From: Eublepharis macularius | Taxonomy: Eukaryota; Chordata; Lepidosauria; Squamata; Eublepharidae | Reading direction: 5' to 3' | Length of the DNA: 64,000 nt | Assembly: GCF_028583425.1 (NCBI RefSeq) | Contig: NC_072790.1 | Location: 14,676,552 to 14,740,551, forward strand | Shown here: one piece after another, positions 1 through 64,000 of the stretch | Layout of the letters: each line of letters starts with the position of its first letter | Position numbering within the stretch: position 1 is the stretch's first letter | Program-made: the position numbers and the translations under genes | Notes under the pieces: model-generated | What the model was told of the DNA's origin: nothing | What the model saw: only the letters and a program-made list of their open reading frames with translations | Databases searched by the model: none

Positions 1-2827
1 GATCAATGAAGTATTGCACAAATATTTATATAAAGGAGTGGTCGTTTATCTAGATGATGTGTTAATTTACTCGAAAACAAAGGAAGAACATGTAAAATTA
101 GTGCGAGACGTGCTGACCACTTTAATGTGCCACAAGCTCCCTATCAAACTCTCTAAATGTGAGTTTCATAAAACAGAGTTGGATTACTTAGGCTACCGTA
201 TATCCGGGCAAGGGCTGAAAATGGATCCTGCCAAAATACAGGCAGTACAAGATTGGCAAACTCCTTCTACTCGAAAACAATTGCAATCTTTCCTGGGATT
301 TGCCAATTTCTATAGAGACTTCATAGAAGGTTTCGCTCAAATTGCCCTTCCACTAACGGAGCTCCTCAAAACCAAAGCTAAAGGGGAACAAGCAAGAAAA
401 CCCACCTCCAAATTAGACTGGAGCCCACAATGCCAAATAGCTTTTGAGAAACTCAAAGCTAAATTTATATCTGAGCCCTTTTTACAACCCCCCGGTGAAA
501 ACTGCCCGTTCATAGTGCAAGTTGATGCCAGCAATGCGGCAATGGGGGGGGGGGTGTTGCTGCAAAAGGGGGGAAACGGGAAAGCCAAACCGTGTGCATA
601 TCTCTCTAGAAAATTTTCTGAATCTGAAAGGCATTGGAATGTATGGGGAAAAGAAGCCTTTGCCGTTAAAGTAGCTCTTACAGTATGGCGTCACTGGCTT
701 GAAGGAACCAGGCACCCTTTTGAGGTTTGGACTGATCACAAAAACTTGGAAGCACTAAAAAGCCCTAGACGCCTTAACGCCAAACAACTCAGATGGGCGG
801 AATTCTTCTCCAAATTTAATTTCACCCTCAACTTTCTACCGGGGAAAACTAACTTCTTGGCTGACGCTCTCTCGCGCATCCCCCAACATCAGAGCAAGAG
901 GGAGGAAACCATAGACACAGTATTCACTCCCCACCAACTAGGAGGAGTGGTTACTACTCGCAGCCAAACTGCGCAAACTCAAGCAGAAGAAAAGGGGTAG
1001 AGAGCAAAAGTGAAAAGCGAGGTGGAAAAAGAAGGGGAGGGAGCGCCCAAAGCAAAAATGTCTTAAGTGGCGGAGGGAGATTGGGTTAAAGAAGATAAAC
1101 TGTATATACCAGCCAGTCTCCGAATGGAAATTCTACAGCGTTGTCATGATGCCCGCACCGCGGGTCATTTTGGCTACCTAAAAACCCTCCACTTAATACA
1201 GAGACAATTTTGGTGGCCTGGGATCAGAAAGGATGTATCCCAATATGTATCTTCATGCCCAACCTGTATAAGTGCCAAAACCAGAAAAGGGAAACCACCG
1301 GGACTTTTACAACCACTGGAAACCTCCAATAGACCCTGGGAAATAATTTCTATGGACTTTATTACAGATTTACCTCCCTCCAAGGGTTGCTCCTGTATTT
1401 TAGTGGTTGTGGATTTATTTTCCAAACAAGCACATTTCATCCCCTGTACAACCATTCCCACCGCCAAAAAACTAGCTGAAATATTTATGAAACACATTGT
1501 GAAGCTGCACTCTTTTCCTTCTAAGGTGATATCGGATCGCGGCGGACAATTCATTGCCAACTTTTGGCGGGAGCTACTACAATTAACTGGAATGGAATAA
1601 GGAATCCGTTCCGCTTTCCATCCGCAAAGTGACAGACAATCGGAAAAAAACTAATCAAATATTAGAGTAATTTCTCCGCTGCTATATTAACTTTCAACAA
1701 GACAACTGGGCGGAGCTTCTCCATTTTTCTGAATATTCTTATAACAACTCAGTCCACAGTTTAACCAGTGAAACCCCCTTTAAAATTGTACATGGCTACG
1801 AAGGCAAAGCATTCCCCTTTGAACTACCCGAGAAAAAGCAGCTCACAGGAGACCTTTGCCAATGGTGGACTACCCTCAGTGAACAGTGGACGGCCATCCA
1901 AACCGCTCTAAACAAAGCAAAAGCGAACTATAAAAAATATGCAGATTGCCACCATGCGAAACAATGGGAACTGCACCCAGGAGACAAAGTATACATTTCA
2001 ACAAAGAATCTTAGGATGGATCAAACCAGCAAAAAGCTTGCTTTAAAATATCTGGGACCGTTTCCTATCAAAAGAGTGATTAATCAAGTGACTGTAGAGG
2101 TCAGTCTTCCAAAGAACTTACGCCACGTCCACTCAACGTTTCATGTCAGTCTCTTGAAAAAGGCTCCTGCACCAGACAAATGGCACCCCTCACCAGCCAC
2201 CCCTATTCCCACCATGATCAATGTCCAAGTGCACTACGAAATTGATGAAAATCTGGACTCTAAAATCAGATATCGCAAACTTTTTTACTTAGTCTGCTGG
2301 AAAGACTTTGAAGAAGGGTACAAAGAATGGGTAGAGTCCATCCATGTAAAAGTCCCCAGGCTTATTAGACAATTCCATCAAGCATATCTAGACAAACCGG
2401 GGGGAGAGGGATCTTAAGGGGAGCAGAATGTCAGAACCTGTTTAACCCGAGTAACACCATGTTTAATCCTGCAGTGTTTAGTCTGCTTTCCCTATAGGCA
2501 ACACCTGCAAGGAGCCGAATCCATGGGAAAGGATACTGTCTTATCTATCACCTCGACCTTGGCCAGCTCAGCGCTCCTCTGAGAAGTTTTGCTGTATGAA
2601 CTCGGGGGGGGGGGGAGGCTGGGCTCCGGGAGTGTGAAATGTAACAACCTTCGTTCTATGATTCATTCCTAACATTGCTTTGCTCGGCCAGGACCTCTAA
2701 TCCTGGAATATGTACATCTGGGCTTGAATGCTGTCTTTCACAATAAACCTTTTGAAATCGAAAGACCTTGTCTTCTTGCAGAAGGGAGTGAGACAGACTA
2801 TCAGGTCTGGAATGCCATAGTCTGACA
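1..2827 (+). mobile_element. Ty3/Gypsy chromodomain LTR retrotransposon (chromovirus-type), 3' part with 3' LTR; fossil
   Basis: This is the 3' portion of a Gypsy element; its 5' part lies outside the window. Reverse transcriptase (YLDDVLIYSK catalytic-loop pattern) and RNase H occupy roughly the first kilobase. Integrase follows, with an H-H-C-C zinc region and a core carrying SMDFITDLP and VISDRGGQF, from about 1.07 kb. A chromodomain (LVCWKDFEEGYKEWV) sits at the C-terminus near 2.25-2.38 kb. A purine-rich tract precedes the 3' LTR. The coding part is broken in several places, so this is a fossil. No 5' LTR is in view, so age cannot be judged from LTR divergence. Confidence 0.93.
2429..2827 (+). 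repeat. 3' LTR of the Gypsy element
   Basis: This 399-bp segment begins TGTCAGA and ends TCTGACA, a 7-bp inverted terminal repeat with the usual TG...CA ends. It directly follows a purine-rich tract (AAGGGGAGCAG). An AATAAA polyadenylation signal lies near 2741. Its position just after the chromodomain fits a 3' LTR. Confidence 0.85.
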
Positions 2828-3050
2828 TTGGGTACCTATCAGTTACCAAACTCATTTCAAGGCATTGGCTATCATATACAAAGCTCTTCACTGGCTTGGC
2901 CCAGGATATCTATGGGACCGCTTCCCTCCCTATGTTCCACCACAAGACTTAACTCATCTGAACAGGGTCTCCTGCATGTGCCATCTTGCACATGGGCAAA
3001 ATCAACAACCACCTGTACACATGCATTCTTTGTAGTGGCCCCACACTTTA
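2828..3050 (+). mobile_element. L2-like LINE 3' coding fragment
   Basis: A translation resembling the C-terminal tail of L2/CR1-group LINE ORF2 is visible (SYQ...FKALAIIYKALHWLGPGYL, then ...SLWPHTLWK). The same tail pattern recurs in the longer copy at 57.5-57.8 kb. The frame is degraded, so this is a short relic. Confidence 0.55.
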
Positions 3051-3052
3051 TG

Positions 3053-3297
3053 GAAGAGCCAGTATGGTGTAGTGGTTAAGAGAGCCGGGTTTGATTCCCC
3101 ACTCCTCCCCTTGAAGCCAGCTGGGTGACCTTGGGCTAGTCACGGCTCTCTGGAGCTCTCTCAACCCCACCCACCTCACACGGTGTTTTGTTGTGGGGAT
3201 AATAATAACATACTTTGTAAACTGCTCTGAGTGGGCATTAAGTTGTCCTGAAGGGCGGTATAGAAATTGAATGTTGTTATTATTATTATTATTACCT
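3053..3297 (+). mobile_element. tRNA-derived MIR-like (CORE-type) SINE
   Basis: A B-box-like segment (GGTTTGATTCCCCACTC) is followed by the conserved core GCTGGGTGACCTTGGGCTAGTCAC. The tail reads CTGAAGGGCGGTATAGAAATTGAATG and ends in (TTA)n. A reverse copy of the same tail lies at 62.16-62.28 kb. It is a SINE, not a functional tRNA gene. Confidence 0.8.
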
Positions 3298-3767
3298 GAA
3301 GAGGTCAGGAAATTTCCACTGTCCTGGCTTTCCATATACTATGCAAGACTGAATTATTTAAGAGGGCTTTTTTTACTCAGAGGGGGATGTAAGATAAGGA
3401 AGCAGTCTCAAAGAGACTCATCAGTAAAAGGATAGGGAGTGACTTGAAACTGCTTGGAATTACTCCGCCAGCTGGGTTTGCACAGGGCTAGCCCTTGCTG
3501 CTGCCCTGCCCCCAGCCAAAGCTTTGGGCTTGCAAAACTCAAGCCCCTGCCCCTGTGCTCAGCAGCTGATTGGTAGGGGGGGCTGTCCTACAGGTGGCTC
3601 ACCCCCAGTCCTGCTGCTCCTGGGATGCTGGCCAGTGCCCCACCCTGTCCTGGAGCAGCTGCTGCCCTCCCCTGGACTCTGCTGCACCCTCGGTTCCTCT
3701 GGAGGAGTCAGTCTCATTTTTCATCCTCTGGATTTAATGACCATATTTTCTCATTATGGCTACCACA
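3298..3767. other. No gene or clear repeat seen
   Basis: This stretch lies between the SINE and the hAT MITE. The open frames over 3.52-3.84 kb reflect GC-rich composition and show no recognisable domain. Confidence 0.5.
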
Positions 3768-4430
3768 CAGGGTTCCCAGCCCCCCTCGATCTCCCAGCGG
3801 GAGATTGAGACCTGGTTCTTACCTGGAGGGGGGGTGAGCGTGCGCAGAGTGAGCGCGCACTCCTGCAAGCGTGATGACATCACTGCTGGGAAGTGATGTC
3901 ACCATGCAGCCTGTTTGGGCACGGATCGGGCCCGTTGTGTGCCCCTGTGGAGCACAGGAGCATTCCTGCACTCCGCAGGGGCCCACAATGGGCCCGATCT
4001 GCACCCAAATGGGCCTAATCCGTGCCCATTTTGGCATGGATCGGGTCCATTTCGGCATGGATTGGGCCTGTTTTAGGCCCCTGTGGAGCGCGGGAGTGTT
4101 CCTGCGCTCCGCAGGGGCCCACAATGGGCCCTATCAGCACCAAAACAGGCCCAATCTGCACCCATTTTGGTACAGATCGGGCCTGTTTTGACACAGATTG
4201 GGCCCATTGTGGGCACCTGCGGAGCGCAGGAACACTCCCGTGCTCCACAGGGGCCCCGATCCAGGCCAAAACAGGCCTGATCCTGGCGGTTGCTGTGCAC
4301 GGAGGCGCGCAGCACCACGGGGGGAGCGCATGGAAGGTGCGTGCCCCCCCGCTGGCCAGGTATGGAGGGGCGGGGGTGGCAGGGTGGGGGCGGGGGATCC
4401 CCCGCCCCCACCGGGGATCTGACAGCCCTA
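3768..4430. mobile_element. hAT-type MITE with internal GGCCCGATC tandem/inverted repeats
   Basis: The element starts CAGGGTTCCCAG and ends CTGACAGCCCTA. It is flanked by an exact 8-bp duplication, CTACCACA, at 3760-3767 and 4431-4438, as expected of hAT insertions. The interior alternates GGGCCCGATC-type and TTTTGG-CACGGATC-type motifs and palindromes around CCCTGTGGAGCGC. That composition produces long overlapping open frames on both strands, which are not genes. Confidence 0.8.
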
Positions 4431-4854
4431 CTACCACAAAACCGAATTAGAAGGTCTTCACAGTTTCTCGTGATTTTATTAAGGCTAAGACAGAAGTGTT
4501 AAGATAGCTAGACTATCCTCACAACAAAAAGCTAACCTCTGACCCTAGCCAAGTTTCTCCTCAATTTCTCATAATGCCCTTATTGCTTGAAAATCTGTTT
4601 AATTGACTATTGGAGCCAGCAGATAAAGCAACTGCTTAAGAAATGAATTAATCTACCACCAATGAACGACATAAAGTTACATACAATGGCAAAAACTTCA
4701 TGCATGTATGTTTTTGTTAAACAACAAAGCATATGAATATGAAATGATACACAAATTTTGTACTTATACTGAGAACTGCTGGAAGATACTAAAATAAAAA
4801 AAATTGTTGAAAACACTAGGTGCCACAATGAATTTTCTAGGTGCCATAGTGACG
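4431..4854. other. No gene seen
   Basis: AT-rich spacer between two MITEs; I recognise no coding segment or repeat family here. Confidence 0.5.
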
Positions 4855-5233
4855 GCCGTGACTGTGTCGGTGCTGGGCGAGGAAAGATCCCCCTGCCTGG
4901 CACTGACCCAATCCTGGCCTTTTTGGCCCCAATCCAAGCTATTTCGGCCCTTATCCAGGCCGAAACAGGTCCAAAATGTTTGAAAATGGCCATTTTAGGC
5001 CCGTTGCAGCCTGGATCGGGGCTGAAACGGCCAGGATCAGGTCAGTGCCAGGCGGGGGAGGCTCCCCCTGCCTGGCACCGACCCAATCCCTACTGTTTCG
5101 GCTCCGATTGTGGCCATTTTTGCCCCATTCGAGGCCTAAACGGCTCAAAATGTTTTAAAGCCAGGTGGGTGGGGCCACCTGACTTGGGGGAACTACCAGA
5201 ACGGCGGTGCGTTCCCCCTCGAAATGAGCCCTG
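4855..5233. mobile_element. hAT-type MITE relic of the GAAATGAGCCCTG family
   Basis: The right end reads GTTCCCCCTCGAAATGAGCCCTG, the same terminus as the complete element at 13253-13687, and both share an internal GGGGCCACCTGAC segment. The interior repeats GGCC-rich motifs (GACCCAATCC, AAACGGCC). The left boundary and the target duplication are unclear. Confidence 0.6.
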
Positions 5234-5429
5234 CTCACCTCCATGACTAAGGAGAGTGGAGTTTGCTGACTGCTGCTGGCAGTAAAAATTGTCAGATACC
5301 TATTGGAGAAGATTCAAGCTGAGGCAAGGAAAGTACAGGGGGAAATTCTCTGTGGCTGTTTGGTTGCTGCTGCACATGCCTACGCATTTGCAGCAGGGAA
5401 ATAATTTACCCAGGGAATAATTGCTATGT

Positions 5430-5900
5430 GGAAGGTGGCCTAGGCAAATAAATGCAAGTGTACAAAGACATAACATTAGCAAAATCCAATACAGAGTTGA
5501 AGAAATGCTGAAACAGAGCATAAGCAATTCTAGGACTGAGATTAGACAACACAGGACTACCCAGTAGGGTCATACTTAAAGCAACAGGTAGTACATAGGA
5601 GCACATATTTAAGCAATACATAGTACATAAGGCAACTTTAAGTGATTCCGCACACGTTGGATAATGCACTTCCAATCCTCTTTATAGATCATTTGGAATG
5701 GATTTTTTTGTGTGCGGAACAAAAAATCCTCCTCAAACGATTGATAAAGTGCATTGAAAGTGCATTATCCAACGTGTGCGGAATCAGCCATTGTGGTGGT
5801 GAAGTCTACGGTCCCTAACTCGTTAGTGAAGCATCTCTTTGAGATCACTTCTCTACAATACAGCCCTCCTACTGAGTAAAAAAGCCCTTTTGAACACCTG
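5430..5900. repeat. Interspersed repeat shared with 19.83-20.16 kb, interrupted by a MITE
   Basis: The words GAAGAAATGCTGAAA-AG-GCATAA and CCTCCT(A)CTGAGTAAAAA-GCC occur in the same order here and at 19.95-20.16 kb. This indicates two copies of one dispersed element whose family I cannot name. The 144-bp MITE at 5643-5786 lies within this copy. Confidence 0.5.
5643..5786. mobile_element. 144-bp MITE with 29-bp perfect terminal inverted repeats
   Basis: The left arm is 5643-5671 (TGATTCCGCACACGTTGG...) and the right arm is 5758-5786, its exact reverse complement. There is no coding capacity. The superfamily is not clear because no target duplication can be read with confidence. Confidence 0.8.
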
Positions 5901-6905
5901 AACCTGGGACCTTCTGGTCTAACGATGATGAGCCACAGCCCCTCTGGACTGGTTCACATAAAGCTTTTCTTCTGAATCGTTGTTATTAGCCTTAATAAAT
6001 AAACTCAGGAGCTTTACTCTACATTTCCAGCCAATTCAGCCCTCTCTTAAAGTAAATTTGCAAAGCAGCCATATAACTACAACTACAGCCTCAAAGGCAT
6101 TAAACAATTCACTCACACATATTTGGAATCATGCCAAGACAGATGAAGTCTGGAGCAGTCTGGAGAATCCCAAACACCCTGTCTCTTGTTTAACAGAGTG
6201 CCAGAGTGCTAAATATTGATGCCAGCTACATTTTACCCCTCATAATTTAGTTTCCAGATGTGTACACCTCGATTTTTTAAAAGAGTGTTGCATAATTTCT
6301 ATAACCAGGGAAGAACGTGTTTATTCAACTTCACCCTACCAAAGATGGGCTGGTATCTGAGAACAGCCTAGGGCGAAGTCATCTTTTCCACTTGCACCGA
6401 ATGTAAGCAGTATTTGAAAATGGGTTGCTATCAACAATTGCTAGGCAAGCTTGAGGTGGCAGAAACTATTGCTCAAGAGTAACGAGGGTTGGTAGTGTTT
6501 CTCAAAGTAACCTATTGTTTTCTGAGAAGAAATAAAGGTGATGTGGTTGATAATGTAACACACAATTAGGGGCAACAACTCCCTCTCCTCTTTTTTTTAT
6601 TTACTGGTTGCTAAATGGTAGAGATTATAAATTTGGGATTTCTATGAAGCAATTTAGGGTAAGGAGATGGACTGCTAAAAGTGGTGTGATCTAAAAGAGA
6701 GACCCCCCCCAGTGTATTTGCCAGGGGGAGTTATGATTTCTGCCAATGTGTTGCCTGGTGCCCCTTTGCCTGTCAAGTCTTCAAGATGAAAACTCAAGGC
6801 TCTTGTTCGGAATATACTACTCTTCTAGACAAATTAGTACCCCACTCGGAGCAGTGAACAAGGTCAGTGTTGTTATTATTCCCACAATACAGTTGAAGAG
6901 TTGGG
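5901..6905. other. No gene seen
   Basis: A kilobase with no recognisable coding segment. The open frame at 5980-6219 has no family features. Confidence 0.5.
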
Positions 6906-6910
6906 GCTGA

Positions 6911-7245
6911 GATAGGGATCCCATTTCCCTGGTGGGGGTGGGGGATCTCCCGCTTTCACCTCTGCCCCCTGCCCCCACCTACCTGGCCAGTGGGGGAGGT
7001 AGGCATGGGAACGGGCTTCTCAGGCACGCTCCTGGGGCAGCGTGCCGATGTCAGTGATGTCATCACGCCACCCTGTGAGCACTCCTGTACTTCTCTGCAG
7101 GCCGATTTGGGCCCCAAGTGGGCAAAATTTGGCCTGTTTGAGGTCCAAATCGGCCTGCTGTGAAGTGGGCATGCCTCCTGCATCTCTACGGTGATGTCAC
7201 CAGAAGTGACATCACCCCAAGTGACGTCACCGCGCAGCTGTGCAA
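6911..7245. mobile_element. MITE relic related to the GGCC-rich hAT family
   Basis: It begins TAGGGATCCC and contains GGCCGATTTGGGCCCCAA and reverse GGTCCAAATCGGCC motifs like those in the element at 3768-4430. It closes with repeated GTGACATCACC/GTGACGTCACC words, including a full CRE-like palindrome near 7221-7230. The right end is not clear. Confidence 0.5.
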
Positions 7246-7264
7246 GTAAAGAATAAAGTGGGGA

Positions 7265-7830
7265 AGTTTTATTTATTTATTTATTTATTTTCGATTTATA
7301 TTCCGCCCTCCCCACATTTCCAGCAGGCTCAGGGCAGATTACAGATACATAGAGGTTAATATATATAAAACAGTTATTATAAATTAGAAACCATAAAAAC
7401 ATCCAGAGTTACACAATATAAAATACATATAAACATCAACATAGCAGCACCAAGTCCAACTGACCAAACCTAAATCATTTCCAGAGCATCTTCACAGAAA
7501 AAAGATTTTTAAGCGGGGGTACTGTTGGTGGAGAGGGCCTAATCCACCATCAACCGGCCAGGGGGGCTCCACCTAGCACCACCCATATGCCTGGCGGAAC
7601 AGCTCTGTCTTGCAGGCCTGGTGAAAAGATAACAAATCTTGCCAGGCCTTAGTCTCTTCAGACAGAGCGTTCCACCAGGCTGGGGCCAGGACCGAGAAAG
7701 CCCTGGCCCTGGTCAATGCCAGGTAGGCCTCCCTAGGGCCAGGGACCTTTAGCAGATGTTTCTCACTGGAGCGGAGAGTCCTTTGGGGTTCATTTGGTGG
7801 ATACCATAGACAGCCAAAAAACAAATAAGT
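7265..7830 (-). mobile_element. LINE 3' end (L2/CR1 group), minus strand
   Basis: The minus-strand frame at 7573-7824 reads like a LINE ORF2 C-terminal tail (LTRARAFSVLAPAWWNALSE, then KTELFRQAY). It is followed by a 3' untranslated part ending in (TTTA)n at 7268-7290, which is an (AAAT)n tail on the element's own strand. Its junction with the Bov-B piece on the right suggests one element inserted beside or into the other. Confidence 0.7.
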
Positions 7831-8140
7831 GGGAACTAGATCAAATCAAGCCTGAATTCTCCCTAGAAGCAAAAAAGACAAAACTGAGGCTATCATACTT
7901 TGGTCACATCATGAGAAGACAACATGCTCTGGAAAAGTCAATAATGCTAGGAAAACTGGAAGGCAGTAGGAAAAGAGGAAGACCTAAAACGAGATGGCTG
8001 GACTCAATGAAAGAAGCCACGTCCTCCAGTTTGCAGGATCAGAGCAAGTCTGTTAATGATAGGATGTTTTGGAGGTCTTTCCTTCATAGGGTCGCCATAG
8101 GTTGGAGGCGACTTGATGGCACATCACACACACACAATGT
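7797..8140 (+). mobile_element. Bov-B (RTE) LINE 3' fragment
   Basis: The + frame encodes the characteristic RTE/Bov-B C-terminus: LSYFGHIMRRQHALEKS, GKLEGSRKRGRPKTRW, then WRSFLHRVAIGWRRLDG. It ends in a (CA)n-like tail. Bov-B is abundant in squamates, which supports the assignment of the organism. This is a 5'-truncated copy. Confidence 0.9.
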
Positions 8141-8804
8141 GGGCTTGGATCCTGTGAACTGCCAATGGAAAGCGCTGATGGTCCAGGATGTTCCCCATCC
8201 TCTTCTGCCTCAAGAGCCATTTCCAATCCCAGGAAAGCTGGTTTTCTCGTGCATATAATAAGTCACATGGTTGCATGGCTGCAGTGGGGGAAGGTAGTTT
8301 GCGGTAGGTAGCTGTGTTGCCCTGCAGTAGAACAGAAGGGCAGGGGGCAGGGGCAGGGCGGAGCAGAGTCACCTGGGCTCAGGAGCACATGGTCTGCAGC
8401 TGCTAGAGGAGGTAAGGGCTTTTTGCCTTTCTTGGCTGTGGTGGGTTAAGCTGAGAAGCTAAGGGTGGTCCTCTCTAGCTTTGGGGCTTTTTGTGTGTAG
8501 TTTTGTGTTGATTTGAGTGTAGTTTTGAGGCTGAGTGTGTTTGGGCTTGATTGTGTTTGAGGGTGAGTGTGTTTGTAAGGCTGCTGGGGGTTGCTGGAGT
8601 ACAAGCCACACCCCTCCTTTGTGCTCACCTCCTGTGCTTAGCAGGAAGTGACCTTTTGCATTGAAAAGGCAACTGCTGGGCAGGGGAGCGAGCCTTTGGT
8701 GCGAGCCAAAGGGCGAGAGCTAAAGGGCTCTTGGCCTGTGGCTCTTAGCCGGGGGATCATAGCCGTTTTCTTTCCTCTTAGTGTGTTATTCCTAAAACAG
8801 AATA

Positions 8805-9713
8805 ATGAAGTCAGAATGCCAGCAGGGGGTTGGGGGCTTTCCAGTGTATTGCACTGAGTGTCACATGTATGACTATCTGCCTTCTGGTCAGAAGTCCTGG
8901 ATGTGTGCTCGCTGCAAGGAGCTCCTGGTTCTCAGGGAACGAGTACGTACCCTTGAGGCCAAGGTGGCTGACCTGGAGAAGCGGAGACAGTTAGATAGGC
9001 ACGAGGACAAGATTCTCAGGGACAGGATAGATGTGTCCCACTCTAAAAATGGCAGCGTTCTTGTTGTCAAGGAGAATGAGGATCTTGTGGAATCAGGGCA
9101 CCGTACTGAGGATAAGGGGAGCATGCCCTCAGAAGGGACCTCTTCTTCAGTTGGTGAGCAGGTTTCCTTTCACATCAAGGAACCATCCCTGGGTGGGGCG
9201 GGAGGGAGGCTCTTGGTAGTTGGTGATTCGATCCTTAGACAAGTAGATAGCTGGGTGGCACAACCGCGTTCTGACCGTATGGTGACTTGCCTGCCTGGTG
9301 CGAAGGTAGCGGACATTACGCGTGTTATAGATAGGCTGGTAGATAGTGCTGGGGAGGAGTCAGCGGTCGTGGTCCATGTTGGAACCAACGATGTTGGGAA
9401 ATGCAGTCGTGAGGTCTTGGAACAAAAATTTAGGCTGTTAGGCAGGAGACTCAAGGCCAGGACCTCCAAGGTAGCCTTCTCAGAAGTGCTACCTGTTCCA
9501 CGCGCAGGGCCAGAGAGACAAACGCAGATCAGGAGTCTCAATGCGTGGATGAGACGATGGTGTAGGGAGGAAGGGTTCAAGTTTGTTAGGCACTGGGATT
9601 CCTTTTGGGACAAGCGGGAGCTGTACAAGAGAGACGGTCTCCACTTGTCCCGAGAAGGAACCCGGCTGCTGGCACTTAAAATCAAAAAGGTGGCAGAGCA
9701 GTTTTTAAACTAA
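8805..9713 (+). CDS. CR1 ORF1: zinc-knuckle/coiled-coil and SGNH esterase protein
   Basis: The 302-aa frame is complete. Residues 16-37 hold C-x2-C...C-x2-C (C16, C19, C34, C37), a zinc-binding arrangement. A coiled-coil heptad stretch follows (LVLRERVRTLEAKVADLEKR, about 41-60). The C-terminal half is an SGNH-hydrolase fold: GDS at 140-142 with nucleophile S142, GTND at 193-196, and DGLH at 277-280 giving D277 and H280 of the triad. In CR1 elements ORF1 is thought to bind nucleic acid and lipid or ester substrates during retrotransposition; that role comes from the family, not from this copy. All catalytic residues are present. The ATG used is the first in frame, and the stop TAA is 29 bases before ORF2's first ATG. 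Confidence 0.9.
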   Translation: MKSECQQGVGGFPVYCTECHMYDYLPSGQKSWMCARCKELLVLRERVRTLEAKVADLEKRRQLDRHEDKILRDRIDVSHSKNGSVLVVKENEDLVESGHRTEDKGSMPSEGTSSSVGEQVSFHIKEPSLGGAGGRLLVVGDSILRQVDSWVAQPRSDRMVTCLPGAKVADITRVIDRLVDSAGEESAVVVHVGTNDVGKCSREVLEQKFRLLGRRLKARTSKVAFSEVLPVPRAGPERQTQIRSLNAWMRRWCREEGFKFVRHWDSFWDKRELYKRDGLHLSREGTRLLALKIKKVAEQFLN

Positions 9714-9742
9714 ATGCTAGGGGAAAGCCGACAAGAGATAAA

Positions 9743-12691
9743 GTGTCTCTGGTTCAGGATGGTTCATCTCAGAGAGATGAAGGGCTAGGTATAACACTTC
9801 TACAGGGAGATAGATTAGAGTTGTCAACTGAGATGGAGACAAACAGTGCAGATGACCTAACTACGTCTCGAGGCAAAGTGTGCCGGGGAAGTTACAGGTG
9901 TTTATATACAAATGCTAGAAGTGTCTGAGGTAAAATTGGGGAGCTGGAATGTTTAGTGTTGGGCGAATCCATAGACATTGTGGGCATATCAGAAACTTGG
10001 TGGGATGAGGAAAATCAGTGGGACACGGTGATTCCTGGATATAAATTATATCGGAAGGATAGGGAGGGAAGGGTTGGTGGTGGGGTGGCTCTATATGTCA
10101 GAGAAGGTATACATTCCAGTAAGATTGAGAAGGTAACTGAATTAGATTCGCTTCTGGAAATGCTATGGGTTGAAATTACGGGCCCAAATGGAAACTTAAC
10201 TGTGGGAGTTTGTTATCGCCCTCCAGATCAGAAAATAGAGGAGGATTATAAAATGATGACAGGATTAAAGATGGCTGCTAAACAAAAAAACTGTGTTGTA
10301 ATGGGTGATTTTAACTACCCACACATTGACTGGGCCAATGGGTGTTCGAATCGGGGGAGAGAAAGTGAGTTTCTAGACTGTCTCAATGACTGTGCTATGG
10401 AACAGATGGTTACAGAACCTACTAGGGGAGATGTGATCCTGGATTTGGTCCTCAGTAATGCTGAAGACCTGGTGAGAGATGTAAATGTGATTGCACCACT
10501 TGGGAACAGTGATCATAATGTTATTGAGTACAACATATGTATAAATAGGAAATTGCCAAATAAGACCAACACAGCCATGTTTAACTTCAAAAGGGGTAAC
10601 TTTTCTGAGATGAGGGGGTACGTGAAGAAGAAACTGAAAGGGAAAGTAAAAAAGGTCAAAACACTTGGGGAATCTTGGAGACTATTTAAAACTACAATCC
10701 TGGAAGCTCAAATTAAATATATACCGCTGGTTAGGAAAGGCACAAATAGGTTTAGGAAAAGGCCAGCATGGTTAACAAGCAATGTAATAGAAGCTGTAAA
10801 AGGTAAAAAGGATTCTTTTAGGCAGTGGAAAACTAGTCGGAGTGAGGTTGATAAAAAGGAGCATAAGCTGTGGCAAAAAAAGTGCAAGTCTGTGATCAGA
10901 CAGGCAAAAAGGGAATATGAGGAGCATATTGCAAAGAACATAAAGAAAAACAATAAACAATTCTTTAAATATATTAGAAGTAGGAAACCAGCTAGGGAGG
11001 CAGTGGGGCCCTTGGATGACCAAGGCGTAAAAGGATTACTAAAGGGTGATAGGGAAATGGCCGAGAAGCTGAATGCGTTCTTTGCTTCTGTCTTCACTGT
11101 GGAAGATAAGAAGTGCATGCCCACTCTGGAAGCACTGACTTTGGGAGGGGTTTTGAAAGACCTGAGTCACATTGAGGTGACGAGAGAGGAGGTTATGCGA
11201 CTGCTAGATAATTTAAAAACTGATAAATCACTGGGCCCAGATGGCATACATCCAAGAGTTCTGAAAGAACTCAAGTGTGAACTTGTAGATCTCCTCACAA
11301 AAATATGTAATCTGTCATTAAACTCTGCATCTGTTCCTGAGGACTGGAAGGTAGCTAATGTTGTCCCCATCTTTAAAAAAGGTTCCAGGGGAGATCCGGG
11401 AAATTACAGGCCAGTCAGCCTGACGTCAATACCGGGTAAGTTGGTGGAAACTATTATCAAAAATAAAATTAGTGGGCACATTGATGACCAAAAGCTGATG
11501 AGGAAAACTCAGCATGGGTTCTGTAAGGGAAGATCTTGTCTCACCAATCTGTTAGAGTTCTTTGAGGGAGTGAACAAACAAGTGGACAAGGGAGACCCGA
11601 TAGATATTGTTTATCTTGACTTCCAGAAAGCTTTTGACAAAGTTCCTCATCAAAGGCTCCTAAGTAAGCTCAGTAGCTATGGGATAAAGGGCCAAGTCCT
11701 CTTGTGGATCGAAAACTGGCTAATTAATAGGAAACAGAGAGTGAGTATAAACGGGCACTTCTCACAGTGGAGGGTGGTGAGCAGTGGGGTGCCACAGGGG
11801 TCGGTATTGGGTCCAATGCTTTTTAACTTGTTTATTAATGATTTGGAATTGGGATTAAGCAGTGAAGTGGCTAAATTTGCAGATGACACGAAATTGTTCA
11901 GGGTGGTGAAAGCCAGAGAGGATTGTGAGGCACTCCAAAGGGATCTGTCGAGGCTAGAAGAGTGGGCATCCATGTGGCAAATGAGGTTCAATGTAGCCAA
12001 GTGCAAAGTAATGCACATTGGAACCAAAAATCCAAAATATAAATACAAGTTGATGGGGTCTGAACTGGCGGAGACTGACCAAGAGAGAGATCTTGGAGTC
12101 ATGATAGATAACTCACTAAAAACGTCAGCACAGTGTGCGACTGCCATAAAAAAAGCTAATGCTATGCTAGGGGTTATTAGGAAAGGGATTGAAAACAAAT
12201 CAGCCGGTATCATAATGCCTCTGTATAAATCGATGGTGAGGCCTCATTTGGAGTACTGTGTACAGTTCTGGTCGCCACACCTTAAAAAAGATATCATAGC
12301 ACTGGAAAAAGCACAGAGAAGGGCAACTAAAATGATTAAAGGGTTGGAACACTTTCCCTATGAGGAAAGATTGAGGCGCTTGGGGCTCTTTAGCCTGGAG
12401 AAAAGATGACTGAGGGGAGACATGATAGAGGTTTACAAGATAATGCACGGGTTAGAGAAGGTAGAGAAAGATGTGTTTTTCTCCCTTTCTCACAATACAA
12501 GAACTCGTGGGCACTCTATGAAATTATTGAGCAGTCGGGTTAGAACAGACAGAAGAAAATACTACTTTACACAAAGGGTGATAAACACATGGAATTCGTT
12601 GCCACAGGAGGTGGTGGCAGCTACAAGCATTGCCAGCTTCAAGAGGGGACTGGACAAATATATGGAGCAGAGGTCCATTAGTGGCTATTAG
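9743..12691 (+). pseudogene. CR1 ORF2: endonuclease-reverse transcriptase, interrupted by two TGA codons
   Basis: One continuous frame runs from 9743 to the stop at 12689-12691, apart from TGA codons at 9926-9928 and 12407-12409. The AP-type endonuclease shows ISETWW, VCYRPP, MGDFNYPHIDW and SDHNVIEY. The reverse transcriptase shows YRPVSLTSIPGKLVE, HGFCKGRSC, DFQKAFDKVPH, GVPQGSVLGP and catalytic FADDTKLF. The C-terminal part has LGVMIDNSL, YKSMVRPHLEYCVQFW and the last segment MIEVYKIMHGLEKV. Both TGA codons fall where related LINEs have arginine, which fits CGA-to-TGA decay at a methylated CpG (inference). The first lies near the endonuclease N-terminus and the second leaves the last about 95 residues untranslated, so this copy is unlikely to make full ORF2 protein. 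Confidence 0.9.
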
Positions 12692-12906
12692 CCACAGGAG
12701 ATAGATGGTATTCTCTTTGTGGGGAGGTGGTGCTCTGTTGTCTTGGTGCTGGAAGGAAGGCAGTGGGAGGGCTTCTGGTGTCCTGGCCTCACTGACAGTC
12801 CTTTAGATGGCACTGGATTTCTAGCCACTGTGTGTGACAGAATGCTGGACTGGATGGGCCACTGGCCTGATCCAACATGGCTTTGCTTATGTTCTTATGT
12901 TCTTAA

Positions 12907-13005
12907 GGATTTGCATTGAGTGGGACCTTAGAGACCAACAAGATTTTCAGGGTATAAGCTTTCAAAAGACAAAGTTCCTTTCAGCAGATACCTCAAATCC
13001 AGAGG
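12907..13005. mobile_element. Penelope-type terminal-repeat scrap
   Basis: The words GACCTTAGAGACCAACAAGA, TTTCAGGGTATAAGCTTTC and TCAGCAGATACC match the terminal-repeat pattern seen also at 27.28-27.39 kb and 61.37-61.46 kb. It is a short fragment abutting the CR1 tail. Confidence 0.5.
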
Positions 13006-13252
13006 GGGAAGGGAATAAGATTGCTCTCTTTGCCTCTTGCTTGAGTTGAGCTCTGCTTATGGAACAGAAAGGAGGAGTTATTTTGCCTCCTTCACGTTCC
13101 CTTCTGCAGCTGCCTAACCAGAGCAGCTCTTAGTACATGCAAGTCCCTCAGCCCAGGGAATAAACTTTCCCAGGATCAGAAATGGCCCTAGGCAGAGGGG
13201 AGGGTGGGAAAGAGTCTGCAATCCTTGTGCCTGAAGATCACATGATCCAACC

Positions 13253-13687
13253 CAGGGGTCATTTGGTAGAAAAAGAGCTGGAGGAACTCATTAGCATAAA
13301 TCATTAGCATATGCCATGCCCCTTGACAGCACCGGAAATGTGTCATTAGCATAACTGATTTGCATATGCCACACCCCCTGACATCACCTATCCTAGCTGT
13401 TTTGGACCTAATCCTGGCCATTCAGCACCAAAATTGGGCCCAAAATGGCAAAAAGGGGCTGAAAATGGCTAAAAAGGGGCCCAAAATGGTCAGGATCAGG
13501 CCGCTGCTGAGCGGGAGAGTGATCCACCACCTGTCAAGAGGCCCGATCCGGACCATTTCAGCCCCAATCCAGAACGAAACAGGCCCAAAATGGCTGAGAG
13601 TCAGGGGGCGGGGCCACCTGACATGTGACTTCTTTGAGGAACTGCCGGAACTGCGTTCCTGAGCATTCCCCCTCGAAATGAGCCCTG
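13253..13687. mobile_element. hAT MITE, complete, with 8-bp target duplication
   Basis: It starts CAGGGGTCATTT and ends AAATGAGCCCTG. The exact 8-bp duplication ATCCAACC lies at 13245-13252 and 13688-13695. The interior contains AAAATGG-rich repeats (GGGCCCAAAATGG) and the GGGGCCACCTGAC segment shared with 4.86-5.23 kb. No transposase is present. Confidence 0.85.
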
Positions 13688-13921
13688 ATCCAACCCATTT
13701 TGTGGAGACTCCCACAATTTTTGCTGGGTCACATCAATGGAGCAACCATTTTGTCATTGCTCCCCCCATGGCAGCCATTTTGTGGTGGTGTCCATACATC
13801 ATCTTAAATTTCCAAAGATACCCTTGAGATCTTCTAGGGTTGGGACCCCTGGTCAAAAAGTTCTTAGGAATAGGAACTCAACTGACATTTTACTGTTAGC
13901 AACTGTGTACTAATTCCATGA

Positions 13922-14090
13922 TGTATGTGCTGTCAAGTTGCAAGCGACTTATGACAACCCCAGCAAGGGGCTTTCAAAGCAAGTAAGATACTCAGGCCCA
14001 CCAAGATCTTTTATCCTTTCGGTGGGCCTGTAAGACAGAGATGTTCCGCCAGTACCATATCCATCCGGTGAGCCTCCCTACCGGTCTCCT
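13922..14090 (-). mobile_element. SINE 3'-domain fragment
   Basis: The segment GTCAAGTTGCAAGCGACTTATGACAACCCC...GGGGCTTTCAAAGCAAG matches, in general pattern, the non-5S body of the 5S-derived SINEs at 46.2-46.5 and 50.4-50.6 kb. The head region is missing. Confidence 0.45.
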
Positions 14091-14274
14091 GTTTGGGGGA
14101 GGGGGCAGGTTATAGTCACCCCGGTCCCCCTATGTGACCAGAATTACAATTTCCTCTTCCCCCCCCCCCCACCCATGGCAGGGGTGGTTGGTATGGAGTG
14201 CTACCTTGGGAATAGTATTTTACTGTATTTTATGATTGTTATGATGATATGGTTTTATTAGTATTTTAATCAAA

Positions 14275-14830
14275 AAGAGTCCAGTAGCACCTTTAAGACT
14301 AACCAACTTTATTGTAGCATAAGCTTTCGAGAATCACAGTTCTCTTCGTCAGATGCATGGAGGGCAAGAAGAAACTGGTCAGATATATAGGTGGAGAGGG
14401 GAGGGAGGAGTAGATGCAAACAGCTCCTTCTGATATGGAGATCAGTTTGCTTCTGTTAAGGAAGTCAGTTACTTCTGATAATGAGATAACCATTCATAGC
14501 CTCTATTCAATCCCAGCCTGGCTGAGTCAAATTTACATATGAATTCCAATTCAGCAGGTTCTCGTTGGATTTTGTTTTTGAAAGGTTTCTGTTGAACTAC
14601 AGTGACCTTTAAGTTTTTGATGGAATGTCCTGGTAGATTGAAGAGTTCTCCCACTGGTTTCTGGATGTTGCTATTTTTAATGTCAGATCTGTGTCCATTT
14701 CTTCTTTTGTGCAGAGGTTGGCTGGTTTGTCCAATGTACAGAGCAGATGGACATTGTTGGCACATGAGGGCATATATGTGCCAACAATGTGCCAACAATG
14801 CCTCCATGTGATAGAGGAGTAAGAGAATTA
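14275..14830 (-). mobile_element. Penelope-like element 3' part with GIY-YIG endonuclease, minus strand
   Basis: The minus frame 14469-14843 encodes ALYIGQTSQPLHKRRNGHRS, then KPVGELFNLPGHSIKNLKVTVV and a C-terminal CKFDSARLGLNRGYEW. This matches the GIY-YIG region and tail of Penelope-like retroelements. The 3' untranslated part at 14275-14360 contains AGTCCAGTAGCACCTTTAAG and TAAGCTTTCGAGAATCACAG, words widespread in reptile Penelope copies. It is 5'-truncated. Confidence 0.75.
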
Positions 14831-15380
14831 CGTGCACACACATCCATTTCTTTTCTCATTCACAAGCAAGCGAGATTAGAGGTGCCACAAACTTCAGGTG
14901 AACATGGTCAGCAGAGGAACAGACTGTTGTCAACAGCTGTGGTCACTCATGAACTAAACTGCCTCACCACCATCCAAGATGAACAAATTTTGAAGATTAA
15001 TATACAACTTAAACCAGAAGCTTTTTTATTGGAACTAATGGACAAACAGCTGGAAATCAATTCTGGCACCTTGTTTTTATATATGACTAGCTTGATGCCC
15101 GTGCTTCACTACGGCATGTAACTATTTTAAATCCAGTTATAATACTTATGGGTATGTAACATTTTTTGGTTTGTGGGGTTTTGCTTCATCCCCCTGCAAA
15201 ACTATTTTTGATAAAATAAGAAATTGCTAGATTCTCACAGTGTTGTAATAATCTATAGTCACACTCCACTAGTTCCCAGTTTTCATTTTCCTTTGCACAG
15301 TTGGAAATTGTCAGCTGCATAAAAAGTAAGCCTCTATCCCTTTTCATTGTGGTGTTAGAAAAGAAAAGATGTGGGCTGCA
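14831..15380. other. No gene seen; repeat-end signature near 15.09 kb
   Basis: No coding segment is recognised. ACTAGCTTGATGCCCGTGCTTC near 15087-15108 looks like the terminus of a dispersed reptile repeat whose family I cannot name. Confidence 0.4.
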
Positions 15381-15570
15381 TCTTTTCTTATATACTGCAA
15401 CACAAAGTGCTAGATATTTTTTTTAAAAAAAAAAGAAAGCTGGGAAGCTGGTATTGATATAATGTTATAGCAATCTGTCAATTACTGATTTTTTTTAAAA
15501 AAAGAAAAGTCTGAAAAAGTCCTCCAGTGTGTGCGAGTGTGTGTGGGTGTGGGTGGAGGGGGAGAGAATT
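15381..15570. repeat. Low-complexity A/T runs and (GT)n-rich tract
   Basis: T/A homopolymer runs lie near 15418-15440 and 15490-15503, followed by GTGTGCGAGTGTGTGTGGGTGTGGGTGG at about 15527-15556. Confidence 0.7.
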
Positions 15571-16976
15571 GCAGCGGAGGCAAGGAAAATAGCCCTGATG
15601 TGTATGGGACCTAAAAAATCCCCACTTTCCCATCTACATGGCATTAGAACGCACCTTGTCACTAATCCTTTAAAAAAGGTCATCCCAAGTCGGGTCCAGA
15701 AAAGACAGCAGTAAAGCAGGGAGGGGGGCAGGGCTGAAGCAGGATGAATAGAGAGTAACACCATGTGGATTCTCTCCCCAAAAGTATTGCTATCAGGAAG
15801 CCAAGGTGGAGCAAAACATCCATGTGAAAACAACCAGTTTGTTATATTCTACCTCACCTACTGGTCTGATGCCCAGCCTAGAGGACCCAGCCAGGGAACC
15901 CCAAAAGTTCCAACTACATGTACAACTCAGACTTTGTGAATCCCCTGAGATCAACAGTGACTGTGCACAGTAGGAGAAAAGGGGCAAGGTTCTGGTAACT
16001 CTCTTAGCAGCCCCCAGGCACTTCCGACAACAGAAGGAAGCAGCCTAGGGGCTCTCAGATCAGCTTCCACCCCACTTTAAATTTAGGTGATTCTCCAGAA
16101 TCAGGTTTTCTGATAGCCTTAATGCAGGATAGGATCTAGCAGGTATTCAGCTTTATCACAGATCCCTCACGTACCCAGAGACAACTATCTGTCACTCCCA
16201 GTATTTTGTTCATTTATCACTGCCTCACCTTATGATCAGCATGTTGCAGATTGTGAACGTCTGTACTAGCTGACAGCCCCATCCTGAACATTCTCCTGCC
16301 TGACAGTTAACTTTAAATTGTTAGTCCCTGGCAGTTAGGTCCCTTCAAGTTCTCCACAGTTAACACACATGTGTTCCAGTTGAAGCAATTTCATTAGAGA
16401 TCTATGCAGTCCAAGGTGTTCACACAAAGGTAGCAATTGGCAGAAGTGACAATTCAAACAAAGGCATTACTAATTATAGGGAAACTTCCCACCCTTTGGG
16501 TCCATTGACATTCTGGCATGAAAACCCAAAGAAGTTACATGGGAATGGATTAGTTTAGTTTTGGTGGGATAGAATTCCAAGTCAAATGCCAGATCCTAGA
16601 TTTAACCAGGCCTTGACCTGATAGCTCTTGTTACAAGTACCAAGGCTAGTTATCCCTCTCACCTATGACGGTTTATCCTGTAAGGCGAGAGAAATTATTT
16701 ATAAACGCTGGCACCTTCTGTCAGATATCCCAAGATGTAATCAAAAGTTGTTGTTTGCCTTTAAACATTCAAAAAATTAAGGGATAGGCTGGTACGTAGT
16801 AGTTACAGAACTACACCTTTTACATTTTTCGCTTTAGGAGGAGAAACATTGAGAGATCATTTGTTTGAAGATTAATTCATTTGAAAACTCTATGTGTCTT
16901 GGGAGATATTATATCAAAAATTTCATCAATTGTAATACTAGAAGAATAATGTATGCAGTATAATGTCCTTGGTATG
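15571..16976. other. No gene or clear repeat seen
   Basis: A stretch of about 1.4 kb with no recognisable domain on either strand. It lies on the 3' side of the minus-strand Gypsy relic and could include its flanking parts, but I could not find LTR termini. Confidence 0.4.
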
Positions 16977-17087
16977 ATTGCAAGAACAGTTAGAAAAAGG
17001 GTTCGGCAGAAGACAAAGTTCTTGAGTAAAAAGCAATCAGGGTCTCCCGGCTGTCTGGTAGGCAGTGACTCAAGACTGCACCAATGC
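16977..17087. repeat. 111-bp direct repeat, copy 1
   Basis: The segment begins ATTGCAAGAACAGTTAG and ends CACCAATGC. It is repeated at 17290-17400 with one difference that I see. The two copies bracket the Penelope terminal repeat. Confidence 0.9.
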
Positions 17088-17289
17088 ACTGTACAGGATG
17101 ACTCAGCTCAGTCCCACCCCTCCTGAGTAGATATAAATGACCTGCCACATCTTTTCCACACTGTGACACTGAGAGATCTCTATCTTTTGGTGCTACACCT
17201 CTGAAGATGCCAGCCACAGCTGCTGGCGAAACATCAGGAACTACAATGCCAAGACCACGGCAATACAGCCCGGAAAACCCACAACAACC
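17088..17289 (+). mobile_element. Penelope terminal repeat (pLTR) insertion
   Basis: The sequence from CAGGATGACTCAGC through CCACACTGTGACACTGAGAG and GCCAGCCACAGCTGCTGGCG to the end ACCCACAACAACC matches the right terminal repeat of the Penelope unit at 49043-50294. It is a 5'-truncated insertion within the Gypsy relic. Confidence 0.85.
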
Positions 17290-17400
17290 ATTGCAAGAAC
17301 AGTTAGAAAAAGGGTTCGGCAGAAGACAAAGTTCTCGAGTAAAAAGCAATCAGGGTCTCCCGGCTGTCTGGTAGGCAGTGACTCAAGACTGCACCAATGC
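17290..17400. repeat. 111-bp direct repeat, copy 2
   Basis: Second copy of the segment at 16977-17087. It directly follows the Penelope terminal repeat and then continues into the Gypsy RNase H region. Confidence 0.9.
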
Positions 17401-18690
17401 CATAGGGTGACGCATCGCACGTCAGGATTAAGGGTTTCTGCTCATCAAAGTGCACCAGTACACGACGACTGCAGTTGTATGGCAGCTTGGAATGCTTGAT
17501 CACAGCAACGGCCCCAATGCCACACAGCCTGCTTGTCCACTAAATGGTGTAAGGGTTCCGCTATGGCTGCTTTGTGTGGTAGGAAGGAGTGGTAAAAATT
17601 CAAAAGTCCCAGGAATGCCTGTAGTTCCTGCTTTGACTGAGGTGTCGTCGCGTCATGGATGGCCTTAACCTTAGCCGGTGTTGGGTGGAGTCCACTTGCA
17701 TCAATCTGAGGAGCCCCCAAAACACATTTCTCATGCTTGACCCTTTCAGCCCTGCGACAGCAAACCGAAGGAGGACCTCACGTAGCCGCTCTATCAGTTC
17801 CACTTTGGATTCAGCCACAATGAGTACACCATCAAAATAAGGGACAACCCCTGTAAGATTCTTTAAAGTATCTTTCACGAGACTCTGGAAAATACCTGGG
17901 GCTATGCTCACTGTGATGTGGAGGCATTTCCCCTTAAATGCCCCTCCCGGTGCATAACTATGTTCTGGGCATTGGCTGTTTCGTCATCCACCGGCAACTG
18001 TTGATATGTCTGGGCCAGGTCCAGCTTTGCAAAAATTTTTTCCCCCAGCCAGTGACGCTAAGAGGTGGCTGACTATGGGGACTGGAAATGCATATTGTTG
18101 TAGGGCCTTGTTAATGGTGCACTTATAATCTGCACAAATGCGGACGTCTCCATTTGTCTTAATCAGGGTCACAATAGGGGTCTCCCATCGAGCGTGGGGA
18201 ACTGGCTCTAGAATTTCTTGGTTAATCAAACAATCTAGTTCCGCATTGATGTTAGGCTTCAATGCAGAAGGACGTGCTGGGGTTTCAATCTGATAGGAGC
18301 CACCGTGGGGTCCAGGGCCAGCGAAATTGGGGTCCCAGTATACAAGGCCAGGCCTCCATCAAAAACAGATTTGAACTCCACAGATCTAGTCAAAACCTGA
18401 CATTTGCACTTGTTATATTCCTGCGACATAGATACCTAGCTTCTCAAACCAGTCCAATCCCAACAGGCTGGTGCGATGCCCAAGAGCTATCACTAGATGT
18501 AAAAACCCATCAAATTCTCGATACTTTACTAAGAATGTGCTGATTCCCCAAACTGGAACCTTGTTTCCCTGGAAATCGGCAAGCTGGGTGTCAAAACGTT
18601 CCAGCTCAGGACTGCCCCCGGGACACAAGGCCTTATCGATCTCTCACAAAATGGTGGAAAAGGCCAACCCGGAATCAACTTCCATCTCAC

Positions 18691-18777
18691 ATCTCGCAAC
18701 TTCCATCTCACAACTAAGTTGGTTTTGTGTTGCAGTTTGGGCACTCGGGCTCAAAAAGGTTCGCCATCACTGCCCTA
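18691..18777 (-). mobile_element. hAT-type element terminus
   Basis: Read on the minus strand from 18777 it begins TAGGGCAGTGATGGCGAACC and continues TTTTTGAGCCCGAGTGCCC, the terminus of a widespread hAT-type repeat. Only this end is present. Confidence 0.6.
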
Positions 18778-19009
18778 TGGCATTGTTGCCAGGCCTCAGT
18801 ATCCCATCTTTGTTGCCAATAATATGTATTGAGAGACTGGAAGGCAACTGTAGTGCTTCAAACAATCAACATTTATTTAACAAATAACCAGTAACAGGGA
18901 ACAACAACTGCAGCCCTCTCTAACTGGCTGTAACTGTGTTTTCACAGGCTCTCTCAACTCTGAGGAGAACTAGTGGCTCTGACCCCAAAACTACAGAGGC
19001 TCCAAAAGT
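18778..19009. other. No gene seen
   Basis: No recognisable feature between the hAT terminus and the Penelope scrap. Confidence 0.4.
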
Positions 19010-19100
19010 TCAAATACATAACAAAGGTTTTCAGGGTGCAAGACTTCGAGAGTCAGAGCTCCCTTCTTCAGATACCTTGGAACAGCTGGAACAGATAACA
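19010..19100. mobile_element. Penelope-type terminal-repeat scrap
   Basis: AGGTTTTCAGGGTGCAAGAC, TTCGAGAGTCAGAGCTCCC and TTCTTCAGATACCTTGG follow the same word order as the scraps at 12.91-13.00 and 27.28-27.39 kb. Confidence 0.5.
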
Positions 19101-19829
19101 ATGTGGCTGACCAGTTACTAACAGAAGCCAGTCAGCGGGAACACATCCTTATGTTTAGGATGTTTAGGGCCCTGTGCAAATGTTTAAAACCCACATCATA
19201 CGAACAGCCAGCCCTGGTATATAGGTGTCGGCAATGCTGCAAACTGTTTTAAAAAGTCATGGGGTGTAAAAAAACACAGATGCCAAAATGGCAATAGCAC
19301 TGTCCATGCATGCACAGACATCACAAAGGGGGAAAAACACACGTATCAGGCAGCATATTGGGTTGTCATAGCAACCCAGAACACTGTGTGAAAACGGTGG
19401 TGACAGCCATCAGGAACAGGCGAGAAGGGGAAGCAAAAGCCAGTTACAGCTTGCTCCCTGCACCTGCCTTCTTTTCCACTCCCTTTGCCAATACCACCCA
19501 GTAGGAGTGGAGAAAAGATGGGACGACCAGGTGGACCTGCAGGTGAGAAGCTGGCAGGGTGGAGGCTGGGGAAGGAGAAAGTGGATCCAGAACTGAGGCA
19601 GAAAGGGAGCCAGAAGAGGAGAACTGGGAATCACTCCCCTGTTGTTACTTACATTTTGTTACAATTTCATTGGCTCTCAGTTTGCTTCCAAGCTGAATTC
19701 AACATTCTAACAGTTTGGGACTTAGATTGCCTAATTTTGCACAAGCCTTACTTTTTCCGTTTATAACCCAGCCCACACTAAGTATTCATTTTATAGATTT
19801 TATTCATGTTACCTATAGTCAGACTTTCT
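19101..19829. other. No gene seen
   Basis: Non-coding as far as I can tell; the open frames at 19310-19766 have no family features. Confidence 0.4.
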
Positions 19830-20165
19830 CAACGAGACTCAAGATGGATTACACAGTGTGAGTCAGCGCAGTTCATACCAAAGGCATTTCAATAAGGCAT
19901 GTAAGGCACATTTGCAAAGATTTTTTAAAAACCATAAACATTCAATATTAGAGCGGAAGAAATGCTGAAAGAGGGCATAAGTAATTCTACAACTGACATA
20001 GTAAACAAGGATCGCATGTATAGCAATAGTAGTGGATCCTATGGTTCATCAATATTTACAGCAATAGTAATAAAGTCTGTGATGCCTCCCCATCCTTTTA
20101 CTGATGGATCTCTATGAGACCACTTCCTTACAGTACAGGCCTCCTGTCTGAGTAAAAAGCCTTTG
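19830..20165. repeat. Second copy of the dispersed repeat at 5.43-5.90 kb
   Basis: It shares GAAGAAATGCTGAAAGAG, GCATAAGTAATTCTA and CTGAGTAAAAAGCC in order with the earlier copy, which is interrupted by a MITE. Family not identified. Confidence 0.5.
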
Positions 20166-20235
20166 TGAATGCATTGTTTATGGAAGGCCATGGAAGGCTC
20201 ATGTGAATTCCACAGGCTTCCAGCGATGTCACTTC

Positions 20236-20910
20236 TAGACATGGGCATGAACAGAAAAAAAAATGAACATGGTGTTCGTTGCCATCCACAAACAATGAAC
20301 AACGAACATTGACGAACATGACTTGTTCACGAACATGTTCGTTGTTCATGGGGGCCAGCAGGCTCTCCTCCAGCCATCAAGATCCCTACCACACCACTCC
20401 CAGAAACCCTACCTGAGCAGGCAGCAGGAAATGTACCAATAATAAATAATAGCTTGGCCCAGAGCCTGGCAGCAGCCCTGAAACCTGAAGGGGTAGATCC
20501 CTACCGCACCACACACAAAGAAAATTCAAGCTCCAACGCACTCACCCTGTCTCTCTCTCAAAATGCTAACAGCAACTGTCTCTCCACTGTCTGCAAAACC
20601 AGAGCTGGGAGCCCCCCTCCCCCCAGCTTTTTGCTTCCTTGTAACAAATTTGGAGCTCCACACTTGAAAGGAAGACCAGCCTATTAAGCTTAGATTGGGG
20701 TTTCCAGGGCAACAGCAGGAGTTCAGACAGAGTCAGGCAGTCCCTGTCTCTGGTTGCCAACGGAATTGATTGCAGGTGCCAGACTGTCTGGCAACGACCA
20801 CCTGTTCGTTTAGAGTTCATTTAGAATGGGGCCTCATGAACAGCTTGTTCGCGAACAGCTGATTGGGCGTGGCTTTTTTTAGTTCGTATTGCTCTTTGTG
20901 CCCATCTGTA
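20236..20910. mobile_element. hAT MITE of the TAGACATGGGCA family, complete
   Basis: It begins TAGACATGGGCATGAA and ends TTTGTGCCCATCTGTA. The exact 8-bp duplication GTCACTTC lies at 20228-20235 and 20911-20918. The interior is rich in GAACA/TGTTC palindromic words (CACGAACATGTTCG). No transposase is visible. Confidence 0.85.
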
Positions 20911-21122
20911 GTCACTTCTAGTTTAAACTGGATGCAACAGTCACAGTTAGAAATGCTCCCCCAAATAGTGAAAACACTATGTTTTGGGCCAATTCCTAAA
21001 GAATCAGCTCCATAGAGACCCAAATTCCTTCTGGTTTAAACCAAAAGTGATGTTATCACGTGCATGAAAGAAAATAGGCAGTTCCCCCCTGCCCGGATAC
21101 CCCCTCCCTAGGTTATCTAGGG

Positions 21123-21400
21123 TTACAATGGACCTTCCCCTCCATAAATGGCTAACTCCCTTTTAAAGATATCTACACCAAAGGCCATCACTACCTCCAC
21201 TGGATGTGAATTCCACAGTTTAGTAAAGAAGTATTTTCTTTCATCTGTCCTGATCCTATTTGCCATCAACTTCTTGGGGTGCCTATGATTTCTGGTATTA
21301 TGGGAGAAGGAAAAACGGCTCTCTCTATCCACTTTCTCAACCCCCTGTATAATTTTATAAATTTCTATCATGACTTCCGTTGGCGTAATTTCCTGGCTCG
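21123..21400 (-). mobile_element. CR1 LINE 3' coding fragment, minus strand
   Basis: The minus frame (MIEIYKIIQGVEKVDRE..., FSFSHNTR, RIRTDERKYFFT) is the counterpart of the last ORF2 segment in the CR1 copy at 12422-12691. It is 5'-truncated and diverged. Confidence 0.85.
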
Positions 21401-21653
21401 TGACAAAGACCAGAGCTGTAACATTTGTGAATGAAGCCGTTCAGGTTCTTTGTATACACACTGACACAGCAGCTGAAGCAGGATCTGTAGGAAAGACCAG
21501 GTTCGTTTAGAACATCAAAAAGCCAAAATTCCCTTTGCCATCCCCACTGAAAAATTAATTTAATTATTCATAGAGATTTAGATGAATTAGGAAATACTTC
21601 ATATGTAAGCTGGGTAATGAAATAAGTTTTTTTAGAATTACGTTCCTTAGAAA

Positions 21654-21969
21654 CAGGGCTTTTTTTCAGCTGGAACGCAGTGGAATGGAGTTCCGGCACC
21701 TCTTAAAAATGGTCACATGGCTGGTGGCCCTGCCTCCTGATCTCCAGACAGAGGGGAGTTTAGATTGCGCGCTGCACCATGCGGCGTGGAGGGCAATCTA
21801 AACTCCCCTCCGTCTGGAGATCAGGGGGCAGGGCCACCAGCCATGTGACCATTTTTGCCGAGGACGATTTAAACTTTTAAAAACTCCCTCCCTTGTTCCA
21901 GCTGACCCAAAGTGACGTCATTGTGCAGTACTGAGTTCCACCACCTCTTTTCCCAGAAAAAAAGCCTGG
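21654..21969. mobile_element. hAT MITE with a long internal palindrome
   Basis: The left end is CAGGGCTTTTTTTC and the right end is GAAAAAAAGCCTGG. The flanks CTTAGAAA (21646-21653) and CTTAGAAG (21970-21977) match at 7 of 8. The interior is dominated by two complementary arms, 21705-21768 and 21793-21856, around a 24-base loop. Related termini with CATTTCGAGG interiors occur at 13253-13687. Confidence 0.8.
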
Positions 21970-21984
21970 CTTAGAAGCATCTGT

Positions 21985-24140
21985 AGTGGTGGGAAAAATC
22001 CAATGTCCTGATTCAATTCTGGGGAGGTCCATTGTTCCAAATTTGCCAATAAACTCAATTTCAGCAATCTCCTATTGTAATTTCCATTTGAAGTTTCTCT
22101 GCTTGAGAACTGCCACTCTTAGGTCAGTGACAGGATGTCCTGAAAAATTGAAATGTTCAACCACCTTTTTTTTAAATGTTGTGATTTTCAGTATCAGATT
22201 ATTGTGTTTTTGTTATCTGACACTGATAATCATGTGTCCTATAGAGTCTCTCAGTTTGCACTCACAGCCAAAAAGATAAGATCTAAGGTGGTACTGAATG
22301 AGGCTGTTTCGTGACTCCTGGGATAGTTTGGCATACTGTATTGTTTTAATTAATTTTAGTAATCTATACAAACTGAGATAATGGATTTAATTGTTTATTA
22401 GTCGATGTTTGGTGAATTGTGACAGCCTATGGCTATAGACAATAAACTCTTTTGACTGACTGATTGATTGATTGATATCAGATGTATGTCCATTCAGTCT
22501 TTTGTGAAGGGATTGACCTGTTTGTCCAATACAGAGCGTTGAATGGCATTGCTGATGCTGGAAGATGAACAAGTGAATGAGCCTGAGATGGTATCTCTGG
22601 TTTTGTTAGATCTGGTGATAGTGTTGTTGGAGTGAATATGGGGGCAGAGTTGGCATCTTAGTTTATTGGAGGCCCTAGTCCCAGATTTTGTGTCCATGTT
22701 GGGAATTATATTGTTGTGAGGGAGGAGTTGCTTGAAGTTTGGGGGCTGACTTAGGGCAAGAACAGGTTTGACTTCCAATACCCATGAGAGCAGTATCATT
22801 ATCCATTCTATTAATGGATGCATGGAACTGTTTTGAGCTGGGAACTTTATGTGACTACCAGTGGTATTCTGTTGATGTTCTGTTTGGGCTTAGCTTTTTG
22901 TAGGCCACCCTTGATATCCTTCTGGCTTTATGATTTGTTTTCTTACTACTAGTGGGTATTGTAATTCCAGAAATCTATGTTGCAGATCACGCAGGTGATA
23001 ATCTCTGTCAGAGGAACTGAAGCAGTTTGGCTGTAGACAATGGATTGTTCAGTTTGGGATGATGACTGGAGGTGTATAGACTAGAGACACAAGCCACAAA
23101 AAAACCGAACCATGAGGTTTGTGGGTTTTCACGAACCAGGAACCACGAACTGGGGCAAGTTTACGAACCAGTTCGTGGGGTTTAAATGCCCCTTTCCAGC
23201 CTCTTAGCAGGTAAAGGGCCCTGCTTGCAAGCGGCAGGGCCCTTTAAACGGCCCAAACCCCACCCCCACACTTACCTTGTTCTGTGGGCCCGTGGCGTCT
23301 TCCCCCGCCTCCCGTGAGGGATGGGAAGACCATTTTTGGTCTCTTCTGCCACTGCGCGGGCCTGCAGGGTGGCAGAGGAGGCCGAAAATGGCCTTCCCAG
23401 CCCTCAAATGGCTGTCATGGGGATCCCCCCTGCCGCCTGCCAGCTCACAGTTTAAAGGGACCTGGGGAAATAGCCATTTAAACTGCCCCTTTACGACCCA
23501 AACGGACCAGTAGACCAGTTCGTGGAAGTTCGCGGAAATGAGCTTCCACGAACCACTGGTTTGTGAACCAAAAACCGGCCTGGTTCATGTGTTTTTTTGG
23601 ATCATAATTCGATTCGTGCCCATCTCTAGTGTAGACGTGTTTTGCAATCAGTAGGTTTTCAGTATAAGGTGGTTTTTATGTTTCCATCATGCATTTGTAC
23701 AGTGGTGTCTAGAAAATGTGCTTCTTGTGTGGATTGATTCATGGTCAGGTTGATGGTGAGGTGGAAATAGCTGAAAGCCTTGTGAAATTTCTCCAGTGCT
23801 TCTTTCCCATGTGACCAGATGACAAAAAATGTCATTAATGAATCTCAGGTATGAGAGGGGTGTTAGTGGGTGGGAGCTGAGGGAGCGATACTCCAAGTCA
23901 GCCATGAAAATTTTGGCATATTGTGGTGCCATGCGGGTGCGCGTGGCTGTGCTGTTGATCTGAAGAAATAAATTATCACCAAATCTGAAGTAGTAGTGGT
24001 GGGTGAGGACGAACTGGCAGAGCTTGGTAGCAAGGTCAGTTGTGCTGTTCTTCGAGATGATGTTCCTAATGCCTTGTATTGGATATTAGCTGTAATCCCA
24101 GGAGAAGTCTAGGTCTCAGGTACAAGACGACAAACCTAAT
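21985..24140 (-). mobile_element. Penelope-like element, minus strand, decayed, with nested hAT MITE
   Basis: Reverse-strand translations show a reverse transcriptase piece (MAPQYAKIFMADLEYRS, SYLRFINDIFCHLVTWE near 23.7-23.93 kb) and, downstream, LCIGQTGQSLHKRLNGH of the GIY-YIG domain near 22.5 kb. Between them lies the linker LRCQLCPHIHSNN. The element is split by a hAT MITE at 23082-23628. The frame is broken in many places. A (TGAT)n run sits near 22455-22475. Confidence 0.8.
23082..23628. mobile_element. hAT MITE of the TAGAGATGGGCACGAA family, nested in Penelope
   Basis: The left end is TAGAGACACAAGCC and the right end is GTGCCCATCTCTA. The flanking octamers are GTATAGAC (23074-23081) and GTGTAGAC (23629-23636), 7 of 8 identical. 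The ends carry ACGAACC/GGTTCGT-type words and the interior is GC-rich. It is related to the copies at 20236-20910 and 41706. Confidence 0.82.
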
Positions 24141-25065
24141 TCCAGTTTACTTAGCCTGAAATGCTTGATGATGGCACTTCCGGCAGTGACGTCACTCCCA
24201 GAAGTGACATCGCTTCCTGGAACCCAGCACAATGTATTATGACAAGATAAATATTAGTAAGCTTGGAAAATTACACTATTATGAGAAAGGGTTTTTTTCC
24301 CTTTCTGCATCCTCTACAGAAAGTGAAATCTGCCATTCCTTTTCTCAAACATTTCATTTCTTTGGAATCATATTTTAAAATATGCAAGGAGGGCCCCTCT
24401 AAAAATCCAAAATCCATCTACAGATCTAAATTCTAACAGATTCCCTCTGCCAGCATAGAAAAAAAATTCCAAAATTCTTTCTCAAAATTTGACAGTCTGA
24501 AATTCCTAATCTAATGAATATTGAATTTTCAAATTTTCAGGGAGGGTTTTGCTTTATTGGAGCAATTTAAAATTAGATACTCAACTTTAGCTGCATTAGA
24601 TTTATACTTAGTTTAAAATGGCTTTTTTTGTTGCCTGCCAACTCTACCTTACCAATGGCTAAGCTGTTGTGACATTGTGAAATGGTCATAAATATTCCAA
24701 TGTCCCAGACAAACAATATTCATAAGAACTTCCATAACACCCATATGTCCACTGCAATTTCAGTGATGTTAATCAGCTGAGGGTGGGGAGAACCATTTGA
24801 GTTACAGCTATTAAGACATAAGAACACCTATATGCTGATGAATAAATTGATGAAAGCCTTCTGTGACTTGGACAGTTATCTATTCCTAGCATAAAACTGG
24901 AATAACCATAACTGATATTTTAACTAATACAAATAACCATAATAACTGATATATTTAACTAACACAGAACCAATCTGCATTCAAAAGCTGTGGGAACCAT
25001 AACAACGTCAACTTCAGTCAACAAAAAAAAGAATGAAGGTAACATACACACACACAGCCCCTCCC
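24141..25065. other. No gene seen
   Basis: AT-rich. CAGTGACGTCACTCCCAGAAG at about 24185-24205 contains a CRE-like palindrome, probably from a MITE remnant. Nothing coding is recognised. Confidence 0.45.
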
Positions 25066-25398
25066 ACCCCATGAAAAGAAAGCAGAATGAACTCAAAGCA
25101 GCACACACACACACAGAAACCCCTGAATGAAATGAAAGCAGAATGAACTCAAAGCAGCACACATACACACACAGCACCACCCATCCACTTCCCCAATGAA
25201 AATAAAACAGAGTGAACTCAAAGTAGCACACACATACACAGAAACCCCTTAATGAAATGAAAGCAGAATGAACTCAAAGCAGCTAAGTCTCCTCTGGAGA
25301 GCCGGCCCCAACAGCTCTGCTTGCACTCGCTCTCTCACTCATGAATGAAAAAAAAGCAGAAAAGCAGCTTACCCTCCTCTGCAGAGCCCTGCCAGGCC

Positions 25399-25451
<53 letters not shown>

Positions 25452-25960
25452 GAAAGGGGGAAAAAGCCGGCCCCAGCATCTCTGCTTGCACTCTCTCTCT
25501 CACATACTCACGAATGAAAAAAAAGCAGAATGAACTCAAAGCAGCTAAGTCTCCTCTGCAAAGCTTGTGCTGGGCCCCAGCTCTCTCTCGCTCTCTCACT
25601 CACAGAGGAATGGAAAAAAAGCAGAATGAACTCAAAGCAGCTAAACCTCCTCTGCAGAGCCAGTGCCAGGCTCAAGCAGTGTTTGCTTGTGCATGCTCTC
25701 TCTCTCACTCACTCAAAAAAGCAGAATGAACTCAAAGCAGCTAAACTTCCTCTGTAGTGCCTGTGCCGGGCCCCAGCTCTCTCTCTCTCTCTCTCACTTA
25801 CAGAGAAACGGAAAAAAGCGGAATGAACTCAAAGCAGCTAAACCTTCTCTGCAGAGCTGGCCCCAGCAGCTCTGCTTGCACTCTCTCTCTCTCTCTCTCA
25901 CTCACAAATGAAAAAAAAGCAGAATGAACGCAAAGCAGCTAAACCTGCAAGGCCGAAGGA
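25066..25960. repeat. Minisatellite with GCAGAATGAACTCAAAGCAG units and (CT)n/(CA)n cores
   Basis: The unit word recurs near 25082, 25139, 25207, 25263, 25526, 25621, 25720, 25819 and 25920. Spacing is about 57-68 bases in the first part, with (CA)n cores, and about 95-101 bases in the second, with (CT)n cores. A pure (CT)n run lies at 25402-25450. The many overlapping open frames here come from the repeat and are not genes. Confidence 0.9.
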
Positions 25961-26034
25961 GGAAGGAATCACGTAGGCAGATTCTAGAGCTGCTAGAACA
26001 GCGTTCCGGAGCATTCTCCCTCAAAAAAAGCCCG

Positions 26035-26575
26035 GATAACAACAACAACAACAACAACTTGCCAGTATCAAAGAATTCATGGGAACATCAGGTGGAAAAG
26101 GTGCTAGAAAATGAACAAGTCAAGATCGTGTGGGATTTCAGAATTCAAACTGATCGGCACCTTGAACATAATACACCAGACATAACAGTCGTGGAAAATC
26201 GAAAAGTCTGGATAATCGACATTGCAATTCCTGGGGATGCCAGAGTCAAAGAAAAAAACAAGAAAAAATGATTAAATACAGAGATCTGGCAATAGAAACC
26301 ACCCGACTATGGAAGAAGAATGCAACAGGGCACTTTGAACCATCTCTAAAAACTTTGCAATTCATATGGAAAAACTGCAGCTTTCTGACATAACACCTAC
26401 AGAACTGCAAAGGTCGGTGCTACTTGGAACAGCGTACATATTATACCGATATCTGGATGATACTTAGGTCTCCGGTGGAAACTTGTATCAGCTTAGCAAG
26501 GCCAATCAATAATAACATGTGATCTCTGCTTATTGTTGATTGTGTTTTGAATAATAATAATAATAATATGTCTAA
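26035..26575 (+). mobile_element. R4/Dong-like LINE 3' end
   Basis: The translation VWDFRIQTDRHLEHNTPDI, VVENRKVWIIDIAIPGDARV, then KYRDLAIETTRLWKKN resembles the C-terminal (endonuclease) region of R4/Dong-type LINEs. The copy begins at an (AAC)n run and ends in (AAT)n at 26550-26570, the simple-repeat tail usual for this group. It is 5'-truncated. Confidence 0.7.
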
Positions 26576-27269
26576 AAAGCATTTTGAGCACATGTCCCTT
26601 AAAAGGCTCACAAGAAGCCACACCACATGCAATCTGACTGACAAAAGCTTTTGCTGGAATAAATTTGGCTAGTCTTAAAGGTGCCACTTCATCTCTGTTT
26701 TACTTAACAGAAGAATAGAAAAACATATAGTAAGGTAGACAGAAATTTGACGGCTTGACTTTAACAATGCACATGCACACAACTCCTTGTTATTTTTGCT
26801 CAAGTAAGTTGCCCCCCTCCACACACAGGACTGGTTATCTGCTGCTTCTGCAGGCCTTCTATTTAATGGCATTGCTCTGTGTCGCTACAAGTTAGCAGTA
26901 GGAAAAAACCACCAAAGTGTTTACTCTTTGAGGGAAAATTCATTGGCCAGGGTGAGGGAAGAAGTTTGCTCAGGAACAAGGCCCAGAGGCAAGCAGTAGG
27001 GTGTTCTTCTCCCAGGACTCTTCACAAGAAGGGGTTTGTCATTTTAAAACAGGGACCAAGGCCTTGTCACTTCTTGTTGATCTCTAAGAATAAAATGAAT
27101 ACATATTCACATATAAAGATTAAAATGATTTTTGGCTTCAGGAACTGCAACCGGCTTATGACTCTTTATAACTGAGCAATTGTGTAATTTTTACTGAGCA
27201 ACTGTGATATAGGAGATTGGGGGATAAATTATTTTGTAGGCAATTATCAATAATTTCCTACAAAACCAT
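26576..27269. other. No gene seen
   Basis: No recognisable coding segment; the open frames are short and featureless. Confidence 0.4.
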
Positions 27270-27398
27270 TGCCGAGTGGGTAGCCGTGTTGGTTTGTGGC
27301 AGAAAAGCATGATTCGAGTCTTATAACACTTTGAAGGCCAACAAGAGTTTCCAGGGAATAAGCTCGAGAGTCAACGCTCCCTTGGTCAGATATGCGTA
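27270..27398 (+). mobile_element. Penelope-type terminal-repeat copy
   Basis: Reads GTAGCCGTGTTGGTTTGTGG, GATTCGAGTCTTATAACAC, GGCCAACAAGAGTTTCCAG and TCGAGAGTCAACGCTCCC, a word order found in several scraps across the window (for example 61.37-61.46 kb). Confidence 0.55.
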
Positions 27399-27407
27399 AA
27401 AATGTTG

Positions 27408-27833
27408 ATCAGGTTGCCAGCTCCAGGTTGGGAAATTCCTGGAAAATTTGGGTGTGGAGCCTGCAGTAGGCAGAGTTTGGGGAGCATAATGCCACAGAGT
27501 CCACCCTCCAAAACTGCCATTTTATCCAGCGGAACTGATCTCTCTGGCAATAGGGTTGCCAGCTCCAGGTTGGAAAATCCTGGAGATTGGGGGGGGGGTG
27601 AAACCTGGAGAAAGCGGGGTTTGGGGAAGGGAAATGACCTTGGCATGGCATAATTCCATAGATTCCACCCCCAAAAGTAGCCATTTTCTCCAGGTGAACT
27701 GTTCTCTGTGGCCTGGAGACCAGCTGTAATTCCGGGAGATCTCCAGCCACTACCTGGAGGCTGGCAGCCCTACTTGGAGATCAGTTGTAATTCCGGGAGA
27801 TCTCCAGGCACCACCTGTTGACTGGTAGCCCTA
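27408..27833. mobile_element. hAT-type MITE (TAGGGTTGCCAG family) containing a second copy of itself
   Basis: The outer copy runs from GTTGCCAGCTCCAGG at about 27412 to CTGGTAGCCCTA at about 27833. An inner, more complete copy starts TAGGGTTGCCAGCTCC at about 27551 and ends GGAGGCTGGCAGCCCTA at about 27772. It splits the outer copy in the GATCTC(T/G)-TGG region. The target duplication of the inner copy is not clearly readable. Confidence 0.75.
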
Positions 27834-28157
27834 CTTATATCCCAGTCAGAACACGCCTCTCCCTGATATTGTTAACTATTGATAATTGCCTACAAATTAA
27901 CGTACTCCAAAATCTCTCACACACAGTTCCTCAGAATTACTGCATTTACAATATTCCATCCAGTACAAATTTCGTCTGATTTATTCTTGTATTGAGCTAT
28001 GTACGATAAAGCACTTATATATATATTTTAAAAGAGCCCACCTTCCAGGGCAGCCATTTTCTCTCCCTCCCCCATGATTTTTATCACGAATTTTATAACA
28101 GAATTTTTTAAAAAAGACTGTATAAGCAAAAGAAAAGCTAAAGAAATCATTTATTTC
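27834..28157. other. No gene seen
   Basis: AT-rich upstream sequence between the nested MITE and the promoter-side MITE end. Confidence 0.4.
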
Positions 28158-28227
28158 AGGGCGGCCATTTTCTCCAGGGGAACTGATTTCTGTGGTAATT
28201 GAACCCCCGCTGGGAGGTTGGCAACCG
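28158..28227. mobile_element. Terminal fragment of the GGTTGCCAG-family MITE abutting the CpG island
   Basis: GGCCATTTTCTCCAGGGGAACTG and GGGAGGTTGGCAACC match the right half of the family at 27.4-27.8 kb. It ends just before the GC-rich promoter region begins. Confidence 0.65.
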
Positions 28228-28359
28228 CCGCTGCCCTTGATAGCGCCCGCTCTAGGAACGCGACTTCCCTCCCCCTCCCGCCGCCTCCATTCTCTCCCCG
28301 CTCGGCCTCCCTTTCCCCCGCCCCGCCCTTCGCCGCGGTGACATCAGCCGCCCCTCCGT

Positions 28360-28367
28360 ATGCAAAT
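28360..28367 (+). promoter_or_regulatory. Octamer motif ATGCAAAT
   Basis: A perfect POU-factor octamer about 320 bases upstream of the start codon inside the CpG island. Its use is inference. Confidence 0.5.
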
Positions 28368-28684
28368 GACCCCTCTAGGCCGAGCCCCGGCGGCTGCGGA
28401 GGGGGCGGAGCCTCCGCGCTGACCCGGATGCCCGAAGCCCCGCCCCGCGCTGCCGATCCTTCGCCTCCGTCGCCTCGCCTCCGCCTCTCCCTCACGAGGC
28501 TGCGGGTCACTGCGGCGGAACCCTCAGCCCAACCGCCGGCCCGGAGCCGTTCGCCCGCCGGCCTCGGAGCAGCCCTTCGCTCGGGCGAGGAGGAAGGCAG
28601 GCAGGCAGGCAGGCAGGAGGAGCAGGCGGCGGCGAGGGAGGCCGGCACTGGGCGGCGGATTCGGCTCGACACCCACCCGCCACC

Positions 28685-28687
28685 ATG
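28685..28687 (+). CDS. PPP3R1: PPP3R1 coding exon 1 (Met1 only), calcineurin subunit B type 1
   Basis: The start codon sits in a strong Kozak context (CCGCCACCATGG) and is followed at once by a splice donor, GTGAGG at 28688. The exon therefore contributes only ATG and ends in phase 0. The next conserved exon begins with GGA (Gly2), as in the vertebrate gene. PPP3R1 encodes the Ca2+-binding regulatory subunit of the phosphatase calcineurin (PP2B), which acts in Ca2+ signalling to NFAT and other substrates. The 5' untranslated part extends an unknown distance upstream in the CpG island. Confidence 0.85.
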
Positions 28688-29400
28688 GTGAGGCACCGCC
28701 GGGCTCGGGGGGGGGGCTCGGGGGGGACTCTTTTCTCACCCCCCCCTTTCTCCCTCCGCGTGGCGTCGAGGCCGCTTTTCCTCCCCCGACTTTCCTCCTC
28801 CGCGCAGGCCCTCACGGAGCTCCCCCGCCCGCCCGCCCGCCCTCGGAGGCGTCCTCCCACCCCCTCCCCCCGTCCCGCTTGCAGGCTCCGGCGGCTTTTC
28901 CGGTTCTCGCCTTCACCCAGCGGTGACCTCTTCCCCGCAGTGCCCCACCCGACGCCCAGAAGGAGCCTCTTCCTCTCCTCCCCACCCCCTGGCTTGCCTT
29001 CTGCATTCGCCCCCCCCTGCATTCTTTCCCCACCTACAATCCCCCCACCCGCATTCTGCAAAGGGCTCCTCATCAATTTGCGTGTGGGGGGGGGGAATCT
29101 ACCTCCACCTACATTCCTATTCCCCTCCACACGACGGGGGACGGCGGTGGAAATCCCCCCCCACCTACCTTCTGCAAATGCCCCCCCCGTTTTCTTTATA
29201 TTCTGCACTCCACCACCACCCCCATCCCGCAAATATCCGTCCCCCTTTCCCTTTGTGGCTCCTCCACATCTCCAGAGGTGGGAGGGGGGGGGGGAGAAAT
29301 CCTGCAAGTTCTGTCGAGCCCACGCAGCTGCTCTTGCGTATTTGCATTGCTTTCTGCAGCACCTCGTGCTCACCCCCACCCGCCCAAGGAATTAGGCTCC

Positions 29401-31310
29401 CCCATTCTCCTAGTCACCTTCATATTCTTAGTTAGCTAATCCAGAAATGGTATGTTTATGAGGCCATTGCTGAGACAGGTGAGGAGCCCCTCCCCCCCAA
29501 GCCTGCAGGGAAATTTGGAAGTTCTTGCCGGCCAGGTTACCTGGCCCTGATTGTGGGTAGGATTGGTGGTCGCTGGTAACTATCTTGATCTGGGAGAGGC
29601 GCATCTATGCAGCCATGTCCAATAAACGTGATCCAAGTAAACCTGCATAGGTAGTAAGTCCTGTTTGGTTCACAGGGGCTATTCTGACTGCAGTCAGGTT
29701 CTCTGTCTTCCCACGTCACATCTTCCCTGCATCCACCAGCTTTCTTCCCCTTCTGCTTCCCTTCCCACACAGTTCGAGCCTGGATTCTTGTCATAAAACT
29801 ACAAGAGTCTTCAGAATTTTTCTTCTTCCTGCTCCCAGATTCTAGACCACCTTCAACATGCCTCCTGGTGTACCTTCAGGTTTCTTCCTTTTGATGCCTC
29901 CTTTCTTCCTTCTCATGTTTCCATTGTGTCTAATCAATCGGGCTGTTGTATAACTGGAGGTGGGGACCTTCGAATACCATATTCACTTGCACTATGACGC
30001 CCTGTCACTTTTCCTTCTTTCCTACTAACGTGGATTAATTTTTTCCTTTAGTAATGTAGCTGGAACTCTCTGCAAACCATCATCTTACCTTCATCAAGAT
30101 CAAAATATTCATCTTTTATCCAATGAGCTCTCAAGTTCACAGAATTCTCCCTTTTCCTCTTCAGTTGCCTTGTTTTAGGGGCCAGTGTTCAGCCATGTTT
30201 TTCGCCTTTTAATACCTTGGCTGTTGTTTCTAAAACATGGAAAGTTGTGCAGGCTTCTTCTTTTGCACACATGAACACTCCCTCCTCCCAAAGGCAGTCT
30301 TTTAAATGTGATTTAAACAGCCAGTTAAATTATCCTTTCCCTTGTACATAAAAGGTTGCATTTTATAAACCTGGCTGTGTTGTGCTGCTTTTGCAGTTTT
30401 ACTGGAGGAGGGGGGGCAGGGGGCTGCAGCAGTTAAAAATCTTGGAGATTAAAATTTGCTTTTCATTGCTATAAAATGAAGCCAGTAATACAGTCTCTGC
30501 TGTTGTAGTATTTTATGTCAACGCTAGGGGTGTCTCCTCCCTACTGCTAGTGCCAAGAATCAACGCCCTTTTCCACAAACATTTGTTAGCCTGAATTATA
30601 GATTGCCTTCCCTTTTGTAACAACTTCTATTTTTTTTAATTGGAAACCCTGTATGCTGTGTTCTTCACTTTCAGCTCTCCAGTTGTTTAAAGTTTTGCAG
30701 TGAATGTGAGCCACAGATTGTGTTCTCTCTCTTTTTACTTTGGTTTAAGTTTTCAGAAATGGAAATTCAGCTTTTAGTTTACAAAGCAAATCCGTGGAAG
30801 AAATACTGAATAGTAAGGCTCATGTCCGCAGTGTATACTTTGAATATTAAGAATGAAATTATAGTTGTCTGTACTGTAACAGAGAGACTGTAGTTTAAAT
30901 GCTTGCTTTGATTTTGAAATGTTAATATAGGAGGCATTAACTGGCCAGAACTCAAAATAGTTCTAGGCAGTACTGTAACAAGATAAAGCAAGGGATGTTA
31001 CGTTTCATCAATGAAAAACCACAACAGAGGCTGCTGTCTGAAGCATGCATGCTTCAGATTGACTCCCATTGAAAATAACGTTGCTCTGTTTCTGACTTAG
31101 ATAGGGCTATTAAGTTTTAAAAGCTTCAGTAAATTCTCTGCAATTGATGTTTAAATAAATATAAGGTCATCATTTTATAAGAATATTTTTGCATAACTGT
31201 CTTCGCATAATTATGTGAAAACAGTTGTATTGCAAAATATTTTAAAGTCTTGTGTAGCCTCCCTGTGAAAAAGAGTTATCATATACAGTTGAATTTCAGT
31301 TGCTTTTCTT
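29401..31310. other. Intron sequence, nothing specific seen
   Basis: After the CpG island the composition returns to AT-rich. I recognise no exon or named repeat family in this stretch. Confidence 0.5.
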
Positions 31311-31515
31311 TTATTCAGGGAATGTTACATCTCGATCAGAGATGAATAGGTTGCTCTGCTGTACTGCACCCCGGAAAGTTTAATTTCCGTGCAGTGCGAC
31401 AGAATCGTTCCACTTTGAATTCCTCATCAGGAAGCTGGCCATCTGTTTCTACCTCTGGACCTACTGGCCTTGATCCACAAATTAAGCTTGTTGAAGGACT
31501 TTGCCACTTAAAACA
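31311..31515 (+). other. Unidentified segment with a protein-like open stretch
   Basis: A pyrimidine tract and AG at 31318 precede it. One frame is open from about 31350 to a TAG at 31517-31519 and reads with protein-like composition (KFNFRAVRQNRST, then SGPTGLDPQIKLVEG). The frame does not open at the AG, and I do not recognise the sequence. It could be a decayed retrocopy fragment or a chance frame. Confidence 0.25.
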
Positions 31516-33039
31516 GTAGACATTCTTGCCATATGATAGCTATTTGAGAAATGTAAGTGCTGAGTGCCACGGACTGTAGTTTGTTCTTGAATAATGACAG
31601 TCAAGGGGACTACAGCAATATCCAGCACTTGTAAGGGAATAGAAGCTTAGCAACTTACTTACAAAGTGTTCTATAGCTACCTATCTTTAAGCAACTGCTA
31701 CACTTAATACAAAAAGTATATATTGTTTTGTAGGTGTGAGATGGGGATGGCTTCCACATGGGTGATCCGCCCTGAGTTCACTGCTTTTGAGAAGCGGGGC
31801 TTTTTCCTGTTTCCCTATAGTATTGTAGTGCATTCATGCACCTCCAGATGTTTACCTAGCTTTTCTCCAGACTTTCTGAAAACTGTTTTTCTTCTAAATT
31901 TGAGGAAAGATTTCAGTAAAGCCTGGAGTGGGAAAATTTGGATTTTCTGGGCCATATCACAGCCATTTTCCCTAGCCGTGTCCCTATAAACAGCCATTTC
32001 CTACCCCCGCTACCTGGGAAGGGGGGCTTTTTATTTTTTTAAAAAATGGCACTAGAATATATCTACCCTGCTGTAACAATAGGTGTAGTGAGTTCTCTGA
32101 ATTTTTCATTTTAAAAGCAATTCTCTAACCCCTTCCATTGCAGGGATACAAATGAAGAGGCTAGAGACTTACTCTGGTTTTTAAAATGAAAGTTGGGGAT
32201 TCATAAAACCTGCTGCTCCCATAGTTACAACATTATATCAGTATAACAGTATTCTAGCGCCAATTAAAAAAATAGCAAAAGCCCTCATGGCCCAGTTGGG
32301 GGCGGGTAGCATCCACTTCTGGGAATTGGAACAGGGAAACTGCAGGGAACCTTCCCTGTGGAAGCTGTGTTGCTGCTGCACTTTATCTGCAGCCACATCA
32401 GGAACAAGGAAGCTACAAAATCCCATCCCTGTGTGGAAGACACTGTTCCCACCCCCCCTTGTACTTGGTCATGTAGGGCTTTTCTTCACAACCCACGGTG
32501 TTTTGTGCTGAGAGGAGCATTTATTGTGCAGTTTTCTCTTAGGGCCATGTTTCTGTTGCCAGGGTACCACATTCTTTCATCACCCAGACTGCAGTATTTT
32601 GCATGTGAGCAAACATTTCTCTCCTGGGCAGTGTGCTCAAAGCTGTTATCATTTACCTTAATGCCACTCATTGGCTGTGATCTGGATGACCAACTCCCCT
32701 TCATTGTCCATCTTTGAGACAGCACATCTAGGTATCCTTAAGGGAGGGGGGAGAGCATGAGAATAACAGACCCCCCCCTTTTGAAATATTTCTGGCAAAT
32801 GGAAAATGGGAAATTTGACAATTATGAGGTTTTTCAAATTAAGGAATAATGCTGAAAAGCAGTGGGGGAACACATTGTCCGATGGTACAAAAACATCCAC
32901 TTATTTAAGTACGGTTTAAACAGTATTATAGTAATAGTTTATTTGTTAAAATTGAAAAAAAATTCACTTTCACTTAAATTTTAATTTAGCAATTTTTTTG
33001 GGAGGAGTGTGAAGTAATATATTCTTTATGTTTCTGCAG
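31516..33039. other. Intron sequence, nothing specific seen
   Basis: No exon recognised; the frames at 31723-31989 and 32287-32717 have no family features. Confidence 0.4.
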
Positions 33040-33075
33040 GACCGAAGCGCTGCCAGGCATAGTGAACGCTCTGAG
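33040..33075 (+). CDS. PPP3R1: Candidate cassette exon A of PPP3R1 (12 codons, phase 0)
   Basis: Seen: pyrimidine-rich TTCTTTATGTTTCTGCAG ends at 33039, then 36 nt encode DRSAARHSERSE, then donor GAG|GTGAAA at 33076. The segment is a multiple of three and GC-richer than the surrounding AT-rich intron. Read in phase after the ATG exon, it is open. Inference: a cassette exon that adds 12 residues between Met1 and Gly2. Both intron phases fit PPP3R1, but I know of no described isoform with this sequence. It could instead be an exon of another transcript, or a chance AG...GT pair. Confidence 0.45.
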
Positions 33076-33655
33076 GTGAAAGTATTGTAGTATCAGTGAT
33101 AGGTAGCTTGTTTATAAGATGTAAGATGTAATCTGAGTAAAGCAAGTAATAAAAAAGCTAAATTGAATTGGATAATGTAATAATATTAAATATAGTTGGC
33201 AGCTGTGAGTACATTAAAATCTTTAATGCAAAACATTTTTTAAAGTGTACATTGAGAAATATTTGTAATTGGGTATTAAGTTTATTTGATTTCATAAAAC
33301 ACTATAAATACTTCCATGTCAAAATAATACATAGATTAAAGACTGTCATCAGGTTTATCCCCCCCCTCCCCCCAGCTCCAAGTCCATACCAGTTGCTTGT
33401 GTATCTAGAGAATACTCAGTTGTGGCAATTGTTGAAACAGTAGTGATATCCTTCCACTGGAGCTGAGTACATGGCATGTGTGAATGTTTGTAATTATTGC
33501 ATCTTTAAATATGTTTGATAAAAACACATTTTAGAAGCACATTAGCAATGCCACTGTAGTTTCAACTCCATTGTAATCTATTTATAGTGATGTACCGTTT
33601 ACATATGCAATGTTGTATCTAAAGTATTATTCACCTGAAAGTTTTTGCTTATTCT
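33076..33655. other. Intron sequence, nothing specific seen
   Basis: AT-rich; nothing recognised. Confidence 0.4.
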
Positions 33656-33835
33656 TATTTATTTACTTTGATACCTTACTTTTTTCTTCAGAGGGGACCT
33701 GAAGTGGTTTACTTTGTTTGCCTCTCCTTTCTTACTTGCAAGGCAGATTAGGCTGAATGTGGCAAGCTTCCACGTTAGAGCAGGGATTCGAACCTGGGTC
33801 TCCCAGGTCCTAATCTGATAATGTAACCACAAAGT
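33656..33835 (-). mobile_element. tRNA-derived SINE, minus strand
   Basis: On the minus strand the B-box region reads GGGAGACCCAGGTTCGAATC and the body contains GTGGAAGCTTGCCACATTCAGCC. It starts from an (A/T)-rich tail at 33656. It has the same general plan as the SINE at 39.41-39.65 kb. Confidence 0.75.
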
Positions 33836-34046
33836 CTTAGAAGTCAGGGAGTTTGTTCAGTCCCCTTGACCATCCTAGCTGAAGAACCTTTCAGTTGTCA
33901 TACTACTAAAGTATGAAGCTGGTTAAAAATGAGGGAAACTTCCTATGATTAATTCAGCTTGTAAACAATGTTTATCTACTTAGGACTGACGAAATAATAA
34001 GAACTTTATTGATAAGCTACCAGTGTCAGGATCCTACGCCATCCTT

Positions 34047-34515
34047 TTTTTTTTAAAAAAAATTAAAGGTTATCAAGCACATAGTCCAATTCAAGTCTTA
34101 CATTCACATAACAATAACTTATTTACAAGTTTACTGTTAACATTTAAAGTTTCTTTTTCTTTAAATGGTTTTTCCTCATATAGATCCATGAAAGTTGTGT
34201 TGTTCTTCAATTGCTTATATTTCTATTAATGACTGGTAGATTGTGTTCGTAGACTGTATATTGCTTGTTGTAATGTAGTCAAGAAATGGCTTCCACTTAC
34301 TGTAAAATTCTGTTGTCTTTTCTTTTTCTGAGGATTGTTGAATTCTTTCTGTAATTTTTTCCATAATCATTTGGTCCCACACCTTACTAAGCCATTGGTC
34401 TATATTTGGTGCTGCCTTAGCATTCCATTTTATTGTGATTATTGTTTTTGCTGCTACAAATAGACTAGTTATGAGTTCTTTTCTAGTTTGTGGAACTTTA
34501 TTGTCTTGCCATAAG
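34047..34515 (-). mobile_element. 5'-truncated L1 LINE, minus strand, with 15-bp target duplication
   Basis: A poly(T)/A-rich start at 34047 is the poly(A) tail of a minus-strand insertion. The reverse translation reads WLSKVWDQMIMEKITERI and FYSKWKPFLDYI, the C-terminal end of L1 ORF2. The exact direct repeat TCCTACGCCATCCTT flanks it at 34032-34046 and 34516-34530. The 15-bp duplication with a poly(A) tail is the hallmark of target-primed insertion. Confidence 0.92.
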
Positions 34516-34530
34516 TCCTACGCCATCCTT

Positions 34531-37320
34531 GACAGGAATGGCGATTCTCTACAAGCACAATGCACATGCACATCCTAAATCCCCGCCCCCTTGACTTAAC
34601 GGTTAGCTAAGTTTAAGCAAAAGCCTCCAGGCGGGAAAGAGCAGAGAGCAGAGCTGATGTAGAAAACGTCTCAGGGTAGTGAGTGTCAGTGCTAGCATCT
34701 CTTCCCAGGCTCAGGCAAGAGGAGTATAGGAGAACATACGGATAACAGTAGTAGTAGTATACTTCCACATCACAGTCACGAAATAGCTTCAGCCTTTAGT
34801 TAGACCCAAGGCATCAGAGCATAAACAAACATTACGCAGGGTCTTGTTGGGTTTGACAGGTGAACACCTAACAGTGGAAGGGGTCAGGGGCAGTGGTTTT
34901 ATACAAACACGCCTCACTCCATTTTCCACCTTGATTTCCCGTATCCCATTCTGTTTTGTTGCTGGGAGCCAGATATTTATTAGTCTTACATAAATCAAAA
35001 TTTGGAATACTTTAGTTTTCCCACGCTTGTTTATCTCTGAACTTTTCTTCTGAGAGCACAGTAGGTTGATACCTTGGGTAACCCACACATTGCGTTGGTG
35101 CAACAATCCAAAGTGTGTCCAGAACTCCCTAAATACTCTTCAGGGAACGGGCAAAATGATAGTGAAGCTATAGTCATTTAAAATTCTGTTCAACATTCTG
35201 GACTGCTTAAATTGACCGTAAATTGGTCAAGTGCATAAAACCATTAAGATTTTTTTTTCACGCAGAAGTTGTTCTAGTTACTATGTAAATAAGCTCATTA
35301 AGTACAGATTTGGATCCAGTGATCCTTCAGCAGAAGGTACCCATTCCTGTGCGAGTGCTGTGCTGGATCCATCTAGAGGTATAGATCGCCAGTGTAGGTA
35401 GCATGCAGGGTTTCTTAAAGTCCGATATTTTTGTATGGCAGCTTACAAAATACTCTCTAAACATTCTGCACTTGTATCTTTCAACTGGGCTGAATAAAAA
35501 CTAGGCATCTTTCCTCCATATTCATAGTTTCAACCATCATTAACTCGATGGTTCAGTGAGAGGAAGCACCCTGATTATTGGTGTCCTACTATTGAAAGTA
35601 GTTAATGTGGATTGTTGGATTGCTTACTGACAGTCTTGTTTATCATCTAAAGTCTGAATGCAAATAATTGACATTTGCTATATCTTGTTCTGATCTACAG
35701 AATATCCCGTTAACTGTTGCTTCTCGAAGGTTGTAACATAGTTGTAGGTAGCAGAAGAATGCAATGTTGGCCTTTTTATTTTTAAGAAATTACAAAAAAA
35801 GAAAACACAAAGCTGATCGTGCCAAATCTGGTGGTGGTTGATGTGTAAAAGTAAGACACTGGGACAAATTTGCTTTAATGAGAGTCCTTGTGAAGAGCGG
35901 GGGGGGGAATCAGAAATGACTTTGTGGAGGGCAGGGTGTTGTCTGTGTAGACCATGGGAATTTCTATTTGATAAGGATTTTTTGTTTCTTGCCTTGAATC
36001 TAGTAACGCATTCACTTGATAAAGACAGTGGTCTGTGCTTATACAGTTTTATGTCTGATTTAGTTGGTGTTATAAAGGGATTTCCCCCCTTTAAAATAGC
36101 TACAATTTAAGTTGAAGTTAAATTTAAGAACTTTAATCAATTTGACATTGGAATTAGCCAAGCTTCAGGACTTGTGGAATGCTGCTGCTAGAGTAGTACT
36201 TGCAAAGAAACAAGTTCCCCTGTTCCAGGCTTATTTCTGAGTTGGATCTGGCTCTTAGACTGCTGCGTCTTTTAATACACAGTGGCTATTAGTTGAAGTA
36301 ATAACTGGTGTGTCTTCAGGGAAGACTGTTCCATGAACAGCTAATAGCCAGTTGCCACAAGCGTTAAAGACACATTTGAATCCCTGCTATATTTTTAAAA
36401 TTTAGCTGGTTTCATTTGTGCAGTAAAATTTCTATATAGGCATACAATTCTGTGTCTTCTGTTGTGTGACGAATTCTTTGGCCCGTGTACTTGGATTGGG
36501 GTTTTTGTTTGTTTGTTTTGGTGTAATTTTTTTGCCTGATGAATTGAGAGTACATGATCTTCGGCCCATTCTAATCCATATGGAGGTGTATTTATGGACA
36601 TTTTTAGGGGGTGCAGACTCCTTGGAAGAGTTGTTGATTCCCTTATTGACAACTGTGTATGTGGAATTGCATTTTCCCCCCGACAGTTTGTAACCAAAGC
36701 TGCTGTACTTAATGTAAATATATGAAAAAAAAATCCCTCTGTGCTTCTTTTAATATTTGTCTATGGAAATGCTGTTGCCATATATAGAAATTTTTCATTG
36801 CTGCCTGTAACTGGATGAAGAAAGGCTGCTTTTGACACTATTGTCCACACATGTTTTTATATTTGGTGTTGTGCAGGACACACAACATTGTGCATTGGTT
36901 AATGAAGCCTTTGCCTTGGTTATGGCACTTAGCGTTTGTCTGGGATGCCACTTTCCTGTCACCCCCTATAAACCTGCGTGCATTATGATGTGGTATTGTT
37001 TTATGAAAAGAACAAAAGTCGCCTTGAGACTTCGGAGGAATGTCATTGTCACTCAGTACTTGATTGTCAAGGCCTGTTCTTACAGAGGCAGTGGTTCTGT
37101 CATCTAATCTCCATGCTAAGATGATGCTGGGATTTGTTTAGAAGTTAAATGAAACGTGGTGATAACTCTCCAAGCTAGTATTTTGTTAGTGGTGTTATCG
37201 AGCATTCTGTGAGGAGGTATCTTAGTGATGAAGTGATGCATACATTTGTTGAAGAGACTTACAAATTTTGAATGAATTTGGTGCAGCAGAGAAATAAGAT
37301 ATTAGCCTGGACCCTAGCTG
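34531..37320. other. Intron sequence, nothing specific seen
   Basis: About 2.8 kb without recognised exon or named repeat. Scattered open frames are short and have no domain features. Confidence 0.4.
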
Positions 37321-37800
37321 CTGGGCAGTCATCCCTCATATCGTATTACATAAAAGGCAAGCCGTATTCTTGACAACTCATATCTTATCCTGGTGTGCCT
37401 CCAGAGGGCGCCGCTGCGGTGGAAAACCCAGGCGAGGAAGCCTGGGTCTCCAGAGAGCGCGCCATGGTGGGCAGTGCAGGCAAGGTGGCCCATCCCTCCC
37501 TCCCCCACGACCGTTGCATGGCAGTGATCAGGGCAAGGAGGAGGTGGCAGTGCCCCACCTTCACCCAGCAATGACTGGGGCCTAGAGCAGGTGGCAATAC
37601 CCGCCCCCTGCTTCACCCGGCCAGGATCAGGCACAGAGCAGGTGGCAATGCCTGCCCCCCCTTAACCGTCCAGGATCAGGCATGGAGCAGGCTGCCTGCC
37701 CCCCGTTAACCGGCTGGGATCAGGCGCGGACCAGGTAGCAATGCCTGCCCGCCCACCCTCCCCTTTCTAGAGCTCATTATATTTTTTCCCACAACAGACG
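37321..37800. repeat. GC-rich dispersed element with internal minisatellite
   Basis: Imperfect tandem units of about 50 bases (CCGGCCAGGATCAGGCACAG, AGCAGGTGGCAATGCCTGCC) repeat about four times over 37.55-37.76 kb. The island is much more GC-rich than the intron around it and ends in TCTAGAGCTCATTATATTTT. The family is not identified. Confidence 0.6.
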
Positions 37801-37857
37801 GTGTTGCTAGTTTAATATATTTAATCCTGCTGTAATGAACACAACATACTGATAGGG

Positions 37858-37965
37858 TAGGCTGAGAAAAAAATAGCCAGTTTATTTCATGATCAAGATG
37901 AGATTTAAACCTTGGTCTCACCGATCCCACATTTATCTGTTACACTACAATGGCTTTGCAGTAAA
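37858..37965 (-). mobile_element. SINE fragment, minus strand
   Basis: GAGATTTAAACCTTGGTCTC is a decayed B-box region and TTACACTACAATGGC is the 5' end in reverse. Same general family as at 39.41 kb. Confidence 0.5.
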
Positions 37966-38349
37966 GCCCCTTTGTTCCTGATTCTTGAGGGTGAGGAATT
38001 GATTTCCTTCCTGTACCTGGTTAAGTGCAGTCATATGCTTAGGTAATGGCTCCCTTGTGATACCGTAAACTCCACAGATAGCTGTGACACAAAGCCAATA
38101 TGGACTTGGGCACTGTAATATATAGAGAGGAAAGCATTAATTATTGGGCAGGCAGGGCTGCACTAAGTCCATTTATGCTTCTGCTTGTGCTTCTCTGCAT
38201 CCAAGCCACTGTATGTTTTTCAGAGACCCATATTAACACTCAATCTTTCCACCTGTTCTGACAGTGAAAACCTTGCGTTTTCCCAGTATGTACTGATGTG
38301 GCCAAATTACAGATAATAGCCATAAGGGGTGAGTGAAAAATTACTATAC

Positions 38350-39310
38350 TTGAGAAGGTCCAGAACGGAATATTCTCTAAATTATCGAACTGCCTTAAGA
38401 CTCAGTGGCTCTGCTTCACCAAGCAAGGCTCTCCTAGCTAAACCTTTCCCCCTACTGTTTGTGCTCTAGTGGTATAGGTGATCTGCTTCATCTTCTAGAA
38501 GGTAGGTCCCTTTTTGGAAGAAGATGGCATTGGTTGGGACTTGGCAGCTAGATAGTATTTAGTGCTTTCTACTCTTGTAGCACGATGTATCGCACTTTCT
38601 GAAAAGGAGATCTTCAAGCAAGTGCGCCCTTTTTTCTTTCAGAAGGACCAGGGCTGTCTAGTGGGTTGCCTCTGCTTTGGCCTGGACTCCCTCCTCAGGC
38701 CGTGTGACCTACTGATGGGACTAACCTTTTCCTTGCTGGATAACTGATCAGGTTATAAAGTGTTCATTGCATCCTCATATTATGCATTTCTTCAGGGAGG
38801 CATCCTTTTTATTCCCCGCTGTAGTTCATAGATTTCCTACTTGACAGCTGAATCTGGTATTTCAAGCCCTCACTAGGGAATCTTTTAATGGACGTTGCCT
38901 TTCCTCGCTTGTCGATCAAGACAGCCTTCCTAGTGGCAGTTATGTCAACATGTTGCTTCTCCATACTGGTCACTCTCTGTGTGTGACCCGGCTTTCTAGC
39001 ACCGGACAGAACAGTAAGCAGTGCTGTGATGCAATCTCATTTATCCCCAAAGTCAGTACTATGTTCCACAGAAAACAAGAGCCAAGATCCTCTCATCTTC
39101 CTTCCCTTAGCCTAGGGACACGCGGTGGCGCTGTCTTGATGCCAGGAAGGCCTTTAGGATCTGCTTCAAAGGCCCAGAGCCTTCAAATGCTGTTCCTTCC
39201 TTTTTTGTCAACTACGTGGGAAGCAGCAACAAAAGCCCCTAAGACTTCTCTTGCCCGATTGCTGGTTCTTGAGCTCCTTTTCTGCATCATTTAGTTTCTA
39301 TAAATCAATG
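38350..39310 (+). mobile_element. DIRS-type retrotransposon relic (tyrosine recombinase region); fossil
   Basis: Short stretches on the + strand resemble the DIRS tyrosine recombinase, for example LNLVFQALTRESFNG near 38.84 kb, KTAFLVAV near 38.92 kb and FIPKVSTMFHRKQE near 39.04 kb. The copy is strongly decayed with many breaks and therefore old. Its ends are not identified. The open frame at 38950-39294 is not a host gene. Confidence 0.45.
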
Positions 39311-39404
39311 AAGAAATCAGGAGCCTTCCTTCTTCTCACCTTTTCCAGACAATGCCAGTAAGATGTTTTTGTATTGAACTTCTATGAAACATTTTGCTTA
39401 TTAT

Positions 39405-39650
39405 TGACTTCATTTATTGACTTCATCTATACCCTGCCTTTCTCCCCAAAGGGGACCCAAAATGGCTTACATCCTTCTTCTCTCATCCATTTCACCCTCA
39501 CAACAACCTTATGAGGTAGGTTAGGATGAGAGTGTGAGACTGACTCAAGGCCACCCGGCGAGCTTCTATGGCAGTGGGGAATCAAACTTGATTCTCCCTG
39601 ATCCTAGTCTGACAATCTGTCCACTACACCACACTGGCTCTCCATTTGCT
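39405..39650 (-). mobile_element. tRNA-derived SINE, minus strand, near full length
   Basis: In reverse it reads GAGAGCCAGTGTGGTGTAGTGG, a B-box region, the core GCCGGGTGGCCTTGAGTCAGT, then CTACCTCATAAGGTTGTTGTGAGGGTGAAATGG and a tail CAGGGTATAGATGAAGTC. This is the full plan of the MIR-like reptile SINE. Confidence 0.85.
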
Positions 39651-40855
39651 TCAGAACATATTAATAATTGAATGTTGATTTTAGGGTGGTCTTTTGATCT
39701 TGGTTGTAAGCAGCTTCTGTTGAGTATATTTTTGAGGAAACGCAATAGCTGCTTTTAGCATATTTGTGAGCCAATTTGAGCCTTTAGGAAAGGCATGGTA
39801 AAGTTGGCTTTCTTAATAAATACAGTTACAATTTAACCGTAGTATGTTCTTTCCACATTTTGTTTGCCATTTTGCATCCTTCTAAAGTTGTGCATTTCAA
39901 AGTGGAGACCATGCGGAACTGGGGAAGACTGTTGAGGTTTGGGCTAGATGTTTCCCTGCTTGCCTGACCTTAAACTTCAGTAGTCCTGTGCTGTAGTATA
40001 ATTCTTGCTGAGGCTTCAGGCTGGCTGAGCCAGGAGTGGTTTGGCTATTTCTAAACCTAAGCAGAACAATGCAGGCGTTTATCTTTTTGTTCCTGCGGTG
40101 TGTGCCTGAATGCTGTGTGGGAATGTGCACTACATGCGTGCCTAGGCTCTCGTATGACCCCCCCCCCCTGGTTAGAGGCGTTGGGAACTGTTGTCCCCGT
40201 CGCAACTTATGGTTTTTTGGTGATGGTGTAATACTGTGGCACAAACCCTCCGAGTCCCGTTTAAGACCTATCCACCCACCCCTTTCTGGTTCAAAATGAT
40301 CAGAGCCCTTAAATGCTTACAGCAGCATTGATTGGCGGGGGAAAGGAGGCATTCGGATTAGGATGCACCCCTTCAATGCATTCATCCTCCCCCAAAGCAG
40401 ATATCCTCCAGTTGTGCTCCTCCTGGGTGCATTGAAAATGCTTGCTTCTCACTGGGCTTAAAAAAAAAATCTTTAAAGTTACAAACTTAAGATTTTTCTG
40501 TCTTGGGAAATATCCTGAGTATGTAGAATCCCCTTCATGGTCTGCAGACATTTTCATTGCTCCAAGTATTGGACCATGAAGTTTGATATTGGAGAGAACA
40601 AGCTGGAAGTCCATGTGGCATGATTTGGGTCTTTTGGGAAAATGTATCTGTTTTTATCTCTGGGATCCTACAAGTTCTTGGGTGCCTTAGCAGTCTAACT
40701 CCCCCCCCCCCCCATTTGTTATTCCACCACCACCCTTTTAACTGATTCTCAACTGTCCCAAACAACCTCATTACTTCTAGATAATCACTCAGGGTGGGTG
40801 AGAAATTACGACTTTATGGTTTTATCCTCCCAGCCGTACAGCGTATTGGGCTCTT
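39651..40855. other. Intron sequence, nothing specific seen
   Basis: Contains homopolymer C runs near 40159-40168 and 40701-40714. No exon or named repeat recognised. Confidence 0.4.
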
Positions 40856-40859
40856 GGGA

Positions 40860-41260
40860 GCTAAAGGAATAATTAAACAACAATTACTGGGAAATTAATT
40901 TTTGCCAGGGATTGTGGCAAAAATTTTGGCCTGGCGTCTTTATGCATTAAAATCCCCTTCACCTTGGCCTGCTTTAACGCGTTACCATCAGTCTTGAAGG
41001 GGGATAGTCATGTACTCCATACTGCCAACGTATCCGCCCTTGTTGTTTGGGTCTGATTGAAACAGTCAAACATGTCCTTTTGAGTTGCTCATTTTTAAGG
41101 ACATTCAGAAAAATATATATTGCCCCAATCCTGTCCAAGTATCCAGGCAGATCTGGCTGATTTTATACTGCTCTCCTACTTATTGATTGTTTTGATGAAC
41201 TGTCCCTGAAGATGTCAGAATTTTGTGCCTTGGTCAGCTCAACAAGGCATGCTTAATCTT
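40860..41260 (+). mobile_element. LINE C-terminal (post-RT zinc region) relic
   Basis: The frame GLIETVKHVLLSCSFLRTFR, then YIAPILSKYPGRSG, one stop, then FYTALLLIDCF resembles the conserved C-terminal cysteine region of non-LTR ORF2 proteins (ETVEHVLLxC pattern). The clade is uncertain. Confidence 0.5.
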
Positions 41261-41705
41261 TATACCACTACTAACAGTGATATGATTCCCTTATAGTTTG
41301 TAGTATTTTATGTATTACCTAACTGTCCTGAACATTCCAAGTCTTGTAATCAAGCAGTGAACATGTTCATGCTTTGACCATTTGCTAAAAATATCACAAA
41401 ATGATTACTTTCCCCATAGCTGGGAGAGTTCTCAGAGCATGCAGAAGTCATTGTCTTGCATGTGGGTGGCCTTGCTTTACAGCTTCCATGATTCTTGTGG
41501 AACAGACACTTTACTGTTGGCTGTAGTGGTGGAGATTAATTTTAAAGGCTCAGCTGTAGTTGGACTGCCAAAGTAAATATCTTATAGCACAACTGTTTGG
41601 TGTCACCATTCCACTTAATATATATATTAAGGACTCAGAATAATTGGAGGTGCAGATTGTGGACTTCTCAACTAACTCAAAATATAATCATTGATTAGTT
41701 CTAAC

Positions 41706-42012
41706 TAGACATGGGCATGAACCAAAAAAACCCAAACCACGTGATTCGTGGTTCGTAGCATTCCACGGAACCTCGAACCATGAACATCCAACCTTTTCCT
41801 GGTTCGTGGCATTTCAGCCACCCTGCACCAGCCGCTGAAGCCAGTGTGGGACATTTGAAACAGACAGCCCCTTCTGCTGCCTGGGCAGCAGGAGAACTGG
41901 GCTGTCAGTTTCACAGATCCCGTGCCAGTTTCAGCCTATGGGCTGAACCCAGCACGGGGTCTGTAAAACTGATAGCCCGGGCAGCAGGAGAAAGGGGCTG
42001 TCAGTTTCATTA
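41706..42012. mobile_element. hAT MITE of the TAGACATGGGCA family, right end unclear
   Basis: It starts TAGACATGGGCATGAACC, as at 20236, with GTGGTTCGTGG/CCACGGAACC palindromic words. The interior contains inverted CAGCAGGAGAA-CTGGGCTGTCAG segments. No clear right terminus or target duplication is seen. Confidence 0.65.
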
Positions 42013-42097
42013 GGTGTCATATGCCTGTCTGCATATCTGCCATGAATGTATTGTGTTATGTACTGGTCCTCTCAGGGCATGAGAAGTTTCTTATTGA
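42013..42097. repeat. 85-bp dispersed repeat also at 47.31-47.40 kb
   Basis: TATGCCTGTCTGCATAT, GCCATGAATGTATT and GGCATGAGAAGTTTCTTATTGA occur in the same order at both places. The copies diverge by a handful of bases. Family not identified. Confidence 0.7.
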
Positions 42098-42215
42098 ACC
42101 TTGAGCCGGCTGTCTGAACCCGGCTTCCGCCAGGATCAAACTCAGGTCGTGAGCAGAGCTTGGGCTGCAGTACTGCCACTTACCACTCTGCGCCACGGGG
42201 CTCTTCAAGCATGAA
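42098..42215 (-). mobile_element. Sauria-type tRNA SINE, 5' part, minus strand
   Basis: In reverse it reads GAGCCCCGTGGCGCAGAGTG, then GCTCTGCTCACGACCTGAG and CCGGCTCAAGG, the tRNA-related head of the squamate Sauria SINE family. The 3' domain is absent. Confidence 0.75.
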
Positions 42216-42244
42216 TAATCTGGTAAAAAGAATGCCATGATGCT

Positions 42245-42360
42245 TCATCTCATGCACTTGCAGTGCTATCCTGTTCAGGTTTATTCCAGTCTAAGCCCAT
42301 TAAAACTAATGGGGCTAGATGGGAGTAACTCTGTTCAGGATTGCAGTGTTCTAGTGTGAG
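42245..42360. repeat. Palindromic dispersed repeat
   Basis: ATTCCAGTCTAAGCCCATTA and TAATGGGGCTAGATGGGAGT form an imperfect inverted repeat around AAAC. The sequence pattern is widespread in reptile genomes and is MITE-like. Confidence 0.5.
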
Positions 42361-43197
42361 AACTCTTTCCTGTAGTAGTAGTAATTATCATGCTCAGATG
42401 TTTGCAGGATGGTTGCTGTTTTGGAGGTAAAGAAAAGTCACTCTGGGGTTACAACTTTATAATCAGTTAACTTTGGGAGTAAACCTAGGTTTGGGAACAG
42501 AGCCTTGGGTCAGACTAAGTCCTGAACTTCCCAGCCATTTGAATAATTAAGATCCCTTTTGTAAGATCCCTTTCTTGGCTGCTTAAGTGAACAGATCCCT
42601 CTCTCTCTTTTTTAAGTATTCACACCCCTTCAGGATGAAATGATGCTTCAATCCAGTTTAAAGAGCTGTATGAAAGGGGCATAAGAATAATTAGAAATAA
42701 AGTATTGAGCTACCCAAGCAGTAGCTCTTTTCGTTTAAAAAAAAATGGCTTATGAATAGGTAGGGCAACACTTTTCAGAGAGAATTCCTGGAAATTATGG
42801 GCAAACAAGCTGCTATATAACTGTAAATACCACTGAAGAATGTCATGGAGTATTGTTTCTTAAGAAAGAACATACTACTGCTCACTGGCCCAGATGAAGC
42901 AGGGAGGGAGGGGGAAACTGGTATAAATTCGCAAAAGATGGGGGAAGAGACAGGGACTTGGATCCAACAGAGTATTTCTGTGGCCAGGATTTCTCTCCGA
43001 GTGACTTCTCCGGGGATATAATATGACCCCCAAGAATAGCATTTGGGAGGGCATTTTTGGGCTGTCCTAGGAGGGAAGAGGTGGGAAAGTTGCACTTCAC
43101 AGAGGAGCTGCTCTGTTGGGTCCAACCCATTTCTTGTATGAACAAGACACATGATTGCCTAAACAGAAATGTAAACTCTGTTGTGTTACACCTGCAG
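42361..43197. other. Intron sequence, nothing specific seen
   Basis: No recognised repeat. The pyrimidine-containing stretch CTCTGTTGTGTTACACCTGCAG at its end is the acceptor of candidate exon B. Confidence 0.4.
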
Positions 43198-43278
43198 CAG
43201 CAACGCCAGACAGGTCCACCTCCACCAGCAGCAGCGGCAGGCAGGTCCAGTGGCAGCAAGCAGCAACACTACGTTCCA
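43198..43278 (+). CDS. PPP3R1: Candidate cassette exon B of PPP3R1 (27 codons, phase 0)
   Basis: Seen: an acceptor ending CTGCAG at 43197, 81 nt open in phase 0, and a consensus donor CCA|GTGAGT at 43279. The encoded peptide starts QQRQTGPPPPAAAAG and ends KQQHYVP, so it is Pro/Ala/Gln-rich and probably disordered. The segment is a GC-rich island in an AT-rich intron. Its length, its phase and its position between the Met1 and Gly2 exons all fit a PPP3R1 cassette exon. An acceptor three bases further on (CAGCAG) would drop one Gln. Inference: an extended N-terminus without Gly2 at the start. It could be an exon of another + strand transcript. Confidence 0.5.
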
Positions 43279-43800
43279 GTGAGTTTATTAAAGTTAGAAG
43301 TAGAGTACTCTTATTTTACTACAGATGTTGTATTGCATTTGGCCTCCCATCATCCTTGCGAAGTGATAGATTACTGTTGTTCCCATTTTACAGATGGGTT
43401 ATTCGAGATGAGGGTGACTTAATTCTGTGAGGTGAGTCTGCAGCATAGGTGAGCCGTGAGCTTAGGCCCTTTACGTTAAAGTCCAAGCTCACGCTGCCTC
43501 TTGAATCCCAGCAGCTGGAATCAAATGGGAATTGGTAGTAAACCAGATTTTGAACCTGGATTGTGGCAATTCCATTGCAGAGTAAAACAAAACATTGTGA
43601 ATTAAGGCAAAAAAGTGAATATTTCTTGCCTAGAGCAGTGCATTTGAAAAGGTGACCTGGTTCCAAGCAACTACATCAATCAGTGCAAAGAAGGTAATCT
43701 CTCGCATGACATTTTATTGGGTTGAATCTTGTGGCTTTTCCTCTAGGTGTTACAGTGAAATATTGTTCCACAAGTGTTAGGAGCTTTTCTCCATCACTGG
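43279..43800. other. Intron sequence, nothing specific seen
   Basis: No recognised repeat or exon. Confidence 0.4.
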
Positions 43801-43975
43801 CCAGGAGAGTCAGTGTGGTGATAATGGTTAGAGTTTGACCTGGGAGATGGAGGTTTAAATCTCCACTCCACCATGAAGCTCACTGCATGACCTCTCAGCT
43901 TCACCTATTTTTCAGGGAGACTGTGAGGATAAAATAAGTTGCGGGGAAACCCCACTGTGTGTCATTCTGAGCTGC
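43801..43975 (+). mobile_element. tRNA-derived MIR-like SINE, + strand
   Basis: AGAGTCAGTGTGGTGATAATGG, GGAGGTTTAAATCTCCACTC and CAGGGAGACTGTGAGGATAAAAT follow the SINE plan. It is decayed and lacks a clear tail. Confidence 0.7.
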
Positions 43976-45379
43976 TTGAAGGAACAGTGGGAATTTGTGA
44001 ACTCACAATTAAATTGAAACTTGCTTATTAAATGTATACATGTGCTACTTTGGTTGAAAAAAAAAGTGGTCCTGTACAATGTGCTGTAATTGGAACAGTT
44101 GATTTTCAGTATAGTTGTAAAATGCAACAGTATCTGAATTCTGTAATAGCTTTCACCTGGCCTGATCCTGGCTGTAATCCTAAATCCTGCAATCCCCTCT
44201 GCCATAGTTCATTATCTCTGATGTTTATCTACATTTTTAAATGTTCTGTTCAAAGGGTATTAATCTTCTTCAGTTGAATTTCTTCAGTAAGGCCACTTAC
44301 AAGAAGTCTTTCATAGAAGCATAGGCAGTGAATTTTGAATTGCATATAAATGTTTAATGCTAAAATCTTCTCTTTTTAGGTTTGCAGCACATTTTGAGTT
44401 TAAAAGCATCTGGTCTTCCAGAATCATGCTAGTTCTGTTCAGATGATCCTCCAAATATGGTCACAACCTCTATCTCTACTCCCCCCCCCCACCGCTTCCT
44501 GTTTAGTGCTAACCACGCTTCATTGGTACATCCATATTGGCAAACTAAGATTAGTGCTTGGCCTTCAGAATCAAAGCCATGGCTGGAGATGAGTTTCTGA
44601 TTCTGGTTTAGAAGGGCGGACATCGTTTTTAAACATGTGATGTCATAACTTATGGTCCATGCTAACCAGGAAATGGGGAAGAGAAACCTTGGGAAAGGAG
44701 GAATACATAACACAGTTTTTGCCTTTCACATGGTGATTTGAATGACTATCTGAATCAGGTGTTTCAAAGGGGGAAGCTTAATCCCTGAGGCGGGGAAAGG
44801 AAGCACAAAGCGAGCTGTCTAAAAGAACGAGTAAAGTAAGCAATGAGGAGAGGAACTGATAATAGCAGGCTGAGGGAGGGGGGGATGCCTCTTAGAATCA
44901 TAGCGAGTTCATGGAAGGGGCAGCATGAATTTTAGCATCCCCCCCCCCAGAAATGGCAGTTGATACAAGCTTAAAGCCGTTTTCCCCAAGGTCTGCTTTT
45001 TAAGGGGAAAGAACAGGGTTGGAGAGGGTGCTTGTTTAGTTTGCTTTGGAAATGTCGGGCAAGTTACATGCTAGCATTAAGCCGCAAACTTCCATATAAC
45101 AAAAAATTAAAAGATGGTGTGATGTTTTTGATCTCGGTTGTAACAAACCGAACAGTTAAGAATTTGGCAGAAAAGTATTTCCTGTTGGCAGAACAGAGAA
45201 ATTATAGGTTAACTAACGTAGACATATCTTGTGCTATGATATGTACATTGGCATTGCTAGCTGAAGCCTTCCTGCTTCTGTATCTCCAGATCAGGAAAAT
45301 ATTTAAATGCACAGCAGCAAAGGTTGGCAGTTAAAAGTATAGCATTTAAAGTACTGCAAAAACTAATCCCTCCTGAATG
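43976..45379. other. Intron sequence, nothing specific seen
   Basis: C-runs lie near 44480-44489 and 44940-44949. The 100-codon frame at 45032-45334 has no family features and no splice context that I can defend. Confidence 0.4.
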
Positions 45380-45495
45380 AAATAATAAAAATGTTTTGGT
45401 TAATTGTCTAGTTGGCTCTTCTGCCAGAGTAGACAATACTGACCTTGATGGACCAGTGGTCTTGCTCACTATAAGGCAGTTTCATGTGTACAGTC
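45380..45495 (+). mobile_element. LINE/SINE 3' tail fragment
   Basis: GATGGACCAGTGGTCTTGCTC and ACTATAAGGCAGTTTCATGTGT are words of a widespread amniote LINE (CR1-group) 3' end. Confidence 0.45.
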
Positions 45496-46143
45496 CCAAA
45501 TAGATTTCAACCCTTCTAAGTCTGCTGAAGAGTGTAATTCTACTTTGGATTGTGAATGTGAGATAAATCATGAGCTTGAAGTAAAGACAATATTTTCTAA
45601 AAGTACAACTTAACGTGTGCTTTGGAAAGGGCTTATGGTACCAGCTTTGGTCTCATGGTCTAACTAGGACAGGCTTGGCTCTTGTCTTTCACTAAGATAC
45701 GCAGTGATAAGAACTAATAACTTTACTTCCTTTTGGCATGAGAATAAAGCTTTTTGGCTCTGGCATAATGGAATATCTAGTTGCCAAGTAAAACAAAGTG
45801 AATTATAAAAATGGGAGTTCTGAGAATTTGTGAGAGGCAAGTAAAATGGTATTTTGTTGATGGGAGGTGTAATTTACGTAGTGGTTATTGAACTATCTAA
45901 AACAAGCATTAAATTCAAGGCTTGAAAGACTGGTGAGATTCACACAGTTTCTAATATTTATACAGACATACTGTTTGCAGTCTGCTTCTAGTGTATTGCT
46001 ATTAAATGGGAGTCTGAACTTTTTCTTTTAATAGAAGTGGTGGCTTGGACAAAGTACCAGAGTATTGTGTGTTTCTGCATTTCTTGAATACATTTCTGCA
46101 GTTCACAGTTTCTACACCAAAACCATTTAAAATATATTATTCA
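45496..46143. other. Intron sequence, nothing specific seen
   Basis: No recognised repeat or exon. Confidence 0.4.
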
Positions 46144-46545
46144 GATGCCCTGACCTGGATAGCCCCGGTGAGCCTGATCTGGTCAGATCTCAGAGGTTTA
46201 GCAGGGTGGGCCTTGGCTGATAATTAGATGAGAGACCTGAAACGAAGGCCAGGGTTGCAGAGGCAGGCAATGGCAAACCTCCTCTTAGTGTATTGTCGAA
46301 GGCTTTGTGTTGTCGAAGGCTTTCACGGCCGGAGAACGATGGTTGTTGTGGGTTTTCCGGGCTGTATTGCCGTGGTCTTGGCGTTGTAGTTCCTGACGTT
46401 TCGCCAGCAGCTGTGGCTGGCATCTTCAGAGGTGTAGCACCAAAAGACAGAGATCTCAGTGTCACAGTCCTCTTAGTCTCTTGCCATGAAAACCCCACCA
46501 GGGGTTGCCATAAGTCAACTATGACTTGAATGCACTTTCCTCCAC
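46144..46545 (+). mobile_element. 5S rRNA-derived SINE, split by a Penelope terminal repeat
   Basis: The head CCTGATCTGGTCAGATCTCAGAGG-TTTAGCAGGGT-GGCCTTGGCT resembles the 5S rRNA internal-promoter region. The body continues GGCAGGCAATGGCAAACC, is interrupted at 46289-46467, and resumes CTCTTGCCATGAAAACCCC and GCCATAAGTCAACTATGACTTG. It ends in (CCA)n at 46535-46565. It is a SINE, not a 5S gene. Confidence 0.85.
46289..46467 (-). mobile_element. Penelope terminal repeat (pLTR) inserted in the 5S SINE
   Basis: GAAGGCTTTCACGGCCGGAG, GGGTTTTCCGGGCTGTATTG and GCCAGCAGCTGTGGCTGGC match the Penelope unit at 49-50 kb. The 9-bp direct repeat TCCTCTTAG flanks it at 46280-46288 and 46468-46476. The first words GTCGAAGGCTTTG(T)... 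are doubled at the left edge. Confidence 0.88.
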
Positions 46546-46567
46546 CACCACCACCACCACCACCAGC

Positions 46568-47309
46568 AGCTGTTCAGATAATAATAGTAACCTTTCATAC
46601 CTTTGCAGCATTAAAATAGTTAAAATGATGACAGATTAAAATATTCAATATTTTAAAGCACAAGCGGCACTGTAAATAATTGAAATGGTTTACATCATTA
46701 AGAGCAACCCGAGGCAGGTCTGCTAGGAATCCTCCTCGTCTATTCCCTGGGGCCTTCTCCCAGGAAATCATTCTAAGCGCAGCAGAGTCGATGTTAACAG
46801 GAGAAACAAGTAATCAGATTCAAAAAGTAAATAACAAATCAGTGCACGGCATTAGTAAGGTAACCTGAAAGCTGGGTGACACTTTCATCTTGCATCATTC
46901 TCTTAGAATTCATAGTATGTACAAAGTACATTTAAAATTGTACCAAAGGCGAAGTGTTAAAAAATGTTAAATTTATAACTGCGCAGCTCGCTGTAAGGCT
47001 GCTTGAAGGAAAGATTAATCCTGCTTCCTTCCTTTGTTGGTTTGCTAGCGGTCTGTTTTCTTCCTGCTGCCAATTGCTGGCGCTTCCGATTCTTTGTGAA
47101 TCAACAGTTCAAAGGAAAAAATTCAGTAGTGCATCGCCCTACCTGCTGCAGTGATTAAACAGCAGCTTTTTAATAAATGCAGTGCATTGTATCCTACCAC
47201 CTTGCTTGACTAAGGGCGGTGTGTTCTTTTGGTTGAAGGTGCACCCTGCAATCAAAAGAACACTCTTGCCTTTGCTGAAGGGGGTTATAATATACAAACA
47301 TACACAGCT
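46568..47309. other. Intron sequence, nothing specific seen
   Basis: No recognised repeat or exon. Confidence 0.4.
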
Positions 47310-47400
47310 TTGTGTCATATATGCCTGTCTGCATATGTGCCATGAATGTATTCTGTGTTACGTACTGGTCCTCTGAGGGCATGAGAAGTTTCTTATTGAT
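47310..47400. repeat. Second copy of the 85-bp dispersed repeat
   Basis: Collinear with 42013-42097 up to TTTCTTATTGA. After that the two copies diverge: a Sauria SINE follows there, unrelated sequence here. Confidence 0.7.
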
Positions 47401-49030
47401 GTTAAGGCAGTGGGTTATCTCACAAGTATTTACTTCCTCTTTCCCCGCTGCCTCCAGCAAGCGTCCTTGAAGGCCAGCTGTGGCCGGCTCAAAATGTATC
47501 CTTCTTGGGAACTGGAATGATTTCATTTTTTGTTCTGTCTAGCCTAAACCTAACTTCTCCTCTTCACCCCCACCCCCCGGCTCCTTTGCGCCCAAACTTT
47601 ACGGTCTCTATCCTGATGGCGGGAACTTTCCCTATAACTAACACTACCTACCCCCATCCACGTCACTTCTACCAATTCAGTTGTCTGAGCACCTTGAACT
47701 AGATGGGTCTCTAATAAAGTTACTTCAACCAATTCACCTGCGTGTCTGCTGTGGAGCACTTGGGGATTCTCCCTGCCAAGGACTGACGCTTTGCTTTCTA
47801 ACATTAACCACCATACTTGGCGAGACAGAACCAGATACTCTCAATTTTTCAGAGGATTTATTTCTCTAAGATCTTACTTAGCATTCAGGTTTTCCTTGCT
47901 TCTGGATTTAATTTAGTCAAATTGTCTGCATCGCCTTCAGCTGTCTCAAATAGAAGAAGGAAAGCATTTGCAAACAGAGAGCCAGATTCCCAGTCTTGAG
48001 TCCAAGGAGGGGCCAGAAGGGATGCGTGGCAACTGTGCCAATACAATACCCAGTAAAACAGAGGCCACAGTTACTGTGCAAATTAAGCCAGCAGTTCTAC
48101 GAAACATTCACTGCCATCTTATACATAGTTGTTTCAATATTAGCCCACTGAAATCAATGTACTTAAGAGTGGAATACTTCTGTGTAGGGTTGTGCTTCAA
48201 ACCCCATGTAACAACTTCTCAGCTGCTCCTACTTTCCTGACAGTGACTTAAGCAGTTGGACCGTCTTTCTGTTTTGAATTAAAGATTAATAAATGATTAG
48301 TGTTTCAAAGTATACATCAGTTTTCCATTCATTTCCACGTTTTTTTGTTTTTCTACATTCAAATACCTTTTTACTTCATGCACTCCTGCATATGTAACCT
48401 TTCTTCCACACTTCTGTCTTCCCACTCTTCATTTCTGCCGTCCTTTCTCTATTGTTAATCTACAGAAAGTTCAGAGAGAATGACAGTGCCTTTTTTACTC
48501 CTAGCTGGTCCTTACATAACAGTAAAGACTGTGAGAGGAGAGGCAGTCGTTCACATGGTGTTAGAATTTTTCTTTGAACATGGAATAACATCAGCACTTC
48601 AGATTCCTGCTGAGACATTGCAGGGGGTGACTAGTTGTATGCCTTCAGCAGATTTTACATTTGCAAACAATCAGCACAGCACAGACATTTGTCTTCCGTG
48701 AAAATGATAACAAACGTAGGGAGAAAAATTAGCCCTGTGGGTGTTAATATAGCCAGATCTGAATTCCCATGGGCATTACAAGTTCCCATGTTGACTTGAT
48801 GCTGAAGTAAACATGGGTGTGGTCTTCTGTGTTGTACACATTTTCCCCATGTTATATTAGTCACAAATCTGGCAGAAAACATTTTTCGATAGTTTCATAT
48901 GTATATTATCTGAAGTTTGACACCCATGAAATGTTTGTTGTTGTGCATAGGGATATAGGTGGAAGCGCTTCCTTTGATTTTAGAGAATTTTTTATCTGAG
49001 TAACATTTTCAAGGTTGCAAAATGGTTAAT
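47401..49030. other. Intron sequence, nothing specific seen
   Basis: No recognised exon or named repeat; short frames only. Confidence 0.4.
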
Positions 49031-49042
49031 ATTGCTTGCATC

Positions 49043-50294
49043 GATGGTTGTTGTAGGTTTTCTGGGCTGTATTGCCGTGGTCTTGGCATTGTAGTTCCTG
49101 ACGTTTCGCCAGCAGCTGTGGCATCTTCAGAGGTGTAGCACCAAAAGACAGAGATCTCTCAGTGTCACAGTGTGGAAAAGCAAACTTTCAGTTAGGTCAC
49201 AAGGTCTACAGGAAACCAACTCACACTGATCGGTACTTACACAAAAACTCCAATCACCACCCCCGACAGAAAAGAGGCATAATGAAAACATTAGTGGATC
49301 GCGCAAGATGGATATGTGAGCCGCACTTTCTCAATGAGGAAATTAATCATCTAAACCACGCACTTCAGGCAAATGGCTACTCCAGAAATGAAATCCAAAG
49401 AGCAATCAAACCCAGGATGAATCAAACAACCAAGGAAAAACAGTCTCCTACAGGAAAAGTGTTTTTGCCATATATCAAAGGAATTACTGATCAGATGGGA
49501 AAGCTTATGAAAAAGCATAACCTTCAAGCAGTATTCAGACCCACACGAAAAATACAACAGATGCTACGATCAGCAAAAGACAGTAGAGACCCCCTCACCT
49601 CTGCAGGAGTATACCGTATACCCTGCAGCTGTGGACAAGTGTACATCGGGACCACAAAGCGTAGCATCCAGACAAGAATAAAAGAACATGAAAGACACTG
49701 CAGACTTGGACAACCTGAAAAATCAGCAGTGGCTGAACATAGCCTAACTCAAACAGGGCACAGTATCTTATTCCAGGACACCAAAATACTGGACAACACT
49801 TCCAACTACTTTGTCAGACTGCACAGGGAAGCCATTGAAATTCACAAGCATAAGCAAAACTTCAACAGGAAAGAAGAAACCTTAAGAATGAACAGAGCAT
49901 GGTTTCCAGTTCTAAAAAACACCAGGCTAACAAAACACTCTATACTCAGCAATAGCCCTGCAGAGAAGATTAGCACATCAAGCCCCAATCCATATGCAAA
50001 AGAACCTCCTCAGGATACAGTGAAGCCTCCCGCCATTAGCATTCCACACCCTGGGAAACTCTTACAGGATGACTCAGCTTAACCCCACCCCTCCTGAGTA
50101 GATATAAATGACCTGCCACATCTTTTCCACACTGTGACACTGAGAGATCTCTGTCTTTTGGCGCTACACTTCTGAAGATGCCAGCCACAGCTGCTGGCGA
50201 AACGTCGGGAACTACAATGCCAAGACCACGGCAATACAGCCCGGAAAACCCACAACAACCATCGTTCTCCAGCTGTGAAAGCCTTCGACAATAC
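49043..50294 (+). mobile_element. Penelope-like element with inverted terminal repeats and 12-bp target duplication
   Basis: The direct repeat ATTGCTTGCATC flanks it at 49031-49042 and 50295-50306. The left part (49043 to about 49180) and the right part (about 50110-50290) are inverted copies of one terminal repeat (GATATCTC-type hairpin words, TTCGCCAGCAGCTGTGG and its complement). The C-terminal coding part lies between them. The copy is 5'-truncated, since the reverse transcriptase core is missing. The open coding frame and clean target duplication suggest a fairly recent insertion. Confidence 0.9.
49162..50082 (+). CDS. Penelope ORF, C-terminal part with GIY-YIG endonuclease
   Basis: The 306-codon open frame is the C-terminal third of a Penelope-like reverse transcriptase. 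The N-terminal part (RKPTHTDRYLHKNSNHHP, residues about 17-34) matches the post-palm/thumb region. A linker with FLPYIKGITDQMGKLMKKH follows. The GIY-YIG endonuclease then shows VYRIPCSCGQVYIGTTKRS (about 151-169), RIKEHERHC and AVAEHSLTQTGH. Residues around the catalytic Tyr-Ile-Gly, Arg and Glu positions are present. The reverse transcriptase palm is absent, so this copy is not autonomous. The first ATG falls in terminal-repeat sequence, so the listed start is only an open-frame start. Confidence 0.85.
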   Translation: MSQCGKANFQLGHKVYRKPTHTDRYLHKNSNHHPRQKRGIMKTLVDRARWICEPHFLNEEINHLNHALQANGYSRNEIQRAIKPRMNQTTKEKQSPTGKVFLPYIKGITDQMGKLMKKHNLQAVFRPTRKIQQMLRSAKDSRDPLTSAGVYRIPCSCGQVYIGTTKRSIQTRIKEHERHCRLGQPEKSAVAEHSLTQTGHSILFQDTKILDNTSNYFVRLHREAIEIHKHKQNFNRKEETLRMNRAWFPVLKNTRLTKHSILSNSPAEKISTSSPNPYAKEPPQDTVKPPAISIPHPGKLLQDDSA

Positions 50295-50374
50295 ATTGCT
50301 TGCATCCTTTCAAATGCATTTTTTTTTTAAAAAGAACATATTTAAGCTACCTGTGACAGATTTCTTTATTTTAG

Positions 50375-50590
50375 TGGTGGTAGTGGAGAGTGCCTTCAAG
50401 TCATAGCTGACGTATGGTGACTGCCGACAGGGTTTTCATGGCAAGAGACTATCAGGAGTGGCTTGCCATTGTCTGCCTCTGCAACCCAGGCCTTGGTTGG
50501 AGGTTCCCACCCAATTACTAACCAAGGCCAACCCTGCTTAGCTTCTGAGATATGACAAGATCTAGGTAAGATTAATTATGTTTACGTGAA
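50375..50590 (-). mobile_element. 5S rRNA-derived SINE, minus strand
   Basis: The segment GCCTTCAAGTCATAGCTGAC-GTATGGTGACTGCCGACAGGG-TTTTCATGGCAAGAGAC is the body in reverse. GTTCCCACCCAATTACTAACCAAGG and CCAACCCTGCTTAGCTTCTGAGATATGACAAGATC are the 5S-like head in reverse. Confidence 0.85.
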
Positions 50591-50607
50591 ATAGTTCAGT
50601 GTACATT

Positions 50608-50695
50608 CACCCTGACCTGGATGACCCAGGCTAGCTCAGTCTCATCAGATCTCCAAAGCTAAGCAGGGCTGGTCCAGGTTAGTACTTGACCCTGC
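50608..50695 (+). mobile_element. 5S rRNA-derived SINE head, + strand
   Basis: CAGTCTCATCAGATCTCCAAAGCTAAGCAGGG-CTGGTCCAGGTTAGTACTTG is close to the 5S rRNA C-box region. It is a truncated second copy in the opposite orientation to its neighbour, giving a head-to-head pair. Confidence 0.85.
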
Positions 50696-52480
50696 TGTTG
50701 AAGAGTGTAGAGAATGGCTTTCACCTCAAGCAAAACGTTGGCTCCTGACTTCTTACAATTCTGCGCGAGAAAGTAGAGTGTAGTTGCTTTGTGAGAATCA
50801 TCTTGATTATACTGCTGCACTCCCCCCCCGCCCCCAAGTTGTGTTGGCAGGATGTCAGAAAAAAATACCAGGCTTACAACAGAGTTTCCCATAGCCTCCT
50901 GCTCAGCTGCTCTGGGGTTCAGTGTAAATTGGTTTTGATCCCAGAATGGCTGCCTGACTGTATGCTTCCCTGGCCCGTGTATTTCTTGCTTGCCAAACAG
51001 GTTGACATGTTCATAGCAACGACCATTCAGCCTAATCTTTTTATCTCCTGTTTTTGAAAGTTGTGCATAGGTGAGGAGGTGACAGTGGGCTGGATCCAGA
51101 CTAAATTTCCCACCGGTAGAACGGAGCTCTCCTGCCTTCCCTTCTCACTGCAGCTCACTGATCTTCACAAAATGCTGCTGGTGGGGGACGTTCAGGATTG
51201 TCAGGAGGGTTTGCAAAGAGAAGGAAGAATCAGGAGAAATTGCCCATTTAGTCTGGATACAACCCAGTGGCTAGATTGTTGTGTTCTCCTTGCTCCATGA
51301 AATGACTTCAAGATTTCAAGTAGATGTATCAGTGAGCTTGTCTGGTGGTGAGTAGGGCTCCTCACCATGGGGAGTTCTTCAAATGTGAGGGAGCTGTTTC
51401 TGAGGTGGGGGGTGGGGGTGTGTCTTGTAAGTAAATATGTGTCTTATTAAGGACAAGTGACAGACCCTCAGTGCTTCCATTCTTGAGGTCTACTGCTGTG
51501 TAGATGAGTGCATTACAGTCAGGTCTTAAGTTGATTTCTCTGGGCTATAAATAGGTAGTGAGTCATAGACAACTGCGCCCCAGGTTAAGTGTCTGTCAGC
51601 TGTAGACCTCTCTCTCTGCCCTCTGGTTTTCAAGAATCTTAATACTAAACTCTCCGTATCACGTTAGACAACTTCATTGCTTGAAGAACTTCTTTCGTGT
51701 TCACTCTGGCTGAAAATCTTGGCCAGAACCATCTGTTCCTAGAAAAAAAATCTGATTTATGCACAGATCAGTTGGGCATTTTTTGTGGTCTGTATCCCAG
51801 ACTGGTGCTTGTAAGGATGTCAATTATTTTTATTTACTGGCTAATAAAAAAATTGTCATCATGGAAATGCCAGGTTAATAAATACTCTAAAAATAAGCAA
51901 TAGTGTTTGTAAATAAATGTTAGGTAATGTGTGTGTAGTGAAAAAAAAGCTCAGTCATCAAAAGAAAATATTTTCTACACTGCCAACCATTTGAGCTTCA
52001 GTTTAAGTGCTGAAAAAGCAAACCTAGTTAATTTGAATTTAATTGGAATGTCTTGCTAATTCTCTAAAAATCACACTGCCAGTCAGGCATGAAGCATGAA
52101 AAGAGTTTTCGCTGTCTCTCAGAAGTGAATATGAGACCTGGATTTCATTGCCTTGCTTGCTGGGTGCACCAGCCAGATAGAACACAGGGCCTTAAGCTGA
52201 AATGGTGACATGTTAACCATTTGGTACTGCTCTGGTCATCTTTACTTAGAAGCCAGGACCATTGATTTCACTGGATGTTACCCCAAAATTGAGAGAGCAC
52301 ATGGGATTGCAGCCTAATCGAGTTTTCTGATAGATCAGAATGCTGCCAAAGTATTTCAGGCTGAAGTTCAAGAAAAGAGAGGTGAAAAACACCTGTAGGA
52401 TTTCATACTGATTATGCATGTTATTTGTGGACATTAACCTGTTATTGAGTGGGTTGGTTGAAAAGGACAATATAGAAGGT
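50696..52480. other. Intron sequence, nothing specific seen
   Basis: No recognised exon or named repeat. Confidence 0.4.
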
Positions 52481-53039
52481 TCTGCACTAGATCCAGGTGG
52501 CCAGGTTGACCATATTGAGGTAAGAAGCCATTTTCCAGGCTAGGGAGAGGTTGTGGAAAGCATTTTTTGCGACTGGCTTAATTTGTTTTTCTAGGAATAG
52601 TGCTGGATCCAATATAATCCCTAGGCTCTTAATTGGGTCTGCAAGGGTCAGATGAACTCCATTGAAAGTGGGAAGTACAATGCCCTTCAGGATCTCTGCT
52701 TTCCCAACAAGCATCACTTCCATCTTGTCTGGGTATAATTTCAATTTGTTCATATTCGGCCATTTCACCGCAGCTGTCAGCCATCAATCCAAGATTTCTG
52801 CTGAATCTTGTGGGGAGGAGCAATAAGGAGTCTATGTCCGTCTATGTTCAAATGGAGATAATCTACTAACACTACTAGTGCGGTCTCTGTCCTGTGCCCT
52901 GGTCTGAATCCAGACTGGAAAGGATCCAGTGTGCTAGAGTTACCCAAGAAAGTCTGGAGTTGGTCAGCTCCTGCTCTCTCAATCACTTTGCCCAAATTAG
53001 GGGAGATTAGAGACTGGACGGTGTTAACTGGCCTTCTGT

Positions 53040-54230
53040 GGCCAAATTAAGCCCTTGCCTGCGAGAGAGGATCGTTTACTAGTTTGGTCTGAGAAGATAC
53101 CTCCAGTGGAGAAGAAACCAAACAGCCAATTCATAAGGTTATAAAATTTATTCAGATCAGATCTCTTCAAAAATCATGATAAAGAGCTCTAATAACCCAG
53201 GTTATAATATGTGGAAAGTGTGAATTACATAGGGCAGTACTTGAGATATATATTGTCATAGCACAGCAGCAGTGCATTTAGCCATATTGTCATAGCGTAG
53301 CAGAGTATCTCACCAATCCAGGAGTTCTGTATTGAGAAGAGTTTCGCCTTTCCTTCTGGACAGTGTACCTGCAAAATAGAGGAGAAGTAGAGAGGAGAGT
53401 AATTTCTTTCCTTTCCCCCTTCTTACCTCCATCATGCTTCTCATGTCCATTTTTACACTCTCTTGGGCACATCTGCCCACCTCTCTCAACCAATCAGATT
53501 TCTTAGATTCTACCTCATCTTTGGCAGGAAAAGTCCCGTACTTTGCAAAAATCTACAAAATAACTGGGTCACTTCAACCTGTTCCAGAATTTGCTGTTGT
53601 TGCTCAAATTATGACAGCTCATTTCAAATACATTAGCAGAAATTCTGTGGATTGATTTGACCTGTTCCTTAAGTCAACTATGCCCCATTGCAGTGTCCAT
53701 TGCAACATGTAACTGTGTAAATATCCCATCATGACTCCATTTACTTATATAACTACCTTGGCAGCTTATATGACTAAATATGAATATATCTATATATGGA
53801 TATTTTTAAAATTATGAATCTTAAAAATTGCAGAGAGGGAGAAAGCAAACTGTTAAAATTGTCCCCATCTTCTCAGTCTAATTTTCTCAGCCACCATTTG
53901 AGGTCTCCCTATAACCATTAAAGTAAAGTCTGTTTTCCAGAAATCATTGACTCCATTTGGAGGGTTTAAGCAGTCATCCGCCAAAGCAAATTGAAGCCAC
54001 TTCACATTTCAACTGTAGCTGTGACTCTCTGCGGCCAGGTCACAGTAACTGTTGAGTCTTTTGTCAATAACATTCACAACTATTTGCACAGCTTATTTTC
54101 CAGAGCAAAGGTTGCTCGCCATGCTGCTGTACAGAGATCAGCTCAAAACGACATGGCTACAGAGCAACATATTGAAGATATATCAAAATATAAAGGCTTT
54201 GAGTGTTAGGCCTCATCTATAGGATCTAAC
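53040..54230. other. Stretch within the L2-like span lacking recognisable LINE coding
   Basis: No LINE motif, exon or named repeat is visible here. It may be an unidentified insertion or sequence between two separate LINE pieces. Confidence 0.35.
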
Positions 54231-54658
54231 CATGGTAATTGGCCACATCATTTTTATCTAGGGATTTTAAAAAAAATTAGCGGATGGATAACCACCTGTT
54301 TGAGCGGCCAGCGGAAGATGTCCTGAGTTAGCTACAATACACCTCAGTGATTCACTTATGTGGTCCTCACTTGATTTTAACAGCCAAGATGGGAAAGGGT
54401 CGAGCACACAAGTAGTGGCCTTCATAGATGTCAGCATCCTGTTAAGATCTGTCATTGTAGCTGGTTCAAGGCAGTCCAAACGAAGCTAGATGGTGCATTA
54501 AGCGTTTCTCTCTCGTCTGCATTGTAGCTAGCATCTAGATCAGAGCGTATTTGTGCTATTTTATCAGCTAAAAACTTAGCAATGGCCTCACAGCTAATTG
54601 TCTGTTCCTGGGACTGTAAAGGTTCAGAGCTAGGAGTTAGAAGGTGTCTGGATATCTT

Positions 54659-55136
54659 TTTTTTTCTTTTTTAATAAAATTTTTATTGGTGAGTGAAAAA
54701 GAATTTTCCAGATTTAACACATATAATCCCATTTTTCCCCTTACTCTGTCCCCCACCCTTTTCCTCCCCCCTCCCTATTGACTTCCAACAGCTTTCCAAC
54801 CCTTAACCCTTCTTATTACTTAAATCTATTTCATTTATATTTTCCTACCACCTATAAATCATAATATCTCTTACTCTAAGCACATTCTTATTCTTTTACA
54901 TGAACTCTATCAAACATACTATCAATATAGTATATATCATATCAATATAGCGTAACAGTATGGTATAGTATATATCAGGGATCTCAGTGTCTCTTACTTT
55001 AAACATATTCTTTTTCTTTTCTTTTAGACATATATTCCATCAAATATACTATCAATATAGTATATATTATAAGACATATATTGTATGCTATGCCACCCAT
55101 GTAGCACAGCACACAACACAATATAACACAGCCACA
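54659..55136 (-). mobile_element. L1-type LINE 3' UTR insertion, minus strand, 21-bp target duplication
   Basis: It starts with a T-rich run (poly(A) in reverse) followed by AATAAAATTTTTATTGGTGAG. A 21-bp exact direct repeat, AGAAGGTGTCTGGATATC at its core, lies at 54638-54658 and 55137-55157. Internally it holds two related segments around TACTATCAATATAGTATATAT. No coding part is present. Confidence 0.88.
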
Positions 55137-55319
55137 TAGAAGGTGTCTGGATATCTTAAATAATTGGGATGGCCGTGAACTAGCTGACACAATGATTGCC
55201 GATAAATACTGTTTTTTCCCCATCTTTTCCGCTTCATAGGTCGACCAGTGGACTCTAGCATGCTCTATCAGCTTCTGCACAAGTTTTTCGCCAGCATCTT
55301 TCTAGATGTATTGTCGAAG

Positions 55320-55581
55320 GCTTTCACGGCCGGAGAACGATGGTTGTTGTGGGTTTTCCGGGCTGTATTGCCGTGGTCTTGGCATTGTAGTTCCTGACGT
55401 TTCGCTAGCAGCTGTGGCTGGCATCTTCAGAGGTGTAGCACCAAAAGACAGAGAGTGACACTGAGAGATCTCTGTCTTTTGGTGCTACACCTCTGAAGAT
55501 GCCAGCCACAGCTGCTGGCGAAACGTCAGGAACTACAGTGCCAAGACCACGGCAATACAGCCCGGAAAACCCACAACAACC
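55320..55581. mobile_element. Penelope terminal-repeat hairpin (paired inverted pLTRs), 14-bp target duplication
   Basis: The arms 55339-55454 and 55469-55584 are reverse complements over 116 bases with two mismatches that I see. They are separated by a 14-base loop (GTGACACTGAGAGA). The direct repeat ATCTTTCTAGATGT flanks the insertion at 55306-55319 and 55582-55595, overlapping the arm end by three bases. There is no coding sequence. Confidence 0.92.
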
Positions 55582-55640
55582 ATCTTTCTAGATGTCTTCC
55601 AGACTTCATTTAAAATTGCCCATTTCTGTAAATATGTGTA

Positions 55641-56529
55641 TCTAAGTGATAATATTGGATTCTGTCTTTAGCCTCACTATCTGCATAGAGTGCTATAAAA
55701 TTAAATGCATACATAAATGGGTACCCACAACAGACCAATTTTTTTTTAGGTTGTATTAGGTTCTCTGTAAAAATGAGAACAGGCCCTTGGGGAAGGAATA
55801 TCACGTCTTCCTACGCCTGCTGGTCCCCCAGCTCTTTCACTCAAAGTGCATTTTCTCCACACACGTCTCAGGTGGGTGAGCGGCAGTGCGAAGGAAGGTG
55901 TGAAGCTTTCTTTGATAGTGCAGCTAGCTTGCTGGCTCCAGTGCTAGGGAGGTTACGTCTCCCCTGCTGCAATAAGCAGTGGCCTAAGGCAGGAAGCATG
56001 CTACCTGCCACACGCTTCCCACCACTACCTGCCAGCTGATTATGGGTCTGGCCTTGAAGCAGAACGACTGCAAGACATACTTGGGGCTTCAGGCTGACCC
56101 TCAGATGAGCTTACTGGTGTTGGTCATGAGGCTCTTCGCACAGCTGTGGTCACTGCTGCCACCACTTTTTTTCTCCTTCCCCAACCCTCCTGGTCCTCCA
56201 GGTCTTCCTCCAATTCTTTAATTACACCACTCCTTTCAATTAATTGGAGTTGGTAAACAACCCCCCCAAATGTTATCTGATATCAAGCAACATATTCATA
56301 GGGAGATCTTGTTTATTCTTTGAGTTTGGGGGGGAGGTTAACCCCTTCACCACTACCCCCCCATCTGTTAGCAAGAAAATCTCTCCTCTCAGTTTATGGC
56401 TCCATCATGCAGATTTTTTGATCTGCACTTTGGGGCCTTGTTCAGAATTAGATATAGTCACATTTGATAGAAAATTGGTTGTATCCAGCATATGTTCTGC
56501 TGGTGGGTGAAAGGTAATTATCCTCCTCA
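55641..56529. other. Intron sequence, nothing specific seen
   Basis: No recognised exon or named repeat. It may include decayed 5' parts of the neighbouring LINE copies. Confidence 0.35.
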
Positions 56530-58210
56530 CTGCAGCCCTCAAGCTAGAAAAATCAGTTGAAAATCTAAGTAGTGCTGCATTAGTAGGGTTAGTATGGTTT
56601 TTGCTATTTCCTTGGCCATCCTATTACTGAATTGCAAAAAAACCCCATCGACAGATGTGGGTTTGACTTGAGGGAGAAATCCTTATCCTCAACAGAGCCC
56701 AGAATGTTTGGGTGGGTGGGACTGAGAATTCCAAACACGTTCTCTGTTGAGGCTGCGCTGGAAGCTTAGAACATGAAGCTCCTTGAAGCCATTGACAACA
56801 TTGTTCCTCATCTACCTTTCCCAGCCTTGGGGCAGAAGCCAGCCTTTTGGTTTACCACAGAGTTAGATGATCTAGAGAGGGCGGGTAGAAAGCTCGTGCC
56901 AAATCTGATAGGGATGCTGTTGGTGGCCAGCTATCTTCCGTGTGGAAATTACCTTGCAAGGTACTACAAGGTGCAATCCTCCATGTTATTCAACCCCTAT
57001 GTAAAGCCTTTACGAGGAATTATTTGTAGCTATAGAATTGGTTGTCATCAATATGCAGATGATACCCAGCTCAATATTTCATTATGCCAATCTTCCACCG
57101 CTGCTATAGAAGTCTTGAATCGCTGCCTGACTGCTGTAGCCATATGGCTAAAAGCAAACAAACTGAAACTTAAGCCAAACAAGATGGAGGTGATGCTCGT
57201 TGGGAAGGCAGAGATTTTGAAGGACATTGTGCTTCCCAATTGTGATGGGTTTCAGTTAACCCTTGCAGACTCGGTTAAAAGCCTCGGCATTATACTAGAT
57301 CCAGCATTACTGCTGGAGAAGCAAGTTAAAACAGCTGCAAAAAAGGCTTTTTTCCAACTCAGGCTAGCCTGGAAAATGGCCCCTACTTTGGTATGGCCAA
57401 TCTGGCCACCTGGATTCATCCAGACTAGACTACTGTAACACTCTACATAGGTCTCCCTTTGAAGTCAGTCTGGAGACTCCAGTTGGTACAGATTGCTGCA
57501 GCTTGACTATTATCAGGACCTAGGTGGATGGAGCACGTTACTCCCATTCTGCAGTCACTCCATTGGCTACCCATCAGTTACCGGGCTCAGTTCAAAGTTT
57601 TGATTATCCCATATAAAGCTCTTCATGGTCTTGGCACCTGATATCTACTGGACCACCTCTTCCACTTTGCTTCGCCCCTGCAGCGTCACTCATCTGAACA
57701 AGGGTTTCTGCCGGTGCCACCTTGCAAACAGGCAAAACCAACAGCTGCCCGCACACATGTTTTCTCTCTAGTGGCTTCTGCCTTGTGGAATGGCCTGCCT
57801 GAAGAAGTCGGGAAAGCTCCCGCTTTCTTGGCTTTCCGAAAACAGCAAAACTGAATTATTCAGGAAAGCTTTTTCATACAGGCAATAGTGCCGTGCCATA
57901 AGGAAATGGCTGAGAGAGATGCTTGTGATAAAGTGATTGTAGACTGTACTACACTGTCTGTTGATGTAAGTATGCTCCTCCTGGCTAGTTTGTGTCATTT
58001 AATGCATCGTGTCAAATGGCTTATGTTTTATTTCAGCATTGTTTTAACTGTGCATTTGGATTTATGGTTGTATTCGGATTTTTGCTATCCACACCCTATT
58101 GTATTGTTTATTGAGTGTCCCAGCTGTTGATCGTATTAATCCTACACTGTGTAATCTGCTTTAAGTCTCAGAAAGGTGGACTATAAATAACATAAATAAA
58201 ATAAATAAAT
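56530..58210 (+). mobile_element. L2-like LINE, + strand, internally deleted
   Basis: The frame 56773-57438 joins a linker region (IDNIVPHLPFPALGQKP) to IGCHQYADDTQLNISL (RT box with YADD), CLTAVAIWLKANKLKL, KPNKMEVMLVGKAEILKD and SLGIILDPALLLEKQV. The middle of the reverse transcriptase is deleted. It continues with LHWLPISYRAQFKV and WNGLPEEVGKAPAFLAFR and ends at GAAAGGTGGACTATAAATAAC with (AAATAAAT)n near 58195-58210. It is the same family as the minus-strand copy at 52.5-55.6 kb (shared KMEVMLVGKAEILK). Confidence 0.85.
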
Positions 58211-59172
58211 CTGAACAGTCGTACAATAATGACAGTATCTCAAGTTGCCATGGTAGTTGCAGTTATAGGAGAAAAACAGTTCAAGCGTGAAGTAATGGGG
58301 CAATACACACACCTAAATTTGGAATGATGAAGTAGCGTTCCGACCATACGTGCTTATTGTTTTACATTCCCTTATAGTATTTCTCTCAATCCTCACAGAT
58401 ACATTAAAAGATCCAGAACAGACCAAGTGCATTCTAGCATTAAATGCCAGTTTTAATTGGGGTGTGTAAAATGTTGTTTTGATTGGTGTAAAATTATATC
58501 ACCACAAGCTGACGTAATTATTTTCCATGTCGGACTGAGTCTGATCAGTTCTGGAATGGGAAACTGTCTGATAACCATAAGCTCGCTACTCTGAGCTCCT
58601 TACAGGAAGGGTAGATTCTCTATAGTATTTTTCTCTGTGTTACGTGCTTCATAGTGTTCCTCTTCCCTGTGAGGTGCAGTAGACTGGTATAACTGGGAGT
58701 TGTACTTTGAGTTGTACTCTGAAATCCAGTACAGTCTAACGTGTTAGCTCCTAGATTATCTCTGGGACATCATGGGACATTTTTTGGTTCACAAGCAAGA
58801 CAGTAGTAGTAGGATGCAAAGTTGAATTCTTGCCATACAATTGAAGTACTAAGCATAATAGTGTTTCTTCATGTTAAGATATATTTTTGTCAATTGCATA
58901 GACTGACTTTTCACTAATATACTTTGTAAAGTGATATAATCTTACAAAATTCATTCTTAATTGCTGTCCTTTTCTTGGGAATAAAGTCAATATTACTATT
59001 TTTTAGTTGTAACTATTGGCAATAAAGGTCTTTATGCATCTATAAAGTAACCAGGTTTTCAAAATGAGAATTGTATACAGTTAATTACTTTTTATTAAGG
59101 GCTCACTGGATATTCTACAAAGGATCTTAGTCTCTTCCTTTTTACTATTCATGGTTTTTTTCATAATTTCAG
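58211..59172. other. Intron 1 end, nothing specific seen
   Basis: AT-rich. It ends in the exon 2 acceptor, a T-rich tract with CATAATTTCAG ending at 59172. Confidence 0.5.
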
Positions 59173-59212
59173 GGAAATGAAGCAAGCTACCCACTGGAAA
59201 TGTGCTCGCACT
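59173..59212 (+). CDS. PPP3R1: PPP3R1 coding exon 2 (Gly2-His14 plus first base of Phe15)
   Basis: The 40-nt exon lies between the acceptor TTTCAG and the donor GTAAGT at 59213. It encodes GNEASYPLEMCSH and the first base of Phe15, identical to vertebrate calcineurin B. Gly2 is the N-myristoylated residue in the mature protein, after removal of Met1. The exon starts in phase 0, so it reads directly from the ATG exon, and it ends in phase 1. Confidence 0.95.
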
Positions 59213-60117
59213 GTAAGTTCAAACTCTAGTTGTTGTTGTTGTTGTTGTTTTTTAAAAAAACCATTGTGTTAATTTTTTATGTTTAGTATATCTTAATCAG
59301 GCATTATTTCACATTGTTAGAAGGCATGAGTGTCTATAATAGAGACAAAGCCTATTGATTGAAAGCACTCAAGCTGATTTTCTGCAAAAGCGGCATCCAT
59401 GATAAATTCCTAGATTGTGATGTATCAAACTAGCCCTTTTGAAACCTCCCCTGCATTTGACCTCCCCATGAGAGAACACGCGTGGATCTTTGCAGCTCTG
59501 AAAGTCTGAGAGGAGTAATTCTTCACTCTTTCTGCCAGAAAGAGGGGAATTAATCATTAGCTGCATCTGATAACTGAAGCTCAGGCAAGCAAGTTACAAC
59601 AGCACAGTTATTACCTTTAGCACTGAGCTTGAATGCTGGCTGTGGCCTCGGGCTAGTGCCTGTCTTGGTTCCAAAGAACTAGGAGTGCCTCATGAACTTC
59701 CTCAGTCTGCTGCCATGTTGCAGCCCACAAACCTCTAAAAAAACCACTTCTGAGGGTTGGGGAACCTTAAAAAAAAAAGGCAGCATGCTGCGACATACAG
59801 TTGTTGAAATTGTTCTCTTGAGGAGAAAATGGCATATGGGTTGCCTTTGATTATATTCTCAGATCCCTCTTTAGCTTTTTTAGTTTACTAATATTTTCAA
59901 TACTAATATTCATTGTAACAATACATTTTAAACATTTCAAAACCAGAAAATTGGTACTATATAAGCAACATAACTTTAAACGAGCATAGTACTTAGATGT
60001 GTACTTAGAGGCTCACAAGTGATCATGTGTGTGTTTTGTCACGTGTCCAGGAAGATGGCTGTAATCAACACGTCTAGATTTAGATGTAGCCAGCAGGTTG
60101 AGTTGCTGTTAAATAGT

Positions 60118-60470
60118 CTACACTAGGGGTGTGCGATTCAGGTTTCCAGTTCGGGCTAAATACCCAAATTGGACCCAAGTTGTAAAGATTTGGGATTTCT
60201 GAATTGGGCCCAGCATGCTGGCCCCGATTCAGAAATTCTGAATCAAAGCTTCCCAAAGCGTTTCGGGTTGCTTCGAGCTTCAGGGTGCTTTCAAACTCCA
60301 CAGCTGGCTCCAGCTGACCAGCAGAGGAGGATCCCCCCACTGGCCAGCTGAAGTTTAAAGGGCCCTTTCCGTGCTGCTTGGTAAGGAAAGGGCCGTTCTC
60401 GTGCTTCAGCTGGCCAGTGTGGGGGATCCTCCCCACCAGCCAGCTGAACCACGTATTTCACCCAGTGGGA
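60118..60470. mobile_element. hAT-type MITE relic (TAGGGGTGTGCGATTC family)
   Basis: It starts CTAGGGGTGTGCGATTCAGG. The interior carries imperfect inverted repeats around CCAGCTGACCAGCAGAGG / CTTCAGCTGGCCAGTG and GGGCCCTTTCC. No clear right terminus or target duplication is seen. Confidence 0.55.
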
Positions 60471-61100
60471 AGGGGAGCAGGGAACTCCCTCTTCCCCTTC
60501 AATTAGGTGAAATAAGCAGTGGGGTGGGAGGCAGCGGGGCGGTGGACTCCGCCCCCGCCCCAGCGAGGTTGTGCTGGTGAAGTGGCACCTGGAGAAGTTG
60601 CGTTGAGCAGCAGCTGGAGCTCCGAGCAGGGGAGGAGCATCAGGATGGGAGGAAGAGAGAAAGGAAGGGCGGGCCAGGGAGCCCGGCAGCCTCTAAGATG
60701 CCTCCGGACAGGGAAGAGTGGGGCTCGCTCCCTTTCGCTTTCCACCCCATGTCTGGCAGCATAGGAGATGCTGCCAAGGGTTTCTGTGTGGAAGATCGCA
60801 GCTGCATCCTCCTGCATCCTGGGGCCTGTTCCATCACCCCAGATTGAACCAAAGCAGTCCAGCCTGACGCCGCTTGCATAAATGAACCCTCTCCTGCAAC
60901 AGTTCAGAGTTTCTGCAAGCAGCTGCCTGGGGTCACTTGTAAATAGGGAGAGCACAAGTCGGGGAGGGAGAAAACAGCCTTTCCCACACTGCCCTGGCTG
61001 CTGAATGAAAGGAGGGTGTTGGGGGCAAGAAGGAGGAGTCCTTTACTGGGCAAGTCTTTGTCTTCCAGACCCTGGTAGCACCCTCGCTGCACCCCCTCAG
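60471..61100. other. GC-rich intronic stretch, no gene recognised
   Basis: The segment 60.5-60.9 kb is GC-rich and open in several frames on both strands, without motifs. Possibly the remainder of the upstream MITE or a regulatory island. Confidence 0.35.
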
Positions 61101-61101
61101 A

Positions 61102-61144
<43 letters not shown>
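61101..61144. repeat. (GT)n(GA)n microsatellite
   Basis: A run of GT dinucleotides is followed directly by GA dinucleotides. Confidence 0.95.
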
Positions 61145-61145
<1 letters not shown>

Positions 61146-61364
61146 ATCATGGGTTTTGAACCCCACCAGTAAGGAGGCTCTCTGGAGTGGGGGAATAGCA
61201 GGCAAGCAAAAAGTTAAGCATTTTTGCAAGTTCTCCCACTTTCCCCTTCTTTGCTTCCCCTCCAGAAGCAATTTTCCGTCAAATGGCTGCAGAACGAGGC
61301 TGCCCAAATCAGCAGCACGGTTTTGCAAATATAAGTCTCTCAAGAAACATGTTTCAAGTGGGTA

Positions 61365-61462
61365 GTCATGTTGGTCTGTAGTAGAAAAGTAGGAGTTGAT
61401 TCCAGTAGCGCCTTAGAGACCAACTAGATTTCCAGGGTGTGAGCTTCCTAGAGTCAGAGAGG
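61365..61462 (+). mobile_element. Penelope-type terminal-repeat scrap
   Basis: GGGTAGTCATGTTGGTCTG, AGTAGCGCCTTAGAGACCAAC and GATTTCCAGGGTGTGAGC match the other scraps at 12.91, 19.01 and 27.27 kb. Confidence 0.6.
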
Positions 61463-62155
61463 ACGATGGCTGAGAGAATTGGTGATTTACCTGAGAATCT
61501 TAACAGGCAACTCATACAAAAAGCTAAGTTCTTTATTGCATTTTCAATTGCAGTAGATGAAAATGGAGGTGTTACTGATTATGCACAACTTGCAGGGTTT
61601 TTTTATTTGTGGCATTGATGAAAAGAAACGTGACAGAAGAATGTGTAGAAATAGTTCAGTGAAAGACATAATCACAGGTGTTGACATCTTCAAGGACATG
61701 GTAGGGAGCGCCGGATAAATAGGTGCCAACTGGGCAAAGGGGGTGGATCTGTCCACAGACAGCACCACAGATGTTAAGTGGAAAAGCTGGAGCTGCTGCA
61801 AAACTCAGGGAAAAATTGGTAGCTGCAAACCACATCATTAGTTTTTCACTCTTGGTTGCATTTTGCACCAGGACACTCTGTGCAGCAAAACATTGAAGAT
61901 GGATAGTGTGATGAGCGTGGTCATAAAAACTGTTAGTTTTATTCAAGCCAGAGGTCTCAAACATAGTCAGTTTAACAGTCTTCTGGTGGAAAGCATGATC
62001 AGACATGGAGTTCCGTATCATCCTGAAGTGTGATGGTTAAGTCCTGGAGCTGTATTGAAACGCTTCTGTGAATTGCGAAGTGAAATACACGCATTTATGG
62101 ATAAGGAAGGGAAGGCTGTCCCTGAAGTACAAGATGATGAATGGCTTCAAGTTCT
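61463..62155 (+). pseudogene. Decayed hAT transposase, ZBED-like (Charlie group)
   Basis: The + strand, in shifting frames, shows the order of a hAT transposase of the type domesticated in ZBED5- and GTF2IRD2-like genes. It begins near KAKFFIAFSIAVDENGGVTD (about 61.53 kb; related proteins have AxDESTD), then ITGVDIFKD (about 61.67 kb), a region matching the insertion domain, and AVLKRFCELRSEIHAFMDKE (about 62.05 kb). Many stops and frame changes show that it is dead. Its right edge meets the SINE tail at about 62155. It has no relation to PPP3R1 function that I can see. Confidence 0.7.
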
Positions 62156-62282
62156 TTCAATAACAACAACAAGAACATTTGATTTATATACTACCCTTCA
62201 AGACAACTTGATGCCCACTCTGAGCGGTTTACAAAGTATGTCATTATCCCCACAACAAAACACCCTGTGAGGCCACAGTATC
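62156..62282 (-). mobile_element. MIR-like SINE 3' part, minus strand
   Basis: CAATAACAACAACAAGAAC, ACCCTTCAAGACAACTTGATG and TGAGCGGTTTACAAAGTATG are the reverse of the SINE tail at 3.18-3.30 kb. Confidence 0.75.
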
Positions 62283-62585
62283 ATGACACAGCCGGTGAAA
62301 TAAAGTTGGGTAATTTTAGTTGGTTATATTTGAAAGCTTTTCATATAGAAGTACTTCATGTATACTTCTTAAGCACTGTTGATTGGCACTGAAGGTGCCC
62401 CCTCTGCTCCCCTGAATGGAAGGGCAACTTGTGCTTTCAGTTCTGTAGTTTGGATCCAGTCCTATGTAACCATTACACCAGAAAACAAATTAATATTGCA
62501 TTCAAAGAAAACTCTACTGTATGTCTAAAAAAATGTGAAGCAAATTATTTTTGAATATTTTTCTCTCCCCGCCCCCCCCCAACAG

Positions 62586-62762
62586 TTGATGCAGATGAGA
62601 TCAAACGATTGGGAAAGAGGTTTAAAAAGCTTGATTTAGATAATTCTGGTTCTCTGAGTGTGGAAGAATTCATGTCTTTGCCTGAACTTCAACAGAATCC
62701 ACTGGTGCAACGAGTAATAGATATATTTGATACAGATGGAAATGGAGAAGTGGACTTCAAAG
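62586..62762 (+). CDS. PPP3R1: PPP3R1 coding exon 3 (EF-hands 1 and 2)
   Basis: The 177-nt exon lies between AACAG (ends 62585) and donor GTAAGC at 62763. It completes Phe15, encodes Asp16-Lys73, and ends on the first base of codon 74. EF-hand 1 is [12 protein letters not shown] (ligands D31, D33, S35, S37, E42). EF-hand 2 starts at D63 ([11 protein letters not shown]), with its last ligand E74 split over the next junction. The sequence is colinear with and, as far as I recall, identical to mammalian calcineurin B in this part. EF-hand 1 is the lower-affinity regulatory site class and, with EF-hand 2, forms the N-lobe that wraps the calcineurin A helix. Exons for EF-hands 3 and 4 lie beyond 64,000. 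Confidence 0.97.
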
Positions 62763-64000
62763 GTAAGCTATTTCCCTGGATAGATATTTCTTAATAATTT
62801 GGCACGTGTAAAGTATATTTTTCATAAATTTGAATGGAAATGTTATGCTGTGATGGGGCATTTTGATTTCTTAATCAACAATTTTATAATTCAAATATCT
62901 CCGAATTTATTGATTTACTGGATAGCAACTGTTTTCCCAGTATGAGCTTGATTTACAAAGAGCTGAGAAGAAAAGGACAGAATGCTTACTAAATCTATTT
63001 CCTGCACTATTTAGTAACATTTTACATAGAGATGCATGGATATTGTAAGTTCAGTTTGTAGCTTCATCCTACAACATGCACATGCTCTGTTGCATTAGTT
63101 TTAGTAATAAAAATTGTATTGCTGCTCAGTTGCTTGAAGAAATAACTCTGATTATATAAGATTTTCTTTTTTCTTAATGTTGTGGGGAGCTCTCAGTAAT
63201 GATTAATGTTGGTAGAAAGATGATTGTAAAATTATTTCACCAAAAATATAAATACAAAAATTGAATGTTGTCTGGAACTGTTACTTTCCAGTGGTACCTT
63301 TGAAAAATTAACTTTGTCTTTAACAGATCACTGATTGTTTTTATGCAGTTTTTTCTGAGTCGTGCGCAAGGCAACTTACAATTAAAAACCATTTTATTAC
63401 CAAAGACATTTAGGATTATTTGAAAATATGAAGGCCATGATCCAGCTAAAATTGGGCACTCTGCAGTGTTTTTCAGCTCCATTGGTTTCAGCGGGGGAAA
63501 CCTTAGTCATATGCTTAAATCTCCTGTTTAAATCAATAGGGCAAGTGTCCTAAGTGTGTGAAAGCTATGGATATAATTACTTCGAAGCTTAACTCACACT
63601 AGCTGACCCTTATATACAGAACTGGAATTTGAATTTAAAAGGATATTGTAAGTTGTTCATTATGAGAATAACTAAAGTCCTTGGACTCACATGATCTCCA
63701 TCCAATCCCATATGGTGCAGAGATCGAAGATTTCTGGTTTAGAATAAACTGGTTTGTTGCAATTCCCAGGTGGGGAGAAGTAATAAACTGTGGATTTTCT
63801 TCTTGCTACAAACAAGGATTCTAAACCAGTTTAATCCTGGATTGTAGACAAGAGGACAATGCATTTATATGACCTGATGCTGACATGACAAAACTTCGGT
63901 TTGTTCCATATTAAGAAGCCTGTACCATTTACCAGGATGTGTGTGTCCAGGGGGGATATCATGCCATTTGTAAACAATAAATTATTGAGTGAAGTTCGAG
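62763..64000 (+). other. PPP3R1: PPP3R1 intron 3, 5' part
   Basis: Starts with GTAAGC and runs off the window. ATTTCTGGTTTAGAATAAACTGG and its near-complement near 63.82 kb form an imperfect inverted pair. No exon is visible. Confidence 0.8.

Follow-up and report, generated by a model that had tools for sequence, protein, structure and literature searches.

Two exon-like segments in the first intron of PPP3R1 of Eublepharis macularius: chance pseudo-exons or alternative N-termini of calcineurin B

The structure of PPP3R1, the gene encoding calcineurin B type 1, raises the question of whether this protein can be made with more than one N-terminus in Eublepharis macularius. The window analysed here (64,000 nucleotides of contig NC_072790.1) carries the first three PPP3R1 exons on its + strand, and the remaining coding exons are placed in the next 10 kb, just past its end. 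The coding part of exon 1 consists of the ATG alone, and it is separated from exon 2, which starts at Gly2, by an intron of 30.5 kb (Table 1). N-myristoyltransferase requires a glycine at position 2. Any model that brings further codons in front of exon 2 moves Gly2 from that position and would therefore be expected to leave the protein without N-terminal myristoylation. That calcineurin B carries a myristoyl group is established; what the group does for localization or for substrate choice is left undecided in an excerpt of PMC8583826.

The canonical coding exons were located by tblastn, the query being the mammalian calcineurin B protein. Residues 2-14 were found at 59173-59211 and residues 16-73 at 62588-62761, and the pieces for residues 74-170 lie in the 10 kb downstream of the window. 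Four of the pieces match the mammalian protein at 100% and the fifth at 84.6%, with its mismatches past the edge of its exon. Because pieces of the protein match at 100%, calcineurin B can be considered strongly conserved.

Two short segments of intron 1 (segments 1 and 2 in Table 1) had been proposed in an earlier note as cassette exons situated between Met1 and Gly2. The description given there is exact for both segments with respect to coordinates, sequence, translation and length, as well as to the phase 0 at both ends, the AG before and the GT after. Both segments are also richer in GC than their flanks, as had been claimed, with 0.61 in segment 1 where 1 kb of flanking sequence has 0.35, and 0.63 in segment 2 where the flanks have 0.42, and the arithmetic by which either or both of them fit between Met1 and Gly2 is right. 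Splice sites were scored with a home-made matrix based on approximate vertebrate frequencies, and not with MaxEntScan. On this scale the acceptor of segment 1 is strong, since only 7 of the 2032 AGs of intron 1 reach 13.0 bits. Segment 1 is open in two of the three phases and segment 2 in all three, and openness tells little here because the segments are so short (36 nt and 81 nt).

Table 1. Positions of the PPP3R1 exons in the window and of the candidate segments of intron 1
Feature	Position	Strand	Content	Splice sites (score)
PPP3R1 exon 1, coding part	28685..28687	+	ATG alone, in a CCACCATGG-like context	donor GTGAGG (8.9)
Segment 1, candidate small cassette exon	33040..33075	+	36 nt, 12 codons, DRSAARHSERSE; phase 0/0	acceptor TTTCTGCAG (13.05 bits); donor GAG/GTGAAA (6.04)
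Candidate alternative first coding exon	43138..43278	+	open frame from ATG to phase-0 donor, 47 codons, includes segment 2	
Segment 2	43198..43278	+	81 nt, 27 codons, QQRQTGPPPPAAAAGRSSGSKQQHYVP; phase 0/0	weak acceptor (5.92); donor CCA/GTGAGT (6.96)
PPP3R1 exon 2	59173..59212	+	from Gly2: GNEASYPLEMCSH and the first base of the next codon	acceptor (10.2); donor (6.7)
PPP3R1 exon 3	62586..62762	+	rest of Phe15 to residue 73 and one base	acceptor (6.2); donor (11.2)

Both segments are probably, though far from certainly, chance pseudo-exons belonging to the ordinary sequence of a long intron. Stretches from AG to GT would have become open and divisible by three by accident, and the splicing machinery would ignore them or use them as rare noise. 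The ATG of exon 1 would then be spliced straight to Gly2 of exon 2, giving the normal, N-myristoylated calcineurin B of 170 residues. The frequency of such look-alikes was assessed by counting open segments whose length is a multiple of three between 27 and 300 nt, with an acceptor of at least 5.9 and a donor of at least 6.0, these values being the weaker acceptor and the weaker donor among the two segments. Eight qualifying segments are present in intron 1 and four on its reverse complement. When intron 1 was shuffled 300 times in 1-kb blocks, which keeps the local composition, the mean count was 4.04 and 5.7% of the shuffles reached eight. As the most telling control, real DNA of the same genome contains 89 qualifying segments in 440 single-strand kb, equivalent to 6.2 per 30.5 kb, and for the eight seen against the 6.2 expected the Poisson probability P(>=8) is 0.28. 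This background comprises both strands of 22 stretches of 10 kb (220 kb, with 338 N read as A), a non-random choice made at round coordinates on four contigs together with two stretches directly after the window; the latter two are the downstream flank of PPP3R1 itself, one of them with its last coding exons.

Taken by themselves, frame and splice sites do not rise above the background and say nothing for real exons. Chance is also favoured by the weak acceptor of segment 2, by the lack of a Pfam match, by the strong conservation of the protein and by first-exon-like frames and long stop-free runs, which are again at background. In addition, an excerpt of PMC5577920 describes both calcineurin B genes in mouse muscle as being without postnatal splicing transitions, the data themselves not being shown there. 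From these counts and scores we infer that the two segments go unused. What stands against chance is that two of the eight candidates in intron 1 combine a GC content of at least 0.6, a contrast of at least 0.2 with the flanks and three CpGs, and that both segments match a single place in the genome.

This last point comes from searches of each segment with its flanks in its own genome (32980-33120 for segment 1 and 43150-43320 for segment 2), in which no copy was found beyond its own place. A dispersed-repeat origin of both segments was rejected at the sensitivity of the tool, which skips very common words and could let old copies escape. No Rfam match at the gathering score was obtained across the window, and segment 2 was discarded as part of a protein domain, its frame having no Pfam match. 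The 84-aa frame of segment 2 was also compared with bacterial and archaeal genome contigs, with the aim of finding stray vertebrate DNA, and gave no match. A spliced retrocopy of calcineurin B, which would represent a fossil cDNA, is not found among the 18 protein matches in the genome. The two best of these are the exons of PPP3R1 itself; the remaining matches, 16 in number, have identities of 28-60% and presumably belong to other EF-hand genes.

The contrast in GC (0.6 or more in the segment, which exceeds its flanks by 0.2 or more) was counted in the same background. There are six cases in 440 kb, at five distinct places, one of which has two acceptors, and this amounts to 0.42 per intron, or to 0.35 if overlapping candidates count once. 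For the two seen against 0.42 expected P(>=2) is 0.066, with a criterion that was picked post hoc. One further place with such contrast exists elsewhere in the window, and none is found among the four candidates on the reverse complement of intron 1. In the shuffles, where the local GC structure is lost, one case appeared in 2 of the 300 and two cases in none. With at least three CpGs in addition, both segments of intron 1 still qualify, against a background of 0.14 per intron in which both cases are at one place. An acceptor of at least 13 together with the GC contrast was encountered neither in the 440 kb of background nor in any of the 300 shuffles. Of the 36-nt windows at 31.0-59.2 kb, 1.6% have as many CpGs as the three of segment 1, whereas three CpGs in the 81 nt of segment 2 are nothing unusual (10% of windows). 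As the criteria were set after the segments had been seen, the GC evidence is suggestive at most, and it rests mainly on segment 1.

If there is a real exon here segment 1 is the likelier one, and segment 2 would perhaps be a first exon. It is unlikely that segment 1 alone is a small cassette exon, which would probably be used in one tissue or stage, and this is the alternative that survives best. Its inclusion would give M-DRSAARHSERSE-GNEASY..., a calcineurin B of 182 residues whose Gly is not at position 2 and which would thus be without N-myristoylation. The high acceptor score, the GC content in AT-rich flanks, the density of CpGs and the single match in the genome all point in this direction, and the inclusion keeps a G after the ATG (GAC). 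Nevertheless the donor is merely average, an open frame is expected at 36 nt and a second phase is open as well.

A different possibility, absent from the earlier note, is that an alternative first exon could equally well terminate with segment 2. No stop interrupts the frame of segment 2 between 43027 and the donor, and one in-frame ATG lies in this stretch, at 43138. The 47 residues encoded from there start MNKTHDCLNRNVNSVVLHLQQQRQ... and consist of MNKTHDCLNRNVNSVVLHLQ (20) followed by the 27 of segment 2. With a promoter of its own in intron 1, such an exon would replace Met1 and the predicted product would have 47 + 169 = 216 residues, would not be myristoylated and might correspond to the alpha 2 form of calcineurin B in rat. 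We regard this as quite unlikely. The weak acceptor of segment 2, 5.92 compared with 10.2 for exon 2, is what would be expected of a sequence that is not an acceptor, although the real exon 3 has no more than 6.2, and the predicted product would have exactly the length that alpha 2 reportedly has. However, an equal length in rat and in this genome across a low-complexity stretch would be surprising. The context of the ATG (TTGTATGA) is poor, position -3 being a T and position +4 an A, and no CpG island was detected upstream of it, the CpG observed/expected ratio being at most 0.45 in 200-nt windows over 41.8-43.2 kb. Moreover, similar frames are at background: intron 1 has five first-exon-like frames that run from an ATG to a good phase-0 donor without a stop, where 5.75 would be expected, and a single one of them has at least 47 codons, compared with an expectation of 2.1. 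Against this model there is also the stretch 43027-43098, upstream of segment 2, which has one further copy of 78% identity on the minus strand of contig C8 (79964285-79964355); this part of the frame may be an old repeat.

The length of the open frame had been a candidate for coding evidence in favour of segment 2, and it was rejected, since runs of at least 131 codons are no more frequent than in the background, with 8 against 9.7 per 28 kb on both strands. The sequence adjoining segment 2 at 43360-43560 (TTCCCATTTTACAGATG...) resembles, in our opinion, a reverse-oriented SINE of the MIR type.

The isoform calcineurin B alpha 2 reportedly comes from rat, is enriched in testis and has 216 residues with an altered N-terminus. 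A literature search for 216 beside calcineurin B gave no match. According to the earlier note no isoform of this kind had been described, which is doubtful, as the title of Chang, Mukai, Kuno and Tanaka (1994, BBA 1217:174-180), cited in PMC5409981, names calcineurin B alpha 2 as a product of alternative splicing. Alpha 2 differs in being a splice isoform in print, the segments described here being candidates read from the genome sequence. Among the literature matches listed, in the portions of text they offer, no description of a PPP3R1 cassette exon was found. Excerpts of the reviews PMC7456046 and PMC5002468 mention CnB1 as well as CnB2, but none of their splice forms. CnB2, calcineurin B type 2, likewise gives the regulatory subunit another version beside CnB1, but it is encoded by a separate gene, PPP3R2, and is not a splice form of PPP3R1. 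A further likeness is offered by calcineurin A beta, for which an excerpt of PMC7456046 gives a Pro-rich N-terminal extension, and segment 2 also reads PPPPAAAA; that extension differs in being on the catalytic subunit and a fixed part of the isoform. Of two other papers, PMC9608770 deals with the extensions of other phosphatases, and the word isoform in PMC10636124 means the gene.

The weakest model is that of the earlier note, in which each segment is a cassette exon, and inclusion of one or of both gives extensions of 12, 27 or 39 residues, and it is very unlikely, and less likely than chance: both segments are phase 0/0 with GC contrast, and a weak acceptor is not fatal considering that the real exon 3 scores 6.2, but for segment 2 a cassette is not favoured over a first exon, because its acceptor is weak (5.9) and its frame is open further upstream, to the ATG at 43138.

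Other features were noted in the window. Within intron 1, a third AG/GT pair with GC contrast at 37405-37466 is 62 nt long and not divisible by three, and near it a tandem array with units of about 44-51 nt occupies 37559-37754. The longest + strand stop-free run in the part of intron 1 that was scanned (31.2-59.2 kb) has 326 codons (49102-50079) and no Pfam match, and another of 222 codons at 56770-57435 has a marginal match to the reverse transcriptase family PF00078 (29.2 bits for a cut-off of 29.6). Outside the intron, a pair of open frames (302 aa and 817 aa) at 8805-12409 resembles, as we take it, the ORF1 and the endonuclease-reverse transcriptase of a CR1-type non-LTR element. Open frames at the window edge (14-2417) presumably come from an LTR element of the Ty3 type, of which they would encode parts of the polymerase and the integrase, and a 124-aa frame on the minus strand (14469-14843) has a GIY-YIG-like stretch, which we assume to be of the kind present in Penelope-like elements.

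If both segments are due to chance, as we think probable, they call for caution, because about six segments that fit in phase 0 are to be expected per 30-kb intron of this genome at these thresholds. It is possible, if doubtful, that PPP3R1 makes calcineurin B with alternative N-termini in this species, by means of the 12-residue cassette and/or the 27-residue cassette or the 47-residue first exon, with Gly2 displaced and part of the calcineurin pool off membranes in some tissue. In solved structures calcineurin B is fused behind other sequence, from position 159 in 4il1_A and from position 76 in 7u0t_A, and by analogy this suggests that an N-terminal extension need not break its fold, while being silent on natural use. 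Calcineurin would then probably be present in a more soluble pool. The second of these N-termini (the 27-residue cassette or the 47-residue first exon) would take calcineurin B alpha 2, which has been little studied, outside the mammals. Moreover, a natural splice form in which the myristoylated N-terminus is swapped would provide a direct handle on the role of the myristoyl group.
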